IMG/VR virus record: IMGVR_UViG_3300046507_000353
Location: 1 to 34,320 of that record
Reading direction: 5' to 3' (one strand)
DNA from: a virus
Length of the DNA: 34,320 bases
A program made the position numbers and the translations under genes. Below the pieces are notes generated by a model. The model did not search any database and was not told the origin of the DNA. It saw only the letters and a list, made by a program, of their open reading frames with translations. This document shows, piece by piece, positions 1 to 34,320 of this stretch. Every line of letters begins with the position of its first letter. Positions within the stretch are counted from its first letter, which is position 1.

Positions 1-127
1 GATCCAGCGCTACACAAGTCGCTGAAAGCCCGCAAATGGGCAGAGTTCGCCAAGCTCTACAACGGCCCGGCCTACAAGGAAAACCTCTACGACGCCAAGC
101 TCGCTCAGGCCTATGAGCGTTTCGAGA
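1..127. repeat. Terminal direct repeat, left copy (circular assembly overlap)
   Basis: These 127 bases are identical to 34194-34320. The endolysin reading frame continues uninterrupted across the join, so the contig is circular with about 34,193 unique bases. A length of exactly 127 is typical of an assembler k-mer overlap rather than a biological terminal repeat, and a P2-type cos site is present elsewhere. Confidence 0.93.
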
Positions 128-141
128 GGCTGGCCGCATGA
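1..141 (+). CDS. Endolysin, C-terminal 46 residues (continues from 33531-34320)
   Basis: This is the 3' end of the peptidoglycan-degrading endolysin whose start is at 33531. The frame from base 1 reads to TGA at 139-141, with a Lys/Tyr-rich end finishing FERLAA. Only bases 128-141 are unique here, because the first 127 repeat the window's last bases. The stop overlaps the next ATG as ATGA, so the next small gene is translationally coupled. See the entry at 33531 for function. Confidence 0.9.
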   Translation, partial: DPALHKSLKARKWAEFAKLYNGPAYKENLYDAKLAQAYERFERLAA

Positions 142-353
142 AGATCGACCACCTCAAGCTCAATGACGGCGACATTCTGCGCCTGCCCGATGACACCAAG
201 CAGGAATGCATGCGCTGGCTTGCCAACGCAATTACCGAACTGCACCCCGGCAAGCGAATCATCGTCACCACCTGCGCGCTCGAAAAACTTTCCGAGCGCG
301 ATCTGGCGGCGGCTGGGCTTTACCGCTCAGCACCGCAGAAAACCACTCACTGA
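138..353 (+). CDS. Hypothetical 71-aa protein in the lysis cluster
   Basis: This small hydrophilic protein starts in an ATGA overlap with the endolysin stop and ends 9 bases before the inner spanin gene. It has no signal peptide, no membrane segment and only two separated Cys residues. I do not recognise a family. Its position between endolysin and lysB, with tight coupling, argues it is a real gene of the O-to-S late operon, although a role in lysis is only inferred from the neighbours. Confidence 0.7.
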   Translation: MKIDHLKLNDGDILRLPDDTKQECMRWLANAITELHPGKRIIVTTCALEKLSERDLAAAGLYRSAPQKTTH

Positions 354-362
354 GGGACGCGC

Positions 363-818
363 ATGCCATCGCTCAGCAGTTCGCTCGCCTTGGCCTTGGT
401 TGCATGCATGGCTCTGGTTGGGGTGCAGCAATACCGAATCAAATCCGCCGAGGCTTCGCATGTGTCCGCCCAGTTGGTCGAGGCGAATGACCGAGCCGAT
501 CGCGTGGATCAACAGTTGAAAGCGATTCAAGAAAACGCCGCAGACCGAGACCGGGCGAGCGCCGGTTTACGTGATCTGCTCGCCGACCTTCGCAGCAGCA
601 ATCAGCAGAGCAAAGAATTGTTCGAGAGGCTCACCCGTGAAAACAAAAACTTCCGCGACTGGGTTGCTGATGAGCTGCCTGCTGCTGCTATCAGCATGCG
701 TACCCGCCCCGAAATCGTCGGCGCCGGACAGTACCGGGCTTGGGTGTCCGCGCGTAACCGCATGCCGATTGCCGCCGAGCCATCCGACGAACAACGGCGA
801 GCTCCTGCTCATCCCTGA
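363..818 (+). CDS. lysB: Inner-membrane spanin, LysB-like (Rz-type)
   Basis: A 151-aa protein with one N-terminal hydrophobic segment (residues about 5-22, SSSLALALVACMALVGV) followed by a long charged, Ala/Glu/Arg-rich helical stretch (about 25-115) likely to form a periplasmic coiled coil. This is the usual i-spanin topology. In P2-like phages LysB with LysC spans the periplasm and fuses inner and outer membranes at lysis. The outer partner is nested in the +1 frame from 637. Family assignment rests on topology, position after the endolysin, and the nested lipoprotein gene. Confidence 0.82.
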   Translation: MPSLSSSLALALVACMALVGVQQYRIKSAEASHVSAQLVEANDRADRVDQQLKAIQENAADRDRASAGLRDLLADLRSSNQQSKELFERLTRENKNFRDWVADELPAAAISMRTRPEIVGAGQYRAWVSARNRMPIAAEPSDEQRRAPAHP

Positions 819-921
819 AGAGGTCGAGGAAGCCTGGGCGGCATGTGCCGCACAGGTAGACATGATCCTCGACTGCCAACTGAAAGCCGACAAAGCCAAG
901 AACGAACGGAAGCATCCATGA
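637..921 (+). CDS. lysC: Outer-membrane spanin lipoprotein, LysC-like (Rz1-type), nested in lysB
   Basis: This 94-aa lipoprotein overlaps lysB in another frame and runs past its end. The proposed GTG start at 637 gives a Lys-containing N-terminus (VKTKTSATG), a hydrophobic core and the lipobox LLSAC, then a Pro-rich mature region. A GAGAGG Shine-Dalgarno lies upstream of the GTG; the ATG at 670 (MSCLLLLSAC) is a less complete alternative. O-spanins are sorted to the outer membrane and pair with the i-spanin. The stop overlaps the next ATG (ATGA at 918-921). Confidence 0.83.
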   Translation: MKTKTSATGLLMSCLLLLSACVPAPKSSAPDSTGLGCPRVTACRLPPSHPTNNGELLLIPEEVEEAWAACAAQVDMILDCQLKADKAKNERKHP

Positions 922-1121
922 CTACACCTCAAGACCGCGCGCAAGGCCTCGAACAACGTCAACGTGATGAGGCGCTGGCCCGTCATTTTGCTGCGAATCC
1001 ACCGGTGCTGACGCCAAGCGCGACCCATTGCGTTGACTGCGATGACCAGATCCCTCAAGCCCGGCGTGACGCCGTGCCCGGCTGCGAGCGCTGCACGGAT
1101 TGCCAAGGAGCGCGGGAATGA
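918..1121 (+). CDS. TraR/DksA-type C4 zinc-finger protein
   Basis: A 67-aa protein with four Cys in the TraR/DksA arrangement (C38-x2-C41 and C59-x2-C62) after a charged N-terminal helix (about 5-25). TraR-like proteins in P2-like phages may bind in the RNA polymerase secondary channel and adjust host transcription; that role is from family knowledge and has not been shown here. It is coupled to lysC upstream and to gene R downstream by ATGA overlaps. The upstream in-frame extension to 843 overlaps lysC and is unlikely to be used. Confidence 0.8.
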   Translation: MTTPQDRAQGLEQRQRDEALARHFAANPPVLTPSATHCVDCDDQIPQARRDAVPGCERCTDCQGARE

Positions 1122-1588
1122 AAAAGCCCGACAGCTTGCGAGCCCTCCTGAGAACTGCCATCCCGCAGTTGAAGCGTGACCCGGACAAGCTGCATATCTT
1201 TCTGGATGAGGGAAACATTATCGCGACGGCTGCAAATTCGCTGTCGTTCGAATATCAGTACATCCTCAATGCGATCGTCACGGACTACGAGGGGCACCCT
1301 GATACATTGATGGTTCCGATCCTCGGATGGCTCAAAATCAACCAGCCCGAAATGATGTTGAACCGGGAAAAGATGCGAGACGGTTTCACGTTCGAGGCGG
1401 AAATCCTCAACACGAAAACGGCGGACATCTCGATCAAGCTCAGGCTCACTGAACGGATTGCGGTCACCGACGACCCTGCCACGGGGAAACGAACCATCAA
1501 GCATCTTGATGAGCCTGCACTCGACCCTTACGCGGAAGTCGAAACGTGGGAACTCATCATCCATGGCGAAACGGTGCAGACGACGTGA
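1118..1588 (+). CDS. R: Tail completion protein R
   Basis: The 156-aa product matches P2 gpR-type tail completion proteins, with the characteristic start MKKPDSLRALL and the region DEGNIIATAANSLSFEYQY. It acts with gpS in finishing the tail so that it can join the head. The ATG at 1118 has a strong AAGGAG site about 8 bases upstream and overlaps the preceding stop. It overlaps gene S by 4 bases, so R and S are probably made in a coupled manner, as in P2. Confidence 0.9.
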   Translation: MKKPDSLRALLRTAIPQLKRDPDKLHIFLDEGNIIATAANSLSFEYQYILNAIVTDYEGHPDTLMVPILGWLKINQPEMMLNREKMRDGFTFEAEILNTKTADISIKLRLTERIAVTDDPATGKRTIKHLDEPALDPYAEVETWELIIHGETVQTT

Positions 1589-2031
1589 GCGGCATTGAAG
1601 CGCTAAACACCCATCTCGATGGTTTACTGGCCCAGCTTGAGCCCGGCGCACGCCGGGCACTTGCCAAAGCCATTGCCAAGGAAATCCAGCCCCGGCAGCG
1701 CAAGCGAATTGCCGACCAGTTGAACCCCGACGGCACCCCATTTGCCAAGCGCAAACCCCAGCTCAGACAAAAGGCCGGGAGAGTGCGTCGCACGATGTTC
1801 AGCAAGTTGCGGACTGCTCGATACCTCAAGACATCGGCCACGTCGAACAACGCCGTGATTGGTTTCGTGGGTGAAGTGGAACGCATCGCTCGTGTACACC
1901 AGTTTGGCCTACGCGATCGGGTGCAGAAGGGTGGCAAGGAAGCTCAGTACGCCCCTCGCGAGCTGCTCGGCTTCACCGACGACGACGTCAGCGCGATTCA
2001 CGACCTCGTAATCTCACACCTTGCCCGCTGA
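1585..2031 (+). CDS. S: Tail completion / virion morphogenesis protein S
   Basis: The 148-aa protein resembles P2 gpS, a basic tail completion protein. Recognisable segments are RKRIADQLNPDGTPFAKRKP and the VHQFGLRDRV region. I place the start at GTG 1585, inside a GTGA overlap with the R stop; an upstream in-frame ATG at 1546 would lie wholly inside R. It is the last gene of the O-to-S late operon and is followed directly by the late-promoter element for V. Confidence 0.88.
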   Translation: MSGIEALNTHLDGLLAQLEPGARRALAKAIAKEIQPRQRKRIADQLNPDGTPFAKRKPQLRQKAGRVRRTMFSKLRTARYLKTSATSNNAVIGFVGEVERIARVHQFGLRDRVQKGGKEAQYAPRELLGFTDDDVSAIHDLVISHLAR

Positions 2032-2035
2032 TTAA

Positions 2036-2102
2036 GTTGTGCCGCCGCTCGGCACAACACACACGGAATGCCGAGCTCGCACCCGCGCGGCATTCTTGCG
2101 CC
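2036..2102 (+). promoter_or_regulatory. Late promoter for the V operon (Ogr-type dyad plus -10-like element)
   Basis: Dyad GTTGTGCCG/CGGCACAAC at 2036-2058 (TGT-N13-ACA) is centred on 2047. The element GGCATTCTTG begins at 2089, and its CATTCT core lies 46.5 bases after the dyad centre, the same spacing as before FI. P2 Ogr binds a dyad near -55 (established). A second inverted repeat, GAATGCCG/CGGCATTC, lies at 2066-2095. A start site 7 bases after CATTCT would fall on the A of the V ATG. Confidence 0.75.
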
Positions 2103-2672
2103 ATGACTGAATTTGCCGACCTCTCCCGCCGCCTTGAAAGCCTGATCCGCACCGGAACCATTTCCGAAGTGCGGCACAAGCCTCTGCGCGTGCGTGTTGC
2201 TTCCGGTGGTCTGACATCGAATTGGCTCGCCTGCATCACGCTCAGAGCTGGTAGCACTCGGGATTGGGATCCTCCAACCGCGAACGAGCAATGCGTGATT
2301 TTCAGCCCGAGCGGTGATCCGGCGTTGGGCCTCGTATTGGTAGGCCTGAACTCGGACAGTATCCCCGCGCCGAGCGAAAGCCCGGATGAATGCCTGCGGG
2401 TTTATCCCGACGGCGCGCAGATCCTCTACAACCACAAAACCGGTGCGTTAACGGTCAGCGGGATCAAAACGGCGCTGCTCCAAGCTGCCGAGAAGTGCGT
2501 CATTGATTGCCCCAAAGTGGAGACGACCGGCGACCTGCTGGTCAAGGGCAAGCTCACCGTTGAGAAGGGTGCTGACATCACCGGTGACGTCATTCATCAG
2601 GGTGGAAACATGATCTCTAACGGCATCGTCGTCCACACCCACAAACACCCAGGCACCGGAGGCCCGATATGA
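2103..2672 (+). CDS. V: Baseplate spike protein V
   Basis: This 189-aa protein is the P2 gpV-type spike that punctures the outer membrane at infection. The N-terminal part (1-100) fits the OB-fold region, and the C-terminal half has repeated short strands (VKGKLTVEKGADITGDVIHQGG) of the trimeric beta-helix. The tip carries H178-T-H180 (HTHKH), matching the HxH iron-binding apex of gpV. No Shine-Dalgarno is visible before ATG 2103. It overlaps W by 4 bases. Confidence 0.93.
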   Translation: MTEFADLSRRLESLIRTGTISEVRHKPLRVRVASGGLTSNWLACITLRAGSTRDWDPPTANEQCVIFSPSGDPALGLVLVGLNSDSIPAPSESPDECLRVYPDGAQILYNHKTGALTVSGIKTALLQAAEKCVIDCPKVETTGDLLVKGKLTVEKGADITGDVIHQGGNMISNGIVVHTHKHPGTGGPI

Positions 2673-3034
2673 ATTACTCGGGCATGAATGCCAATAACGG
2701 TGAGGAGCTGACCGATCTCGACAGCATCCGTCAATCGTGCAAGGACATCTTCACTACCCCGATCGGCTCGCGGGTTATGCGCCGTGAGTATGGCTCGCTG
2801 ATTCCCGAGCTGATCGACCAGCCCATGAACGCATCACTGCCCCTTCGCATCAGTGCGGCGGGTGTGATGGCGTTGCTTCGTTGGGAGCCGCGCATTCGTC
2901 TAAAAGGATTCCTCGTGACCACCGGTTCAACCCCCGGCTCGCTGATCGCCGAACTGGATGCGACCCGCGCTGATGGGCCTCAGTCCGGTTCCCGCGTTCA
3001 ACTATCAGTTCCGATCAAGGGGACAAGCGCATGA
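2669..3034 (+). CDS. W: Baseplate wedge protein W (gp25-like)
   Basis: A 121-aa protein with the gp25/GPW lysozyme-like fold signature: SIRQSCKDIFTTPIGSRVMR followed by REYGSLIPELIDQP and the ALLRWEPRI segment. In T4 and P2 this protein sits in the baseplate wedge and helps start sheath polymerisation. It is coupled to V and J by 4-base overlaps. Length and motif order fit the family well. Confidence 0.93.
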   Translation: MNYSGMNANNGEELTDLDSIRQSCKDIFTTPIGSRVMRREYGSLIPELIDQPMNASLPLRISAAGVMALLRWEPRIRLKGFLVTTGSTPGSLIAELDATRADGPQSGSRVQLSVPIKGTSA

Positions 3035-3942
3035 GCGGCATGATTGATTTATCGCAACTCCCCGAGCCGAGCGTTATTGAAGTAGTTAGCTTCGAGTTGA
3101 TTCTGGCCGAGCGAAAAGAACGTTTCATCAGCCTCAATCCGGTCGAGAAACAAGACGCCATCCGAGCGACCCTTGAGCTTGAGTCAGAGCCCATTACCAA
3201 GTTGCTGCAGGAAAATGCCTACCGCGAAATGTTGCTAAGGCAGCGGGTCAATGAGGCCGCTCTTGCAGTAATGCTCGCTTACGCCGTTGACGGAGACCTC
3301 GATCAGATCGCTGCAAACTTTCACCTTGAACGATTGGTGCTCGATAAAGGCGATCCGCTGGCAGTACCTCCAATTCCGCCCACGATGGAAAGCCACGACG
3401 ATCTGCGTGCCCGATGCCAAATGGCATTCGAAGGGCTATCAGTGGCTGGCCCTCGGGGCGCATACATCTACCACGCACTCTCGGCTGATGGCCGTGTATC
3501 GGACGTAAGCGCTGAAAGCCCTGCCCCCTGTGAAGTGCTTGTAAGCGTGCTCTCGCGTGAAGGTAAAGGCATCGCATCCCCTGAGTTGCTTGCCAAAGTC
3601 AGCGCCGCCCTCAATGACGACGACATTCGCCCGCTTGGCGATCGGCTGACGGTTCAGTCCGTCGAGGTCATCGAGTACGCCGTCGAAGCCGTCTTGTATT
3701 ACTACCCTGGCCCCGAAAGTGAGCCAATCCGGGAGGCCGCTGAAAAGTCGCTTCAGAAGTACATCGGTAACCAGCGCCGCATCGGGCGCGACATTCGAAG
3801 ATCCGCGCTTTACGCAGCGCTTCATGTGGAAGGCGTTCAGCGAGTAGAGCTATTGCATCCCGCCTCGGACATCGTCCTGAACAAGCAGCAGGCGGGGTTC
3901 TGCACTGGGTACGAGCTTTCGGTAGGCGGTTCGGATGAGTAA
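3031..3942 (+). CDS. J: Baseplate assembly protein J
   Basis: A 303-aa protein matching P2 gpJ, a baseplate wedge protein at the tail edge. Recognisable parts are the N-terminal IDLSQLPEPSVIEVVSFE, the central AYAVDGDLDQIAANFHLERL, and the C-terminal RRIGRDIRRSALYAALHVEG. It overlaps W at the start and I at the end (8 bases), in the conserved V-W-J-I-H-G order. Confidence 0.93.
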   Translation: MSGMIDLSQLPEPSVIEVVSFELILAERKERFISLNPVEKQDAIRATLELESEPITKLLQENAYREMLLRQRVNEAALAVMLAYAVDGDLDQIAANFHLERLVLDKGDPLAVPPIPPTMESHDDLRARCQMAFEGLSVAGPRGAYIYHALSADGRVSDVSAESPAPCEVLVSVLSREGKGIASPELLAKVSAALNDDDIRPLGDRLTVQSVEVIEYAVEAVLYYYPGPESEPIREAAEKSLQKYIGNQRRIGRDIRRSALYAALHVEGVQRVELLHPASDIVLNKQQAGFCTGYELSVGGSDE

Positions 3943-4549
3943 GTCCCTGCTCCCCAGCGGTTCAACACCACTTGAGCGTGCCGCGACAGAAGCAATGGCA
4001 GAAGCGGTGGCCCTCAAGGTTCCTCTGCGCGACCTGTGGAATCCCGATCGCTGCCCTCTCTCGCTACTTCCCTACCTTGCCTGGGCGCTCTCCGTTGATC
4101 GCTGGGATCAGAGCTGGTCAGAGAAAACAAAACGCTCGGTGATAAAGGCCTCGTTCTTCGTACACAAGCGCAAGGGCACCATCAACGCCATCCGTCGCGC
4201 AGTCGAACCACTCGGCTACCTCATTGAATTGGTCGAGTGGTGGCAGACAGCACCCATGGGTACGCCGGGCACCTTCGCATTGAAGCTCGGCGTCCTAGAA
4301 ACAGGCATTACGGAGGAAATGTATCTAGAGGTAGAGCGCCTCATCGACGACGCCAAGCCCGTCAGTCGGCACCTGACTGGATTGGCAATCAGTCTCGAAA
4401 CTCAGGGCAATTTGAATGTCGCGGTAAGCCTTTACGACGGCGACGTCATCGACATTTACCCGCCAGAAATGCGTGACATCGACGTCACCGGAACATTCGG
4501 TGTAGTCGGGCGCGAACACTCCATAGACACTTTGGACATTTATTCATGA
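3935..4549 (+). CDS. I: Tail protein I
   Basis: A 204-aa P2 gpI-type baseplate protein. The N-terminal region SLLPSGSTPLERAATEAMAE and the block PYLAWALSVDRWDQSWSE are typical of the family, as is the KRKGTINAIRRAVEPLGY segment. It occupies the baseplate periphery with gpJ and precedes the tail-fibre gene. The stop overlaps the H start (ATGA at 4546-4549). Confidence 0.93.
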   Translation: MSKSLLPSGSTPLERAATEAMAEAVALKVPLRDLWNPDRCPLSLLPYLAWALSVDRWDQSWSEKTKRSVIKASFFVHKRKGTINAIRRAVEPLGYLIELVEWWQTAPMGTPGTFALKLGVLETGITEEMYLEVERLIDDAKPVSRHLTGLAISLETQGNLNVAVSLYDGDVIDIYPPEMRDIDVTGTFGVVGREHSIDTLDIYS

Positions 4550-6504
4550 TTGATGCGGACTCTAAGTTTTTCGCGATCCTGACGGACGTGGGAGCGGCCA
4601 AGCTGGCGAATGCCAATGTACTTGGCGTTCCGTGGAACATTACCGAGATGGGCCTGGGCGACGCCAATAACACCGATCCGCAACCCAGCTCCAAACAAAC
4701 CAAGCTGATCAACGAATGGCGACGCCGTCCGCTGAATCAGCTCATCATCGACCCGGTCAACGCGGCGGTCATCATTGCCGAGCAAGTGATCCCTGCTGAT
4801 GAGGGCGGGCACTGGATTCGTGAAGTCGGACTTTATGATGCGGACGGCGATCTGGTGGCGGTGGCGAACTGTGCGCCAAGCTTCAAGCCGATTCTGTCGC
4901 AAGGTTCCGGTCGCACGCAGGTTGTGCGTATGAACTTGATTGTATCGAGTGCCGCGAACATCAGCCTCAAGATCGATCCAGCGGTCGTACTTGCGACCCG
5001 CGACTACGTCGATTCGCGCATCCTGGAGGAGCTGAGCAAGCTCGACATCAAGCAGTCGGTGCGTGCGGCCACCACGGCCAATATCAATCTGGTCGGGTTG
5101 CAGGTGGTGGACGGCGTTTCGCTGAACGCGGGCGATCGCGTTCTGGTGAAGAACCAGACGGCGGCGAAGGATAACGGCCCCTATGTGGTGGCGGTGGGTG
5201 CCTGGGTTCGTGCCAAGGATGCTGACAACAACACGAAAGTTACGCCCAACCTGACGGTGGCGGTCGAGGTCGGCGCGACGCAGGCCGACACGATTTGGCA
5301 GCTGGTGACGGATGGCCCTATTGTCGTGGGCGCCACCGCTCTGACGTTCAAGGACATCACCGACGGCCTTGCCCGATTGTTCTCGCCGAGCTTTGCCGGT
5401 AACCCGACGGCCCCGACACCGGCGCGGTTCGATATCAGTAAGTCGGTAGCAACGACTGAGCATGTGAAGCAGCGCGGTGTCGAGTTCTCGGGCTTTACCA
5501 CGAGCAATGCGAGTCTGGTGATGTCGGCTTCGCATGTCGGCGGGCTTCACAGTTTCTCCGACGCTGCGCAGCTCACGGCGACCTTGCCTCCCACCGCAGG
5601 TATCGCGCAGGCGGCCACTATCACGGTGGCCTGCGCTGGTCCGGGTGGGCTGAAGGTCATAGGGTCGGGTACTGATGTGGTTTATACCTCGACCGGTGTT
5701 GCTGGGCCGTTGGTCTTGGCGCTAGGCGACACCGCCGAATTCATCCGCCTGCAGGATCAGTGGCGGTTGATCGGCGGCACGGTCGCCCTGCGTTTTGCAG
5801 GAACCCTCAGCGGCTCTCACTTCGTCACGCAGCCGCAGTTCGATAGCGGCAAGTCGCTAGCCACTACGGAGTTTGTGCAGCGGGGTCAGGGAAATTTCGC
5901 AGGCCGCGTGGATATCCTGGCTTTGCCCGCGACACTGAATATCTCGTCAGCCGGGAATCGTATCGTAATCAACGCCGCAGGGACGCTTACCCTGCCGCCT
6001 ATTAGTTCTGTGCCAACCGGAACCAACTTCTATCTCTACAACGCGTTCTCCGGTGTGATTACCATTGTTCGGCAAGGTACAGATGTAATTTCCTCATTCA
6101 ACAATGGATCGCTTGCATCGGTGACTCTCCAGTCCGCCTCTAACATCGTTATTACGGCAGGTAACGGGCAATGGGTCGTTGAGAACGGTGTGTCTGCCCT
6201 GAAATATGCGAACGAGTTCGCCAGCCTCTGGGCGGGCAATGGCTACCAGCGATTGCCCTCGGGAGCGATCGAGCAGTGGGGTACAGGCGTTACGGATGCG
6301 AACGGATACGTTTACGTCACATTCCCTATCCCGTTCCCCAATGCGCCGCGAAACATCGCACTGACGCACGTCGGCTCGCAGTGTTTGATGCACGCGCTTA
6401 TGGGGGCGGGGTTGGGTGCATCCGGTTGCACGTTGCGCGTGCAAAATTCGGCGAATGCGTCCCAGGCGGGTTGGACGGTTCACTGGCGGGCTATAGGGAA
6501 CTAA
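4546..6504 (+). CDS. H: Tail fibre protein H
   Basis: A 652-aa receptor-binding fibre. Residues 1-160 form the conserved tail-collar/DUF3751-type attachment region (TDVGAAKLANANVLGVPWNITEMGLGD). The middle has two repeats ending in KSVATTEHVKQRG and KSLATTEFVQRGQ (nucleotides about 5395-5475 and 5800-5885). The C-terminal ~95 residues start GNGYQRLPSGAIEQWG, the tip-type domain also seen in R-pyocin fibres. The tip likely sets host range. The fibre is probably trimeric and needs the chaperone encoded next. Confidence 0.9.
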   Translation: MIDADSKFFAILTDVGAAKLANANVLGVPWNITEMGLGDANNTDPQPSSKQTKLINEWRRRPLNQLIIDPVNAAVIIAEQVIPADEGGHWIREVGLYDADGDLVAVANCAPSFKPILSQGSGRTQVVRMNLIVSSAANISLKIDPAVVLATRDYVDSRILEELSKLDIKQSVRAATTANINLVGLQVVDGVSLNAGDRVLVKNQTAAKDNGPYVVAVGAWVRAKDADNNTKVTPNLTVAVEVGATQADTIWQLVTDGPIVVGATALTFKDITDGLARLFSPSFAGNPTAPTPARFDISKSVATTEHVKQRGVEFSGFTTSNASLVMSASHVGGLHSFSDAAQLTATLPPTAGIAQAATITVACAGPGGLKVIGSGTDVVYTSTGVAGPLVLALGDTAEFIRLQDQWRLIGGTVALRFAGTLSGSHFVTQPQFDSGKSLATTEFVQRGQGNFAGRVDILALPATLNISSAGNRIVINAAGTLTLPPISSVPTGTNFYLYNAFSGVITIVRQGTDVISSFNNGSLASVTLQSASNIVITAGNGQWVVENGVSALKYANEFASLWAGNGYQRLPSGAIEQWGTGVTDANGYVYVTFPIPFPNAPRNIALTHVGSQCLMHALMGAGLGASGCTLRVQNSANASQAGWTVHWRAIGN

Positions 6505-6506
6505 AA

Positions 6507-6953
6507 ATGAACAAAATCGTGTTTTTCAGTCCGTCCACGTGTGGGGCTTATGTTCCCGAGATCCATGGCGCAGACATGCCCGCGGACGTGGTCGAAGTGG
6601 CTGCAAGTGTTTGGCAATCGCTGCTCGATGAGTTGTCGATCAGCCCAAAAAAAATGTCGTCCCGGCCCGATGGTTATCCGGTGCTGATTGATCCGCCGCC
6701 ACTCGACGCCGAGGCGCTTGCCGTTGCTGAGCGTGCTTGGCGCGACGCGCAACTGGCCCTGACTGATCCGTTGGTGTCCCGGCACCGCGACGAGATCGAG
6801 GAGGGTGGCGAAACTTCGCTCACGGTTGACCAGTACGCGGAATTGCAGGCCTACCGCCGACAGTTGCGTGATTGGCCGCTAGGGTCGCAATTCCCTCTCG
6901 CGGAATATCGACCGGTCGCACCGACCTGGCTGACAGTAACAACCCAAAACTAA
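6507..6953 (+). CDS. G: Tail fibre assembly protein G
   Basis: A 148-aa protein immediately after the fibre gene. Features typical of fibre chaperones are the N-terminal KIVFFSPSTCGAYVPEIHG, a central hydrophilic RPDGYPVLIDPPPLDAEAL, a Trp/Arg helix, and the C-terminal YRRQLRDWPLG. Such proteins fold or trimerise the C-terminal part of the cognate fibre. The ATG at 6507 follows the H stop by 2 bases; the long upstream extension lies inside H. A strong hairpin follows the gene. Confidence 0.88.
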   Translation: MNKIVFFSPSTCGAYVPEIHGADMPADVVEVAASVWQSLLDELSISPKKMSSRPDGYPVLIDPPPLDAEALAVAERAWRDAQLALTDPLVSRHRDEIEEGGETSLTVDQYAELQAYRRQLRDWPLGSQFPLAEYRPVAPTWLTVTTQN

Positions 6954-6959
6954 GAGACG

Positions 6960-6995
6960 GCGGCTGGACGGATGCGCGAACACCCGTCCAGCCGC
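6960..6995 (+). terminator. Hairpin after the V-G operon
   Basis: Arms GCGGCTGGACGG and CCGTCCAGCCGC (12 bp, perfect) are separated by a 12-base loop, 7 bases after the G stop. There is no long T run, so termination would be weak or Rho-assisted. It separates the V operon from com-dam. Confidence 0.7.
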
Positions 6996-7096
6996 TTCAA
7001 CACCACTGATCAGACCAGTGAGCCAAAGCCGAGGCCGCCTGCCTGACGTCAAGGCGCGGGCACCTTAGCACGATCGCATAAAGGGCTCACCTCAAC

Positions 7097-7318
7097 ATGG
7101 AAGACATTCGCTGCGGCAATTGCGCCCGCAAGCTAGCCTCAGGCCGTTATATCGAACTCAACATCAAGTGCCCGCGTTGCGGCACCTTGAATTCACTGAG
7201 GGCCACGAGCCCCGCACAAGAGCGCCCGCGAGCGTCAACTGAAAGGCAAGAACTATGCACGCGGCAACTCCCATCATCCCGTGGATCGGTGGCAAACGGC
7301 GCCTCGCCGACCGGCTGA
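7097..7318 (+). CDS. com: Com-like zinc-finger translational activator
   Basis: A 73-aa protein whose first 30 residues match phage Mu Com: IRCGNCARKL then IKCPRCGTLN, with C6-x2-C9 and C25-x2-C28 for zinc. In Mu, Com binds the mom messenger and opens its ribosome site, allowing DNA modification late in infection. Here the neighbour is a Dam-type methylase, not Mom, and com overlaps its start by 64 bases. The analogous role in activating dam translation is an inference from that arrangement. The C-terminal tail is low-complexity and Ser/Arg-rich. Confidence 0.85.
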   Translation: MEDIRCGNCARKLASGRYIELNIKCPRCGTLNSLRATSPAQERPRASTERQELCTRQLPSSRGSVANGASPTG

Positions 7319-8052
7319 TCCCACTCTTTCCTCCGCACGAGTGTTACGTCGAAGTCTTTGCCGGTGGGGGCGCACTGTTTTTCCTGCGCCCGATGCCAGC
7401 TCAGACCGAGGTGTTGAACGACATCAACGGCGATCTGGTGAACCTGTACAGGGTGGTGCAGCACCACCTCGAAGAATTCGTTCGCCAGTTCAAATGGGCG
7501 CTCAGCAGCCGCCAGATTTTCAAATGGCAGCAGATGACCAACGTTGAAACGCTCACAGACATCCAGCGTGCCGCTCGCTTCTTCTACCTGCAGCAGCACG
7601 CCTTCGGCGGGAAGGTCAGCGGGCAGACGTTCGGCACGGCAACCACCGGCCCGGCAATCAACCTGTGTCGCATCGAAGAGAACCTGAGCGCCGCGCATCT
7701 GCGGCTATCGGGCACCTACGTCGAGAACCTGCAATGGCAGGAAGTCATGCGCCGCTACGATCGCCCTCACACGTTCTTCTACTGCGACCCACCGTACTGG
7801 GAGACGGAAGGCTACGGCGTTGACTTCGGCTTCGAAAACTATCTCGCCCTGGCAAAGTTCATGCGCGAGTGCAAAGGGAAGGTAATGGTCTCGATCAACG
7901 ATCACCCGGACATCCGTGAAGCGTTCGCGGGCTTCCACATGGAAGGGCTCGATATCAAGTATTCGGTGGACAACTTACGGGGTGATGCCAAGACCAGCCG
8001 CGAGCTGGTGATCATGAACTGGGAACCGGAGGTCTTTGGCGGGCTTTTCTAG
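7255..8052 (+). CDS. Dam-type DNA adenine-N6 methyltransferase
   Basis: A 265-aa D12-class methylase. Motif X/N-terminus is TPIIPWIGGKRRLA, the SAM-binding motif is FAGGGA (35-40), and the catalytic motif is DPPY (178-181), with NDINGDLVNLY as the acidic SAM-contact region. Length and motif order match Dam-like enzymes, but GATC specificity is assumed and not shown. Phage methylases commonly protect DNA from host restriction. It lies between G and FI, a common place for accessory genes in P2-like phages, and overlaps com. Confidence 0.9.
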   Translation: MHAATPIIPWIGGKRRLADRLIPLFPPHECYVEVFAGGGALFFLRPMPAQTEVLNDINGDLVNLYRVVQHHLEEFVRQFKWALSSRQIFKWQQMTNVETLTDIQRAARFFYLQQHAFGGKVSGQTFGTATTGPAINLCRIEENLSAAHLRLSGTYVENLQWQEVMRRYDRPHTFFYCDPPYWETEGYGVDFGFENYLALAKFMRECKGKVMVSINDHPDIREAFAGFHMEGLDIKYSVDNLRGDAKTSRELVIMNWEPEVFGGLF

Positions 8053-8060
8053 GCGCAATT

Positions 8061-8128
8061 GTTGTGCCTCTAACAGGCACAACACCGGGGCAATGCCGCG
8101 CAATCGCGCGCGCGGCATTCTTGGCCGC
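8061..8128 (+). promoter_or_regulatory. Late promoter for the FI operon (Ogr-type dyad plus -10-like element)
   Basis: Dyad GTTGTGCCT/AGGCACAAC at 8061-8083 (TGT-N13-ACA) is centred on 8072. The element GGCATTCTTG follows, with CATTCT at 8116-8121, again 46.5 bases after the centre. The predicted start is near 8128, leaving a normal leader with GGAG at 8143 before the FI ATG. A second imperfect stem AATGCCG/CGGCATT mirrors that before V. Confidence 0.78.
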
Positions 8129-8155
8129 AACCCTCTTACCCCGGAGAAAGAGACA

Positions 8156-9331
8156 ATGGCAGCAGACCAGTACCACCACGGCGTAAGAGTCCTCGAAATC
8201 AACGAGGGCTCGCGCACCATTCAGACAGTCAGCACCGCCGTGATCGGTTTGACCTGCATCGCAGAAGATGCCGACGCGAGCTTCTTCCCTGAAGATCGCC
8301 CGGTGCTGATCACCAACGTCAATCAGGCTATCGGTAAAGCAGGTGTTACAGGCACCTTGGCCGCGAGCCTGGACGCGATCGCAGACCAAACCAACCCCGT
8401 CATCGTCGTCGTTCGCGCGAAGAAAGGCGCAACCGATGCCGAGACCACCAGTAACCTGATCGGCACCACCACGTCGGCGGGCAAGCTGACCGGGATGAAG
8501 GCGCTGCTGACCGCGCAGAACTCCCTCAAAGTGAAACCGCGCATCCTCGGCGTGCCGGGCCTCGACAGCCTTCCGGTCGCGTCCGAACTGGCGTCGATAG
8601 CTCAAAAGCTACGGGGTTTTGCGTACGTTTCGGCGCATGGTTGCGCAACCAAGGAAGAGGCTGTCACGTACCGCGATAACTTCAGCCAGCGGGAGCTGAT
8701 GACCATCTGGCCGGACTTCGTGAGCTGGGACACCGCACTTAATCAGGAAGCCACCGCCTACGCTGTTGCTCGCGCACTGGGCCTGCGCGCCAAGATCGAT
8801 CAGGAAACCGGTTGGCACAAAACCCTATCCAACGTTGGCGTCAACGGTGTAACGGGTATGAGCCGCGATGTCTTCTGGGATCTGCAAGACCCGAACACCG
8901 ATGCCGGTTATCTCAACCAGAACGAAGTGACCACGCTCGTACAGAACAACGGTTATCGCTTCTGGGGCTCCCGCACCTGCTCCGATGATCCGCTGTTCCA
9001 GTTTGAAAACTACACCCGCACCGCACAGGTACTCGCTGACACCATGGCGGAAGCGCACATGTGGGCGGTTGATATGCCTCTGCACCCGTCGCTGGTCAAA
9101 GACATGCTGGAAGGCCTGAACGCCAAGTTCCGCGAGCTGGTCAGCCTGGGTTACTTGATCGGTGGTGAGGCGTGGTACGACGAAGAGATCAACACCAAGG
9201 ACACCCTCAAATCGGGCAAGTTGTTCCTCGACTACGACTACACCCCGGTGCCTCCGCTGGAAGACCTGAGCTTCCGTCAACGCATCACCGACCGTTACTT
9301 GGTCGACTTCGCTTCGCGCGTCAACGGCTAA
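8156..9331 (+). CDS. FI: Tail sheath protein FI
   Basis: A 391-aa major sheath protein close to the P2 FI length. The N-terminus YHHGVRVLEINEGSRTI and the C-terminal QRITDRYLVDFASRVNG are family hallmarks, and EDRPVLITNVNQAIGKAG is the usual early segment. The sheath contracts to drive the tube through the envelope. The ATG at 8156 has GGAGAAAGAG upstream; the longer frame from 8036 would run through the promoter and is rejected. Confidence 0.95.
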   Translation: MAADQYHHGVRVLEINEGSRTIQTVSTAVIGLTCIAEDADASFFPEDRPVLITNVNQAIGKAGVTGTLAASLDAIADQTNPVIVVVRAKKGATDAETTSNLIGTTTSAGKLTGMKALLTAQNSLKVKPRILGVPGLDSLPVASELASIAQKLRGFAYVSAHGCATKEEAVTYRDNFSQRELMTIWPDFVSWDTALNQEATAYAVARALGLRAKIDQETGWHKTLSNVGVNGVTGMSRDVFWDLQDPNTDAGYLNQNEVTTLVQNNGYRFWGSRTCSDDPLFQFENYTRTAQVLADTMAEAHMWAVDMPLHPSLVKDMLEGLNAKFRELVSLGYLIGGEAWYDEEINTKDTLKSGKLFLDYDYTPVPPLEDLSFRQRITDRYLVDFASRVNG

Positions 9332-9336
9332 CTGAG

Positions 9337-9356
9337 CGGGCTGCTGACCCAGCCCG
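9337..9356 (+). other. Intergenic hairpin between FI and FII
   Basis: Arms CGGGCT/AGCCCG flank an 8-base loop just after the FI stop. With no T run it may stabilise the sheath messenger or tune the FI:FII ratio. This reading is from position only. Confidence 0.5.
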
Positions 9357-9374
9357 ACATAGAAGGAAATCGCT

Positions 9375-9884
9375 ATGTCCCTACCCCGCAAACTCAAGCA
9401 CTTCAACGTCTTCTACAACGGCGAAGAATTCTTCGGTCAGGCAACCGAAATCACGCTGCCGAAACTCGCCATGAAGGCCGAGGCGTACCGTGGCGCCGGC
9501 ATGCCCGGTGAAGTGGATATCGACCTGGGCGTTGAAAAGCTCGAGCTCGAACACAGCTACGGCGGCTTGATGTACCAGATCATCAAAGACTTCGGCATCA
9601 CGACCGTCGGCGGCGTTCTGTTGCGCTTCTCTGGCAGCTACCAGCGCGACGATACCGGCGATGTCGATGCAGTCGAGGCCATCTGCCGTGGCCGTCACAC
9701 CGAGATCGATCCCGGCGGCTCCAAGGCCGGTGATGACACCGAGTTCAAAATCAAATCATCGCTGAGCTACTACAAGCTCGCGGTCAATGGCAGCACCCTC
9801 GTTGAGATCGATATGGTCAACATGATCTACAAGGTCAACAACGTGGATCGCCTCGAACAGCACCGCCGCGCCATCGGTCGTTAA
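9375..9884 (+). CDS. FII: Tail tube protein FII
   Basis: A 169-aa major tube protein, the expected size for P2 FII. Recognisable segments are MSLPRKLKHFNVFYNGEEF, RGAGMPGEVDIDLGVEKL and the C-terminal YYKLAVNGSTLVEIDMVNM. It polymerises inside the sheath around the tape measure. AGAAGGAAA lies upstream of the ATG. It is flanked by hairpins on both sides. Confidence 0.95.
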   Translation: MSLPRKLKHFNVFYNGEEFFGQATEITLPKLAMKAEAYRGAGMPGEVDIDLGVEKLELEHSYGGLMYQIIKDFGITTVGGVLLRFSGSYQRDDTGDVDAVEAICRGRHTEIDPGGSKAGDDTEFKIKSSLSYYKLAVNGSTLVEIDMVNMIYKVNNVDRLEQHRRAIGR

Positions 9885-9890
9885 CCCACC

Positions 9891-9909
9891 GGTCGCCTCC
9901 GTGGCGACC
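9891..9909 (+). other. Intergenic hairpin between FII and E
   Basis: Perfect 7-bp arms GGTCGCC/GGCGACC flank a 5-base loop, followed by AACATTTTC. It lies 6 bases after the FII stop. It may act as a partial terminator or RNA-stability element that lowers expression of E/T relative to tube and sheath. Confidence 0.6.
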
Positions 9910-9938
9910 AACATTTTCAACACACAGGAACGCATCTC

Positions 9939-10235
9939 ATGTCTCAGAACCAGACCATTACTCTCGACACTCCGATCAAGCGCGGTGAACAGGTCATCAC
10001 CGAGGTGACCCTGCGTAAGCCATCGTCGGGCGAGCTTCGCGGCATCGCACTCACCGACCTGCTGCAGATGAACGTGACGTCCCTCACCAAGATCCTGCCA
10101 CGCCTGAGCTCGCCCGCGCTCACCGAGCAGGATGTCGGACGAATGGATCCGGCTGACCTCGTTCAGTGCGGTTCGCAGGTCGCTGATTTTTTGTTGCCGA
10201 AGGCGAGCAAGCCGGATCAATCCCCCGCCGAGTAG
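9939..10235 (+). CDS. E: Tail assembly protein E (short frame)
   Basis: A 98-aa gpE-type protein, the abundant zero-frame product of the tail chaperone pair. The start ATG 9939 has a CAGGAA site upstream. The segment RKPSSGELRGIALTDLLQMN is typical. Near its 3' end it contains a T_TTT_TTG slippery heptamer at which a fraction of ribosomes should shift to make E-E'. The pair probably shields the tape measure during tail assembly, as gpG/gpGT do in lambda. Confidence 0.9.
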   Translation: MSQNQTITLDTPIKRGEQVITEVTLRKPSSGELRGIALTDLLQMNVTSLTKILPRLSSPALTEQDVGRMDPADLVQCGSQVADFLLPKASKPDQSPAE

Positions 10236-10360
10236 AAGACCCAATGGCCGACATCGCCACGGTGTTCCATTGGACGCCGGAGTCGATGTCGGCAATGAGC
10301 CTTAGCGAACTGATGGAATGGCGCGAGCGCGCCCGGCAACGAAGCGGAGCGGAAGAATGA
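9939..10360 (+). CDS. E': E-E' fusion by programmed -1 frameshift
   Basis: A -1 shift at 10187-10193 joins the first ~83 codons of E to a second frame ending at TGA 10358-10360. That frame encodes the GpE'-like segment MADIATVFHWTPESMSAMSL then LSELMEWRERARQRSGAEE. The arrangement and the T_TTT_TTG heptamer match the P2 E/E' frameshift. The E' stop overlaps the tape-measure ATG (ATGA at 10357-10360). An independent start at ATG 10244 cannot be excluded. Confidence 0.85.
10187..10193 (+). promoter_or_regulatory. Slippery heptamer T_TTT_TTG for E/E' frameshift
   Basis: The heptamer is in the correct phase with E: codon boundaries fall GAT|TTT|TTG, so a -1 slip re-pairs TTT and TTT. This is the same heptamer used by P2 gene E. 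Confidence 0.85.
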
Positions 10361-13116
10361 GCGGCATACGTAATCTGAAACTGGAAGTCATCCTGCAGGC
10401 GGTCGATCGGGCAACACGCCCATTGAAGGCTGTGATGCAGGGCAGCAAAGGGCTGTCGCGAGCTGTGAAGGAAAGCCGCGACCAGCTCAAATCGCTGAAC
10501 GACCAACAGGGCAGGATTGACGCTTTCCGCAGCCTCACACGAGACGCAAAGGAAACCGGTGACAAGCTCGCGGCTGCTCGGCAGAAGGTCAAAGAGCTGT
10601 CGAGCTCGATGGCCGCTGCCGGGCCACCCACAGAGAAGATGGCTCGTCAGCTGCAGCGCGCCGAGATCGCCGTCGAGAAACTATCGCTCGCGAACACCAA
10701 ACGAATCGAGGCTGCGCGCGCGGCCAAAACATCACTCGATGCAGCAGGTATCAGCACCAACCAACTCGCCAGCCATGAGCGACAGCTCAAGGAGCAAGTC
10801 GAGTCAGTCAATCGCGTGCTAACCCAGCAGTCTGCAAAACTGGCACGGGTCAGCAAGCAACAGCAGCGCATGCAAGCCATCAAGTCTCAGTATGACAAGG
10901 GCATGGAGACGCGGAACAACATGGCCGGCGCAGGCGCCGGGATGACGGCTGCCGGTGCCGCTGCGGGCGCCGCCTTGCTCGTACCTGTGAAAGAGTTCGC
11001 CCAAGCTGAGGACGCCGCCACGCAGCTCAAGGTGTCGATGATGACCTCGGGAGGTGCGGTCTCGGCAGAGTTCGACAAGATCAGTGAACTGGCCAACAAC
11101 CTCGGCAACCGGCTGCCGGGCACAACTGCCGACTTCCAGAACATGATGACCATGCTCATTCGGCAAGGCATGTCAGCGCAGTCGATTCTCGGCGGGCTGG
11201 GTGAGGCCACCGGCATGCTCGCGGTACAGCTCAAAATGCCTTTCGAGGAAGCGGCTGAGTTCTCGGCTCAATTGCAGGACGCTACCCGCTCTACTGAGAA
11301 GGACATGATGGGGCTGATGGATGTGATCCAGCGAACCTACTACACCGGGGTAAACCCTGACTGGATGCTGCAAGGCTTCAGTAAGCTTTCGGCAGGGATG
11401 GACACGGTCAAGATGAAAGGTCTGGAAGGCGCCAAGGCGCTCGCACCATTGCTTGCAATGGCGAACCAAGCTGGCATGACGGACGGCGGAAGTGCTGGTA
11501 ACGCTTATCGGAAGGTGTTCCAGAAGAGCATGGACACCGCGACCATAACCAAAACCCTCAATGATCTAAAGACCACAAAAGGTATCGACCTGAAACTCAA
11601 TTTCACTGACGGGAAAGGTGAGTTTGGTGGTCTGCCGCAGATGTTCAAAGAGCTGGACAAGCTCAAGGGACTCAGCACCGAAACCCGTATCCAGCTGATC
11701 AAAGATCTCTACGGTGACGACTCCGAAGTAACTCAGGTTGTGTCGCTGCTGATCACCAAAGGTCAGGCCGGTTACGACGAAATGATGGGCAAGATGAACG
11801 CCCAGGCTTCGATGCAGGACAGGGTGAACGCTCAGCTCGGCACACTGGCGAACCTTTGGGACGCCGCAAGCGGTACGTTCACGAACGCACTTGTTCGCTT
11901 CGGTGAGGCGATCGCTCCTGAACTGAAAGCACTGACCAAATGGATCACAGATGTCTCCGAAGGGCTCGGAAAATGGGCGAAAGAAAACCCAGTCCTCGCT
12001 AACGCGCTGATGAAAGTTGCCGGTGTGATCGCCATCGTTCTGACTGTCTTGGGCGCCTTGACGCTCGCCATGGCTACGATCTTCGGCCCCATGCTGATCG
12101 CAAATGCAGGGTTCGCCATGCTGGGGGCCAAACTCGGTGGCGTCTCAACGCTGATGAAGGTCTTCACCGGGGGAACGGGATTGCTCAAGGGGGCGCTGAG
12201 TTTGATGGGCGGCGGCATCATGAAGCTCATCGGCATTCTGCGGATGTTGTTTATGGCGATGATGGCTAACCCGATTCTCGCGATCGTCGCTCTGATTGCG
12301 GGAGCCGCCATCTACATCTGGTCGAACTGGGACACGCTCGGGCCAAAATTCGCGGCGCTGTGGACAGGTATCAAGGCCGGAGCCTCAGCCGCTTGGGACG
12401 GTATAAGAAATATCGTGTTTGGAGTCGGGCAGGCTATCGCCAACTTCTTCATGACATGGACTCTCGCCGGTCAGATTTACACCCACTGGGATCAGATCAT
12501 GGCGTTTATGGGCGCGCTGCCCGCCAAATTCATGACCCTCGGCTCGCAGATCATGCAAGGCATGGTAGACGGCATCACCGGCAGCCTTGGCGCGGTCAAA
12601 GACGCGATTACGGGCGCAGGTGGCGCGACAATTGATTGGTTCAAGGAAAAGCTCGGGATTCACAGTCCGAGCCGGGTGTTTGCTGAGCTCGGCGGTTTCA
12701 CGATGGCAGGCCTGAATCAAGGCTTGACTGAGAACCAAGCAGGGCCACTGTCTGCGGTCACCAGCTTTGCCAAGCAGATCACTGCCGTGGGAGCTGGAAT
12801 CACAATTGGTGCAGGCACTGCGATGGCTGGGACGCTGCCAATCGACAGCCAATCGCCGCTTGGCCGCTCGATCCCGATCGAAAATCAATCGCCGTTTGGC
12901 CGTTCGATCCCGATCGACAGCCGTCCACCTATCTCTGCGCCTGCTAACACCACCGGAGGTTCTGCGCCATCTGGTGGTGGCCAAATCATTATCAATGTTC
13001 ACCCATCCCCAGGCATGGACGCGCAAATGCTCGCCAAGTTGGTCGCAACGGAAGTTGCCAATGTGGAACGACAAAAAGCGGCACGTAGCCGATCCCGTCT
13101 TGGCGATAAGGAATAA
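10357..13116 (+). CDS. T: Tape measure protein T
   Basis: A 919-aa tape measure that sets tail length. The N-terminal ~200 residues are Lys/Arg/Gln-rich coiled coil (RNLKLEVILQAVDRATRPLK), followed by the TP901-like core (AEDAATQLKVSMMTSGGAVS, GMDTVKMKGLEGAKALAPLL) and a hydrophobic zone (about 560-680) with several membrane-like segments. The end has a 12-residue tandem repeat (827-862). The ATG at 10357 overlaps the E' stop; the upstream in-frame ATG at 10318 lies inside E'. Confidence 0.93.
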   Translation: MSGIRNLKLEVILQAVDRATRPLKAVMQGSKGLSRAVKESRDQLKSLNDQQGRIDAFRSLTRDAKETGDKLAAARQKVKELSSSMAAAGPPTEKMARQLQRAEIAVEKLSLANTKRIEAARAAKTSLDAAGISTNQLASHERQLKEQVESVNRVLTQQSAKLARVSKQQQRMQAIKSQYDKGMETRNNMAGAGAGMTAAGAAAGAALLVPVKEFAQAEDAATQLKVSMMTSGGAVSAEFDKISELANNLGNRLPGTTADFQNMMTMLIRQGMSAQSILGGLGEATGMLAVQLKMPFEEAAEFSAQLQDATRSTEKDMMGLMDVIQRTYYTGVNPDWMLQGFSKLSAGMDTVKMKGLEGAKALAPLLAMANQAGMTDGGSAGNAYRKVFQKSMDTATITKTLNDLKTTKGIDLKLNFTDGKGEFGGLPQMFKELDKLKGLSTETRIQLIKDLYGDDSEVTQVVSLLITKGQAGYDEMMGKMNAQASMQDRVNAQLGTLANLWDAASGTFTNALVRFGEAIAPELKALTKWITDVSEGLGKWAKENPVLANALMKVAGVIAIVLTVLGALTLAMATIFGPMLIANAGFAMLGAKLGGVSTLMKVFTGGTGLLKGALSLMGGGIMKLIGILRMLFMAMMANPILAIVALIAGAAIYIWSNWDTLGPKFAALWTGIKAGASAAWDGIRNIVFGVGQAIANFFMTWTLAGQIYTHWDQIMAFMGALPAKFMTLGSQIMQGMVDGITGSLGAVKDAITGAGGATIDWFKEKLGIHSPSRVFAELGGFTMAGLNQGLTENQAGPLSAVTSFAKQITAVGAGITIGAGTAMAGTLPIDSQSPLGRSIPIENQSPFGRSIPIDSRPPISAPANTTGGSAPSGGGQIIINVHPSPGMDAQMLAKLVATEVANVERQKAARSRSRLGDKE
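12835..12942 (+). repeat. Three 36-bp tandem repeats in the tape measure gene
   Basis: Units at 12835-12870, 12871-12906 and a degenerate 12907-12942 encode LPIDSQSPLGRS, IPIENQSPFGRS and IPIDSRPPISAP. The repeats keep the reading frame and lie in the flexible C-terminal region. Confidence 0.8.
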
Positions 13117-13127
13117 GGATTCTATTT

Positions 13128-13562
13128 ATGTCGATGATGGCCCTCGGGCAATTCACGTTCAGTCTTTCGAGCCTTCCTTATCAAGAGCTGCAGCATCAAT
13201 TCGGCTGGCGTCATCCGACGACAAGCCGGGTTGGAGCGCGTCCGGCACGGCAGTTTCTCGGCCCTGATGATGAAAGCATCACCGTGAACGGCGTGCTGCT
13301 GCCGGAACTGACGGGAGGTCGCCCGAGCCTCGACTTGATCCGTGAAATGGGCGATCAGGGTTCTTCCTGGCCACTCATTGACGGCAGTGACGGACGCATC
13401 CATGGGCTATTCGTCATCGACAACCTGAGCGAGACGAAGAGCTATTTCTTTGAAGACGGAACGCCGCGGCGAATCGAGTTCAGCCTCAGCCTGAAACGCG
13501 TCGATGACGACAAGATCGATCGGGTCGGCCAAGTCAACCGCGCGCAGGGGAGTCCGTCGTGA
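13128..13562 (+). CDS. U: Tail protein U
   Basis: A 144-aa P2 gpU-type tail protein. Family signatures are MMALGQFTFSLSSLPYQELQ, the HPTTSRVGARPARQFLGPDD block, and the IDNLSETKSYFFEDGTPRRI segment. It is a tail tip or connector component needed before gpD. It starts 11 bases after T and overlaps D (GTG at 13559). Confidence 0.93.
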   Translation: MSMMALGQFTFSLSSLPYQELQHQFGWRHPTTSRVGARPARQFLGPDDESITVNGVLLPELTGGRPSLDLIREMGDQGSSWPLIDGSDGRIHGLFVIDNLSETKSYFFEDGTPRRIEFSLSLKRVDDDKIDRVGQVNRAQGSPS

Positions 13563-14683
13563 TCGCTCCGGCTCAAGAAAACCGCCAGTACTCTCGGGAA
13601 GAAATTCACCCGACACCTGACTACCGCGTTGCAATCGTCGGTGGGAAAGACATTACCAGCACGCTGCAAGGCCGATTGGAATCCTTGACCCTGACTGACA
13701 ACAGGGGGTTTGATGCCGACCAGCTGGATATCACCTTGGACGACAGCGACGGCATGCTCGACCTGCCGCCTCGCGGGGCAAAACTTTCCCTCGCGCTGGG
13801 TTGGAAACATGAAGGACTGATCGACAAAGGCACCTACACCGTCGATGAAGTCGAACACAGCGGGAGTCCTGACAAGCTGATCATCAGGGCGAGAAGCGCA
13901 GATCTTCGGGCGGGCCTGACAACAAAACGCGAGCGTAGCTTTCACGGCAAGAAACTGGCGGACATTGTGTTGGCGATCGCCAGTCAGAATCGACTCACCG
14001 CAGAGATCGCCAAGCAGCTTGCTGACGAGGTGGTAGACCATATCGACCAGACGAGTGAGTCTGACGCCAATCTGCTCACGCGCCTTGCCGAACAGTTCGA
14101 TGCGATCGCCACGGTGAAACATGACCGCCTGATGTTCATCAAGGCAGGTGAGGCCAAAAGCGCCAGTGGACTGCCGCTCGGTGTCGTCACGATCGTCCGA
14201 TCGAAGGGCGATCAGCACCGTTTCACAGTTGCGGATGGGAACAACTTCACCGCCGTGAAGGCCTATTGGCAAAACACCGGGTCAGCCAAAAAAGGCGAAG
14301 TGCTGGTCGATGCCAAGACGGTCATCAAGAAGGTGAAGTCAGGGAAGTCGGGGAAACGCGAAAAGCTCGGCGTTGAAAGGACTGACCCCATCAAGCCGAG
14401 CGCTGAAAACACTAAAGTTCTGCGGCACACCTACGCCAGTGAAGTTACCGCGATTCGGGGAGCCAAGGCTGCGTTCGACAAGCTACAGCGTGGTGTTGCC
14501 TCGTTCAGCATCACCCTGGCCCATGGCCGCGCCGACCTGTTCCCCGAGCTGCCCGCGATCGTCAGCGGCTGGAAGCCAACTATTGACGGCACTGACTGGA
14601 TCATCAGCCAAGTATCTCACTCGCTGTCAGATAGCGGCTTTACTACTCAGCTCGACCTTGAGCTAAAAATCGACACCGACTAA
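13559..14683 (+). CDS. D: Tail hub protein D
   Basis: A 374-aa late control/hub protein of the gpD family, structurally equivalent to T4 gp27. Typical parts are TPDYRVAIVGGKDITSTLQG, the DQLDITLDDSDGMLDLPPRG block, and the C-terminal DWIISQVSHSLSDSGFTTQL. GTG at 13559 overlaps the U stop. It is the last gene of the F operon and converges with the minus-strand gene at 14680, the two stop codons overlapping with no visible terminator. Confidence 0.93.
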   Translation: MIAPAQENRQYSREEIHPTPDYRVAIVGGKDITSTLQGRLESLTLTDNRGFDADQLDITLDDSDGMLDLPPRGAKLSLALGWKHEGLIDKGTYTVDEVEHSGSPDKLIIRARSADLRAGLTTKRERSFHGKKLADIVLAIASQNRLTAEIAKQLADEVVDHIDQTSESDANLLTRLAEQFDAIATVKHDRLMFIKAGEAKSASGLPLGVVTIVRSKGDQHRFTVADGNNFTAVKAYWQNTGSAKKGEVLVDAKTVIKKVKSGKSGKREKLGVERTDPIKPSAENTKVLRHTYASEVTAIRGAKAAFDKLQRGVASFSITLAHGRADLFPELPAIVSGWKPTIDGTDWIISQVSHSLSDSGFTTQLDLELKIDTD

Positions 14684-15081
14684 TTACCCTGCGCGCTCCA
14701 GAGGCTGGTGTGTTCCGGCAAGAACTGTTGATTGACCTCATCCATGGTCAGCTTGCCGATCGCGTTGCACTCTGCCGCACCGCCCGCAAACACACGGCCC
14801 TGCGCGCCGAATGAGTTCACAACCTCGATCCGTTGAAAGTCGGTCTTGCCCCACGAGCCGGGCTCAAGAATCAGGCTCGTGCATACGCTGTTCACCACCG
14901 TGGCGTAGATGTCCTCGGTGACACGCGGTCGGTTCATGTCCACGCGTAACGCATCGCCGGTAAGCTCGACGGCTTTGATATCAAGCGGCTTGAGCTGCTT
15001 GGCAATGCTCGATGGAACGGGCTCCGCATGCGCAATGTTGAACGATGCGAGTAGCAGCAGGGTAAGGCCGGTTCTTTTCAC
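14680..15081 (-). CDS. Secreted periplasmic protein of the lysogeny operon, unknown function
   Basis: A 133-aa protein with a clear Sec signal peptide (MKRTGLTLLLLASFNIAHA, likely cut after AHA). The mature part (~114 residues) has two Cys (about 88 and 105), which could form a disulfide. I do not recognise a family. It is the third gene on the minus strand after the repressor, so it is probably expressed in the lysogen. Lysogenic conversion or superinfection exclusion is a reasonable guess from topology and position only. Confidence 0.75.
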   Translation of the reverse strand: MKRTGLTLLLLASFNIAHAEPVPSSIAKQLKPLDIKAVELTGDALRVDMNRPRVTEDIYATVVNSVCTSLILEPGSWGKTDFQRIEVVNSFGAQGRVFAGGAAECNAIGKLTMDEVNQQFLPEHTSLWSAQGN

Positions 15082-15102
15082 GGTGGTTTCCTATGCGAGA
15101 GC

Positions 15103-15759
15103 TCAGGCGCTCTCTGATGTTGGAACGGCCCATTCGGGGCCGTCGTCTGTTGTGCGCTGACAAACGCGCTTGAAGCCTTCCATCTTCAGCACGCTTCCGA
15201 CCGAGAAGGCCTTGCCGTTGAACTGACATACGGTCGGATCCTGAGCAAACCCGAGGCCAGCCAGCCACGCGCCGCAAAGCAGCGCGCCGGCTAGACCGAT
15301 GGCGCAGGCAAGTTGTCGATTCGAAATGATGATGGTGTTGCGGCGTAAAGATCCGCCAGCAGATGGCGACGGCTCGTTTGATGAGCCTGGGTCACCCGTG
15401 AGCGCAAAGGGATGCGCAAAAGACGAAGACTGAGGCACTTTGAGAGGATCCTTGACCCAGCGATCCAGTAGAGCCATCACCTCGTGAAAGCTGTCACGTG
15501 GCAGCTCACCAAGTTTATCGACGCCGAAGTCAGTGAGAATCACTTTGTAAACGTCGAATCGTTCGAGGCCGGTGGCACTCAGAACTTCCCCTACTCGGTA
15601 GGCGATCGCCTTACGTTGCAGGTCGGTGATAGCCCTATCTGTATTTGAACCGAATGACAGATTGAAAACATTGCTCAACTGCGGGTTGTTGCTGCCCTCA
15701 TTGACCGTACCGCCGGTAATGAGCTGGGCAACATCCCCAACTTTGTAACTTTCCCCCAT
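15103..15759 (-). CDS. Single-pass membrane protein with repressor-shared N-terminal motif
   Basis: A 218-aa protein, starting at ATG 15759 with GGTGG upstream (ATG 15777 is an alternative). Residues 8-20, GDVAQLITGGTVN, nearly duplicate repressor residues 121-133. Residues ~38-95 resemble an ORF6C-like helical region (weak). A Ser/Pro-rich linker (110-140) precedes one membrane segment (~154-173, LACAIGLAGALLCGAWLAGL) and a short C-terminal domain with two Cys. Likely topology is N-terminus in the cytoplasm and C-terminus in the periplasm. It lies between the repressor and secreted-protein genes. Function unknown. Confidence 0.75.
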   Translation of the reverse strand: MGESYKVGDVAQLITGGTVNEGSNNPQLSNVFNLSFGSNTDRAITDLQRKAIAYRVGEVLSATGLERFDVYKVILTDFGVDKLGELPRDSFHEVMALLDRWVKDPLKVPQSSSFAHPFALTGDPGSSNEPSPSAGGSLRRNTIIISNRQLACAIGLAGALLCGAWLAGLGFAQDPTVCQFNGKAFSVGSVLKMEGFKRVCQRTTDDGPEWAVPTSESA

Positions 15760-15789
15760 GATCCACCGCACCCACATCCATAATGGCTT

Positions 15790-15810
15790 TCCGCCATTAT
15801 ACTTGGCGGA
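15790..15810 (-). promoter_or_regulatory. Palindrome enclosing a TATAAT box upstream of the membrane-protein gene
   Basis: Arms TCCGCCA/TGGCGGA are separated by 7 bases. On the minus strand the loop and right arm contain a perfect TATAAT, about 35 bases upstream of the 15759 start codon. No good -35 is seen at 17 bases. This could be an internal promoter under operator control. A stem-loop between repressor and next gene is the alternative. Confidence 0.5.
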
Positions 15811-15823
15811 CGGCTAATCCTTC

Positions 15824-16267
15824 CTAGCCTTTCGTCCTCTTGCCAGTGCTGATACGCGCACCGGTTTGATTCACTGCCCCGCCGCTGATGATCTGGGCAA
15901 CGTCGCCCATGCTGAACTTCTGCGTGGGTTGTGCTTCTGGAGCGTTGTAACCGGCGATCATCCCAAGAACGCCCGAGCGGCCTTTCGAGTCGAGTTCTCG
16001 GTATCCACCCAGAACCAGCATCTCGTCCGGGGCCAAATGCCCACCGGACAGCTCGCCAGTGACGATATAAAGCACATCGGCACCCTGGCGCCCTACCGCT
16101 TCGAGAAAGCCGAGCTTCGGCTCAGTCTTGCCCGCCTCGTAATCACAGTAAGTACGAAAAGCAACGCCGCCACGCTTGGCCATCTCCGTTTGGGTGAGGC
16201 CAAGACGAACGCGTTCCTGCGACAACCGATCGTTGTATTGCAGTTTTTCGCAAAGATCGTTTGACAT
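15824..16267 (-). CDS. Phage repressor (HTH, no peptidase domain)
   Basis: A 147-aa XRE-type repressor. The helix-turn-helix is residues ~14-48 (RLSQERVRLGLTQTEMAKRG then GVAFRTYCDYEAGKTEP). The C-terminal 30 residues carry GDVAQIISGGAVN. It lacks a LexA/S24 self-cleavage domain, so RecA-driven cleavage is unlikely. It is divergent from the early genes, and three TATTGCAG operators cover the intergenic region and its own first codons. Start ATG at 16267 with CAGGAA upstream. It is the functional equivalent of P2 C or 186 CI. Confidence 0.87.
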   Translation of the reverse strand: MSNDLCEKLQYNDRLSQERVRLGLTQTEMAKRGGVAFRTYCDYEAGKTEPKLGFLEAVGRQGADVLYIVTGELSGGHLAPDEMLVLGGYRELDSKGRSGVLGMIAGYNAPEAQPTQKFSMGDVAQIISGGAVNQTGARISTGKRTKG

Positions 16268-16316
16268 ATTGCAGATTCCTGCGAATAATTCAGTTGTGTA
16301 TTGCAGATTTACACAA
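16236..16316. promoter_or_regulatory. Immunity region: three operators and the early promoter
   Basis: TATTGCAG occurs at 16236, 16267 and 16299, spaced 31 and 32 bases (three helical turns), all on the same strand with imperfect right halves (GCAA, GCGAAT, ACAAT). The plus-strand early promoter is TTGACA 16261-16266, a 17-base spacer, then AATAAT 16284-16289. The middle operator fills the spacer, so repressor binding should block it. The third operator sits in a larger TTGTGTA/TACACAA inverted repeat (16294-16316). Confidence 0.78.
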
Positions 16317-16340
16317 TCCTACCACCAACCGAGACCGGAA

Positions 16341-16529
16341 ATGACCACACCACGTAGCCGAGCCCCTAATGGGGTGATGTCCGATAAGCCCGTTGCGATG
16401 AGGCTGACAGCCGACGAAAAGGCTGGTCTTGGCGACATGGCACAGCAGCAGAACCGATCCGAAAGTAGCCTCGCTCGCCTGATCTATCTCAGAGGCCTTG
16501 AGGCAATGAAAGCAGCGGGCGAGGCCTAA
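16341..16529 (+). CDS. Small ribbon-helix-helix-like early regulator
   Basis: A 62-aa protein, first gene of the early operon. Residues ~18-58 (KPVAMRLTADEKAGLGDMA then QNRSESSLARLIYLRGLEAM) have the strand-helix-helix pattern of Arc/MetJ-like DNA-binding proteins. Position opposite the repressor suggests a Cro/Cox/Apl-type role, but this is inferred. The ATG at 16341 follows CCGGAA. The upstream in-frame ORF to 16176 runs through the operators and is rejected. Confidence 0.7.
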   Translation: MTTPRSRAPNGVMSDKPVAMRLTADEKAGLGDMAQQQNRSESSLARLIYLRGLEAMKAAGEA

Positions 16530-16533
16530 TCCA

Positions 16534-17028
16534 ATGGTAGACATCAAACAGCAAACCGCACACCACCGAACGCCGGAGAATCCGGTGGACAGGATCCGTG
16601 CGAGTTATCAGTCGATGTGCCGCTCGGTCAATGGTGGCTGGTCAGCGATGGCAGCGTCAGTAAGCCTGTCCAAAGACGGGCTGGAAAACCGCATCTACGA
16701 ACGTAAAGGGCAGTCCGTAGACGTGCATCTCGCCATGCAGATGCAGGCCAACAGCAACACCACGCTGTTTGCGGAGGCGGTAGCGGCAGAGTCTGGCGGC
16801 GTGTTTATCACCCTGCCCTGCGTAGCCACCGTTGACCATGAAGAAATCCAGTCCGTTTACATGGCGCTGGTCGATGAAGTTGGGCGGCTCGCCCGTGAGT
16901 GGCGCGAAGCCACCCGCGATGGCGAGGTAGACGCCAAGGAGCGCGAGCGCCTGGACGAGATCCGCTTAGCGATCTGCCAGAAGGTTACGCAAATGAATGA
17001 ACTCACTTACGCCGTCTTCTGCCGTTAA
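16534..17028 (+). CDS. Phage regulatory protein CII-like (CP76/YmfL type)
   Basis: A 164-aa protein with the signature of the CII/CP76 family of P2-186-like phages: an N-terminal IRASYQSMCRSVNGGWSAMA, then LSKDGLENRIYERKGQSVDV. In 186, CII helps establish lysogeny by activating the repressor promoter. The second gene of the early operon, 4 bases after the RHH-like gene, is the usual place. C-terminal half is helical and charged. Confidence 0.8.
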   Translation: MVDIKQQTAHHRTPENPVDRIRASYQSMCRSVNGGWSAMAASVSLSKDGLENRIYERKGQSVDVHLAMQMQANSNTTLFAEAVAAESGGVFITLPCVATVDHEEIQSVYMALVDEVGRLAREWREATRDGEVDAKERERLDEIRLAICQKVTQMNELTYAVFCR

Positions 17029-17045
17029 CGCGCGAGGTTTGCCCT

Positions 17046-17294
17046 ATGGCGATGCAATGCCCCCACTGCACAAACCCGGCTCACACACGCACCAGTCGGT
17101 ACATGTCGCCGACCTGCAAAGAGAGCTACATGCAGTGTTCAAATCTGAAGTGTGGCTACACCTTCGTGAGCATCACTGAAGTAGCCCGCACCTTGTCGCC
17201 AAGCGCAACACCGAACCCTCGCGTGTTCATCCCGGTCGCCCAGCGAAAGCAGGCTCCCCCGGATGAGAACCAGCTAGAACTCGCGGTGAGCTGA
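17046..17294 (+). CDS. ogr: Late gene activator Ogr/Delta
   Basis: An 82-aa zinc protein matching P2 Ogr: QCPHCTNPAHTRTSRYMSP then KESYMQCSNLKCGYTF. Cys 5, 8, 31 and 36 give exactly C-x2-C-x22-C-x4-C. Ogr contacts RNA polymerase and binds dyads near -55 of late promoters; the dyads at 2036, 8061 and 29356 are its likely targets. In P2, ogr lies after D; here it is in the early operon, so late expression would follow directly from early transcription. Confidence 0.93.
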   Translation: MAMQCPHCTNPAHTRTSRYMSPTCKESYMQCSNLKCGYTFVSITEVARTLSPSATPNPRVFIPVAQRKQAPPDENQLELAVS

Positions 17295-17327
17295 CCCGCA
17301 CTACCTGACCTGAATTCGTACACCGCC

Positions 17328-17350
17328 TCACACCGGCATTTCCGGTGTGA
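17328..17350 (+). terminator. Hairpin between ogr and the primase gene
   Basis: Perfect 9-bp arms TCACACCGG/CCGGTGTGA flank a 5-base loop. CGGGATCTTTTT follows. It could act as a leaky terminator or attenuator between the regulatory and replication genes. Confidence 0.6.
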
Positions 17351-17380
17351 CGGGATCTTTTTGCCTGATGGAAACCCACC

Positions 17381-20071
17381 ATGGAACAGCGCCTTTACAA
17401 AGCCGTAACCGAAAAGCTTGATCGCGAGTTCGCGTTCAAGCGTGTCGGCGATTGGTTGCAGCAGGGGGAATGCCCCAACTGCCACAAGAAGGAGCTCTAC
17501 ACCAACGCAGAACATCCGTGGGTGTTGCGCTGCAACCGCACCAACAAATGCGGGTTCGAAGAACACATCAAGGATCGTTACAGCGAGCTGTTTGAGAGCT
17601 GGTCGGATCGCGCACCGAAGTGCGCTGAGAATCCGAACGCTACCGCTGACGCTTACATGAAGGAAGGCCGAGGTTTTGATCTCAACACGATCAAAGGCTG
17701 GTACACCCAAGACAGCTACTGGGACGCTGACAAAGGTATCGGTAGCGCCACTGTTCGCTTTGCTTTGCCCGGTGTCGGTTACTGGGAGCGAATCATCGAT
17801 CGGCCGCAACGCTTCGGTAAGCGCAAGGCGACCTTCCGGGGGAACTACGGCGGCACTTGGTGGCAGGCTCCCGGCCAGTCGTTCGTTGACGTTGAAGAGA
17901 TCTGGATCGTTGAAGGAATCTTCAAGGCGATCGGCCTGCTGCACAACGGCATCACTGCGACCTCAACCCTCACGACCAACAACTATCCGAGTGAGGCTCT
18001 GGCGGCATTGGCTGCGCAGTGCGAGGCGAACGGGCGCGAACGCCCTCGTTTGGTATTTGCCTACGACGATGACCCTGCTGGGCATTCCTTCACCCGCAAA
18101 TATTGCCGCCGCGCAAAAGAGGAAGGCTGGGAGGTTGCTGCCGCTCTGTCCCCATCTCGTGGTGCGGCCAAGCGTGACTGGGACGACCTGCACCGGCTCG
18201 ACAGACTCAAGCCGAAGGATCTTGAGGATTACCGTTACCACGGCGCACTGGTGATCGCCGAGAGCGCGCAGGCTAAAGCGAACCTGATCTATTCGCGCTT
18301 CGGCACCACCCAATTCCCGCTCGACTTCGAACAGCGGCTGTATTGGTTCAAACTCGATCTCGACGCGTTCGGCAAGGTGCTGGAGAAGGTACAAGAAGAC
18401 TGCCCGGACATGACTCGCGAAGAGCAGCGGCTCGAAGCCCTGGCCGAAAGCAACTGCGTGGTTGAGATCTGCAACTGCCAGCCGACGCCGCTCTACTACA
18501 TGAAGAACGAGATTACCGACGAGTCTTGGTACTACTTCCGCGTCAACTTTCCACACAGCGGTAAACCGGAAAAAGGCACCTTCACGGCGAGCCAGCTCTC
18601 GGCACCGTCCGAGTTCAAAAAGCGCCTGCTGCACATGGGTGCCGGTGCTATCTGGACGGGCAGCGCCAGCCAACTCGACCGCCTGCTGTCGCGCTGGACT
18701 TTCAACATCAAGAAAGTCCAGACGATCGACTATATCGGGTACAGCGCCGACCACGGCTGCTACGTCTACAACGACGTGGCGATCGCGGCTGACAAGCTGG
18801 TAGAGATCAACGACGAGGACTACTTCGACATCGGCAAACTGGCAATCAAGAGCCTGTCGAAGTCGGTGAAACTCGACATCAACCCGGATCTGAAAGCCTA
18901 CAGCGAGTCGTGGTTTGACCTGATCTACCTCTGCTACGGCCCGCGCGGTTTGATTGTGCTGGCCTACTGGATGGGCACCCTGTTTGCCGAGCAGATCCGC
19001 GAACGCTTCGAGTCGTTTCCCTTCATGGAAGTTGTAGGTGAGCCCGGCGCCGGTAAGTCCACTCTGCTCGAAACTCTATGGAAACTGCTGGGCCGCAACG
19101 GCTACGAAGGTTCTGACCCGCTGAAAGGCTCCATGGTTGGCTATCTGCGCACCATGGCCCAAGTCTCGAACATGCCGGTTGTGATGCTTGAGTCCGATCG
19201 AAGCGACGATGACGAAGGCAAAGGCCGACCAAAACAGGCGTTCAACTGGGACAGTTTCAAGTCCCTCTACAACGGCGGTGCCCTGCGTACCACAGGCGTT
19301 AAAAACTCCGGCAACGACACTTACGAACCCCAGTTTCGCGCGGCACTGGTGATTAGCCAGAACGCCCCGGTTCAGGCTTCACCGGCCATCATGGAACGGA
19401 TCATCCACGTCTGGTTCGACAAGAGCCGCCAGTCCGACGAAGGCCGCGAAGGTGGCCTCGCGCTCGGTCGCATGACCGCCAGCGAAGTTAGCGGCTTTCT
19501 GGTCAAGGCCGTCACCAAAGAAGCCGAAGTCTTGAAACTGATGGATGAGCGTCAGCGCCCTTACGAAAAGGAAATTCAAGCAGCCGGGGCAAAGAACCTG
19601 CGTATTCAGAAGAACCACGCACAGCTGATGGTGCTTCTGGATGCCCTGAAGCTGGTGTGCCCGATCAGTGACGCGCAAATGAAGGAAGCCAAAGCGGTTA
19701 TCACCGAGCTGGCCCTTGAGCGTGAGCAAGCCCTTTCCCGCGAAAACCCAATGGTTGAGTCGTTCTGGGAGGCGTTCGAGTACCTCGACGGCGCCGGTGA
19801 TGACGCTGATGGTCAGCCGAAGCTCAATCACAGCCGCGACGCGGGCTTGATCGCCATCAACCTCAACCACTTCGAGCAACTGGCTGCAGAAAAGAAACAG
19901 CGCATCCCGCCGCTGACCGACCTCAAGCGCGTCCTGAAGTCCAGCCGAAACCGCCAGTTCATAGAAATTCGCGCCGTAAACAGCGCGATCAACGCCCGAC
20001 GCAACACGAACAGGGACGCGTTCCACCAAACGCTCCCGGCCACCGTGAAGTGCTGGGTCTTCAAAGCGTGA
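17381..20071 (+). CDS. Replication primase-helicase (zinc, Toprim-like and P-loop domains)
   Basis: An 896-aa replication protein. Residues 31-57 form a four-Cys zinc site (C31-x2-C34 and C51-x5-C57), like phage primases. The segment VEGIFKAIGLLHNGITATST with AYDDDPAG (~residues 174-230) is Toprim-like. The P-loop GEPGAGKS is at 553-560, with VVMLESD as Walker B, then a sensor-like ISQNAPVQ and MERIIHVWFD. It likely unwinds and primes phage DNA. No HUH/YxxxY rolling-circle motif is visible, unlike P2 gpA. It leads the replication module. Confidence 0.85.
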   Translation: MEQRLYKAVTEKLDREFAFKRVGDWLQQGECPNCHKKELYTNAEHPWVLRCNRTNKCGFEEHIKDRYSELFESWSDRAPKCAENPNATADAYMKEGRGFDLNTIKGWYTQDSYWDADKGIGSATVRFALPGVGYWERIIDRPQRFGKRKATFRGNYGGTWWQAPGQSFVDVEEIWIVEGIFKAIGLLHNGITATSTLTTNNYPSEALAALAAQCEANGRERPRLVFAYDDDPAGHSFTRKYCRRAKEEGWEVAAALSPSRGAAKRDWDDLHRLDRLKPKDLEDYRYHGALVIAESAQAKANLIYSRFGTTQFPLDFEQRLYWFKLDLDAFGKVLEKVQEDCPDMTREEQRLEALAESNCVVEICNCQPTPLYYMKNEITDESWYYFRVNFPHSGKPEKGTFTASQLSAPSEFKKRLLHMGAGAIWTGSASQLDRLLSRWTFNIKKVQTIDYIGYSADHGCYVYNDVAIAADKLVEINDEDYFDIGKLAIKSLSKSVKLDINPDLKAYSESWFDLIYLCYGPRGLIVLAYWMGTLFAEQIRERFESFPFMEVVGEPGAGKSTLLETLWKLLGRNGYEGSDPLKGSMVGYLRTMAQVSNMPVVMLESDRSDDDEGKGRPKQAFNWDSFKSLYNGGALRTTGVKNSGNDTYEPQFRAALVISQNAPVQASPAIMERIIHVWFDKSRQSDEGREGGLALGRMTASEVSGFLVKAVTKEAEVLKLMDERQRPYEKEIQAAGAKNLRIQKNHAQLMVLLDALKLVCPISDAQMKEAKAVITELALEREQALSRENPMVESFWEAFEYLDGAGDDADGQPKLNHSRDAGLIAINLNHFEQLAAEKKQRIPPLTDLKRVLKSSRNRQFIEIRAVNSAINARRNTNRDAFHQTLPATVKCWVFKA

Positions 20072-20100
20072 GCCACCTCAACCCTCAAATGGAACTGACC

Positions 20101-20445
20101 ATGACGAACCTCTATACCCGCACGGTGGTGCGATACAGCAAGCGCTTTCGCTTCGTCCTGCGCGCATTGGAAAAGGCGCTGCCAACTCTGGAGCAGGCCG
20201 AACACCTCGCCGAACAATTCACCAACCAAGGTGTTCCGACAGTCGCTCACTACACCGAGCGCCACGGCTTGCTGCTGATCGCCCGCGTCCAGGCTGATCA
20301 CATCAACGTCGCTATGGACGTGGTTTTCGACGAAAGCGCAAAGCTGGGTCGCAAGATTTTGATCACAGCCGACGGATGCCGAATCCTCCCGCCGACTGAC
20401 GAAGAAAACACCCGAACCATCCGCCTCAAGTTCGAGGGTTTCTGA
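20101..20445 (+). CDS. Hypothetical 114-aa protein
   Basis: A small alpha/beta protein rich in Arg/Lys near the N-terminus (TRTVVRYSKRFRFVLRALEK) and with strand-like HGLLLIARV and KILITADGCRIL later. No family recognised. It lies 29 bases after the primase and 2 bases before a HTH gene. GGAAC upstream of ATG 20101 decides the start over ATG 20089. Confidence 0.7.
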   Translation: MTNLYTRTVVRYSKRFRFVLRALEKALPTLEQAEHLAEQFTNQGVPTVAHYTERHGLLLIARVQADHINVAMDVVFDESAKLGRKILITADGCRILPPTDEENTRTIRLKFEGF

Positions 20446-20447
20446 TC

Positions 20448-20747
20448 ATGGCCCGCCCAACATCGCACCCAAACCCGCGCGAGATCCGCGCAGCAACCGG
20501 CCTCAATCAGTCCGAATTCTGGCGGCAAATCTTCGTAAACCAGACGGCTGCCAGCCGCTACGAAAGCGGACGTCCGATGCCCGCCCCGACCGCCGAGCTT
20601 TTCCGGTTGGTGCATCTGGAACACATCGAACTGGCGAGCATAAACCGCGTTGACCTGCTGATCGCCGCGCACCTGAAACAAGAGCTGCCAGACCTCTACG
20701 AGAGCCTGAAAACCATCGTTACCCGATCCAAAACGGAGACCAACTGA
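20448..20747 (+). CDS. XRE-like helix-turn-helix protein
   Basis: A 99-aa protein with a helix-turn-helix in residues ~10-45 (REIRAATGLNQSEFWRQIFV then NQTAASRYESGRPMPAP), the pattern of XRE-family regulators. A helical tail follows. It starts 2 bases after the previous stop and is followed after 1 base by the next gene. It may adjust expression of the replication operon; the target is not visible. Confidence 0.8.
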   Translation: MARPTSHPNPREIRAATGLNQSEFWRQIFVNQTAASRYESGRPMPAPTAELFRLVHLEHIELASINRVDLLIAAHLKQELPDLYESLKTIVTRSKTETN

Positions 20748-20748
20748 G

Positions 20749-21276
20749 ATGCCTTTCTACAAGTCCAGTGAAAAAGAAGTGCTTGCTGCTTGGGCAGCTT
20801 ATGCCGAACAGAACACTGCGGTCATCGCCGAGGCGAAAGCGTTTGCAGAGCAGTTCGAAGCCATCCCTGTATACAAGCACGACCTGTTCGGTCGGAGCTT
20901 TTTCGGCCTGAAGTTCTCGCCAGCTTTCATCTCGCCGCTTTGGACAAAACCGGGGGATGGTGACACCCAGCGACCGCGCGCCGCGCTACCTCGTGATGTC
21001 ACCCGCGCTTCTACGCCTGAGGCGAAAAAACGTCTGAATGCCTCGCTGAGATTTTTGGATGCGAAGTACAGCAAGGGCTTCCCGAAGTGCAAAGCATCCC
21101 TCGAACCGTTGTGGGAATCGATCGGAACGGACTGGGGGAACCTGCTGCTGTGTGGCGTTGGTTTCTTCGCAACTGATGATGCGGTTTACGTATCCACCAG
21201 CGCCAAGCTCAACGACCGGGTGACCGAAATCCTCGAGTCCGAATACCGCAACGCAAAGGATGCCGCCCATGGGTAA
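20749..21276 (+). CDS. Hypothetical 175-aa protein
   Basis: A soluble protein with an N-terminal helical region (AAWAAYAEQNTAVIAEAKAF), a DLFGRSFFGLKFSP segment and a C-terminal LLLCGVGFFATDDAVYVSTS. No family recognised. It is in the replication operon, directly after the HTH gene and overlapping the next small membrane gene by 8 bases. Confidence 0.7.
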   Translation: MPFYKSSEKEVLAAWAAYAEQNTAVIAEAKAFAEQFEAIPVYKHDLFGRSFFGLKFSPAFISPLWTKPGDGDTQRPRAALPRDVTRASTPEAKKRLNASLRFLDAKYSKGFPKCKASLEPLWESIGTDWGNLLLCGVGFFATDDAVYVSTSAKLNDRVTEILESEYRNAKDAAHG

Positions 21277-21400
21277 GTTCAATCAGATCGCGCTGAGCGT
21301 TGGCCTGGGTCTGTTCGCAGTGTTGATGTTGCTGTCCATCGTTCAGAAGGGAATGGAGCTCGTACTGCTCTCGGGACTTGCCGAATGCTCATTCGGCTAA
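21269..21400 (+). CDS. Small 43-aa membrane protein
   Basis: The ORF ATG 21269 to TAA 21400 encodes a protein with one strongly hydrophobic helix (residues ~8-24, ALSVGLGLFAVLMLLSI) and a short tail ending ECSFG. AAGGA lies upstream of ATG. It overlaps the previous gene by 8 bases, the kind of coupling seen across this operon. Function unknown. Confidence 0.6.
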   Translation: MGKFNQIALSVGLGLFAVLMLLSIVQKGMELVLLSGLAECSFG

Positions 21401-21416
21401 CAGAACAAAGATAAGC

Positions 21417-21446
21417 GGTGTCGAGGAGCGCCAACTCCCCGACACC
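21417..21446 (+). other. Hairpin in the replication operon
   Basis: Outer arms GGTGTCG/CGACACC and inner arms GGAG/CTCC form a long stem with small bulges and a 6-base loop. No T run follows. It may be an attenuator or RNA-processing site before the 21470 gene. Confidence 0.5.
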
Positions 21447-21469
21447 TGCCACCACGCAGGAGAAGCACC

Positions 21470-22159
21470 ATGCAAGCACATCAACCACAAAGCGGCGCCG
21501 CGAAGGCTAGCACACACCCAATGAGCGCGATCGGCGACGACCATTTCTATCTACAGGATAGCCGCAGCAACGTCGGCAGCCGCGCAATGTTCTGGAGAAA
21601 CGGCGGTGGCTACACCTCGAACCTGGACAAGGCAGAGCTGTTCACCCGCGAGAGCGCAGTAAAGCACTTCGAGAGCCGTGAGACCGACCTACCGTGGCCT
21701 GTGGAATATATTCGTGCACGGGCAGAAATCGGCGTCGACTGCCAGTACCTAACCCGGTCTGAAGCCGAGGCCTACCGCAACGAGGATGGCCGTGTATACG
21801 TGGCATACACACGTTCATGGGATGGAAATGATCTTGTGTGGCTCGGCGGTAGCGGCCCGACCGCCAACTTAGAAGAAGCAATTCACCCTGGCGCCTCAGA
21901 TGCAGCCAGCTATCTGTCGGAGGGCTTCGAGCTTTGGCCATGCGGCTACATCGTTGACCGTTCACGCCCCATCGTGCAGGTCTCCCTGCTCAATCATAAG
22001 CAGGCGCTACGCGAGGTATGCCTCAAGCTGCCCTCGGTAAAACGCCAGCGCTCCAAGAGCTACTTCTCTCTCACCAACTGCGGCGGTTGCGGTCGTTTCC
22101 TGAGTGATCGACAACGATTCGCTGACTGCCCGAACTGCGGGGAGCGCAACGCGCCATGA
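21470..22159 (+). CDS. Hypothetical 229-aa protein with C-terminal zinc ribbon
   Basis: The last ~30 residues form a zinc ribbon, NCGGCGRFLSDRQRFADCPNC, with C-x2-C and C-x2-C spaced by 14. The N-terminal 150 residues are rich in Tyr/Trp and Glu (HFYLQDSRSNVGSRAMFWRN); no family is recognised. GGAG precedes the ATG, and a 4-base overlap joins it to the next gene. Confidence 0.75.
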   Translation: MQAHQPQSGAAKASTHPMSAIGDDHFYLQDSRSNVGSRAMFWRNGGGYTSNLDKAELFTRESAVKHFESRETDLPWPVEYIRARAEIGVDCQYLTRSEAEAYRNEDGRVYVAYTRSWDGNDLVWLGGSGPTANLEEAIHPGASDAASYLSEGFELWPCGYIVDRSRPIVQVSLLNHKQALREVCLKLPSVKRQRSKSYFSLTNCGGCGRFLSDRQRFADCPNCGERNAP

Positions 22160-22404
22160 ATAACACACTGGCCAGTCTGCCTGTGCCGCTTCAGATTCGC
22201 GCCTGTGAGGCGCGTTACTGGTTGCGCAAGGGCTACACAACGCAAGAAAAGGTCGATGAACTGCGCGAGTTCTTGCACAAAAAGCGCGGCACCAACGCGA
22301 TCGAGCTGCTGATTGAGGAAATGCGCAACCAATGGCGCATTCGCAGCCTGTGGATAAATAAGCCGATCGGCGAAGCCGAGCCAGCACAGGGACAAAACAA
22401 ATGA
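22156..22404 (+). CDS. Hypothetical 82-aa protein
   Basis: A charged helical protein (RYWLRKGYTTQEKVDELREF then FLHKKRGTNAIELLIEEMRN) found between the zinc-ribbon gene and the DUF4224-like gene. It is coupled on both sides by 4-base overlaps (ATGA). No function can be assigned from the sequence. Confidence 0.75.
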   Translation: MNNTLASLPVPLQIRACEARYWLRKGYTTQEKVDELREFLHKKRGTNAIELLIEEMRNQWRIRSLWINKPIGEAEPAQGQNK

Positions 22405-22610
22405 GCAACGTCTCAGGGATTCTCAGCTTCGACGATCTGAAACAAGTCACCGGCTATCAACGCCGGTCTGACATCGAGCGTACGCTCAGAGAACAAGGTA
22501 TTCGTGTGTTCATGGGCCGGAACGGCCCGTGGACGACCACGGATCTGATCAATCAGGCCGGTGGCTATACTCCACCGACTCAGGACAGTTACAGCCCGGA
22601 AATCATCTAA
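22401..22610 (+). CDS. DUF4224-like small protein, possible recombination directionality factor
   Basis: A 69-aa protein whose residues ~7-45 (ILSFDDLKQVTGYQRRSDIE then RTLREQGIRVFMGRNGPW) match the DUF4224 pattern, a small winged-helix-like module commonly placed just before phage integrases. The stop and the integrase start overlap (TAATG). An excisionase-like role is suggested by position and size, not proven. Confidence 0.75.
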   Translation: MSNVSGILSFDDLKQVTGYQRRSDIERTLREQGIRVFMGRNGPWTTTDLINQAGGYTPPTQDSYSPEII

Positions 22611-23758
22611 TGAGACGCGGAAGAAAGCGCAAGCACAACCCGAACATTCCGGCGCACATCGATCAGGCTGCCTTACCGGCAGCCGTTTACTTCGACCAGC
22701 GTGGGGCCGGTGTCTGGTACACGTTGTTTTTCGACGAAGGCGGCAACCAGCGTCGGACGAATTTGGCCGGACCAACTACGACCCTGTCTGAACTCCACCG
22801 GCTGATGGAAGATCGCTCCGGCGTTGACCGTGACTGCCTGCGTTATCTGTGTGAGCAGTTCCACAAAAGCGATCGCTTCAAGAGCCTGAAACCCAAGACC
22901 CAGGCTGACTATGAATACTCACGCGACGTCCTGCTGACCTTTCCGACCAAGCTGAAGAAGCCGCTCGGTGAACTGGCCGTCCGCAAGTTCAATGCGCCGC
23001 TGGTTCAGCGCGTGATCGATCGTATTGCCGAAGCGGGAACGCCGTCGAAGGCGGCGCACGCACTGCGCTACCTGCGCCGGACGATGCAATGGGGCAAAAA
23101 CCGTGGCTTCGTCGAGACGAATCCTGCGCAGGGCATCGAGGCGCCGAAGGAACGTAAGCAGCGGCGTCTCCCTGAACCCGCTGCCATGAAAGCGCTTGTG
23201 AAGTACGCCCAACAGCAGGGCCAGCTCACACGCGGCCAACTTGGCGCGTGCGCGCCGTACTTGTGGTACGTGATGGAGATCAGCTACCTCTGCCGTTTGC
23301 GCGGCATCGAGACGGTGACGCTCACCGACGCGAACGAAACCCCGGACGGCGTGCTGACCAACCGACGCAAAGGCAGCCGTGACAACATCGTGCGATGGAC
23401 GCCACGTTTGCGCGCGGCCTGGGACAGCGCGAAGAAAGTGCGCTCCGACATCTGGAGCAAAAAGCGCGTGCCGGTGCCGATCGCTGCAGATCAACGCCCG
23501 ATCATCACCGCCGCTCACGGCGGCGCGTTGCAGAAGTCCAGCCTCGATACCGCTTGGCAACGGTTCATCACCCAAGCAATCAAGGCTGAGATCATCACCG
23601 CCGAGCAGCGCTTCGGCATGCACGACTTCAAGCGCCGAGGAATCACCGATACCGTCGGCACCCGAGCCGATAAGCAGGAGGCGTCCGGTCACCGTGACGA
23701 AGCGATGATGGACATTTACGACCACAGCGTGCCGATCGTGAATCCATCAGCGGAATAG
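22610..23758 (+). CDS. int: Tyrosine-family integrase
   Basis: A 382-aa site-specific recombinase. The N-terminal ~75 residues are the arm-binding part, residues ~77-165 the SAM-like core-binding part, and 185-375 the catalytic domain. Likely catalytic residues are R231 (RLRGIE), K254, H338, K341 (HDFK, an HxxK variant of HxxR), H361 (SGHRD) and nucleophile Y370 (DIYDHS). It should integrate the phage at the tRNA-Thr site through the attP at 24543-24588. ATG 22610 overlaps the previous stop; the upstream extension is inside the DUF4224-like gene. Confidence 0.95.
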   Translation: MRRGRKRKHNPNIPAHIDQAALPAAVYFDQRGAGVWYTLFFDEGGNQRRTNLAGPTTTLSELHRLMEDRSGVDRDCLRYLCEQFHKSDRFKSLKPKTQADYEYSRDVLLTFPTKLKKPLGELAVRKFNAPLVQRVIDRIAEAGTPSKAAHALRYLRRTMQWGKNRGFVETNPAQGIEAPKERKQRRLPEPAAMKALVKYAQQQGQLTRGQLGACAPYLWYVMEISYLCRLRGIETVTLTDANETPDGVLTNRRKGSRDNIVRWTPRLRAAWDSAKKVRSDIWSKKRVPVPIAADQRPIITAAHGGALQKSSLDTAWQRFITQAIKAEIITAEQRFGMHDFKRRGITDTVGTRADKQEASGHRDEAMMDIYDHSVPIVNPSAE

Positions 23759-23802
23759 AACACTTCGTCGGGCGGCTACCTCACCGCCCACGGCTCACCA
23801 TA

Positions 23803-23822
23803 TACTGTTTATACGTACAGTA
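23803..23822. promoter_or_regulatory. LexA box (SOS operator)
   Basis: TACTGTTTATACGTACAGTA has the CTG-N10-CAG core and a symmetrical TACTGT/ACAGTA frame, one of the best possible matches to the gamma-proteobacterial LexA consensus. It starts 46 bases before the ATG of the 80-aa gene and overlaps a TATACT hexamer at 23801-23806 that could be a -10 box. Confidence 0.88.
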
Positions 23823-23848
23823 TTCGCAACACAAACAGGATATAGGTG

Positions 23849-24088
23849 ATGACCGTAACCAACCCCCATCAGGACTGGACGACTGCCATGTGGTGGACGC
23901 TTCACCGCGATCAGGCCGCACTGCTCAATCGCCCAGGCACTCACCATAAGTCGCTGATTGAAGGCGCCAATGCGTTACATAGGGCTCATCTCATTGATGG
24001 AGATGACCTCTGCGAGCTACTTGAATTAGCCGATGCAGCTCTGGCCTATGCCGTTGAAACGCTGCTTGACGTGCGCAACGTGGAATAG
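23849..24088 (+). CDS. SOS-controlled small protein, candidate antirepressor
   Basis: An 80-aa, Leu/Ala/His-rich, mostly helical protein (HKSLIEGANALHRAHLIDGD, then LCELLELADAALAYAVETLL). No family is recognised. It is the first gene after the LexA box. Because the repressor lacks a cleavage domain, an SOS-induced protein is needed for DNA-damage induction, as with Tum in 186 or the Gifsy antirepressors. That function is inferred. GTG 23846 is an alternative start, adjacent to the ATG. Confidence 0.75.
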   Translation: MTVTNPHQDWTTAMWWTLHRDQAALLNRPGTHHKSLIEGANALHRAHLIDGDDLCELLELADAALAYAVETLLDVRNVE

Positions 24089-24097
24089 GGGTGTCGA

Positions 24098-24445
24098 ATG
24101 CAGATGCTGGTTACTCCTATGCGCTGCGAGGGGGTTGCTCTGACTCCGCAGGAACGAGGCCGTTATAACGCGATCAGGGGAGACGTTCGGGTTGGTCCCG
24201 AACAGCGTGCTGAGCTTGGTCGAAGTTCGAACGTTGCAAGGTTGTTTGATGGCTTGACCCGAAGGACGGAAGGTCTGCCCCAGCTACTGGATGTGACGTT
24301 GGTGGGAATGGGTGAGAGTGGCTTTGTGCTGAGTGGAATCGAGTTTATCGACGGGCGAGCTTATGCGCAGTCGTGGTGGTGCCGACTTCAGCAACCAAAA
24401 AAAACCATGCCGTTCGAGCCTCCAGCGGCCAAAAACCCTACGTAA
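24098..24445 (+). CDS. Hypothetical 115-aa protein, SOS operon
   Basis: A protein starting 9 bases after the SOS gene, probably in the same transcript. The pattern ALTPQERGRYNAIRGDVRVG and MGESGFVLSGIEFIDGRAYA, with a Trp-rich WWCRLQ end, suggests a soluble alpha/beta fold. No family is recognised. Its 3' end reaches the first arm site of attP. Confidence 0.7.
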   Translation: MQMLVTPMRCEGVALTPQERGRYNAIRGDVRVGPEQRAELGRSSNVARLFDGLTRRTEGLPQLLDVTLVGMGESGFVLSGIEFIDGRAYAQSWWCRLQQPKKTMPFEPPAAKNPT

Positions 24446-24659
24446 ATCAAACGCATGGCCCCGCGCCGAACAAGGCTTGCAGCGGGCCTCCTGCGTAAAA
24501 TAAAACACTGCAACCCTTTGATTTATATGATTAGTTTCCCTTACTTGTAATCAGTAGGTCTCGGGTTCGATTCCTGATGCCGGCACCATATAAAACAAGG
24601 CCTCGCAGCGATGCGGGGCCTTGTTGTTTCCGCAATACGTAAAATTCGACGTAAAATTC
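24439..24659 (+). other. attP: attP: tRNA-Thr core with flanking arm-type sites
   Basis: The core 24543-24588 is the 3' portion of a tRNA: anticodon loop CTTGTAA (anticodon TGT, Thr), then ATCAGTAGGTC, a T-arm GGGTTCGATTCC and acceptor TGCCGGC followed by ACCA. Around it are ACGTAAAAT-type sites: TACGTAAAT at 24439, GCGTAAAAT at 24493, ACGTAAAATTC at 24637 and 24649. This is the layout of integrase arm sites on both sides of the crossover. It lies beyond the integrase and SOS genes. Confidence 0.88.
24594..24625 (+). terminator. Terminator hairpin right after the attP core
   Basis: Arms AACAAGGCC/GGCCTTGTT, extended by CGCA/TGCG and a 4-base loop, are followed by GTTTC. In the integrated state it would sit downstream of the restored host tRNA-Thr and may serve as its terminator. 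Confidence 0.75.
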
Positions 24660-24725
24660 CCCTCCCTTCCTTGCTCAACCCCCCAGCGCGCAACGCCCGG
24701 CCTTCACAAAGTCATTTTCTTAAAG

Positions 24726-24770
24726 TGATATCATATGATATCGTTTCATTCGTTATCATTTCATATCATG
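24726..24770. promoter_or_regulatory. TGATATC repeats upstream of parA (operator or partition site)
   Basis: TGATATCA at 24726 and TGATATCG at 24736 form the 16-bp palindrome GATATCATATGATATC (24727-24742). Degenerate TTATCATTTCAT and ATATCATGTCAT follow up to 24775. The parA ATG is at 24788. The same octamer recurs before the partner gene. Operator or parS-like use by the partner protein is inferred. Confidence 0.65.
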
Positions 24771-24787
24771 TCATTACGGAGAGAATC

Positions 24788-25462
24788 ATGATTCTGTTGA
24801 TCGGCTGTGAGAAAGGCGGCGCGGGCAAAAGCAACATAGGGGGAAACCTCGCGGTATGGGCGGCACTAAAAGGCGTGGACACAGTGGTTATGGATGCTGA
24901 CCCGCAAGCCACTGCCGCCAAGTTCATTGCACGGAGGAACGACGCCGGGCTACCGGTCGTGCATTGCGTTCAAAAGACTGGAGACGTTTTCGCTACGGCC
25001 AAGGATCTCGCCCAGCGTTATCAGCTCGTAATCATTGATGCGGGTGGTCGCGACAGCAAAGAACTGCGCACGGCGATGGTCGCGGCGGATCGGATGATCA
25101 TCCCTACTCAGGCCAGCCAAGCAGACCTTGAAACGCTTCCGCACCTCGACGAACTGATCGGGTTGGCACAGGGCATCAATCCCAACCTCGAAGCCTTTGC
25201 TGTTTTGTCACGCGCACCAACCAATCCAGTGATCAATGAAGTCGCCGACGCCAAAACCCTACTCGTAGAGTTCGAGAGCTTCACCCTGGCCCGATCGATC
25301 ATTCGCGACCGCAAGATCTACCGGGACGCATGGTTGCAAGGTAAAGGCGTTGTGGAGATGGGCAACAGCAAGGCACGAGCAGAAATCCAGTTGCTCGCCG
25401 ACGAGATGTTCCCCCACCTACTGCGCCACGAGAGCGCGAAACCCACAGCACTCGCACAGTGA
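24788..25462 (+). CDS. parA: ParA-family partition ATPase
   Basis: A 224-aa deviant Walker-A ATPase. KGGAGKS is residues 9-15, VVMDADPQATAA is the switch I region (around residue 40), and LVIIDAGGRDSKELRTAM is switch II. There is no N-terminal DNA-binding extension, so it is of the short type Ib class (ParF-like). Such proteins segregate low-copy plasmids or excised mobile elements. GGAGAG precedes ATG 24788. The small downstream gene is its likely partner. The 24611 extension runs through attP and is rejected. Confidence 0.9.
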   Translation: MILLIGCEKGGAGKSNIGGNLAVWAALKGVDTVVMDADPQATAAKFIARRNDAGLPVVHCVQKTGDVFATAKDLAQRYQLVIIDAGGRDSKELRTAMVAADRMIIPTQASQADLETLPHLDELIGLAQGINPNLEAFAVLSRAPTNPVINEVADAKTLLVEFESFTLARSIIRDRKIYRDAWLQGKGVVEMGNSKARAEIQLLADEMFPHLLRHESAKPTALAQ

Positions 25463-25471
25463 CAAACAGAG

Positions 25472-25504
25472 CGATATCATTTGATATCGTTGCATCTGAT
25501 ATCA
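25472..25504. promoter_or_regulatory. TGATATC repeats upstream of the ParA partner gene
   Basis: Arms CGATATCA/TGATATCG (25472-25489) flank a TT centre, then TGATATCA at 25497-25504. The octamer is the same as the one before parA, at 10- and 15-base spacing. The partner's ATG is 16 bases later, with AAAGGA between. Confidence 0.65.
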
Positions 25505-25520
25505 AACGAAAGGAACGGAT

Positions 25521-25823
25521 ATGGCATTCGACGTTAAACCCAAGAGGCCACCGGTAGACCCTGATGCGCTGGCTGCATTTGCGGAAGGTGCCGACACTCA
25601 CACAACGGCGCCGGTAGCTCCTGCTGCCGCCGCTCCGATCGGCAAAGTCGAGCAAGAAGGCAAGCTCACCGAAAGCATGTTGTTTCGCTGCTCGAAAGCG
25701 ACCTACGACGAGTTCGCGTTTGTGTACGAGAACACCAACGTGAAGAGCAAACAGAAGTTGCTGGAGTCGATCCTGCTGCCGGAGATCCAGCGGCGCGCCG
25801 CTGAAATCCGATCGAAGCAGTGA
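25521..25823 (+). CDS. Small ParA partner, possible ribbon-helix-helix centromere-binding protein
   Basis: A 100-aa protein. The first ~45 residues are flexible (Pro/Ala-rich, TTAPVAPAAAAPIGK), and the last ~50 (KLTESMLFRCSKATYDEFAF then VYENTNVKSKQKLLESILLP) have a strand-helix-helix outline like ParG or other RHH centromere-binding proteins. A flexible N-terminus plus C-terminal RHH is the usual type Ib design. It follows parA and is preceded by TGATATC repeats. It could instead be a regulator only. Confidence 0.72.
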   Translation: MAFDVKPKRPPVDPDALAAFAEGADTHTTAPVAPAAAAPIGKVEQEGKLTESMLFRCSKATYDEFAFVYENTNVKSKQKLLESILLPEIQRRAAEIRSKQ

Positions 25824-25841
25824 CCGAAAAAGATAGCCACC

Positions 25842-25868
25842 AAGCCCCGCGCGATCGGGGCTTTTTTT
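25842..25868 (+). terminator. Intrinsic terminator after the par genes
   Basis: Stem AAGCCCCG/CGGGGCTT with a loop of 6 and a following run of T residues, 19 bases after the partner gene's stop. Confidence 0.9.
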
Positions 25869-25964
25869 CGCCTGGACGAAAGCAATCATGCGCGACTGTA
25901 TACGTGCGCGCACGCCTCACGCGGGGCGTGTGCAGTTTTCAAGTCGGAGGGGGTTCAAGAAAAA

Positions 25965-26238
25965 GGTAACTGCGGTCACGAGCCTTTGAGACGCCCGTCA
26001 AGCCCACGATCCACAAGCGTTTAACACAATTGAATAAAGGTAATTGAATAGTAATTATGTAGTAATCGTATTACCTTTTATAAGAGTTAGTTACTTAATA
26101 TGAATAACCCTTATAAATCAAGCACTTACATGCAGATTACCAAATCAGTTACCCCCAATTACGCATATAAGGTAATCAGAAAACTTCAATAAAAACAAAG
26201 GGTTGAGCCATATAAACACCGCGATGACTTCGGTTACC
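25965..26238. repeat. Scattered GGTAA(T/C) repeats in an AT-rich zone, possible replication origin
   Basis: GGTAAY occurs at 25965(+), 26039(+), 26070(-), 26136(-), 26148(-), 26171(+) and 26233(-), with AAAGGTAAT/ATTACCTTT as a 9-bp inverted pair at 26036-26044 and 26070-26078. Degenerate AGTAAT copies lie at 26050 and 26061. The surrounding ~200 bases are much more AT-rich than any other part of the window. Spacing is irregular, unlike classical plasmid iterons. Confidence 0.5.
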
Positions 26239-26410
26239 CGTTTCCCAGAATAGACCCTCTACCTGACCTCGCAGAAAGCTGCACTGCAAGCGCTTGGGCG
26301 CATGATTCTGCAAGTTTTTTAACCCCCTGACATCCCCTTCGAAGCCCACGGCGCACGGGGCCTCCACCGGAGTCATGCAGGTGCATATTTAGTGGCACGA
26401 AAGGCGCGCA

Positions 26411-26429
26411 GGCGTGGCGGGGTAACGAG
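26411..26429. other. cos: Candidate cos site (packaging and linear ends)
   Basis: GGCGTGGCGGGGTAACGAG matches the P2 cohesive-end sequence GGCGAGGCGGGGAAAGCAC, quoted from memory, at 14 of 19 positions, including GGCG and GGCGGGG. It is in the expected position, just beyond the 3' end of gene Q. Cutting here gives the P2 order Q-P-O-N-M-L. Confidence 0.78.
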
Positions 26430-26483
26430 TCCGCGCGCTGGGTGATAATTGAGGTGGCGGTCGGAGGCCGGGGATGGCCGGGC

Positions 26484-26510
26484 AAAAAAAAGCCGCCCTC
26501 TTGGGCGGCT
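26484..26510 (-). terminator. Intrinsic terminator of the P-Q operon
   Basis: Read on the minus strand, stem AGCCGCCC/GGGCGGCT with loop AAGA is followed by a run of eight T residues. It lies 18 bases past the Q stop. Confidence 0.93.
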
Positions 26511-26527
26511 GGGTCTCGCGGTCAGCG

Positions 26528-27556
26528 TCAGGCGGTGCCGAGGGCTGCCATCTCGTAGGGCTTGAAGGTCACCACCTCTTCGCCGAGCCATTGGTTCAGC
26601 TCTTTGAAGCGCTCCTGCAGCGGTACGACCTCGTGATGGTAAAAGACCTGGGCAGCTTTGCCCGCGTCGCCGAACCCGCCAGTGTTGTTCGGGATGATGC
26701 CCATCAGCTGCGGCGGCACCCGGTGCGCCGCCATGATGTCATCGCGGGTCACGTTCTTGATGTTGAAGAACTCGTCCTTGGCTGCCACCTCGGACACCGG
26801 GATAACCTGAAGGCCGTCCTTCTTCCCGTTCGGTGCGTACACGAACAGGTTGCGGAAGTTGCCCGGCCCCTTGCTGTCCTTCAGCGCCTTGCGCAAGCCG
26901 TTGACGTCCTGCTCGTTCTGAGCGGCATCGGTCATGTACAGAATGAATCCAGCGTGCGAACCGTTCAGGTAGTACTTGCGCCGGAACAGCGTGGCGCTCT
27001 CGTTCAACCATGCAGCACTGAGTGACGCCAGATACTCCGGCAGTCCATAGACTTCCTGATTGATGTCAGGCTCCATCAGATGGAACAACGAACCTTCGGC
27101 AAACTCATGCTCCAAGCCAAAGCTTGGCACGAACCAATAGCGGCTGAGGTCGCCTCCCCTGCGGACATACTTTGCCAAGGCTGGCTTGAGGGATAGAGTG
27201 GTTTTCATTCGGCTATCCCGACGTTCCAGATAGCCATTGCCGAAGGTGAGATAGTCCAGCACCCACCGAGCAAAGTCCGATCGCGACAGCAGGCGGTGAG
27301 GTTGAAAGGTGCTGACCAGAATGTTGCGCTTCACTTGGATCGCGCTGCCGTGATGCACGGCGGCACGGTACGACCGGGCCAACCCTTCCCAGCTCACCGG
27401 AGGTTCGTACCACAGACCGGCGTTCAGGCACTCGGCATAGTCGAGGATCTCGCGCCGATCCAGAACCGGCACGGGATCCCCAAAGCTGAAGGACATAGCC
27501 CCGGCACTGGACTCAGGTGAATCAACAATCGCCTGCGTGTTGGGCGTGTTCGACAT
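26528..27556 (-). CDS. Q: Portal protein Q
   Basis: A 342-aa portal protein, length very close to P2 gpQ. Family signatures are EYAECLNAGLWYEPPVS-like text near residue 40 (DYAECLNAGLWYEPPVSWEG), NILVSTFQPHRLLSRSDFAR, and IMAAHRVPPQLMGIIPNNTG. It forms the dodecameric DNA gate at one capsid vertex. The ATG at 27556 overlaps the stop of P by one base. Confidence 0.95.
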   Translation of the reverse strand: MSNTPNTQAIVDSPESSAGAMSFSFGDPVPVLDRREILDYAECLNAGLWYEPPVSWEGLARSYRAAVHHGSAIQVKRNILVSTFQPHRLLSRSDFARWVLDYLTFGNGYLERRDSRMKTTLSLKPALAKYVRRGGDLSRYWFVPSFGLEHEFAEGSLFHLMEPDINQEVYGLPEYLASLSAAWLNESATLFRRKYYLNGSHAGFILYMTDAAQNEQDVNGLRKALKDSKGPGNFRNLFVYAPNGKKDGLQVIPVSEVAAKDEFFNIKNVTRDDIMAAHRVPPQLMGIIPNNTGGFGDAGKAAQVFYHHEVVPLQERFKELNQWLGEEVVTFKPYEMAALGTA

Positions 27557-29310
27557 CAGTAAATCTCCATGAAGCCGGAGTTGCTCGGGGTAGTCCCCTC
27601 CAGCGGTTCGTTGTAAATGGCGTGCATCGTTGCCCACGCCAGATCGGCGTGGCTAACTTCTTCGGATCGGCCAGCAGCGAAGGTCACTTGCCTGCCGCTT
27701 GGCGTGGTGGTCTTCTTGATTGCCATGAATGCGGCGGCAATCTCGGTCGCACCGGCATCGAACTCAAGACGCCCCTTGCTGATCACGTCGTAAGCTTTCA
27801 GCACCAACTGAGTTTTGACCTCAACGCTGTAGTTGAAGCCTCGGGCATCGGGCCGGAACTGTTTCACCAACTGGTAAACCCCACCGCCGAGCCCCGTGAC
27901 GTCGATGCCGATATAAGTCACGCGGTAGCGATCGCAGATCTTGCGGATTGCTTCAGCCTGGGCAGCAAAGTCCATCCCCTTGAACTGATGTCGCTCGAGA
28001 ATCCTGAACTTGCCGCCGGCCACCAATGGCGGCGCCAGAACGACGAGTGCGGCTCGGTCGCCGGTGTCGGCAGGGTCATAGCCCACCCACACTTCGCGAC
28101 CACCAAAAGGCCGCGTAGCAAAGGGTTTGTAGTCCTCCCACAACGCCCAGCTATCAACCATGCAGGCTTGCATGATTGACAGACTGAATACGCTCGCGCC
28201 GTCGTCGATGAACTGGCACATGTAGAGCTGCTCGAAGTCGTCCGGGTTTTTTTCAAGCCGCAAGCGCTCGACGTTGAACAGATTGCAGCCACTCCGCTCT
28301 GCATCAATGATGTTGACGATCTGGCGGTATTGCCCGTCGGCGCAGCTCATCCCCGGCCCAAGTGCCTTATGGGATATGTCGAGTTTGATCTGCTGGTTTT
28401 TTGGTCGGCCTCGGTTGAAATGCTCCCCACTCCAGAACGGATAGGCCTCGTGTGAAATGGCCGATGGAGTAGAGAAGTAGGTCTGCCGGTATTGGGCTTG
28501 GGATGCCATACCCGACGCGACGTTCTGCAAGGTTTTGAACCGGGGAATCCAGAAGTACTCATCCAGATACAGATTGCCGTGATAGCTCTGCGCGGTACGG
28601 GAGTTAGTGCCGAGAAAAATCAACTCTGCCCCGTTGGGCAGTTTGATCGGATCCCCCTTCAACTCCACTCCCGCTGCGTCACGGGCAAAGTCGAGTATGT
28701 AGGACTTGAACTGATGTGCCTGGGCCTTGCTGGCAGACAAAAAGATCTGATTGCGCCCGGTCTGCAGGGCGTCAATGAGCGCTTCACGGGCAAAGTAATA
28801 CGTCGCGCCTATCTGGCGGGACTTCAGCAGGTTGCGGATCCGCTCCGTCTGGCCCGCCCTGAACCAATGTTTCTGGTAGCCGAACAGCCCATCCATAAAC
28901 GCGCCATTCAACTGTTCAAGCTGCTCATCGCTGATAGCGTTCTTCGCGGGGGGCTTGCGCGGCCCCTTGTTCCGGTTGGCTACATTCGGATTGAGATCGA
29001 CTTCATTGCCTGTCTTCTCGTAGCGCTTCACGCGGGCCAGCCGCTCGATCTGCCGACCGAGCAGATCAATCTCCTTGTAGTCCTTCCCCTCCTTCGATTC
29101 CTTGAGGATCAGCTGAATGAGCTGCGCTTCGAGCGTGCTGCCAACACGTTCAATCGGGTCGGAATCGTCCCAAGCATCCCGCCGTTTCCAGCTATGGATC
29201 GTCGCGGGCTTCTCATTGAGCTGCTCGGCAATTCGAGCAATACGCCACCCCTGCCAGTAAAGGGCACGGGCACGGCGGCGGGGGTCTAGGTCGGAAGTAG
29301 TCTCGTTCAT
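27556..29310 (-). CDS. P: Terminase large subunit P
   Basis: A 584-aa packaging ATPase/nuclease of the P2 gpP type. An N-terminal HTH region (DPRRRARALYWQGWRIARIA) precedes the ATPase, with deviant Walker A SRQIGAT at 164-170 and Walker B LYLDE at 247-251; the nuclease region starts near VGYDPADTGDRAAL. It should cut at cos with gpM. No Shine-Dalgarno is obvious, and the start codon sits at the predicted late transcription start. Confidence 0.94.
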   Translation of the reverse strand: MNETTSDLDPRRRARALYWQGWRIARIAEQLNEKPATIHSWKRRDAWDDSDPIERVGSTLEAQLIQLILKESKEGKDYKEIDLLGRQIERLARVKRYEKTGNEVDLNPNVANRNKGPRKPPAKNAISDEQLEQLNGAFMDGLFGYQKHWFRAGQTERIRNLLKSRQIGATYYFAREALIDALQTGRNQIFLSASKAQAHQFKSYILDFARDAAGVELKGDPIKLPNGAELIFLGTNSRTAQSYHGNLYLDEYFWIPRFKTLQNVASGMASQAQYRQTYFSTPSAISHEAYPFWSGEHFNRGRPKNQQIKLDISHKALGPGMSCADGQYRQIVNIIDAERSGCNLFNVERLRLEKNPDDFEQLYMCQFIDDGASVFSLSIMQACMVDSWALWEDYKPFATRPFGGREVWVGYDPADTGDRAALVVLAPPLVAGGKFRILERHQFKGMDFAAQAEAIRKICDRYRVTYIGIDVTGLGGGVYQLVKQFRPDARGFNYSVEVKTQLVLKAYDVISKGRLEFDAGATEIAAAFMAIKKTTTPSGRQVTFAAGRSEEVSHADLAWATMHAIYNEPLEGTTPSNSGFMEIY

Positions 29311-29315
29311 GGCGG

Positions 29316-29418
29316 CAAGCATGCCGTTGCGCGCGTGCGACTTCGTATCAGCTCTTGTTGTGCTGAGTGCTGGCACATCAGCCCGTCGTTGCCTGCCATT
29401 GCCAGCGATCCCCAACAT
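29316..29418. promoter_or_regulatory. Divergent late promoters for P-Q and O-S operons
   Basis: TTGTGC/GCACAT dyad (TGT-N13-ACA, ACA at 29375-29377), centred on 29368. On the minus strand, GGCATGCTTG (29325-29316) lies at the same distance as the late -10 element of V and FI and ends 6 bases before the P ATG. On the plus strand the equivalent place holds CAACAT (29413-29418), a weaker match. One dyad may serve both directions. Confidence 0.68.
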
Positions 29419-29468
29419 GGCTGCGTCAATCACCCAGCCCGACTGGGGAACATCGCAAAGGACAGGAA

Positions 29469-30287
29469 ATGGCCAGCAAATCGAAAAAATTCCGCATTGC
29501 CACCGAAGGCGCAACCACCGACGGCCGCGTTATCGAACGTAGCTGGATCGAACAGATGGCTGCGAACTACAACCCGGCCAAGTACGGCGCACGCGTCAAT
29601 CTGGAACATTTCAAAGGCGTTCTGCCGGACAGTCCGTTCAAGCGTTATGGCGATGTTCTCTCGCTGACCGCTGAAACGGTGGATGACAACAAGCTCGGTC
29701 TGTTTGCGGTGATCGACCCGACTGACGAGCTGGTCGCGATGACGAAGGCCCGTCAGAAGATTTACACCTCCATGGAAGTGCATCCGAGCTTCGCTGATAC
29801 CAACGAAGCGTATCTGGTCGGCCTGGCAGTCACCGACGACCCGGCAAGCCTGGGCACCGAGATGCTGCAGTTCAGCGCCTCGGCTCAGTCCAGCCCGCTG
29901 GCTGCCCGCAAGCAAAGTAAAGACACGCTGTTCTCCGAAGCGATCGAGTTCACGTTGGAGCTGGACGCGGTCACCCCGAACGACGATGGCAAGACTTTGT
30001 TCAGCAAGGTGAAAGAGCTACTGGGGGTCAAGTCGAAAACCGATAACGCCAACTTTGCCGATCACGGCCAAGCGATCGAGATCATTGCCGAAAGCCAACG
30101 CGACTTGCTCGGGCGCTTCAGCGCGGTGAGCGATCTGGAACAGAAAGTAACCAAGCTTTCCGCTGACCTCGAAAAAGAGACCGGCGCTCTGGACGCACTT
30201 ATCAAGCAGCTCAACTTCACGCCGGACAACAGTCCGAATCGGCCATCAGCCACCGGCTCGAAAGTCGCGGTTACCACCGACTGCTGA
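29469..30287 (+). CDS. O: Capsid scaffold and maturation protease O
   Basis: A 272-aa gpO-type protein. The N-terminal half is a serine protease with probable triad D18, H47 and S101 (in YTSMEV), aligning with the P2 D19/H48/S107 pattern. The C-terminal half is a charged helical scaffold (SAVSDLEQKVTKLSADLEKE). It directs procapsid assembly and then cleaves N, L and itself. GGACAGGAA precedes ATG 29469; the upstream extension runs through the promoter. Confidence 0.93.
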   Translation: MASKSKKFRIATEGATTDGRVIERSWIEQMAANYNPAKYGARVNLEHFKGVLPDSPFKRYGDVLSLTAETVDDNKLGLFAVIDPTDELVAMTKARQKIYTSMEVHPSFADTNEAYLVGLAVTDDPASLGTEMLQFSASAQSSPLAARKQSKDTLFSEAIEFTLELDAVTPNDDGKTLFSKVKELLGVKSKTDNANFADHGQAIEIIAESQRDLLGRFSAVSDLEQKVTKLSADLEKETGALDALIKQLNFTPDNSPNRPSATGSKVAVTTDC

Positions 30288-30329
30288 TCCCTGAACGCAC
30301 ACCCCCTTTAGCAAGCCCGGAGCAAATCT

Positions 30330-31355
30330 ATGCGCAATGAAACTCGCCAAGCCCTGAAACTCTATCGTGAGCAAGTGGCTCGGTTGAACGGCGTTGACAC
30401 GGAGGCAGTGACCAGCAAATTTGCGGTTACTCCACAGGTTCAACAAACCATGGAAAACAAGGTTCAGGAATCGAGTGAGTTCCTGAAGTCCATCAACGTC
30501 ATCGGCGTTGTCGAGCAAGAAGGTGAAGCGCTCGGTCTGATGATTACCGGCCCGATCGCTGGCACGACCGACACCAACTCAGGCGAGCGCGAGACTCGCG
30601 ACCTGTTCGAGATCGAGGGCAGCCGCTACCGCTGTGAACAGATCAACTACGACACGCATCTCAAGTACGCGAATCTCGATGCCTGGGCGAAATTCCCGCA
30701 GTTTCAGCAACTCATCCGCGACGCGATCATTCAACGCATCGCACTCGATCGAATCATGGTGGGCTTCAACGGGACCAGCCGCGCGCTGACCAGCAATCGC
30801 ACCACGAATCCGCTGCTGCAAGATGTCGCCATCGGCTGGCTGCAAAAAATCCGTGCGAATGCCCCGTCTCGCTGGATGAAGGAAGTCGGCCCCGGCACGG
30901 GCAAAATCAAAGTCGGCCCGAATGGCGATTACAAGACTTTGGACGCAGTCGTCTACGACGCCGTCAACAACCTCGTAGCACCGTGGTATCGCGAGGACAC
31001 CCAACTGGTCGCGATCTGCGGCAGCGCGCTGCTGGCTGACAAGTACTTCCCGCTGGTCAATACCGTACAGGCCCCGACTGAGCAAAAAGCGGCTCAAGAC
31101 CTGATTACCAGCCAAAAGCGCATCGGCAACCGTCAGGCGGTGACCGTTCCATTTTTCCCGGCAAACGCAATCCTGATCACCAAGCTCTCCAACCTGTCGG
31201 TGTATTGGCAGGAAGGTGCCCAACGCCGGAGTGTTCTCGACAACCCGAAACGCGACCGCGTTGAAACCTATCAGTCGTCGAACGATGCCTTCGTGATCGA
31301 AGACTACGAGTGCGTGGCCTTCATCGAAAACATCGAGCTGGAAGAGGCGGTTTAA
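30330..31355 (+). CDS. N: Major capsid protein N
   Basis: A 341-aa HK97-fold capsid protein. The N-terminus MRNETRQALKLYREQVARLN and the block VQESSEFLKSINVIGVVEQE follow P2 gpN closely; P2 is cleaved near residue 31 by gpO and a similar site is likely here. The C-terminal DAFVIEDYECVAFIENIEL is the family end. GGAG lies upstream of the ATG. Confidence 0.95.
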   Translation: MRNETRQALKLYREQVARLNGVDTEAVTSKFAVTPQVQQTMENKVQESSEFLKSINVIGVVEQEGEALGLMITGPIAGTTDTNSGERETRDLFEIEGSRYRCEQINYDTHLKYANLDAWAKFPQFQQLIRDAIIQRIALDRIMVGFNGTSRALTSNRTTNPLLQDVAIGWLQKIRANAPSRWMKEVGPGTGKIKVGPNGDYKTLDAVVYDAVNNLVAPWYREDTQLVAICGSALLADKYFPLVNTVQAPTEQKAAQDLITSQKRIGNRQAVTVPFFPANAILITKLSNLSVYWQEGAQRRSVLDNPKRDRVETYQSSNDAFVIEDYECVAFIENIELEEAV

Positions 31356-31357
31356 AC

Positions 31358-32068
31358 ATGCCAACCCCCGCACAAGCACATTTCATGCGGGCCACCGCTG
31401 CTGCGGAAACTTCCGCAGCAGCGGAGGAAAACCCGCTCGCCCTGGCTACCGGCCATGAACTGATGTTGCACAAGCTCGCGAATGATCGCCGACGACTCAA
31501 GGAAACGCAGTCAACAGAGCTCAAGGCCGAGATCAAGCGTGAGCTGTTGTCGGAGTACGTCCCGTATGTCGAGGGCGTGCTGGCCGCAGGCACAGGCGTC
31601 CAAGACGAGGTGCTGATGACCGTCCTCATCTGGCGCATTGATGCCGGTGATGGACAGGGAGCCATCGAAATCGCCCGTTACGCAATCGCGCATCAGCTCT
31701 CACTGCCGGATCAGTTCAAGCGCACCACCGCAACCCTCATTGCTGAAGAGTTCGCCGACCTCGCGAAACGTGCCCGCGACGGTGGTTTGCCGGTCGATGT
31801 GACCTCCCTGAATACAGTTCTGGAGATCACGACCGGTCAGGACATGCCGGATGAGGTGCGGGCGAAGCTCCACAAGGAAATCGGTCTTGCGCAGCGACTG
31901 TCGATCGGCGAACCGCCGTTTTCTGATGAGCAACTGGCCCTCGGTTACACCGCGTTGGAACACATGAAGCGGGCCATGCAGCTCCACGACAAGGTCGGCA
32001 TCAAGAAAGAAATGGAAAAGCTCGAACGTGAGCTGAAGAACTCGACTACCAGCGGTGCTGGTAGCTGA
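31358..32068 (+). CDS. M: Terminase small subunit M
   Basis: A 236-aa gpM-type terminase small subunit (P2 M is about 247). Recognisable parts are QAHFMRATAAAETSAAAE, the ELMLHKLANDRRRLKETQST block, and TVLIWRIDAGDGQGAIEIAR. It binds near cos and recruits gpP to start packaging. It starts 2 bases after the N stop. Confidence 0.92.
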   Translation: MPTPAQAHFMRATAAAETSAAAEENPLALATGHELMLHKLANDRRRLKETQSTELKAEIKRELLSEYVPYVEGVLAAGTGVQDEVLMTVLIWRIDAGDGQGAIEIARYAIAHQLSLPDQFKRTTATLIAEEFADLAKRARDGGLPVDVTSLNTVLEITTGQDMPDEVRAKLHKEIGLAQRLSIGEPPFSDEQLALGYTALEHMKRAMQLHDKVGIKKEMEKLERELKNSTTSGAGS

Positions 32069-32162
32069 CACCGGGCGATACCCGCGCACCAAGGCGGCAG
32101 GGGGTGACGGCAGGCTTGCCTCGCCAAAACCCCCTCCACCGCCTTTTTTACCGGAGCGATTC

Positions 32163-32639
32163 ATGAGCGGTTTTGTAGCCACGGACGAACTCATCAGCAG
32201 TGACTCCCCGGAAAACACCGTCCGAAACTCGGGCTTCTTTCCTGACATCGATCTCGCAGCGTTGCGAGAGACCGTACGGCTTGACGGCACCGTGAGCCAT
32301 CCTCGCCTGTACCACGCAGCAGTCGAAGCCATCACCAGTGCGAACCGTGATCTTCGAGACTGGCGCATCATCCAGCAAGCTGCGGGCTACAACACCCTTG
32401 ACGCCGTCCCCGCCGAGACAATCGACGGAAAAAGCGAGCTCGTCTACTACTACCTGCGGGCCGTGTACTCCACTGCCTCAGCAAACCTCCGTGAGCGCTA
32501 TCGCGACTCCGACACAACAGCCGACGGCCACAAGGCTGCCGATTCACTCGAAACGCCGATCGACGATTTACGCCGGGATGCCCGATGGGCAATCCGCGAT
32601 CTGCTGGGCGTCCCTCGATCCACGATCGAGCTCATCTGA
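32163..32639 (+). CDS. L: Head completion protein L
   Basis: A 158-aa head completion/stabilisation protein of the gpL family, with DGTVSHPRLYHAAVEAITSA and the RYRDSDTTADGHKAADSLET segment. It closes the filled head before tail attachment. CCGGAG precedes ATG 32163. A 94-base GC-rich gap separates it from M. The stop overlaps the X start (TGATG). Confidence 0.92.
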   Translation: MSGFVATDELISSDSPENTVRNSGFFPDIDLAALRETVRLDGTVSHPRLYHAAVEAITSANRDLRDWRIIQQAAGYNTLDAVPAETIDGKSELVYYYLRAVYSTASANLRERYRDSDTTADGHKAADSLETPIDDLRRDARWAIRDLLGVPRSTIELI

Positions 32640-32842
32640 TGCAAGTCCGTGCCCAGCAGGGTGACACCTTGGATGCGCTGGTATGGCGTCACTACGGCCG
32701 CACGACAGGCGTTGTCGAGGCGACATTGCAGGCCAACCCGGATCTGGCCGCGCTCGGCGCTGTACTGCCGCACGGCACCCTAGTCACCCTCCCCGACCTA
32801 CCCCCTCCAGCGAAAAACCGTCTGGTTCAACTTTGGGATTGA
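32639..32842 (+). CDS. X: Tail protein X
   Basis: A 67-aa LysM-like protein typical of P2 gpX: QQGDTLDALVWRHYGRTTGV, then ANPDLAALGAVLPHGTLVTL. It is a small baseplate or tail protein. It overlaps the L stop by one base and precedes the holin-like genes. Confidence 0.93.
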   Translation: MQVRAQQGDTLDALVWRHYGRTTGVVEATLQANPDLAALGAVLPHGTLVTLPDLPPPAKNRLVQLWD

Positions 32843-32848
32843 AAACAA

Positions 32849-33223
32849 ATGGCCGAGCCAGTCTCCACCAGCTATGCAACAGGATCTGTCGTCGCCGTCG
32901 GATCGCTATCCCTGCTCCCCGGAGTTGAGTCAGCGGTAATCCTTGGTTCGTTCGCCGGGGCGGTCGTCTTCGTCCTGGCATCAACCGATCTCACCAACGC
33001 AAAAAAGGTGGGGTTCTTCGTTATCAGTTTTATCGCCGGAATCCTTTGCGCCTCGATTGCCGCCGCATTGCTGACGAGCCTCCTGCCGGATCGCATCGAA
33101 GTCAGCGAAGGCGTAGGCGCGCTGGTTGCCGCCGCAGTTGCGGTTCGACTTCTGCTCTGGGTGATCAAGATCTCCGAAGACCCAGGCGCGTTACTGGCTC
33201 GATTCAAAGGAGACAGGAAATGA
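32849..33223 (+). CDS. Holin-like membrane protein (first of two)
   Basis: A 124-aa protein with about three hydrophobic segments (residues ~10-40, 53-77 and 88-107) and a charged C-terminus (DPGALLARFKGDRK). This is typical of Pseudomonas phage putative holins, which release the endolysin or control lysis timing. It sits in the place of the P2 Y holin. The stop overlaps the next start by ATGA. Confidence 0.78.
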   Translation: MAEPVSTSYATGSVVAVGSLSLLPGVESAVILGSFAGAVVFVLASTDLTNAKKVGFFVISFIAGILCASIAAALLTSLLPDRIEVSEGVGALVAAAVAVRLLLWVIKISEDPGALLARFKGDRK

Positions 33224-33540
33224 ACTACCTGCCGCTGATCAACAGTGTTTGCTGCGGCCTGATCGCGCTGTCGCTGATGTTTTTCAGCCGCAAGGGCGCC
33301 ACGCATCGGCCATTTGCCTCACTGCTCGCCTACACCGTCACCGTCGCGGCAGGTTCGGTTCCGATCCTTCACATCATCGGTCGGCCATACCTGCCTGACC
33401 CGCCTCAGCTCGTTCTCAACCTTCTGCTTTGCATCGCCTTGATCTCCGTTCGCGGCAACGTGATCGAGCTGTGCAGGCCAAGCAATTCAATGATGGATAA
33501 CCGATTCGTTCGACTGTTACGGAGAGAGACATGGTTCTGA
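33220..33540 (+). CDS. Holin-like membrane protein (second of two)
   Basis: A 106-aa protein with three membrane segments (residues ~5-22, 33-53 and 64-79) and a basic C-terminus (DNRFVRLLRRETWF), resembling 3-TM phage holins. With the upstream gene it may form a holin/antiholin pair. AAGGAGACAGGAAA lies upstream, and the 3' end overlaps the endolysin start by 10 bases. Confidence 0.78.
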   Translation: MNYLPLINSVCCGLIALSLMFFSRKGATHRPFASLLAYTVTVAAGSVPILHIIGRPYLPDPPQLVLNLLLCIALISVRGNVIELCRPSNSMMDNRFVRLLRRETWF

Positions 33541-34320
33541 AAATGGATAGCCACGGGAGCGACGTTGCCGAGCTGCAACGACTCTTAAACAAGCGCGGCG
33601 CGCAGATCTCGGTTGATGGATGGTTCGGCACCTCCACCCAAGCAGCGGTCATCGAGCTGCAGCGCGGCGCCGGACTGGTGGCTGACGGCATTGCCGGAGC
33701 AAAAACCATGGCTGTGCTGACCGGCAAACCTTCGGTTCGTGTTCTCCGGGAGGCTGATCTACAGGCTGCGGCTGATCGTTTGGAGCTGCCGCTGATCAGT
33801 GTCAAGACGGTCAATTCGGTCGAAAGTAACGGATGTGGCTTCCTGCCGGACGGACGCCCCGTGATCCTGTTCGAGCGTCACGTTTTCTACCAGCGCCTGA
33901 AAGCCAAAGGCGCCGACGTTGAAACTCTCTCGGCTCGTTTCCCGAACCTCTGCAACCCGAAGCGCGGCGGTTATACGGGCGGCGCCGGTGAGTGGTCTCG
34001 CCTGAGAAACGCACGCCTGATCATCGGTGACGCTTTCGCTGATATCGCCTACGAGGCTTGCAGCTGGGGCCTGTTTCAGATCATGGGTTACCACTGGGAG
34101 AGCCTGGACTACGGCAGCGCCGCTCAATTCGTCGAGAAGATGAGTGAAAGCGAAGGTGCGCAGCTTGACGCCTTCGTCGCCTTCATCGCAGCAGATCCAG
34201 CGCTACACAAGTCGCTGAAAGCCCGCAAATGGGCAGAGTTCGCCAAGCTCTACAACGGCCCGGCCTACAAGGAAAACCTCTACGACGCCAAGCTCGCTCA
34301 GGCCTATGAGCGTTTCGAGA
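33531..34320 (+). CDS. Endolysin: peptidoglycan-binding domain plus N-acetylmuramidase-like domain (continues at 1-141)
   Basis: Joined across the circle it is 267 aa. Residues ~8-65 are a peptidoglycan-binding module (GSDVAELQRLLNKRGAQISV, VDGWFGTSTQAAVIELQR). Residues ~90-265 are a DUF3380/N-acetylmuramidase-type catalytic domain: VNSVESNGCGFLPDGRPVIL with the catalytic Glu likely in VESNG, FERHVFYQ, and SWGLFQIMGYHW. Modular endolysins like this are common in Pseudomonas phages. It lies downstream of the holins. Window end cuts it in frame. Confidence 0.92.
   Translation, partial: MVLKMDSHGSDVAELQRLLNKRGAQISVDGWFGTSTQAAVIELQRGAGLVADGIAGAKTMAVLTGKPSVRVLREADLQAAADRLELPLISVKTVNSVESNGCGFLPDGRPVILFERHVFYQRLKAKGADVETLSARFPNLCNPKRGGYTGGAGEWSRLRNARLIIGDAFADIAYEACSWGLFQIMGYHWESLDYGSAAQFVEKMSESEGAQLDAFVAFIAADPALHKSLKARKWAEFAKLYNGPAYKENLYDAKLAQAYERFE
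34194..34320. repeat. Terminal direct repeat, right copy
   Basis: Identical to 1-127. See that entry. Confidence 0.93.

Follow-up and report, generated by a model that had tools for sequence, protein, structure and literature searches.

Why should the C-terminus of a phage repressor and the N-terminus of the membrane protein encoded next to it carry nearly the same 13 residues? The question is raised by IMGVR_UViG_3300046507_000353, a virus record of 34,320 bases with P2-like gene order, which was analysed over its whole length (the window). A tail gene D-like ORF is followed by a minus-strand repressor operon and then by plus-strand Arc-like, CII-like, Ogr and primase genes (Table 1). The repressor has an HTH_3 domain and is located at the divergent early promoter, as is characteristic of Xre/CI-type repressors, and it is homologous to the repressors of Burkholderia phages KS5, AP3 and Carl1 (the KS5 homologue is annotated as a repressor). 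Pfam searches of its 147 residues returned HTH families only, besides a weak MqsA match, and no S24/LexA-like protease domain was found. The C-terminal tail is probably disordered, as AF2 predicts for the homologue L162. The reading frame of the membrane protein (hereafter the partner) has an alternative start at 15777 (ORF 15103-15777, 224 aa); Met7 is the probable start because the relative L013 has no upstream start. The product of the third operon gene carries no tag. In related phages a secreted protein or lipoprotein often comes after the repressor, whether the tag is present or absent.

Table 1. Features of the repressor operon and the facing promoter, in window coordinates.
Feature	Position	Strand	Basis or remark
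Xre-type immunity repressor, 147 aa	15824-16267	minus	HTH_3 8.2e-8
Repressor-tail tag, residues 121-133, GDVAQIISGGAVN	15869-15907	minus	sequence comparison
Membrane partner, 218 aa from Met at 15759	15103-15759	minus	phrog_6521 membrane protein 5.2e-31
Partner N-terminal tag, residues 8-20 of the 218-aa form, GDVAQLITGGTVN	15700-15738	minus	sequence comparison
Partner helical domain, residues 46-103, ORF6C-like / Red-beta C-terminal-domain-like	15451-15624	minus	AF2 pLDDT about 80-92
Partner hydrophobic segment, about residues 150-172, probable transmembrane helix	15244-15312	minus	sequence; AF2 leaves the segment unresolved
Partner C-terminal beta domain with Cys pair, residues 177-211, DUF1496-like	15127-15231	minus	Pfam PF07383 E 8.7e-4 (below cutoff); AF2 strands
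Third operon gene, 133 aa, signal peptide (MKRTGLTLLLLASFNIAHA), phrog_3807	14680-15081	minus	kept in L013-L016
Promoter-like TTGACA-17-AATAAT of divergent early operon, opposite repressor start	16261-16289	plus	11/12 consensus; ~1 such site expected by chance

The repressor and partner genes adjoin on the same strand, and the motif lies in both proteins where a sequence-only reading of this DNA had placed it, with 10 of 13 residues identical. That reading called the other three positions conservative, which is true of I/L and S/T and less so of A/T. The underlying DNA repeat spans 39 nt with 77% identity and a spacing of 169. The pair scores 62 by Smith-Waterman alignment (p about 1e-4 from shuffled sequences) and is the fourth-best among the 7,075 non-overlapping ORF pairs of the window. 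Because other ORF pairs score as high or higher, the match stands out only through the adjacency of the genes; by itself it is borderline, suggestive only. A tblastn search of phages with the window tag gave no match. The reality of the pairing is decided by relatives, since it recurs in many prophages.

In phages KS5, AP3 and Carl1 the two genes lie side by side as in the window, with a related motif at the equivalent places. The AP3 partner (L001:3505-4260) is a tagged membrane protein, yet is recorded as an "alpha/beta hydrolase" in KP966108, a probable misannotation. Searching IMG/VR with the window repressor identified 19 loci: ten have a motif-tailed repressor, all with an adjacent partner, and nine have neither. 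Membrane-protein scans yielded 69 distinct loci, with a tagged repressor upstream wherever the upstream ORF was usable. Three lineages are prominent, namely the window type, a Burkholderia type with the tags QNFxGAxVGQxVTGDV (repressor) and QKFSGDVGQVAGGDV (partner), and an Enterobacterial/Pseudomonas type with GSGNRVAGRDYNE (repressor) and GxxNRVAGRDFNE (partner). A near-full-length Enterobacterial pair is present in 509 of 5,426 complete E. coli genomes. The tagged partner gene of Escherichia phage 520873 (L004:3427-4083) is unannotated and frameshifted, with intact copies in many E. coli genomes. The repressors of the Mu-like Pseudomonas phages B3 and Ps59 end in GDGNRTAGRDFHERKE or a variant of it; the following gene encodes a different, two-helix membrane protein that starts with VTGSNNIVAGRDFIEN or a variant. 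The repressor tag is absent from the related phages Fc02, Ps56 and JBD67; at the partner position of Fc02 and Ps56 there is a lipoprotein-like gene with no tag, and no tagged neighbour was seen in JBD67.

The tag DNA pattern was scanned against GTDB genomes and IMG/VR, with 26 loci from GTDB (about 3 matches expected by chance, as an estimate). Together the scans gave 105 distinct instances: 45 repressor C-termini, 58 N-termini of small neighbours and two internal positions. A tagged partner was found by regex for 97 of them and by inspection for two more. Among repressor C-termini, 41 of 45 were paired by regex and two more on inspection, and 55 of the 58 neighbour N-termini were paired. Unpaired scatter of the motif, which the sequence-only reading had named as evidence against a link, is thus not what the scans show: only 2 of 105 instances were internal, and one of these is a paired N-terminus after start correction. 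The loose tag pattern occurred in 12 of 2,419 control ORFs at the N-terminal end (0.5%) and in 28 of 2,419 at the C-terminal end (1.2%).

An unbiased set was assembled by fetching repressors by their core, with the tail kept out of the query, which gave 95 non-redundant loci; in the second core scan two of the six alignment sequences were full-length, and the search patterns and confirming sequence lay within the core. Significant similarity between the repressor tail and the head of the next gene product (p<=0.01) was detected in 34 of the 95 loci, with one expected. Tails scored 31.3 against the head of their own neighbour versus 22.6 +/- 0.75 for permuted partners (0/20,000 permutations, 95 loci); these scores were preferred over regex classes, which undercounted pairs. 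Tag presence in repressor and neighbour was strongly associated (Fisher 2e-18), although the loci are phylogenetically related, so that counts overstate independence, and the regexes, score cut-offs and hydrophobicity rule are simple. The shared motifs of this set are diverse and include GNRVAGRDY, FNGPVGxVTxGDVVN / FHGAVEQVAAGDIKN, NHGQIVEGGLTNH / NHGQIADTIQNH and AIQIG-type sequences. In the Pseudomonas carbonaria locus L162 (L162:4717-6382) the repressor carries two tags in tandem, and after it come two different membrane proteins, both of them tagged. The exceptions are Komp_PAO1_1 (L149/L176) and L157, where the repressor is tagged and the neighbour is not. The tag-like tail of the Komp_PAO1_1 repressor (L176:36468-37613), SFHGPVGQAAQGDI, has a convincing match in no other ORF and is an orphan tag.

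Partner bodies belong to several unrelated families of small proteins, and almost all of them contain a hydrophobic segment. Past the first 32 residues, partners fall into eight clusters between which similarity is undetectable (E 1e-3), including an Flk/ORF6C-like cluster with a C-terminal helix, a zinc-ribbon with two helices, the B3 type and others. A hydrophobic segment is found in 117 of 121 partners at KD>=1.3 and in 105 at >=1.6, and in 51 and 10 of 117 repressors, respectively. The sole partner cluster without one is a single 103-aa ORF, and the L418 and L439 partners, which have a RHIM tetrad (see below), also have no hydrophobic segment. In the AF2 model of the window partner a disordered N-terminal tail precedes the helical domain, the TM segment is unresolved and the C-terminal beta domain is small. 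The helical domain resembles the C-terminal domain of Red-beta, a peptide-binding module, at a middling Z of 6.9 (rmsd 2.9, 62 residues), and its relatives match the C-terminal regions of antirepressors and Erf weakly. C178 and C200 of the beta domain are invariant, and the Cys-pair domain after the TM segment is conserved in the window and Burkholderia lineages. Basic residues precede the hydrophobic segment and the N-terminus of the window partner is probably cytosolic, which would place the protein in the inner membrane with its tag on the cytosolic side. One ORF6C-type membrane partner (L187:391-1242) has three tag-like copies (residues 7, 176 and 199).

The Enterobacterial (lineage-C) partner matches the Flk model NF007987 over residues 38-173 (3.7e-17) at 62.6 bits, below the curated cutoff of 353 bits, whereas Flk is encoded by a chromosomal flagellar gene and the window partner has no NF007987 match. 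The resemblance of such a partner (L030:3406-4029) to this flagellar regulator suggests that Flk and the phage proteins share ancestry. The inner-membrane anchor of Flk is its last 18 residues (PMC8546590). PADLOC defence models did not match the partners of the window and phage B3, and matched other partners only weakly.

Repressor and partner tags change class together. Among loci whose partner bodies are homologous and whose tag classes differ, the within-locus score exceeded the across-locus score in 189 of 189 locus pairs (53 loci); in L221 and L370, for example, the partner bodies are 57% identical and the tag class differs on both proteins. Where partners were >=93% identical and the repressor HTH domains averaged 32% identity, tails were 80% identical versus a 50% baseline. 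Tails are therefore alike where partners are alike but the HTH has diverged, so that the tag goes with the partner and not with the DNA-binding domain. Tag class can differ within one host, as in B3 and Komp_PAO1_1, both from P. aeruginosa PAO1. Since the two tags are no more than a few hundred bases apart, a single recombination event can exchange them together; this may account mechanically for joint switching, but it leaves unexplained why each donor pair matches. Taken together, sequence comparison places the tag in the C-terminal tail of the repressor and at the N-terminus of the partner, and the two sides nearly always co-occur and switch class jointly.

Several tag classes recall motifs of amyloid signalling. 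The RHIM tetrad is present in the repressor tails of L371, L418, L419 and L439 (4/95, versus 0.35% of control ORF ends) and also in three of their neighbours. Both members of the L418, L439 and L371 pairs have the [IV]Q[IV]G core of RIPK1/RIPK3-type RHIMs, the repressor/partner combinations being AIQIG / AIQIG, AIQIG / AVQVG or AVQIG / AVQVG. The core is missing from the window pair, which has VAQI/VAQL and lacks the tetrad [IV]Q[IVL]G; the tetrad is found in both partners only in a few relatives, and the Pfam RHIM model did not match the six proteins or tails tested. We therefore do not claim RHIM membership for the window tag. AF2 predicted a confident helical core for the natural two-tag repressor L162, with both tags disordered and unpaired, although single-chain AF2 rarely shows like-with-like assemblies. 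Our search of mainly open-access literature found no relevant report on RHIM and prophage repressors or on phage repressors and functional amyloid.

The closest known arrangement is that of the bacterial amyloid signalling sequences (BASS) linking NLR/STAND receptors and Bell proteins: two neighbouring genes encode proteins with similar short motifs, one protein ending and the other beginning with the motif, one of the two is directed to the membrane, and the partner domains are diverse (PMC7889193). The tags described here likewise occur in adjacent-gene products, one copy N-terminal and the other C-terminal, one partner is membrane-directed (the hydrophobic segment being nearly universal), and several classes resemble BASS3/RHIM. 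However, the presumed receptor here is an Xre phage repressor and not an NLR/STAND protein (NB-ARC/TPR being seen only in L172), the motif ends are reversed, with the C-terminus on the repressor and the N-terminus on the membrane protein, and amyloid is putative. An archaeal BASS3-like peptide forms amyloid and is stained by Congo red (PMC8086366). The four best matches of this peptide among 4,795 ORFs were Burkholderia-type repressor tails, a likeness of one lineage and not of the window tag. Its one other match within a long protein is in Halonatronum (L172), in a protein with NB-ARC, TPR and HetE-N-type domains, where the tag lies ahead of the NB-ARC domain; two genes further along, a small protein has a similar motif close to its C-terminus, although both stretches are Asn-rich and caution is required. 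The L172 operon (2271-7445) looks like a receptor-effector defence cluster: it encodes the NB-ARC/TPR protein, whose tag reads GNNNRIAGRDY and which has an AAA ATPase at its C-terminus, an HNH endonuclease-like gene product and the small tagged protein.

We consider it probable (about 0.6) that the window 13-mer exemplifies a widespread homotypic docking tag by which the immunity repressor of temperate phages is coupled to the membrane protein of the adjacent gene. The link between repressor and membrane that the sequence-only reading proposed is favoured by the pairing of the tags, by their joint change of class and by the unrelated membrane partners that have nothing but the tag in common. 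Both genes would be expressed from the lysogenic operon. Lysogens of the B3-like phage Fc02 transcribe the repressor gene together with the ORF that comes after it (PMC9936078), which supports co-expression only by analogy because the Fc02 downstream gene encodes an untagged lipoprotein. The repressor tail would most likely bind the partner head directly, like with like, by stacking of short beta-strands, and the assembly would probably be of the RHIM/BASS amyloid-signalling type.

The same reading had offered a simpler origin, a functionless relic of duplication or a recombination hot spot, in which a short DNA segment was copied between the gene ends. The DNA repeat in the window fits such copying and the two sides are near enough for joint exchange. 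Yet identical tag residues share their codon in 218 of 554 cases versus 215.9 +/- 10.9 expected from codon usage (5 of 10 versus 4.0 predicted in the window pair), which shows no sign of a recent duplication or gene conversion. The codon test rules out such a recent origin; judged by codon choice, the resemblance is maintained at the protein level. Moreover, several of the best-conserved columns of the repressor fall in the tag (G158, A164 and G165 are invariant in 32 sequences), and pairs persist in Pseudomonas, Enterobacterales, Burkholderia and others with differing partner bodies, leaving a functionless relic very improbable. A third factor, such as a host protease adaptor or chaperone, could instead recognise the tag on both proteins without mutual binding, which would explain why two different proteins share a short disordered tag. 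The ligand of a host factor is expected to follow the host and not the locus, but class varies among phages of the same host and still switches jointly within pairs, and we give this explanation little credence. Separate self-assembly, each protein oligomerising with itself through the same recruited element and without cross-talk, is improbable too: a self-complementary tag would suit higher-order assembly of the repressor and clustering of the membrane protein, but independent recruitment predicts neither joint class switching nor the near absence of unpaired cases, and the two-tag repressor of L162 adjoins two partners.

What a docked pair would do is more tentative. The lambda cI-rexA-rexB operon is expressed in the lysogen, with RexA as the sensor and RexB as the component that acts on the membrane. 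The window operon similarly has a repressor followed by a membrane component, but there is no RexA-like gene, the link would be to the repressor itself, and homology to RexA or RexB was not seen. In contrast to lambda CI and LexA, no S24 autocleavage domain was detected in the window repressor, so that induction by RecA-driven self-cleavage is unlikely. By analogy with receptor-Bell pairs or lambda RexA-RexB, the repressor may serve as receptor and the partner as membrane effector, a use that we put forward tentatively. The trigger would be the clustering or freeing of repressor tails (superinfection, an antirepressor or the collapse of lysogeny), upon which the partner would assemble at the membrane and protect the prophage. 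The main competing idea, which we find rather unlikely, is a membrane-anchored antirepressor that, when triggered, captures the repressor through the tag and takes it off its operators, giving SOS-independent induction. It is favoured by a repressor in which the HTH is the only domain found, by the distant relationship of the partner helical domain to C-terminal parts of antirepressors (phrog_245, 2127), by the fact that the features common to partners amount to membrane and tag, and by the conserved Cys-pair domain, which could sense the periplasm. That helical similarity to phage antirepressors (Ant, ORF6C/KilA-type) is weak, however, and the ORF6C-like domain is not specific to antirepressors, being present in Erf and Red-beta-like proteins as well; the window partner has an N-terminal tag and TM helix but no antirepressor N-terminal domain, many partners stop just after the TM helix with no outside part for sensing, and related phages carry partner and tag as accessory elements. 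We lean slightly towards an exclusion effector because the membrane side varies, as BASS effectors do, and the gene is accessory and located where exclusion genes often sit. Whether prophage repressors are receptors of amyloid-type signalosomes, the disordered tail templating a co-expressed membrane effector so that immunity switch and membrane response form one device with the kind of motif used in NLR-Bell signalling, is a further step that we regard as doubtful.

The matching tags suggest a physical connection between the dormancy switch and the cell membrane, comparable to the one that joins tagged immune sensors to membrane effectors. If this is true, a large class of temperate phages would wire the lysogeny repressor to the membrane by interchangeable like-with-like tags, and RecA-independent prophages would gain a missing input or output. 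Amyloid-style signalling would then extend beyond immune receptors to transcription factors, and the specificity of receptor-effector tags would become testable in simple phages such as B3.

Follow-up and report, generated by a model that had tools for sequence, protein, structure and literature searches.

We propose, with moderate confidence, that positions 23755..24430 (+ strand) of a 34320-base IMG/VR virus record of P2-family layout (the window, analysed at its full length) form a discrete LexA-controlled SOS cargo cassette of Pseudomonas prophages, which moves horizontally, is optional for the phage and has a damage-tolerance or SOS-modulating role. The cassette contains a LexA operator and two small genes, ORF80 and ORF115. 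It was delimited as a presence/absence unit, being absent from relatives L009 and L010 and having CAGCGG at both edges.

LexA operator and the two genes behind it

Besides portal and tail genes, the window encodes an HTH repressor, an Arc-like repressor, a CII-like activator and a DNA primase. Profile matches identify an excisionase-like protein (xis, phrog_1266; 22401..22610, + strand) and a tyrosine integrase (int; 22610..23758, + strand). The att core of 52 bp, 96% identical to the 3' part of tRNA-Thr, is located at 24540..24591 (+ strand). The order is int, cassette, att core, so the initial annotation was right to place the region beside int and att. Its idea that excision could be co-induced from the LexA box must be abandoned, since the box is downstream of both xis and int (22401-23758) and does not drive them. 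The window also contains a ParA-like partition gene (phrog_164; 24788-25462), followed by a small 100-aa gene (25521-25823). Repeated ATATCA/GATATC motifs occur upstream, in a phage that also has an integrase and att; these features may reflect a plasmid-like stage.

The operator, TACTGTTTATACGTACAGTA (23803..23822, no strand assigned), was identified by a mismatch scan of the window and by its conservation upstream of relatives. The int stop codon is 44 bp upstream of it, and ATG 23849 lies 26 bp downstream. It is the sole site in the window with three or fewer mismatches to the ideal operator, and 100 shuffles gave an expectation of 0. The core, CTGTTTATACGTACAG (23805-23820), is not striking by itself, since CTGT-N8-ACAG is found once in the window with 0.5 occurrences expected by chance, and the case rests on conservation. 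Of 73 distinct regions upstream of viral ORF115 relatives, 66 contain a perfect CTGT-N8-ACAG within 350 bp of the gene. The same holds for 60 of 77 genomic loci, which come from Pseudomonas, Stutzerimonas, Caballeronia and Burkholderia relatives, the background being 15/2475 windows (0.6%). Nearly all viral sites are 285-313 bp before ORF115, that is, in front of ORF80. In loci with flipped gene order, the box precedes ORF115 by 27-38 bp, and ORF80 comes second. A scan for sigma-70 promoters found none. The near-ideal LexA operator that had been noticed from the letters of the window is thus real, being the only such site there and conserved upstream of relatives, and from its conservation we strongly infer direct LexA control of the cassette genes in vivo. 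The box had been assigned to one 80-aa protein; LexA control is supported, but the operator precedes two genes, and the first product has 79 residues.

Both genes were defined by the ORF list, profile matches, dN/dS and structural models. ORF80 (23849..24088, + strand) encodes a protein of phrog_6137 (E 1.4e-17), and ORF115 (24098..24445, + strand), which starts 9 bp past the end of ORF80, encodes a 115-aa protein of phrog_5560 (E 1.2e-29); PHROGs annotates both families as of unknown function. In the ORF list the frame of ORF80 begins at GTG 23846. Because this codon is GCG in relative L004, the start was set at ATG 23849. Compared with L004, dN/dS is 0.21 for ORF80 and 0.13 for ORF115, which indicates that both genes are under purifying selection. 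Relatives of ORF115 have about 98 residues and terminate at YAQSWWCR; additional C-terminal residues are found only in the window and L004. The terminal NPT and stop codon of ORF115 are encoded by backbone sequence, which is also found in cassette-free L009.

ORF80 is predicted to be helical (model pLDDT 76) and ORF115 to be all-beta (model pLDDT 88). Fold searches returned nothing significant for either protein: ORF80 retrieved only common helical arrangements, and ORF115 retrieved PH/RanBD-like barrels with Z of 6.1 at most. Sequence searches of PDB were empty or insignificant, Pfam and NCBIfam gave no convincing match to either protein, and no description of the pair was found in open-access literature.

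Distribution, mobility and SOS-gene neighbourhoods

Direct search with ORF80 gave no match in annotated phages, one weak plasmid match and one close viral contig. Search with ORF115 opened the family, with 142 relatives in viral contigs. Eighty of these viral loci were kept, a few being cut off at a contig end, and an ORF80 relative is located directly upstream of the ORF115 relative in all 80. ORF80 precedes ORF115 in 34 of the 77 genomic loci and follows it in 22; in the other 21 it was not detected. Matches to phrog_5560, some of them partial, were found in 71 of 298 Pseudomonas species genomes, so that about a quarter of the sampled species carry at least part of an ORF115-family gene. ORF80-like sequence was also seen in two other proteins. 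Pseudomonas bharatica encodes a 243-aa protein (L208:1474-2202; phrog_19595) whose N-terminus is ORF80-like and whose Cys-rich C-terminus resembles a zinc ribbon, and a small ORF80-like protein (L222:1483-1725), recognised by a weak profile match only, directly follows an exodeoxyribonuclease III-like gene.

Absence of the cassette is seen most directly in phage G091, which is 85-92% identical to the window across an aligned 11-kb region. Its int stop codon runs directly into the sequence found after ORF115 in the window, the box and both genes being gone, and no phrog_5560 match or CTGT-N8-ACAG was detected in its 33.5 kb. Fragment G092 displays the same absence. Between the window and L004, dS is 0.64-0.65 for the cassette versus 0.22 for the adjacent int, which suggests that the cassette was exchanged by recombination.

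In HP1-like prophages, the cassette neighbours tail genes close to one end of the record. The same end carries umuDC in 4 of 17 cassette-free relatives (three with a LexA-like box; the umuDC call was checked by Pfam and NCBIfam in L346), and neither in 13 of 17. This prophage end is a cargo hotspot: a Septu PtuA gene is located behind the cassette in L067 (L067:2454-3620, E 8e-154), and a Ppl-like protein is encoded in the cassette-free relative L350 (L350:1-2661). Such defence genes at the site would fit a pair that itself inhibits the host or serves in defence once SOS is triggered, perhaps as a division inhibitor or a defence-island switch. We regard this as improbable, since neither ORF80 nor ORF115 matches PADLOC, the gene after the cassette varies among loci and is frequently on the opposite strand, and the SOS-related partners of ORF115 described below would be left unexplained.

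These partners were counted by sequence motifs, with Pfam confirmation in two examples of each. In 16 of the 77 genomic loci an SRAP gene is found no more than 1 kb from ORF115, often in divergent orientation with a shared LexA box between them; UmuD is this close in 3 of 77. Pfam confirms that L190 and L160 encode SRAP and that L166 and L178 encode an S24 UmuD-like protein. In Caballeronia arationis, a LexA box is followed by an ImuA gene (221 bits, cutoff 150) directly before ORF115, and in phages PG1 and vB_PstS-pAN a SRAP gene precedes ORF115. Loci of the window type mostly consist of ORF80 and ORF115 alone, with no SRAP or UmuD within 1 kb. The context of ORF115, with SRAP, UmuD and ImuA and usually behind a LexA box, points to DNA-damage tolerance, although such a neighbourhood shows association and is no proof of activity.

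Relation of the cassette to the phage repressor

The 147-aa HTH repressor (15824..16267, - strand) contains no S24 domain by domain search, as the initial annotation had stated in describing it as lacking a self-cleavage domain, and no S24 domain was found anywhere in the window. The repressor gene and the adjoining membrane-protein gene (15103-15777) share the motif GDVAQ[IL]I[ST]GG[AT]VN.

With such a repressor, ORF80 or ORF115 might act as an antirepressor that is produced on SOS induction, binds the 147-aa protein and renders an otherwise non-inducible phage inducible, as Tum does in 186. The conserved LexA control agrees with this, as does the fact that no S24 protein was found in 40 of 44 searched cassette records. 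Antirepressor operons already known are likewise small and LexA-controlled, and they combine two functions whose order varies; proteins of the GftA type are similarly small (PMC3121763). The dinI-plus-antirepressor operons of Gifsy and PSP3 (PMC3121763) thus offer a parallel to a LexA operon of two genes in either order, which counts against the cargo reading.

Comparison among relatives argues against this explanation. G091 encodes a repressor 99% identical to that of the window, yet it has neither the cassette nor a LexA core. Conversely, the cassette occurs together with full-length S24 repressors of 234-246 aa in G003 (237 aa), G005 (234 aa) and G030, and it is little changed there, ORF115 of G003 and G005 being 82-83% identical to ORF115 from S24-free phages. 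When repressor-type S24 proteins were counted in 33 near-complete relatives of one lineage, they were present in 2 of 15 with the cassette versus 3 of 18 without it (Fisher p = 1). On the same control we reject the idea that the cassette replaces S24 repressors, which the 40 of 44 cassette phages without S24 might have suggested. The repressors of the window and L004 are 98% identical, their ORF80 proteins 80%. Neither protein resembles Tum of 186, GftA of Gifsy or DinI in sequence, profiles of both giving no match; the GftA sequence compared was the ORF beside dinI in Gifsy-2, identified by its position. Finally, SRAP, UmuD and ImuA would not be expected as neighbours of an antirepressor.

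The earlier proposal that ORF80 acts as an SOS antirepressor is therefore not borne out, and we consider antirepression by either protein unlikely. It keeps some probability, since the two-gene LexA layout is also that of known antirepressor operons (PMC3121763). The cassette could still add inducibility to a G091-like phage, G091 being a metagenomic record. In general, a LexA box near a non-cleavable repressor does not alone identify an antirepressor.

Proposed role and comparison with known systems

For the SOS cargo cassette proposed here, the following scheme can be drawn. In the lysogen, host LexA would repress ORF80 and ORF115, and DNA damage would derepress them; the conservation of the operator argues strongly for this step. 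The two proteins would then jointly support damage tolerance in an accessory role or modulate the SOS response, as their genomic context suggests. ORF115, the conserved beta-barrel-like partner, would most likely act with SRAP, UmuD or ImuA proteins or at damaged DNA, with ORF80 as its helical partner. The cassette would thereby aid survival of damage by the lysogen or by the induced phage; it would not be the trigger of the phage's induction.

More specifically, and with somewhat less confidence than in the cassette as such, ORF80 and ORF115 may represent an undescribed SOS damage-tolerance module. In mobile elements of Pseudomonas and Burkholderia relatives, this module would be added to UmuD, SRAP and ImuA or take their place, and it would have a novel function at damaged DNA or on translesion polymerases. 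Alternatively, the pair might dampen or shape the host SOS response in the manner of DinI, RecX or PsiB, through RecA filaments or LexA, and for instance limit induction of competing prophages. Both proteins are small, LexA-controlled and prophage-borne, and antirepressors are found together with DinI in phage operons of comparable kind (PMC3121763; Gifsy-2). Since similarity to DinI is lacking and no direct link to RecA was found, we rate dampening slightly below antirepression and well below a damage-tolerance module.

In most of the loci examined, a LexA box precedes the ORF115-family gene. If the family shapes mutagenesis or damage survival, prophages would give their hosts an extra SOS function.

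Several known systems resemble the cassette in part. The Gifsy dinI-gftA/gfoA antirepressor operons (PMC3121763) share with it a LexA box, two small genes and a short repressor without a self-cleaving domain, but they have no sequence relation to it, and the cassette is also found with S24 repressors. The p95 operon of 186 (tum, orf97) is likewise a LexA-controlled two-gene operon, and 186 is a P2-family phage. It too is unrelated in sequence, Tum carries a DinI part, and cassette-free phages here retain the same repressor.

LexA-controlled umuDC operons of phages and plasmids (rulAB-type) are, like the cassette, LexA-controlled cargo, and they occupy the same end of related prophages. Profile searches found neither a translesion polymerase nor an S24 processing domain in ORF80 or ORF115, so the cassette is not itself a umuDC operon; in place of these it carries two families without functional annotation. 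The remaining comparison is with the SOS mutagenesis neighbourhoods of SRAP, UmuD and ImuA (PMC3765255). Aravind et al. 2013 (PMC3765255) introduces SRAP and ImuB-C, and in the parts of that article considered here ORF80 and ORF115 are not recognisable. Relatives of ORF115 adjoin SRAP, UmuD or ImuA genes, usually with a LexA box.

Follow-up and report, generated by a model that had tools for sequence, protein, structure and literature searches.

Phages with P2-like structural genes and a partition ATPase have been described previously in the form of Burkholderia phage KS14, a plasmid prophage that encodes ParA and no tyrosine integrase (PMC3091744). Similarly, the cluster A mycobacteriophages, RedRock among them, carry a parABS cassette in the place of the integration cassette, such that each phage has one or the other (PMC7157519). 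Outside phages, the SrpMRC system stabilises the circular form of the SXT/R391 ICEs, which are normally chromosomal (PMC4489591). Phages are usually classed either as integrating prophages or as phage-plasmids, and a 2026 typing study describes the latter as typically being without an integrase, with those that are integrated taken as defective (PMC12977533).

The locus analysed here, within a viral DNA record of 34,320 nucleotides (the window), resembles each of these systems in part. It has in common with KS14, and also with FLC5 and FLC10, P2-like structural genes, a short ParA with a small gene after it, and repeats preceding parA, which in KS14 are of TTGATATCAA type at 11-bp spacing; KS14 differs in its missing tyrosine integrase, in possessing a Rep gene, and in its ParA, which is only 31% identical. 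From TP228 ParF-ParG-parH, and the Burkholderia and Acinetobacter plasmid relatives of that system, the locus is familiar in its ParA size and type, gene order, upstream repeats, and small partner with a flexible N-terminus, but it is phage-borne, its repeat is TGATATCA rather than ACTC-like, and the C-terminus of its partner is not demonstrably related. As in the mycobacteriophages, a partition cassette resides in a temperate phage, yet here both cassettes stand side by side. SrpMRC differs in being actin-type (type II), and in belonging to an ICE rather than a phage.

Results

Phage genome and integration module

The structural genes are of P2 type, with portal, terminase, scaffold, capsid and tail genes accompanied by cos, and the phage is on this gene content classified as a cos-type P2-like phage (Peduoviridae). 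The coordinates of the non-structural features are collected in Table 1. Because of an exact 127-bp terminal repeat (1-127 being the same as 34194-34320), the record represents a closed circle of 34,193 bp; this is likewise the case for L007, an IMG/VR contig belonging to the lineage of the window phage, in which the integrase is 97.7%, the primase 96.2%, ParA 94% and the partner 88% identical, meaning two independent closed circles carry the cassette. As the contig ends are far from cos, the assembled molecule must have been circular or concatemeric, and such assemblies are also expected from ordinary lytic DNA.

Table 1. Features of the integration module, partition cassette and neighbouring replication region, in window coordinates
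Feature	Position	Strand	Details
Primase, phrog_1139 family (Toprim)	17381..20071	+	Probable replication protein
Excisionase (phrog_1266)	22401..22610	+	
Tyrosine integrase	22529..23758	+	68.7% identical to the integrase of Pseudomonas phage Dobby
attP core	24543..24589	+	3' half of a tRNA-Thr(TGT) gene
Two ACGTAAAATTC direct repeats	24637..24660	+	Located on the side of the core facing ParA; putative arm sites for the integrase, with counterparts at 24437-24448 and 24493-24504
Upstream array of TGATATCA-like octamers	24726..24768	.	Putative centromere/operator of parA; sites at 24726, 24736 and 24761, weaker at 24751 and 24766; spacing in multiples of 5 bp
Leader with repeats, 5' of parA	24726-24787	.	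Not coding for ParA
parA, deviant Walker ATPase of short type Ib (ParF-like)	24788..25462	+	224 aa; assigned on profile matches, best solved structures, alignment and dN/dS of 0.07 against L007
Intergenic array	25472..25504	.	Putative operator/centromere of the partner gene; sites at 25472, 25482 and 25497; spacing 10 and 15 bp
Partner gene, probable centromere-binding protein	25521..25823	+	100 aa; N-terminal FAxGAD motif, linker, predicted helix-helix C-terminus
Terminator-like hairpin	25842..25868	+	3' of the partner gene
AT-rich GGTAAY/RTTACC array	25965..26240	.	Candidate origin, between partner gene and cos
cos-like motif GGCGTGGCGGGG	26411..26422	+	Common to L007, L016 and Dobby; opens the Smp131 record

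The complete integrase and attP reported in the first-pass annotation are both real, and are joined by an excisionase, with ACGTAAA-type repeats found on both flanks of the attP core. Among the window genes scanned, none was recognisable as a plasmid-type Rep initiator. Relative to L007, the window has an insertion between integrase and attP (23846-24445), and an ORF at 24098-24445 (phrog_5560) resembles, by eye, an ORF lying across the att core in L059 and L134, suggesting it may be a mobile passenger gene of the interval.

The phages Dobby, Sirocco and Smp131 are likewise P2-like, with the same primase family, an integrase and cos, but are without the ParA cassette. The GGTAAY/RTTACC array is found beside cos in the cassette carriers L007 (10544-10818), L016 (11117-11385) and L167 (1568-1843), and the array comparison, which covered Dobby (L035; about 360-660) and Smp131 (L036; about 33054-33354), located it in both. 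It thereby accompanies the phrog_1139 primase, and is missing from KL3, which has another primase. The array was consequently rejected as a component of the partition system, as Dobby and Smp131 have it in the absence of ParA, and KL3 has neither; rather, it is a candidate origin for the primase, with the cassette adjoining it. In L134, which is without ParA, repeats of AGTGATAT/ATATCACT occupy the corresponding place.

A type Ib ParA and its partner

Type Ib ParA proteins are defined by a deviant Walker A motif with a signature lysine, a length of about 190-310 aa, and the absence of an N-terminal HTH domain. The window protein, which starts MILLIGCEKGGAGKS, has the sequence characteristics of this ParF-like type, in agreement with its first description: it is of the appropriate size, KGGAGKS begins at residue 9, and its best solved structures are those of ParF/ParA from TP228 (5u1g, 4dzz). 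It matches phrog_164 ("ParA-like partition protein") at 3e-41, and Pfam AAA_31, CbiA and MipZ above cut-off; its NCBIfam ParA_partition score of 127.8 is under the 180-bit cut-off. Across 14 aligned relatives, no variation occurs at K9 and K14, the signature and catalytic lysines, or at the aspartates D36 and D38. Relatives occur on thousands of plasmids, the best being 64% identical on Burkholderia plasmids, with a small gene following in each case. Comparing the window with L007, dN/dS was 0.07 for ParA and 0.28 for the partner, and hence both genes are under purifying selection.

The partner gene starts 58 bp after parA, such that a small gene, putatively for a centromere-binding protein, lies directly downstream, as in other type Ib cassettes, and it is also present in L007, L016, L166 and L167. 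By sequence, the partner resembled nothing in Pfam, NCBIfam, PHROGs, phages or plasmids. An F-x-x-x-A motif, contained within FAxGAD, is common to this protein and the small proteins encoded after related ParAs of both plasmids and phages. As a group, the cognate partners of related ParAs match ParG at 3e-5, and the KS14 partner passes the Pfam RHH_1 cut-off. A mixed profile of 12 partners matched CopG and ParG weakly (E 0.05-0.08), and profile comparison aligned the window partner with ParG-like partners at the N-terminal motif only, and not in the C-terminus. Two AlphaFold monomer models, both weak, being built from three and five sequences, predicted two helices (pLDDT about 70-79) and no strand, with low pLDDT at residues 26-55; comparison of the first model by VIA-align returned only ZntR, at an uninformative Z of 3.1.

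Hence the partner is predicted to have the flexible N-terminus of ParG, with a conserved motif, and is likely by context to adopt an RHH fold, this being the strength appropriate to weak profiles and models of the protein itself combined with the ParG match of its cognate counterparts. Of the strand-helix-helix C-terminus originally proposed, which is plausible from sequence, the structure prediction that had been suggested as a check recovered the two helices but not the strand, in models limited to monomers. The span initially assigned to the module (24726-25823) does encompass a real module, but begins with the leader rather than with parA itself.

Repeat arrays preceding both genes

Counting octamers within one mismatch of TGATATCA, there are six, rather than the five noted in the original reading of both leaders, arranged as two triplets with one before each cassette gene. 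Three such octamers within 60 bp were found in 0/200 Markov shuffles of the whole window, the shuffle maximum being two, and the clustering in each leader corresponds to P <=0.0005. Each gene is therefore preceded by a repeat array beyond chance expectation, which constitutes a putative centromere/operator. The arrays of L007 have the same positions and spacing, and the parA leaders of L016, L167 and L166 also contain TGATATCA-like sites, with conservation looser than in L007; the arrays are absent from the ParA-less KL3, Dobby and Smp131.

In L007, parA is separated from the second array by an inserted 88-aa ORF of no known family (9774-10040). As this array, with its spacing unaltered, remains with the partner gene, it may be the partner's own control site. 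A pair of the sites ahead of the partner gene doubles as an inverted repeat (25472-25489), reported on the minus strand by the terminator scan, that probably reflects just the palindromic nature of the sites. The value of TGATATCA clusters alone as a diagnostic for ParA was weakened by 2/41 control attachment loci having three loose matches; in one of these, L134, the matches are inside an apparent origin array of AGTGATAT type.

Integrated relatives and rarity of the cassette

Four relatives have ParA, partner and similar sites, with ParA identities of 94% (L007), 80% (L166), 71% (L016, partner 66%) and 69% (L167). L016 comes from the MAG of a groundwater gammaproteobacterium, on a contig of 127.8 kb. 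Here, a copy of a tRNA-Thr(CGT) 3' end comes after host genes encoding HDOD, DUF1631 and Cu/Zn superoxide dismutase domains, and leads into ParA, the partner, a GGTAAC array, cos and P2 genes. The contig stops in the tape-measure gene, within which a second contig of the same MAG begins, passing in turn tail genes, a repressor, the primase (55-56%) and a tyrosine integrase before it reaches an intact tRNA-Thr(CGT), beyond which the sequence continues. The two tRNA-Thr(CGT) copies of this L016/L034 prophage are identical over 47 bp. The cassette is therefore just inside one end of an integrated prophage, with the usual caution regarding MAG binning. A search of the L016 genome did not return the window integrase; the prophage there has a different tyrosine integrase and an att core in the opposite orientation, and so the cassette can be paired with more than one integrase.

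Scanning viral contigs with the tRNA-Thr core identified two more members of the window lineage, L144 (integrase 98.5%) and L058 (97.6%). The sequence beyond the core in L144 recurs at that position in L083 and L138, which are two unrelated prophages, and hence is most likely host DNA; the corresponding flank of L058 is common to L094. These are attR-type junctions only, from records in which the other ends, and the stretch corresponding to the cassette, are missing. Judged by such attL/attR host junctions, which were seen in relatives and not in the window phage itself, the lineage integrates, upholding the initial view that the cassette sits in an integrating P2-like phage.

No ParA relative was present in the stretch read at any of 119 other loci with the tRNA-Thr(TGT) core, 21 of which were left junctions with arm repeats, nor did three sets of Pseudomonadales genomes contain a further carrier with a close partner. 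Hence the cassette is a rare and occasional passenger cargo that such phages do not need. It was considered whether the cassette might instead be host DNA beside the attachment site, which is refuted by the window and L007 closing into circles with both cassette and attP inside, and further countered by L016 and L167, in which the cassette runs directly into P2 genes. Nor can L167 be regarded as an integrase-free form, as the record ends before the early region expected to hold the integrase, making its negative result uninformative. At L166 7245-9223, where the partner is 61% identical, the element matches none of the P2-type queries, and a tRNA-Asn gene is about 970 bp away; it is possibly another integrative element carrying the cassette.

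Discussion

The ParA type, gene order, partner size, N-terminal motif and repeat arrays bear out the initial recognition of a plasmid-type partition cassette. That P2 itself has no need of partition, as was argued at the time, is true, but ParA in a P2-like phage already has a precedent in KS14. Instead, it is partition together with an integrase in one phage that is unusual: integration and partition coexist in the window phage, since the integrase, excisionase, attP and integrated relatives are found beside the cassette. In the literature searched, of which coverage was partial, there was no description of this combination in a P2-like phage. With its integrase, excisionase and attP all complete, the window phage falls outside the definition of phage-plasmids as integrase-free and episomal.

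On a fine balance, 24726-25823 probably constitutes an entire type Ib (ParF/ParG-type) partition cassette, which occupies the attP-cos interval as accessory cargo and stabilises the phage circle. The observed part of this explanation consists of the ParA type, the gene order, the conserved arrays, and the relative of the cassette in an integrated prophage. Binding, repression and segregation are understood for this family from the ParF-ParG system of TP228. By analogy, dimers of the partner would bind the TGATATCA arrays in both leaders, marking the DNA, and the arrays may serve as both centromere and operator, such that both genes are autorepressed. Nucleoid-bound ParA-ATP would then move and separate copies of the phage circle, once it has excised and been replicated from the adjoining primase origin. 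The cassette would be nearly neutral while the prophage is integrated, and would matter once the prophage has excised, or between infection and integration, when one or few circles are present and could be lost as the cell divides. The prophage would thereby be lost less often during its time outside the chromosome, an effect that SrpMRC has for SXT/R391 ICEs. Hence the window phage probably guards its free circular DNA from loss at cell division.

It is rather doubtful that this extends to two ways of lysogeny, with the phage switching between integration at tRNA-Thr and an actively partitioned circular plasmid. A stronger form, in which the partitioned plasmid is the frequent or main state of the prophage, with integration as the alternative and the integrase as a fallback, is unlikely. 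KS14, also P2-like with ParA, is indeed a plasmid prophage (PMC3091744), the window and L007 were assembled as closed circles with attP intact and ends away from cos, and the phage has its own primase and candidate origin near the cassette. Yet integrated junctions were found both for near-identical integrases and for a cassette carrier, no plasmid record in PLSDB contained the window phage, and the plasmid-type Rep that is next to ParA in KS14 has no recognised counterpart among the scanned genes.

The rarity and patchiness of the cassette, the extra gene separating parA from the partner in L007, and the higher dN/dS of the partner could alternatively indicate cargo from a plasmid that has a regulatory role or is a relic, with ParA and the partner controlling only their own or neighbouring promoters and having no part in partition. 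The intact catalytic motifs of ParA, and the retention of both genes and both arrays in carriers with ParA as divergent as 69%, make this, if anything, slightly less likely again. More improbable still is a competition device, whereby the arrays and partner cause incompatibility that excludes plasmids or phages with the same centromere from the lysogen. The same ParA family and site types do occur on plasmids and KS14, and the attP-cos interval holds varied cargo, but a binding protein and its sites would suffice for this purpose, leaving the conservation of ParA unexplained, and the search for a co-resident plasmid with this partner was negative.

A small phage with an intact integrase and an intact partition cassette, and with an integrated relative in a bacterial genome, blurs the border between integrating prophages and phage-plasmids, as SrpMRC did for ICEs. 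The window phage offers a means to test directly whether loss of the excised state is something prophages guard against.
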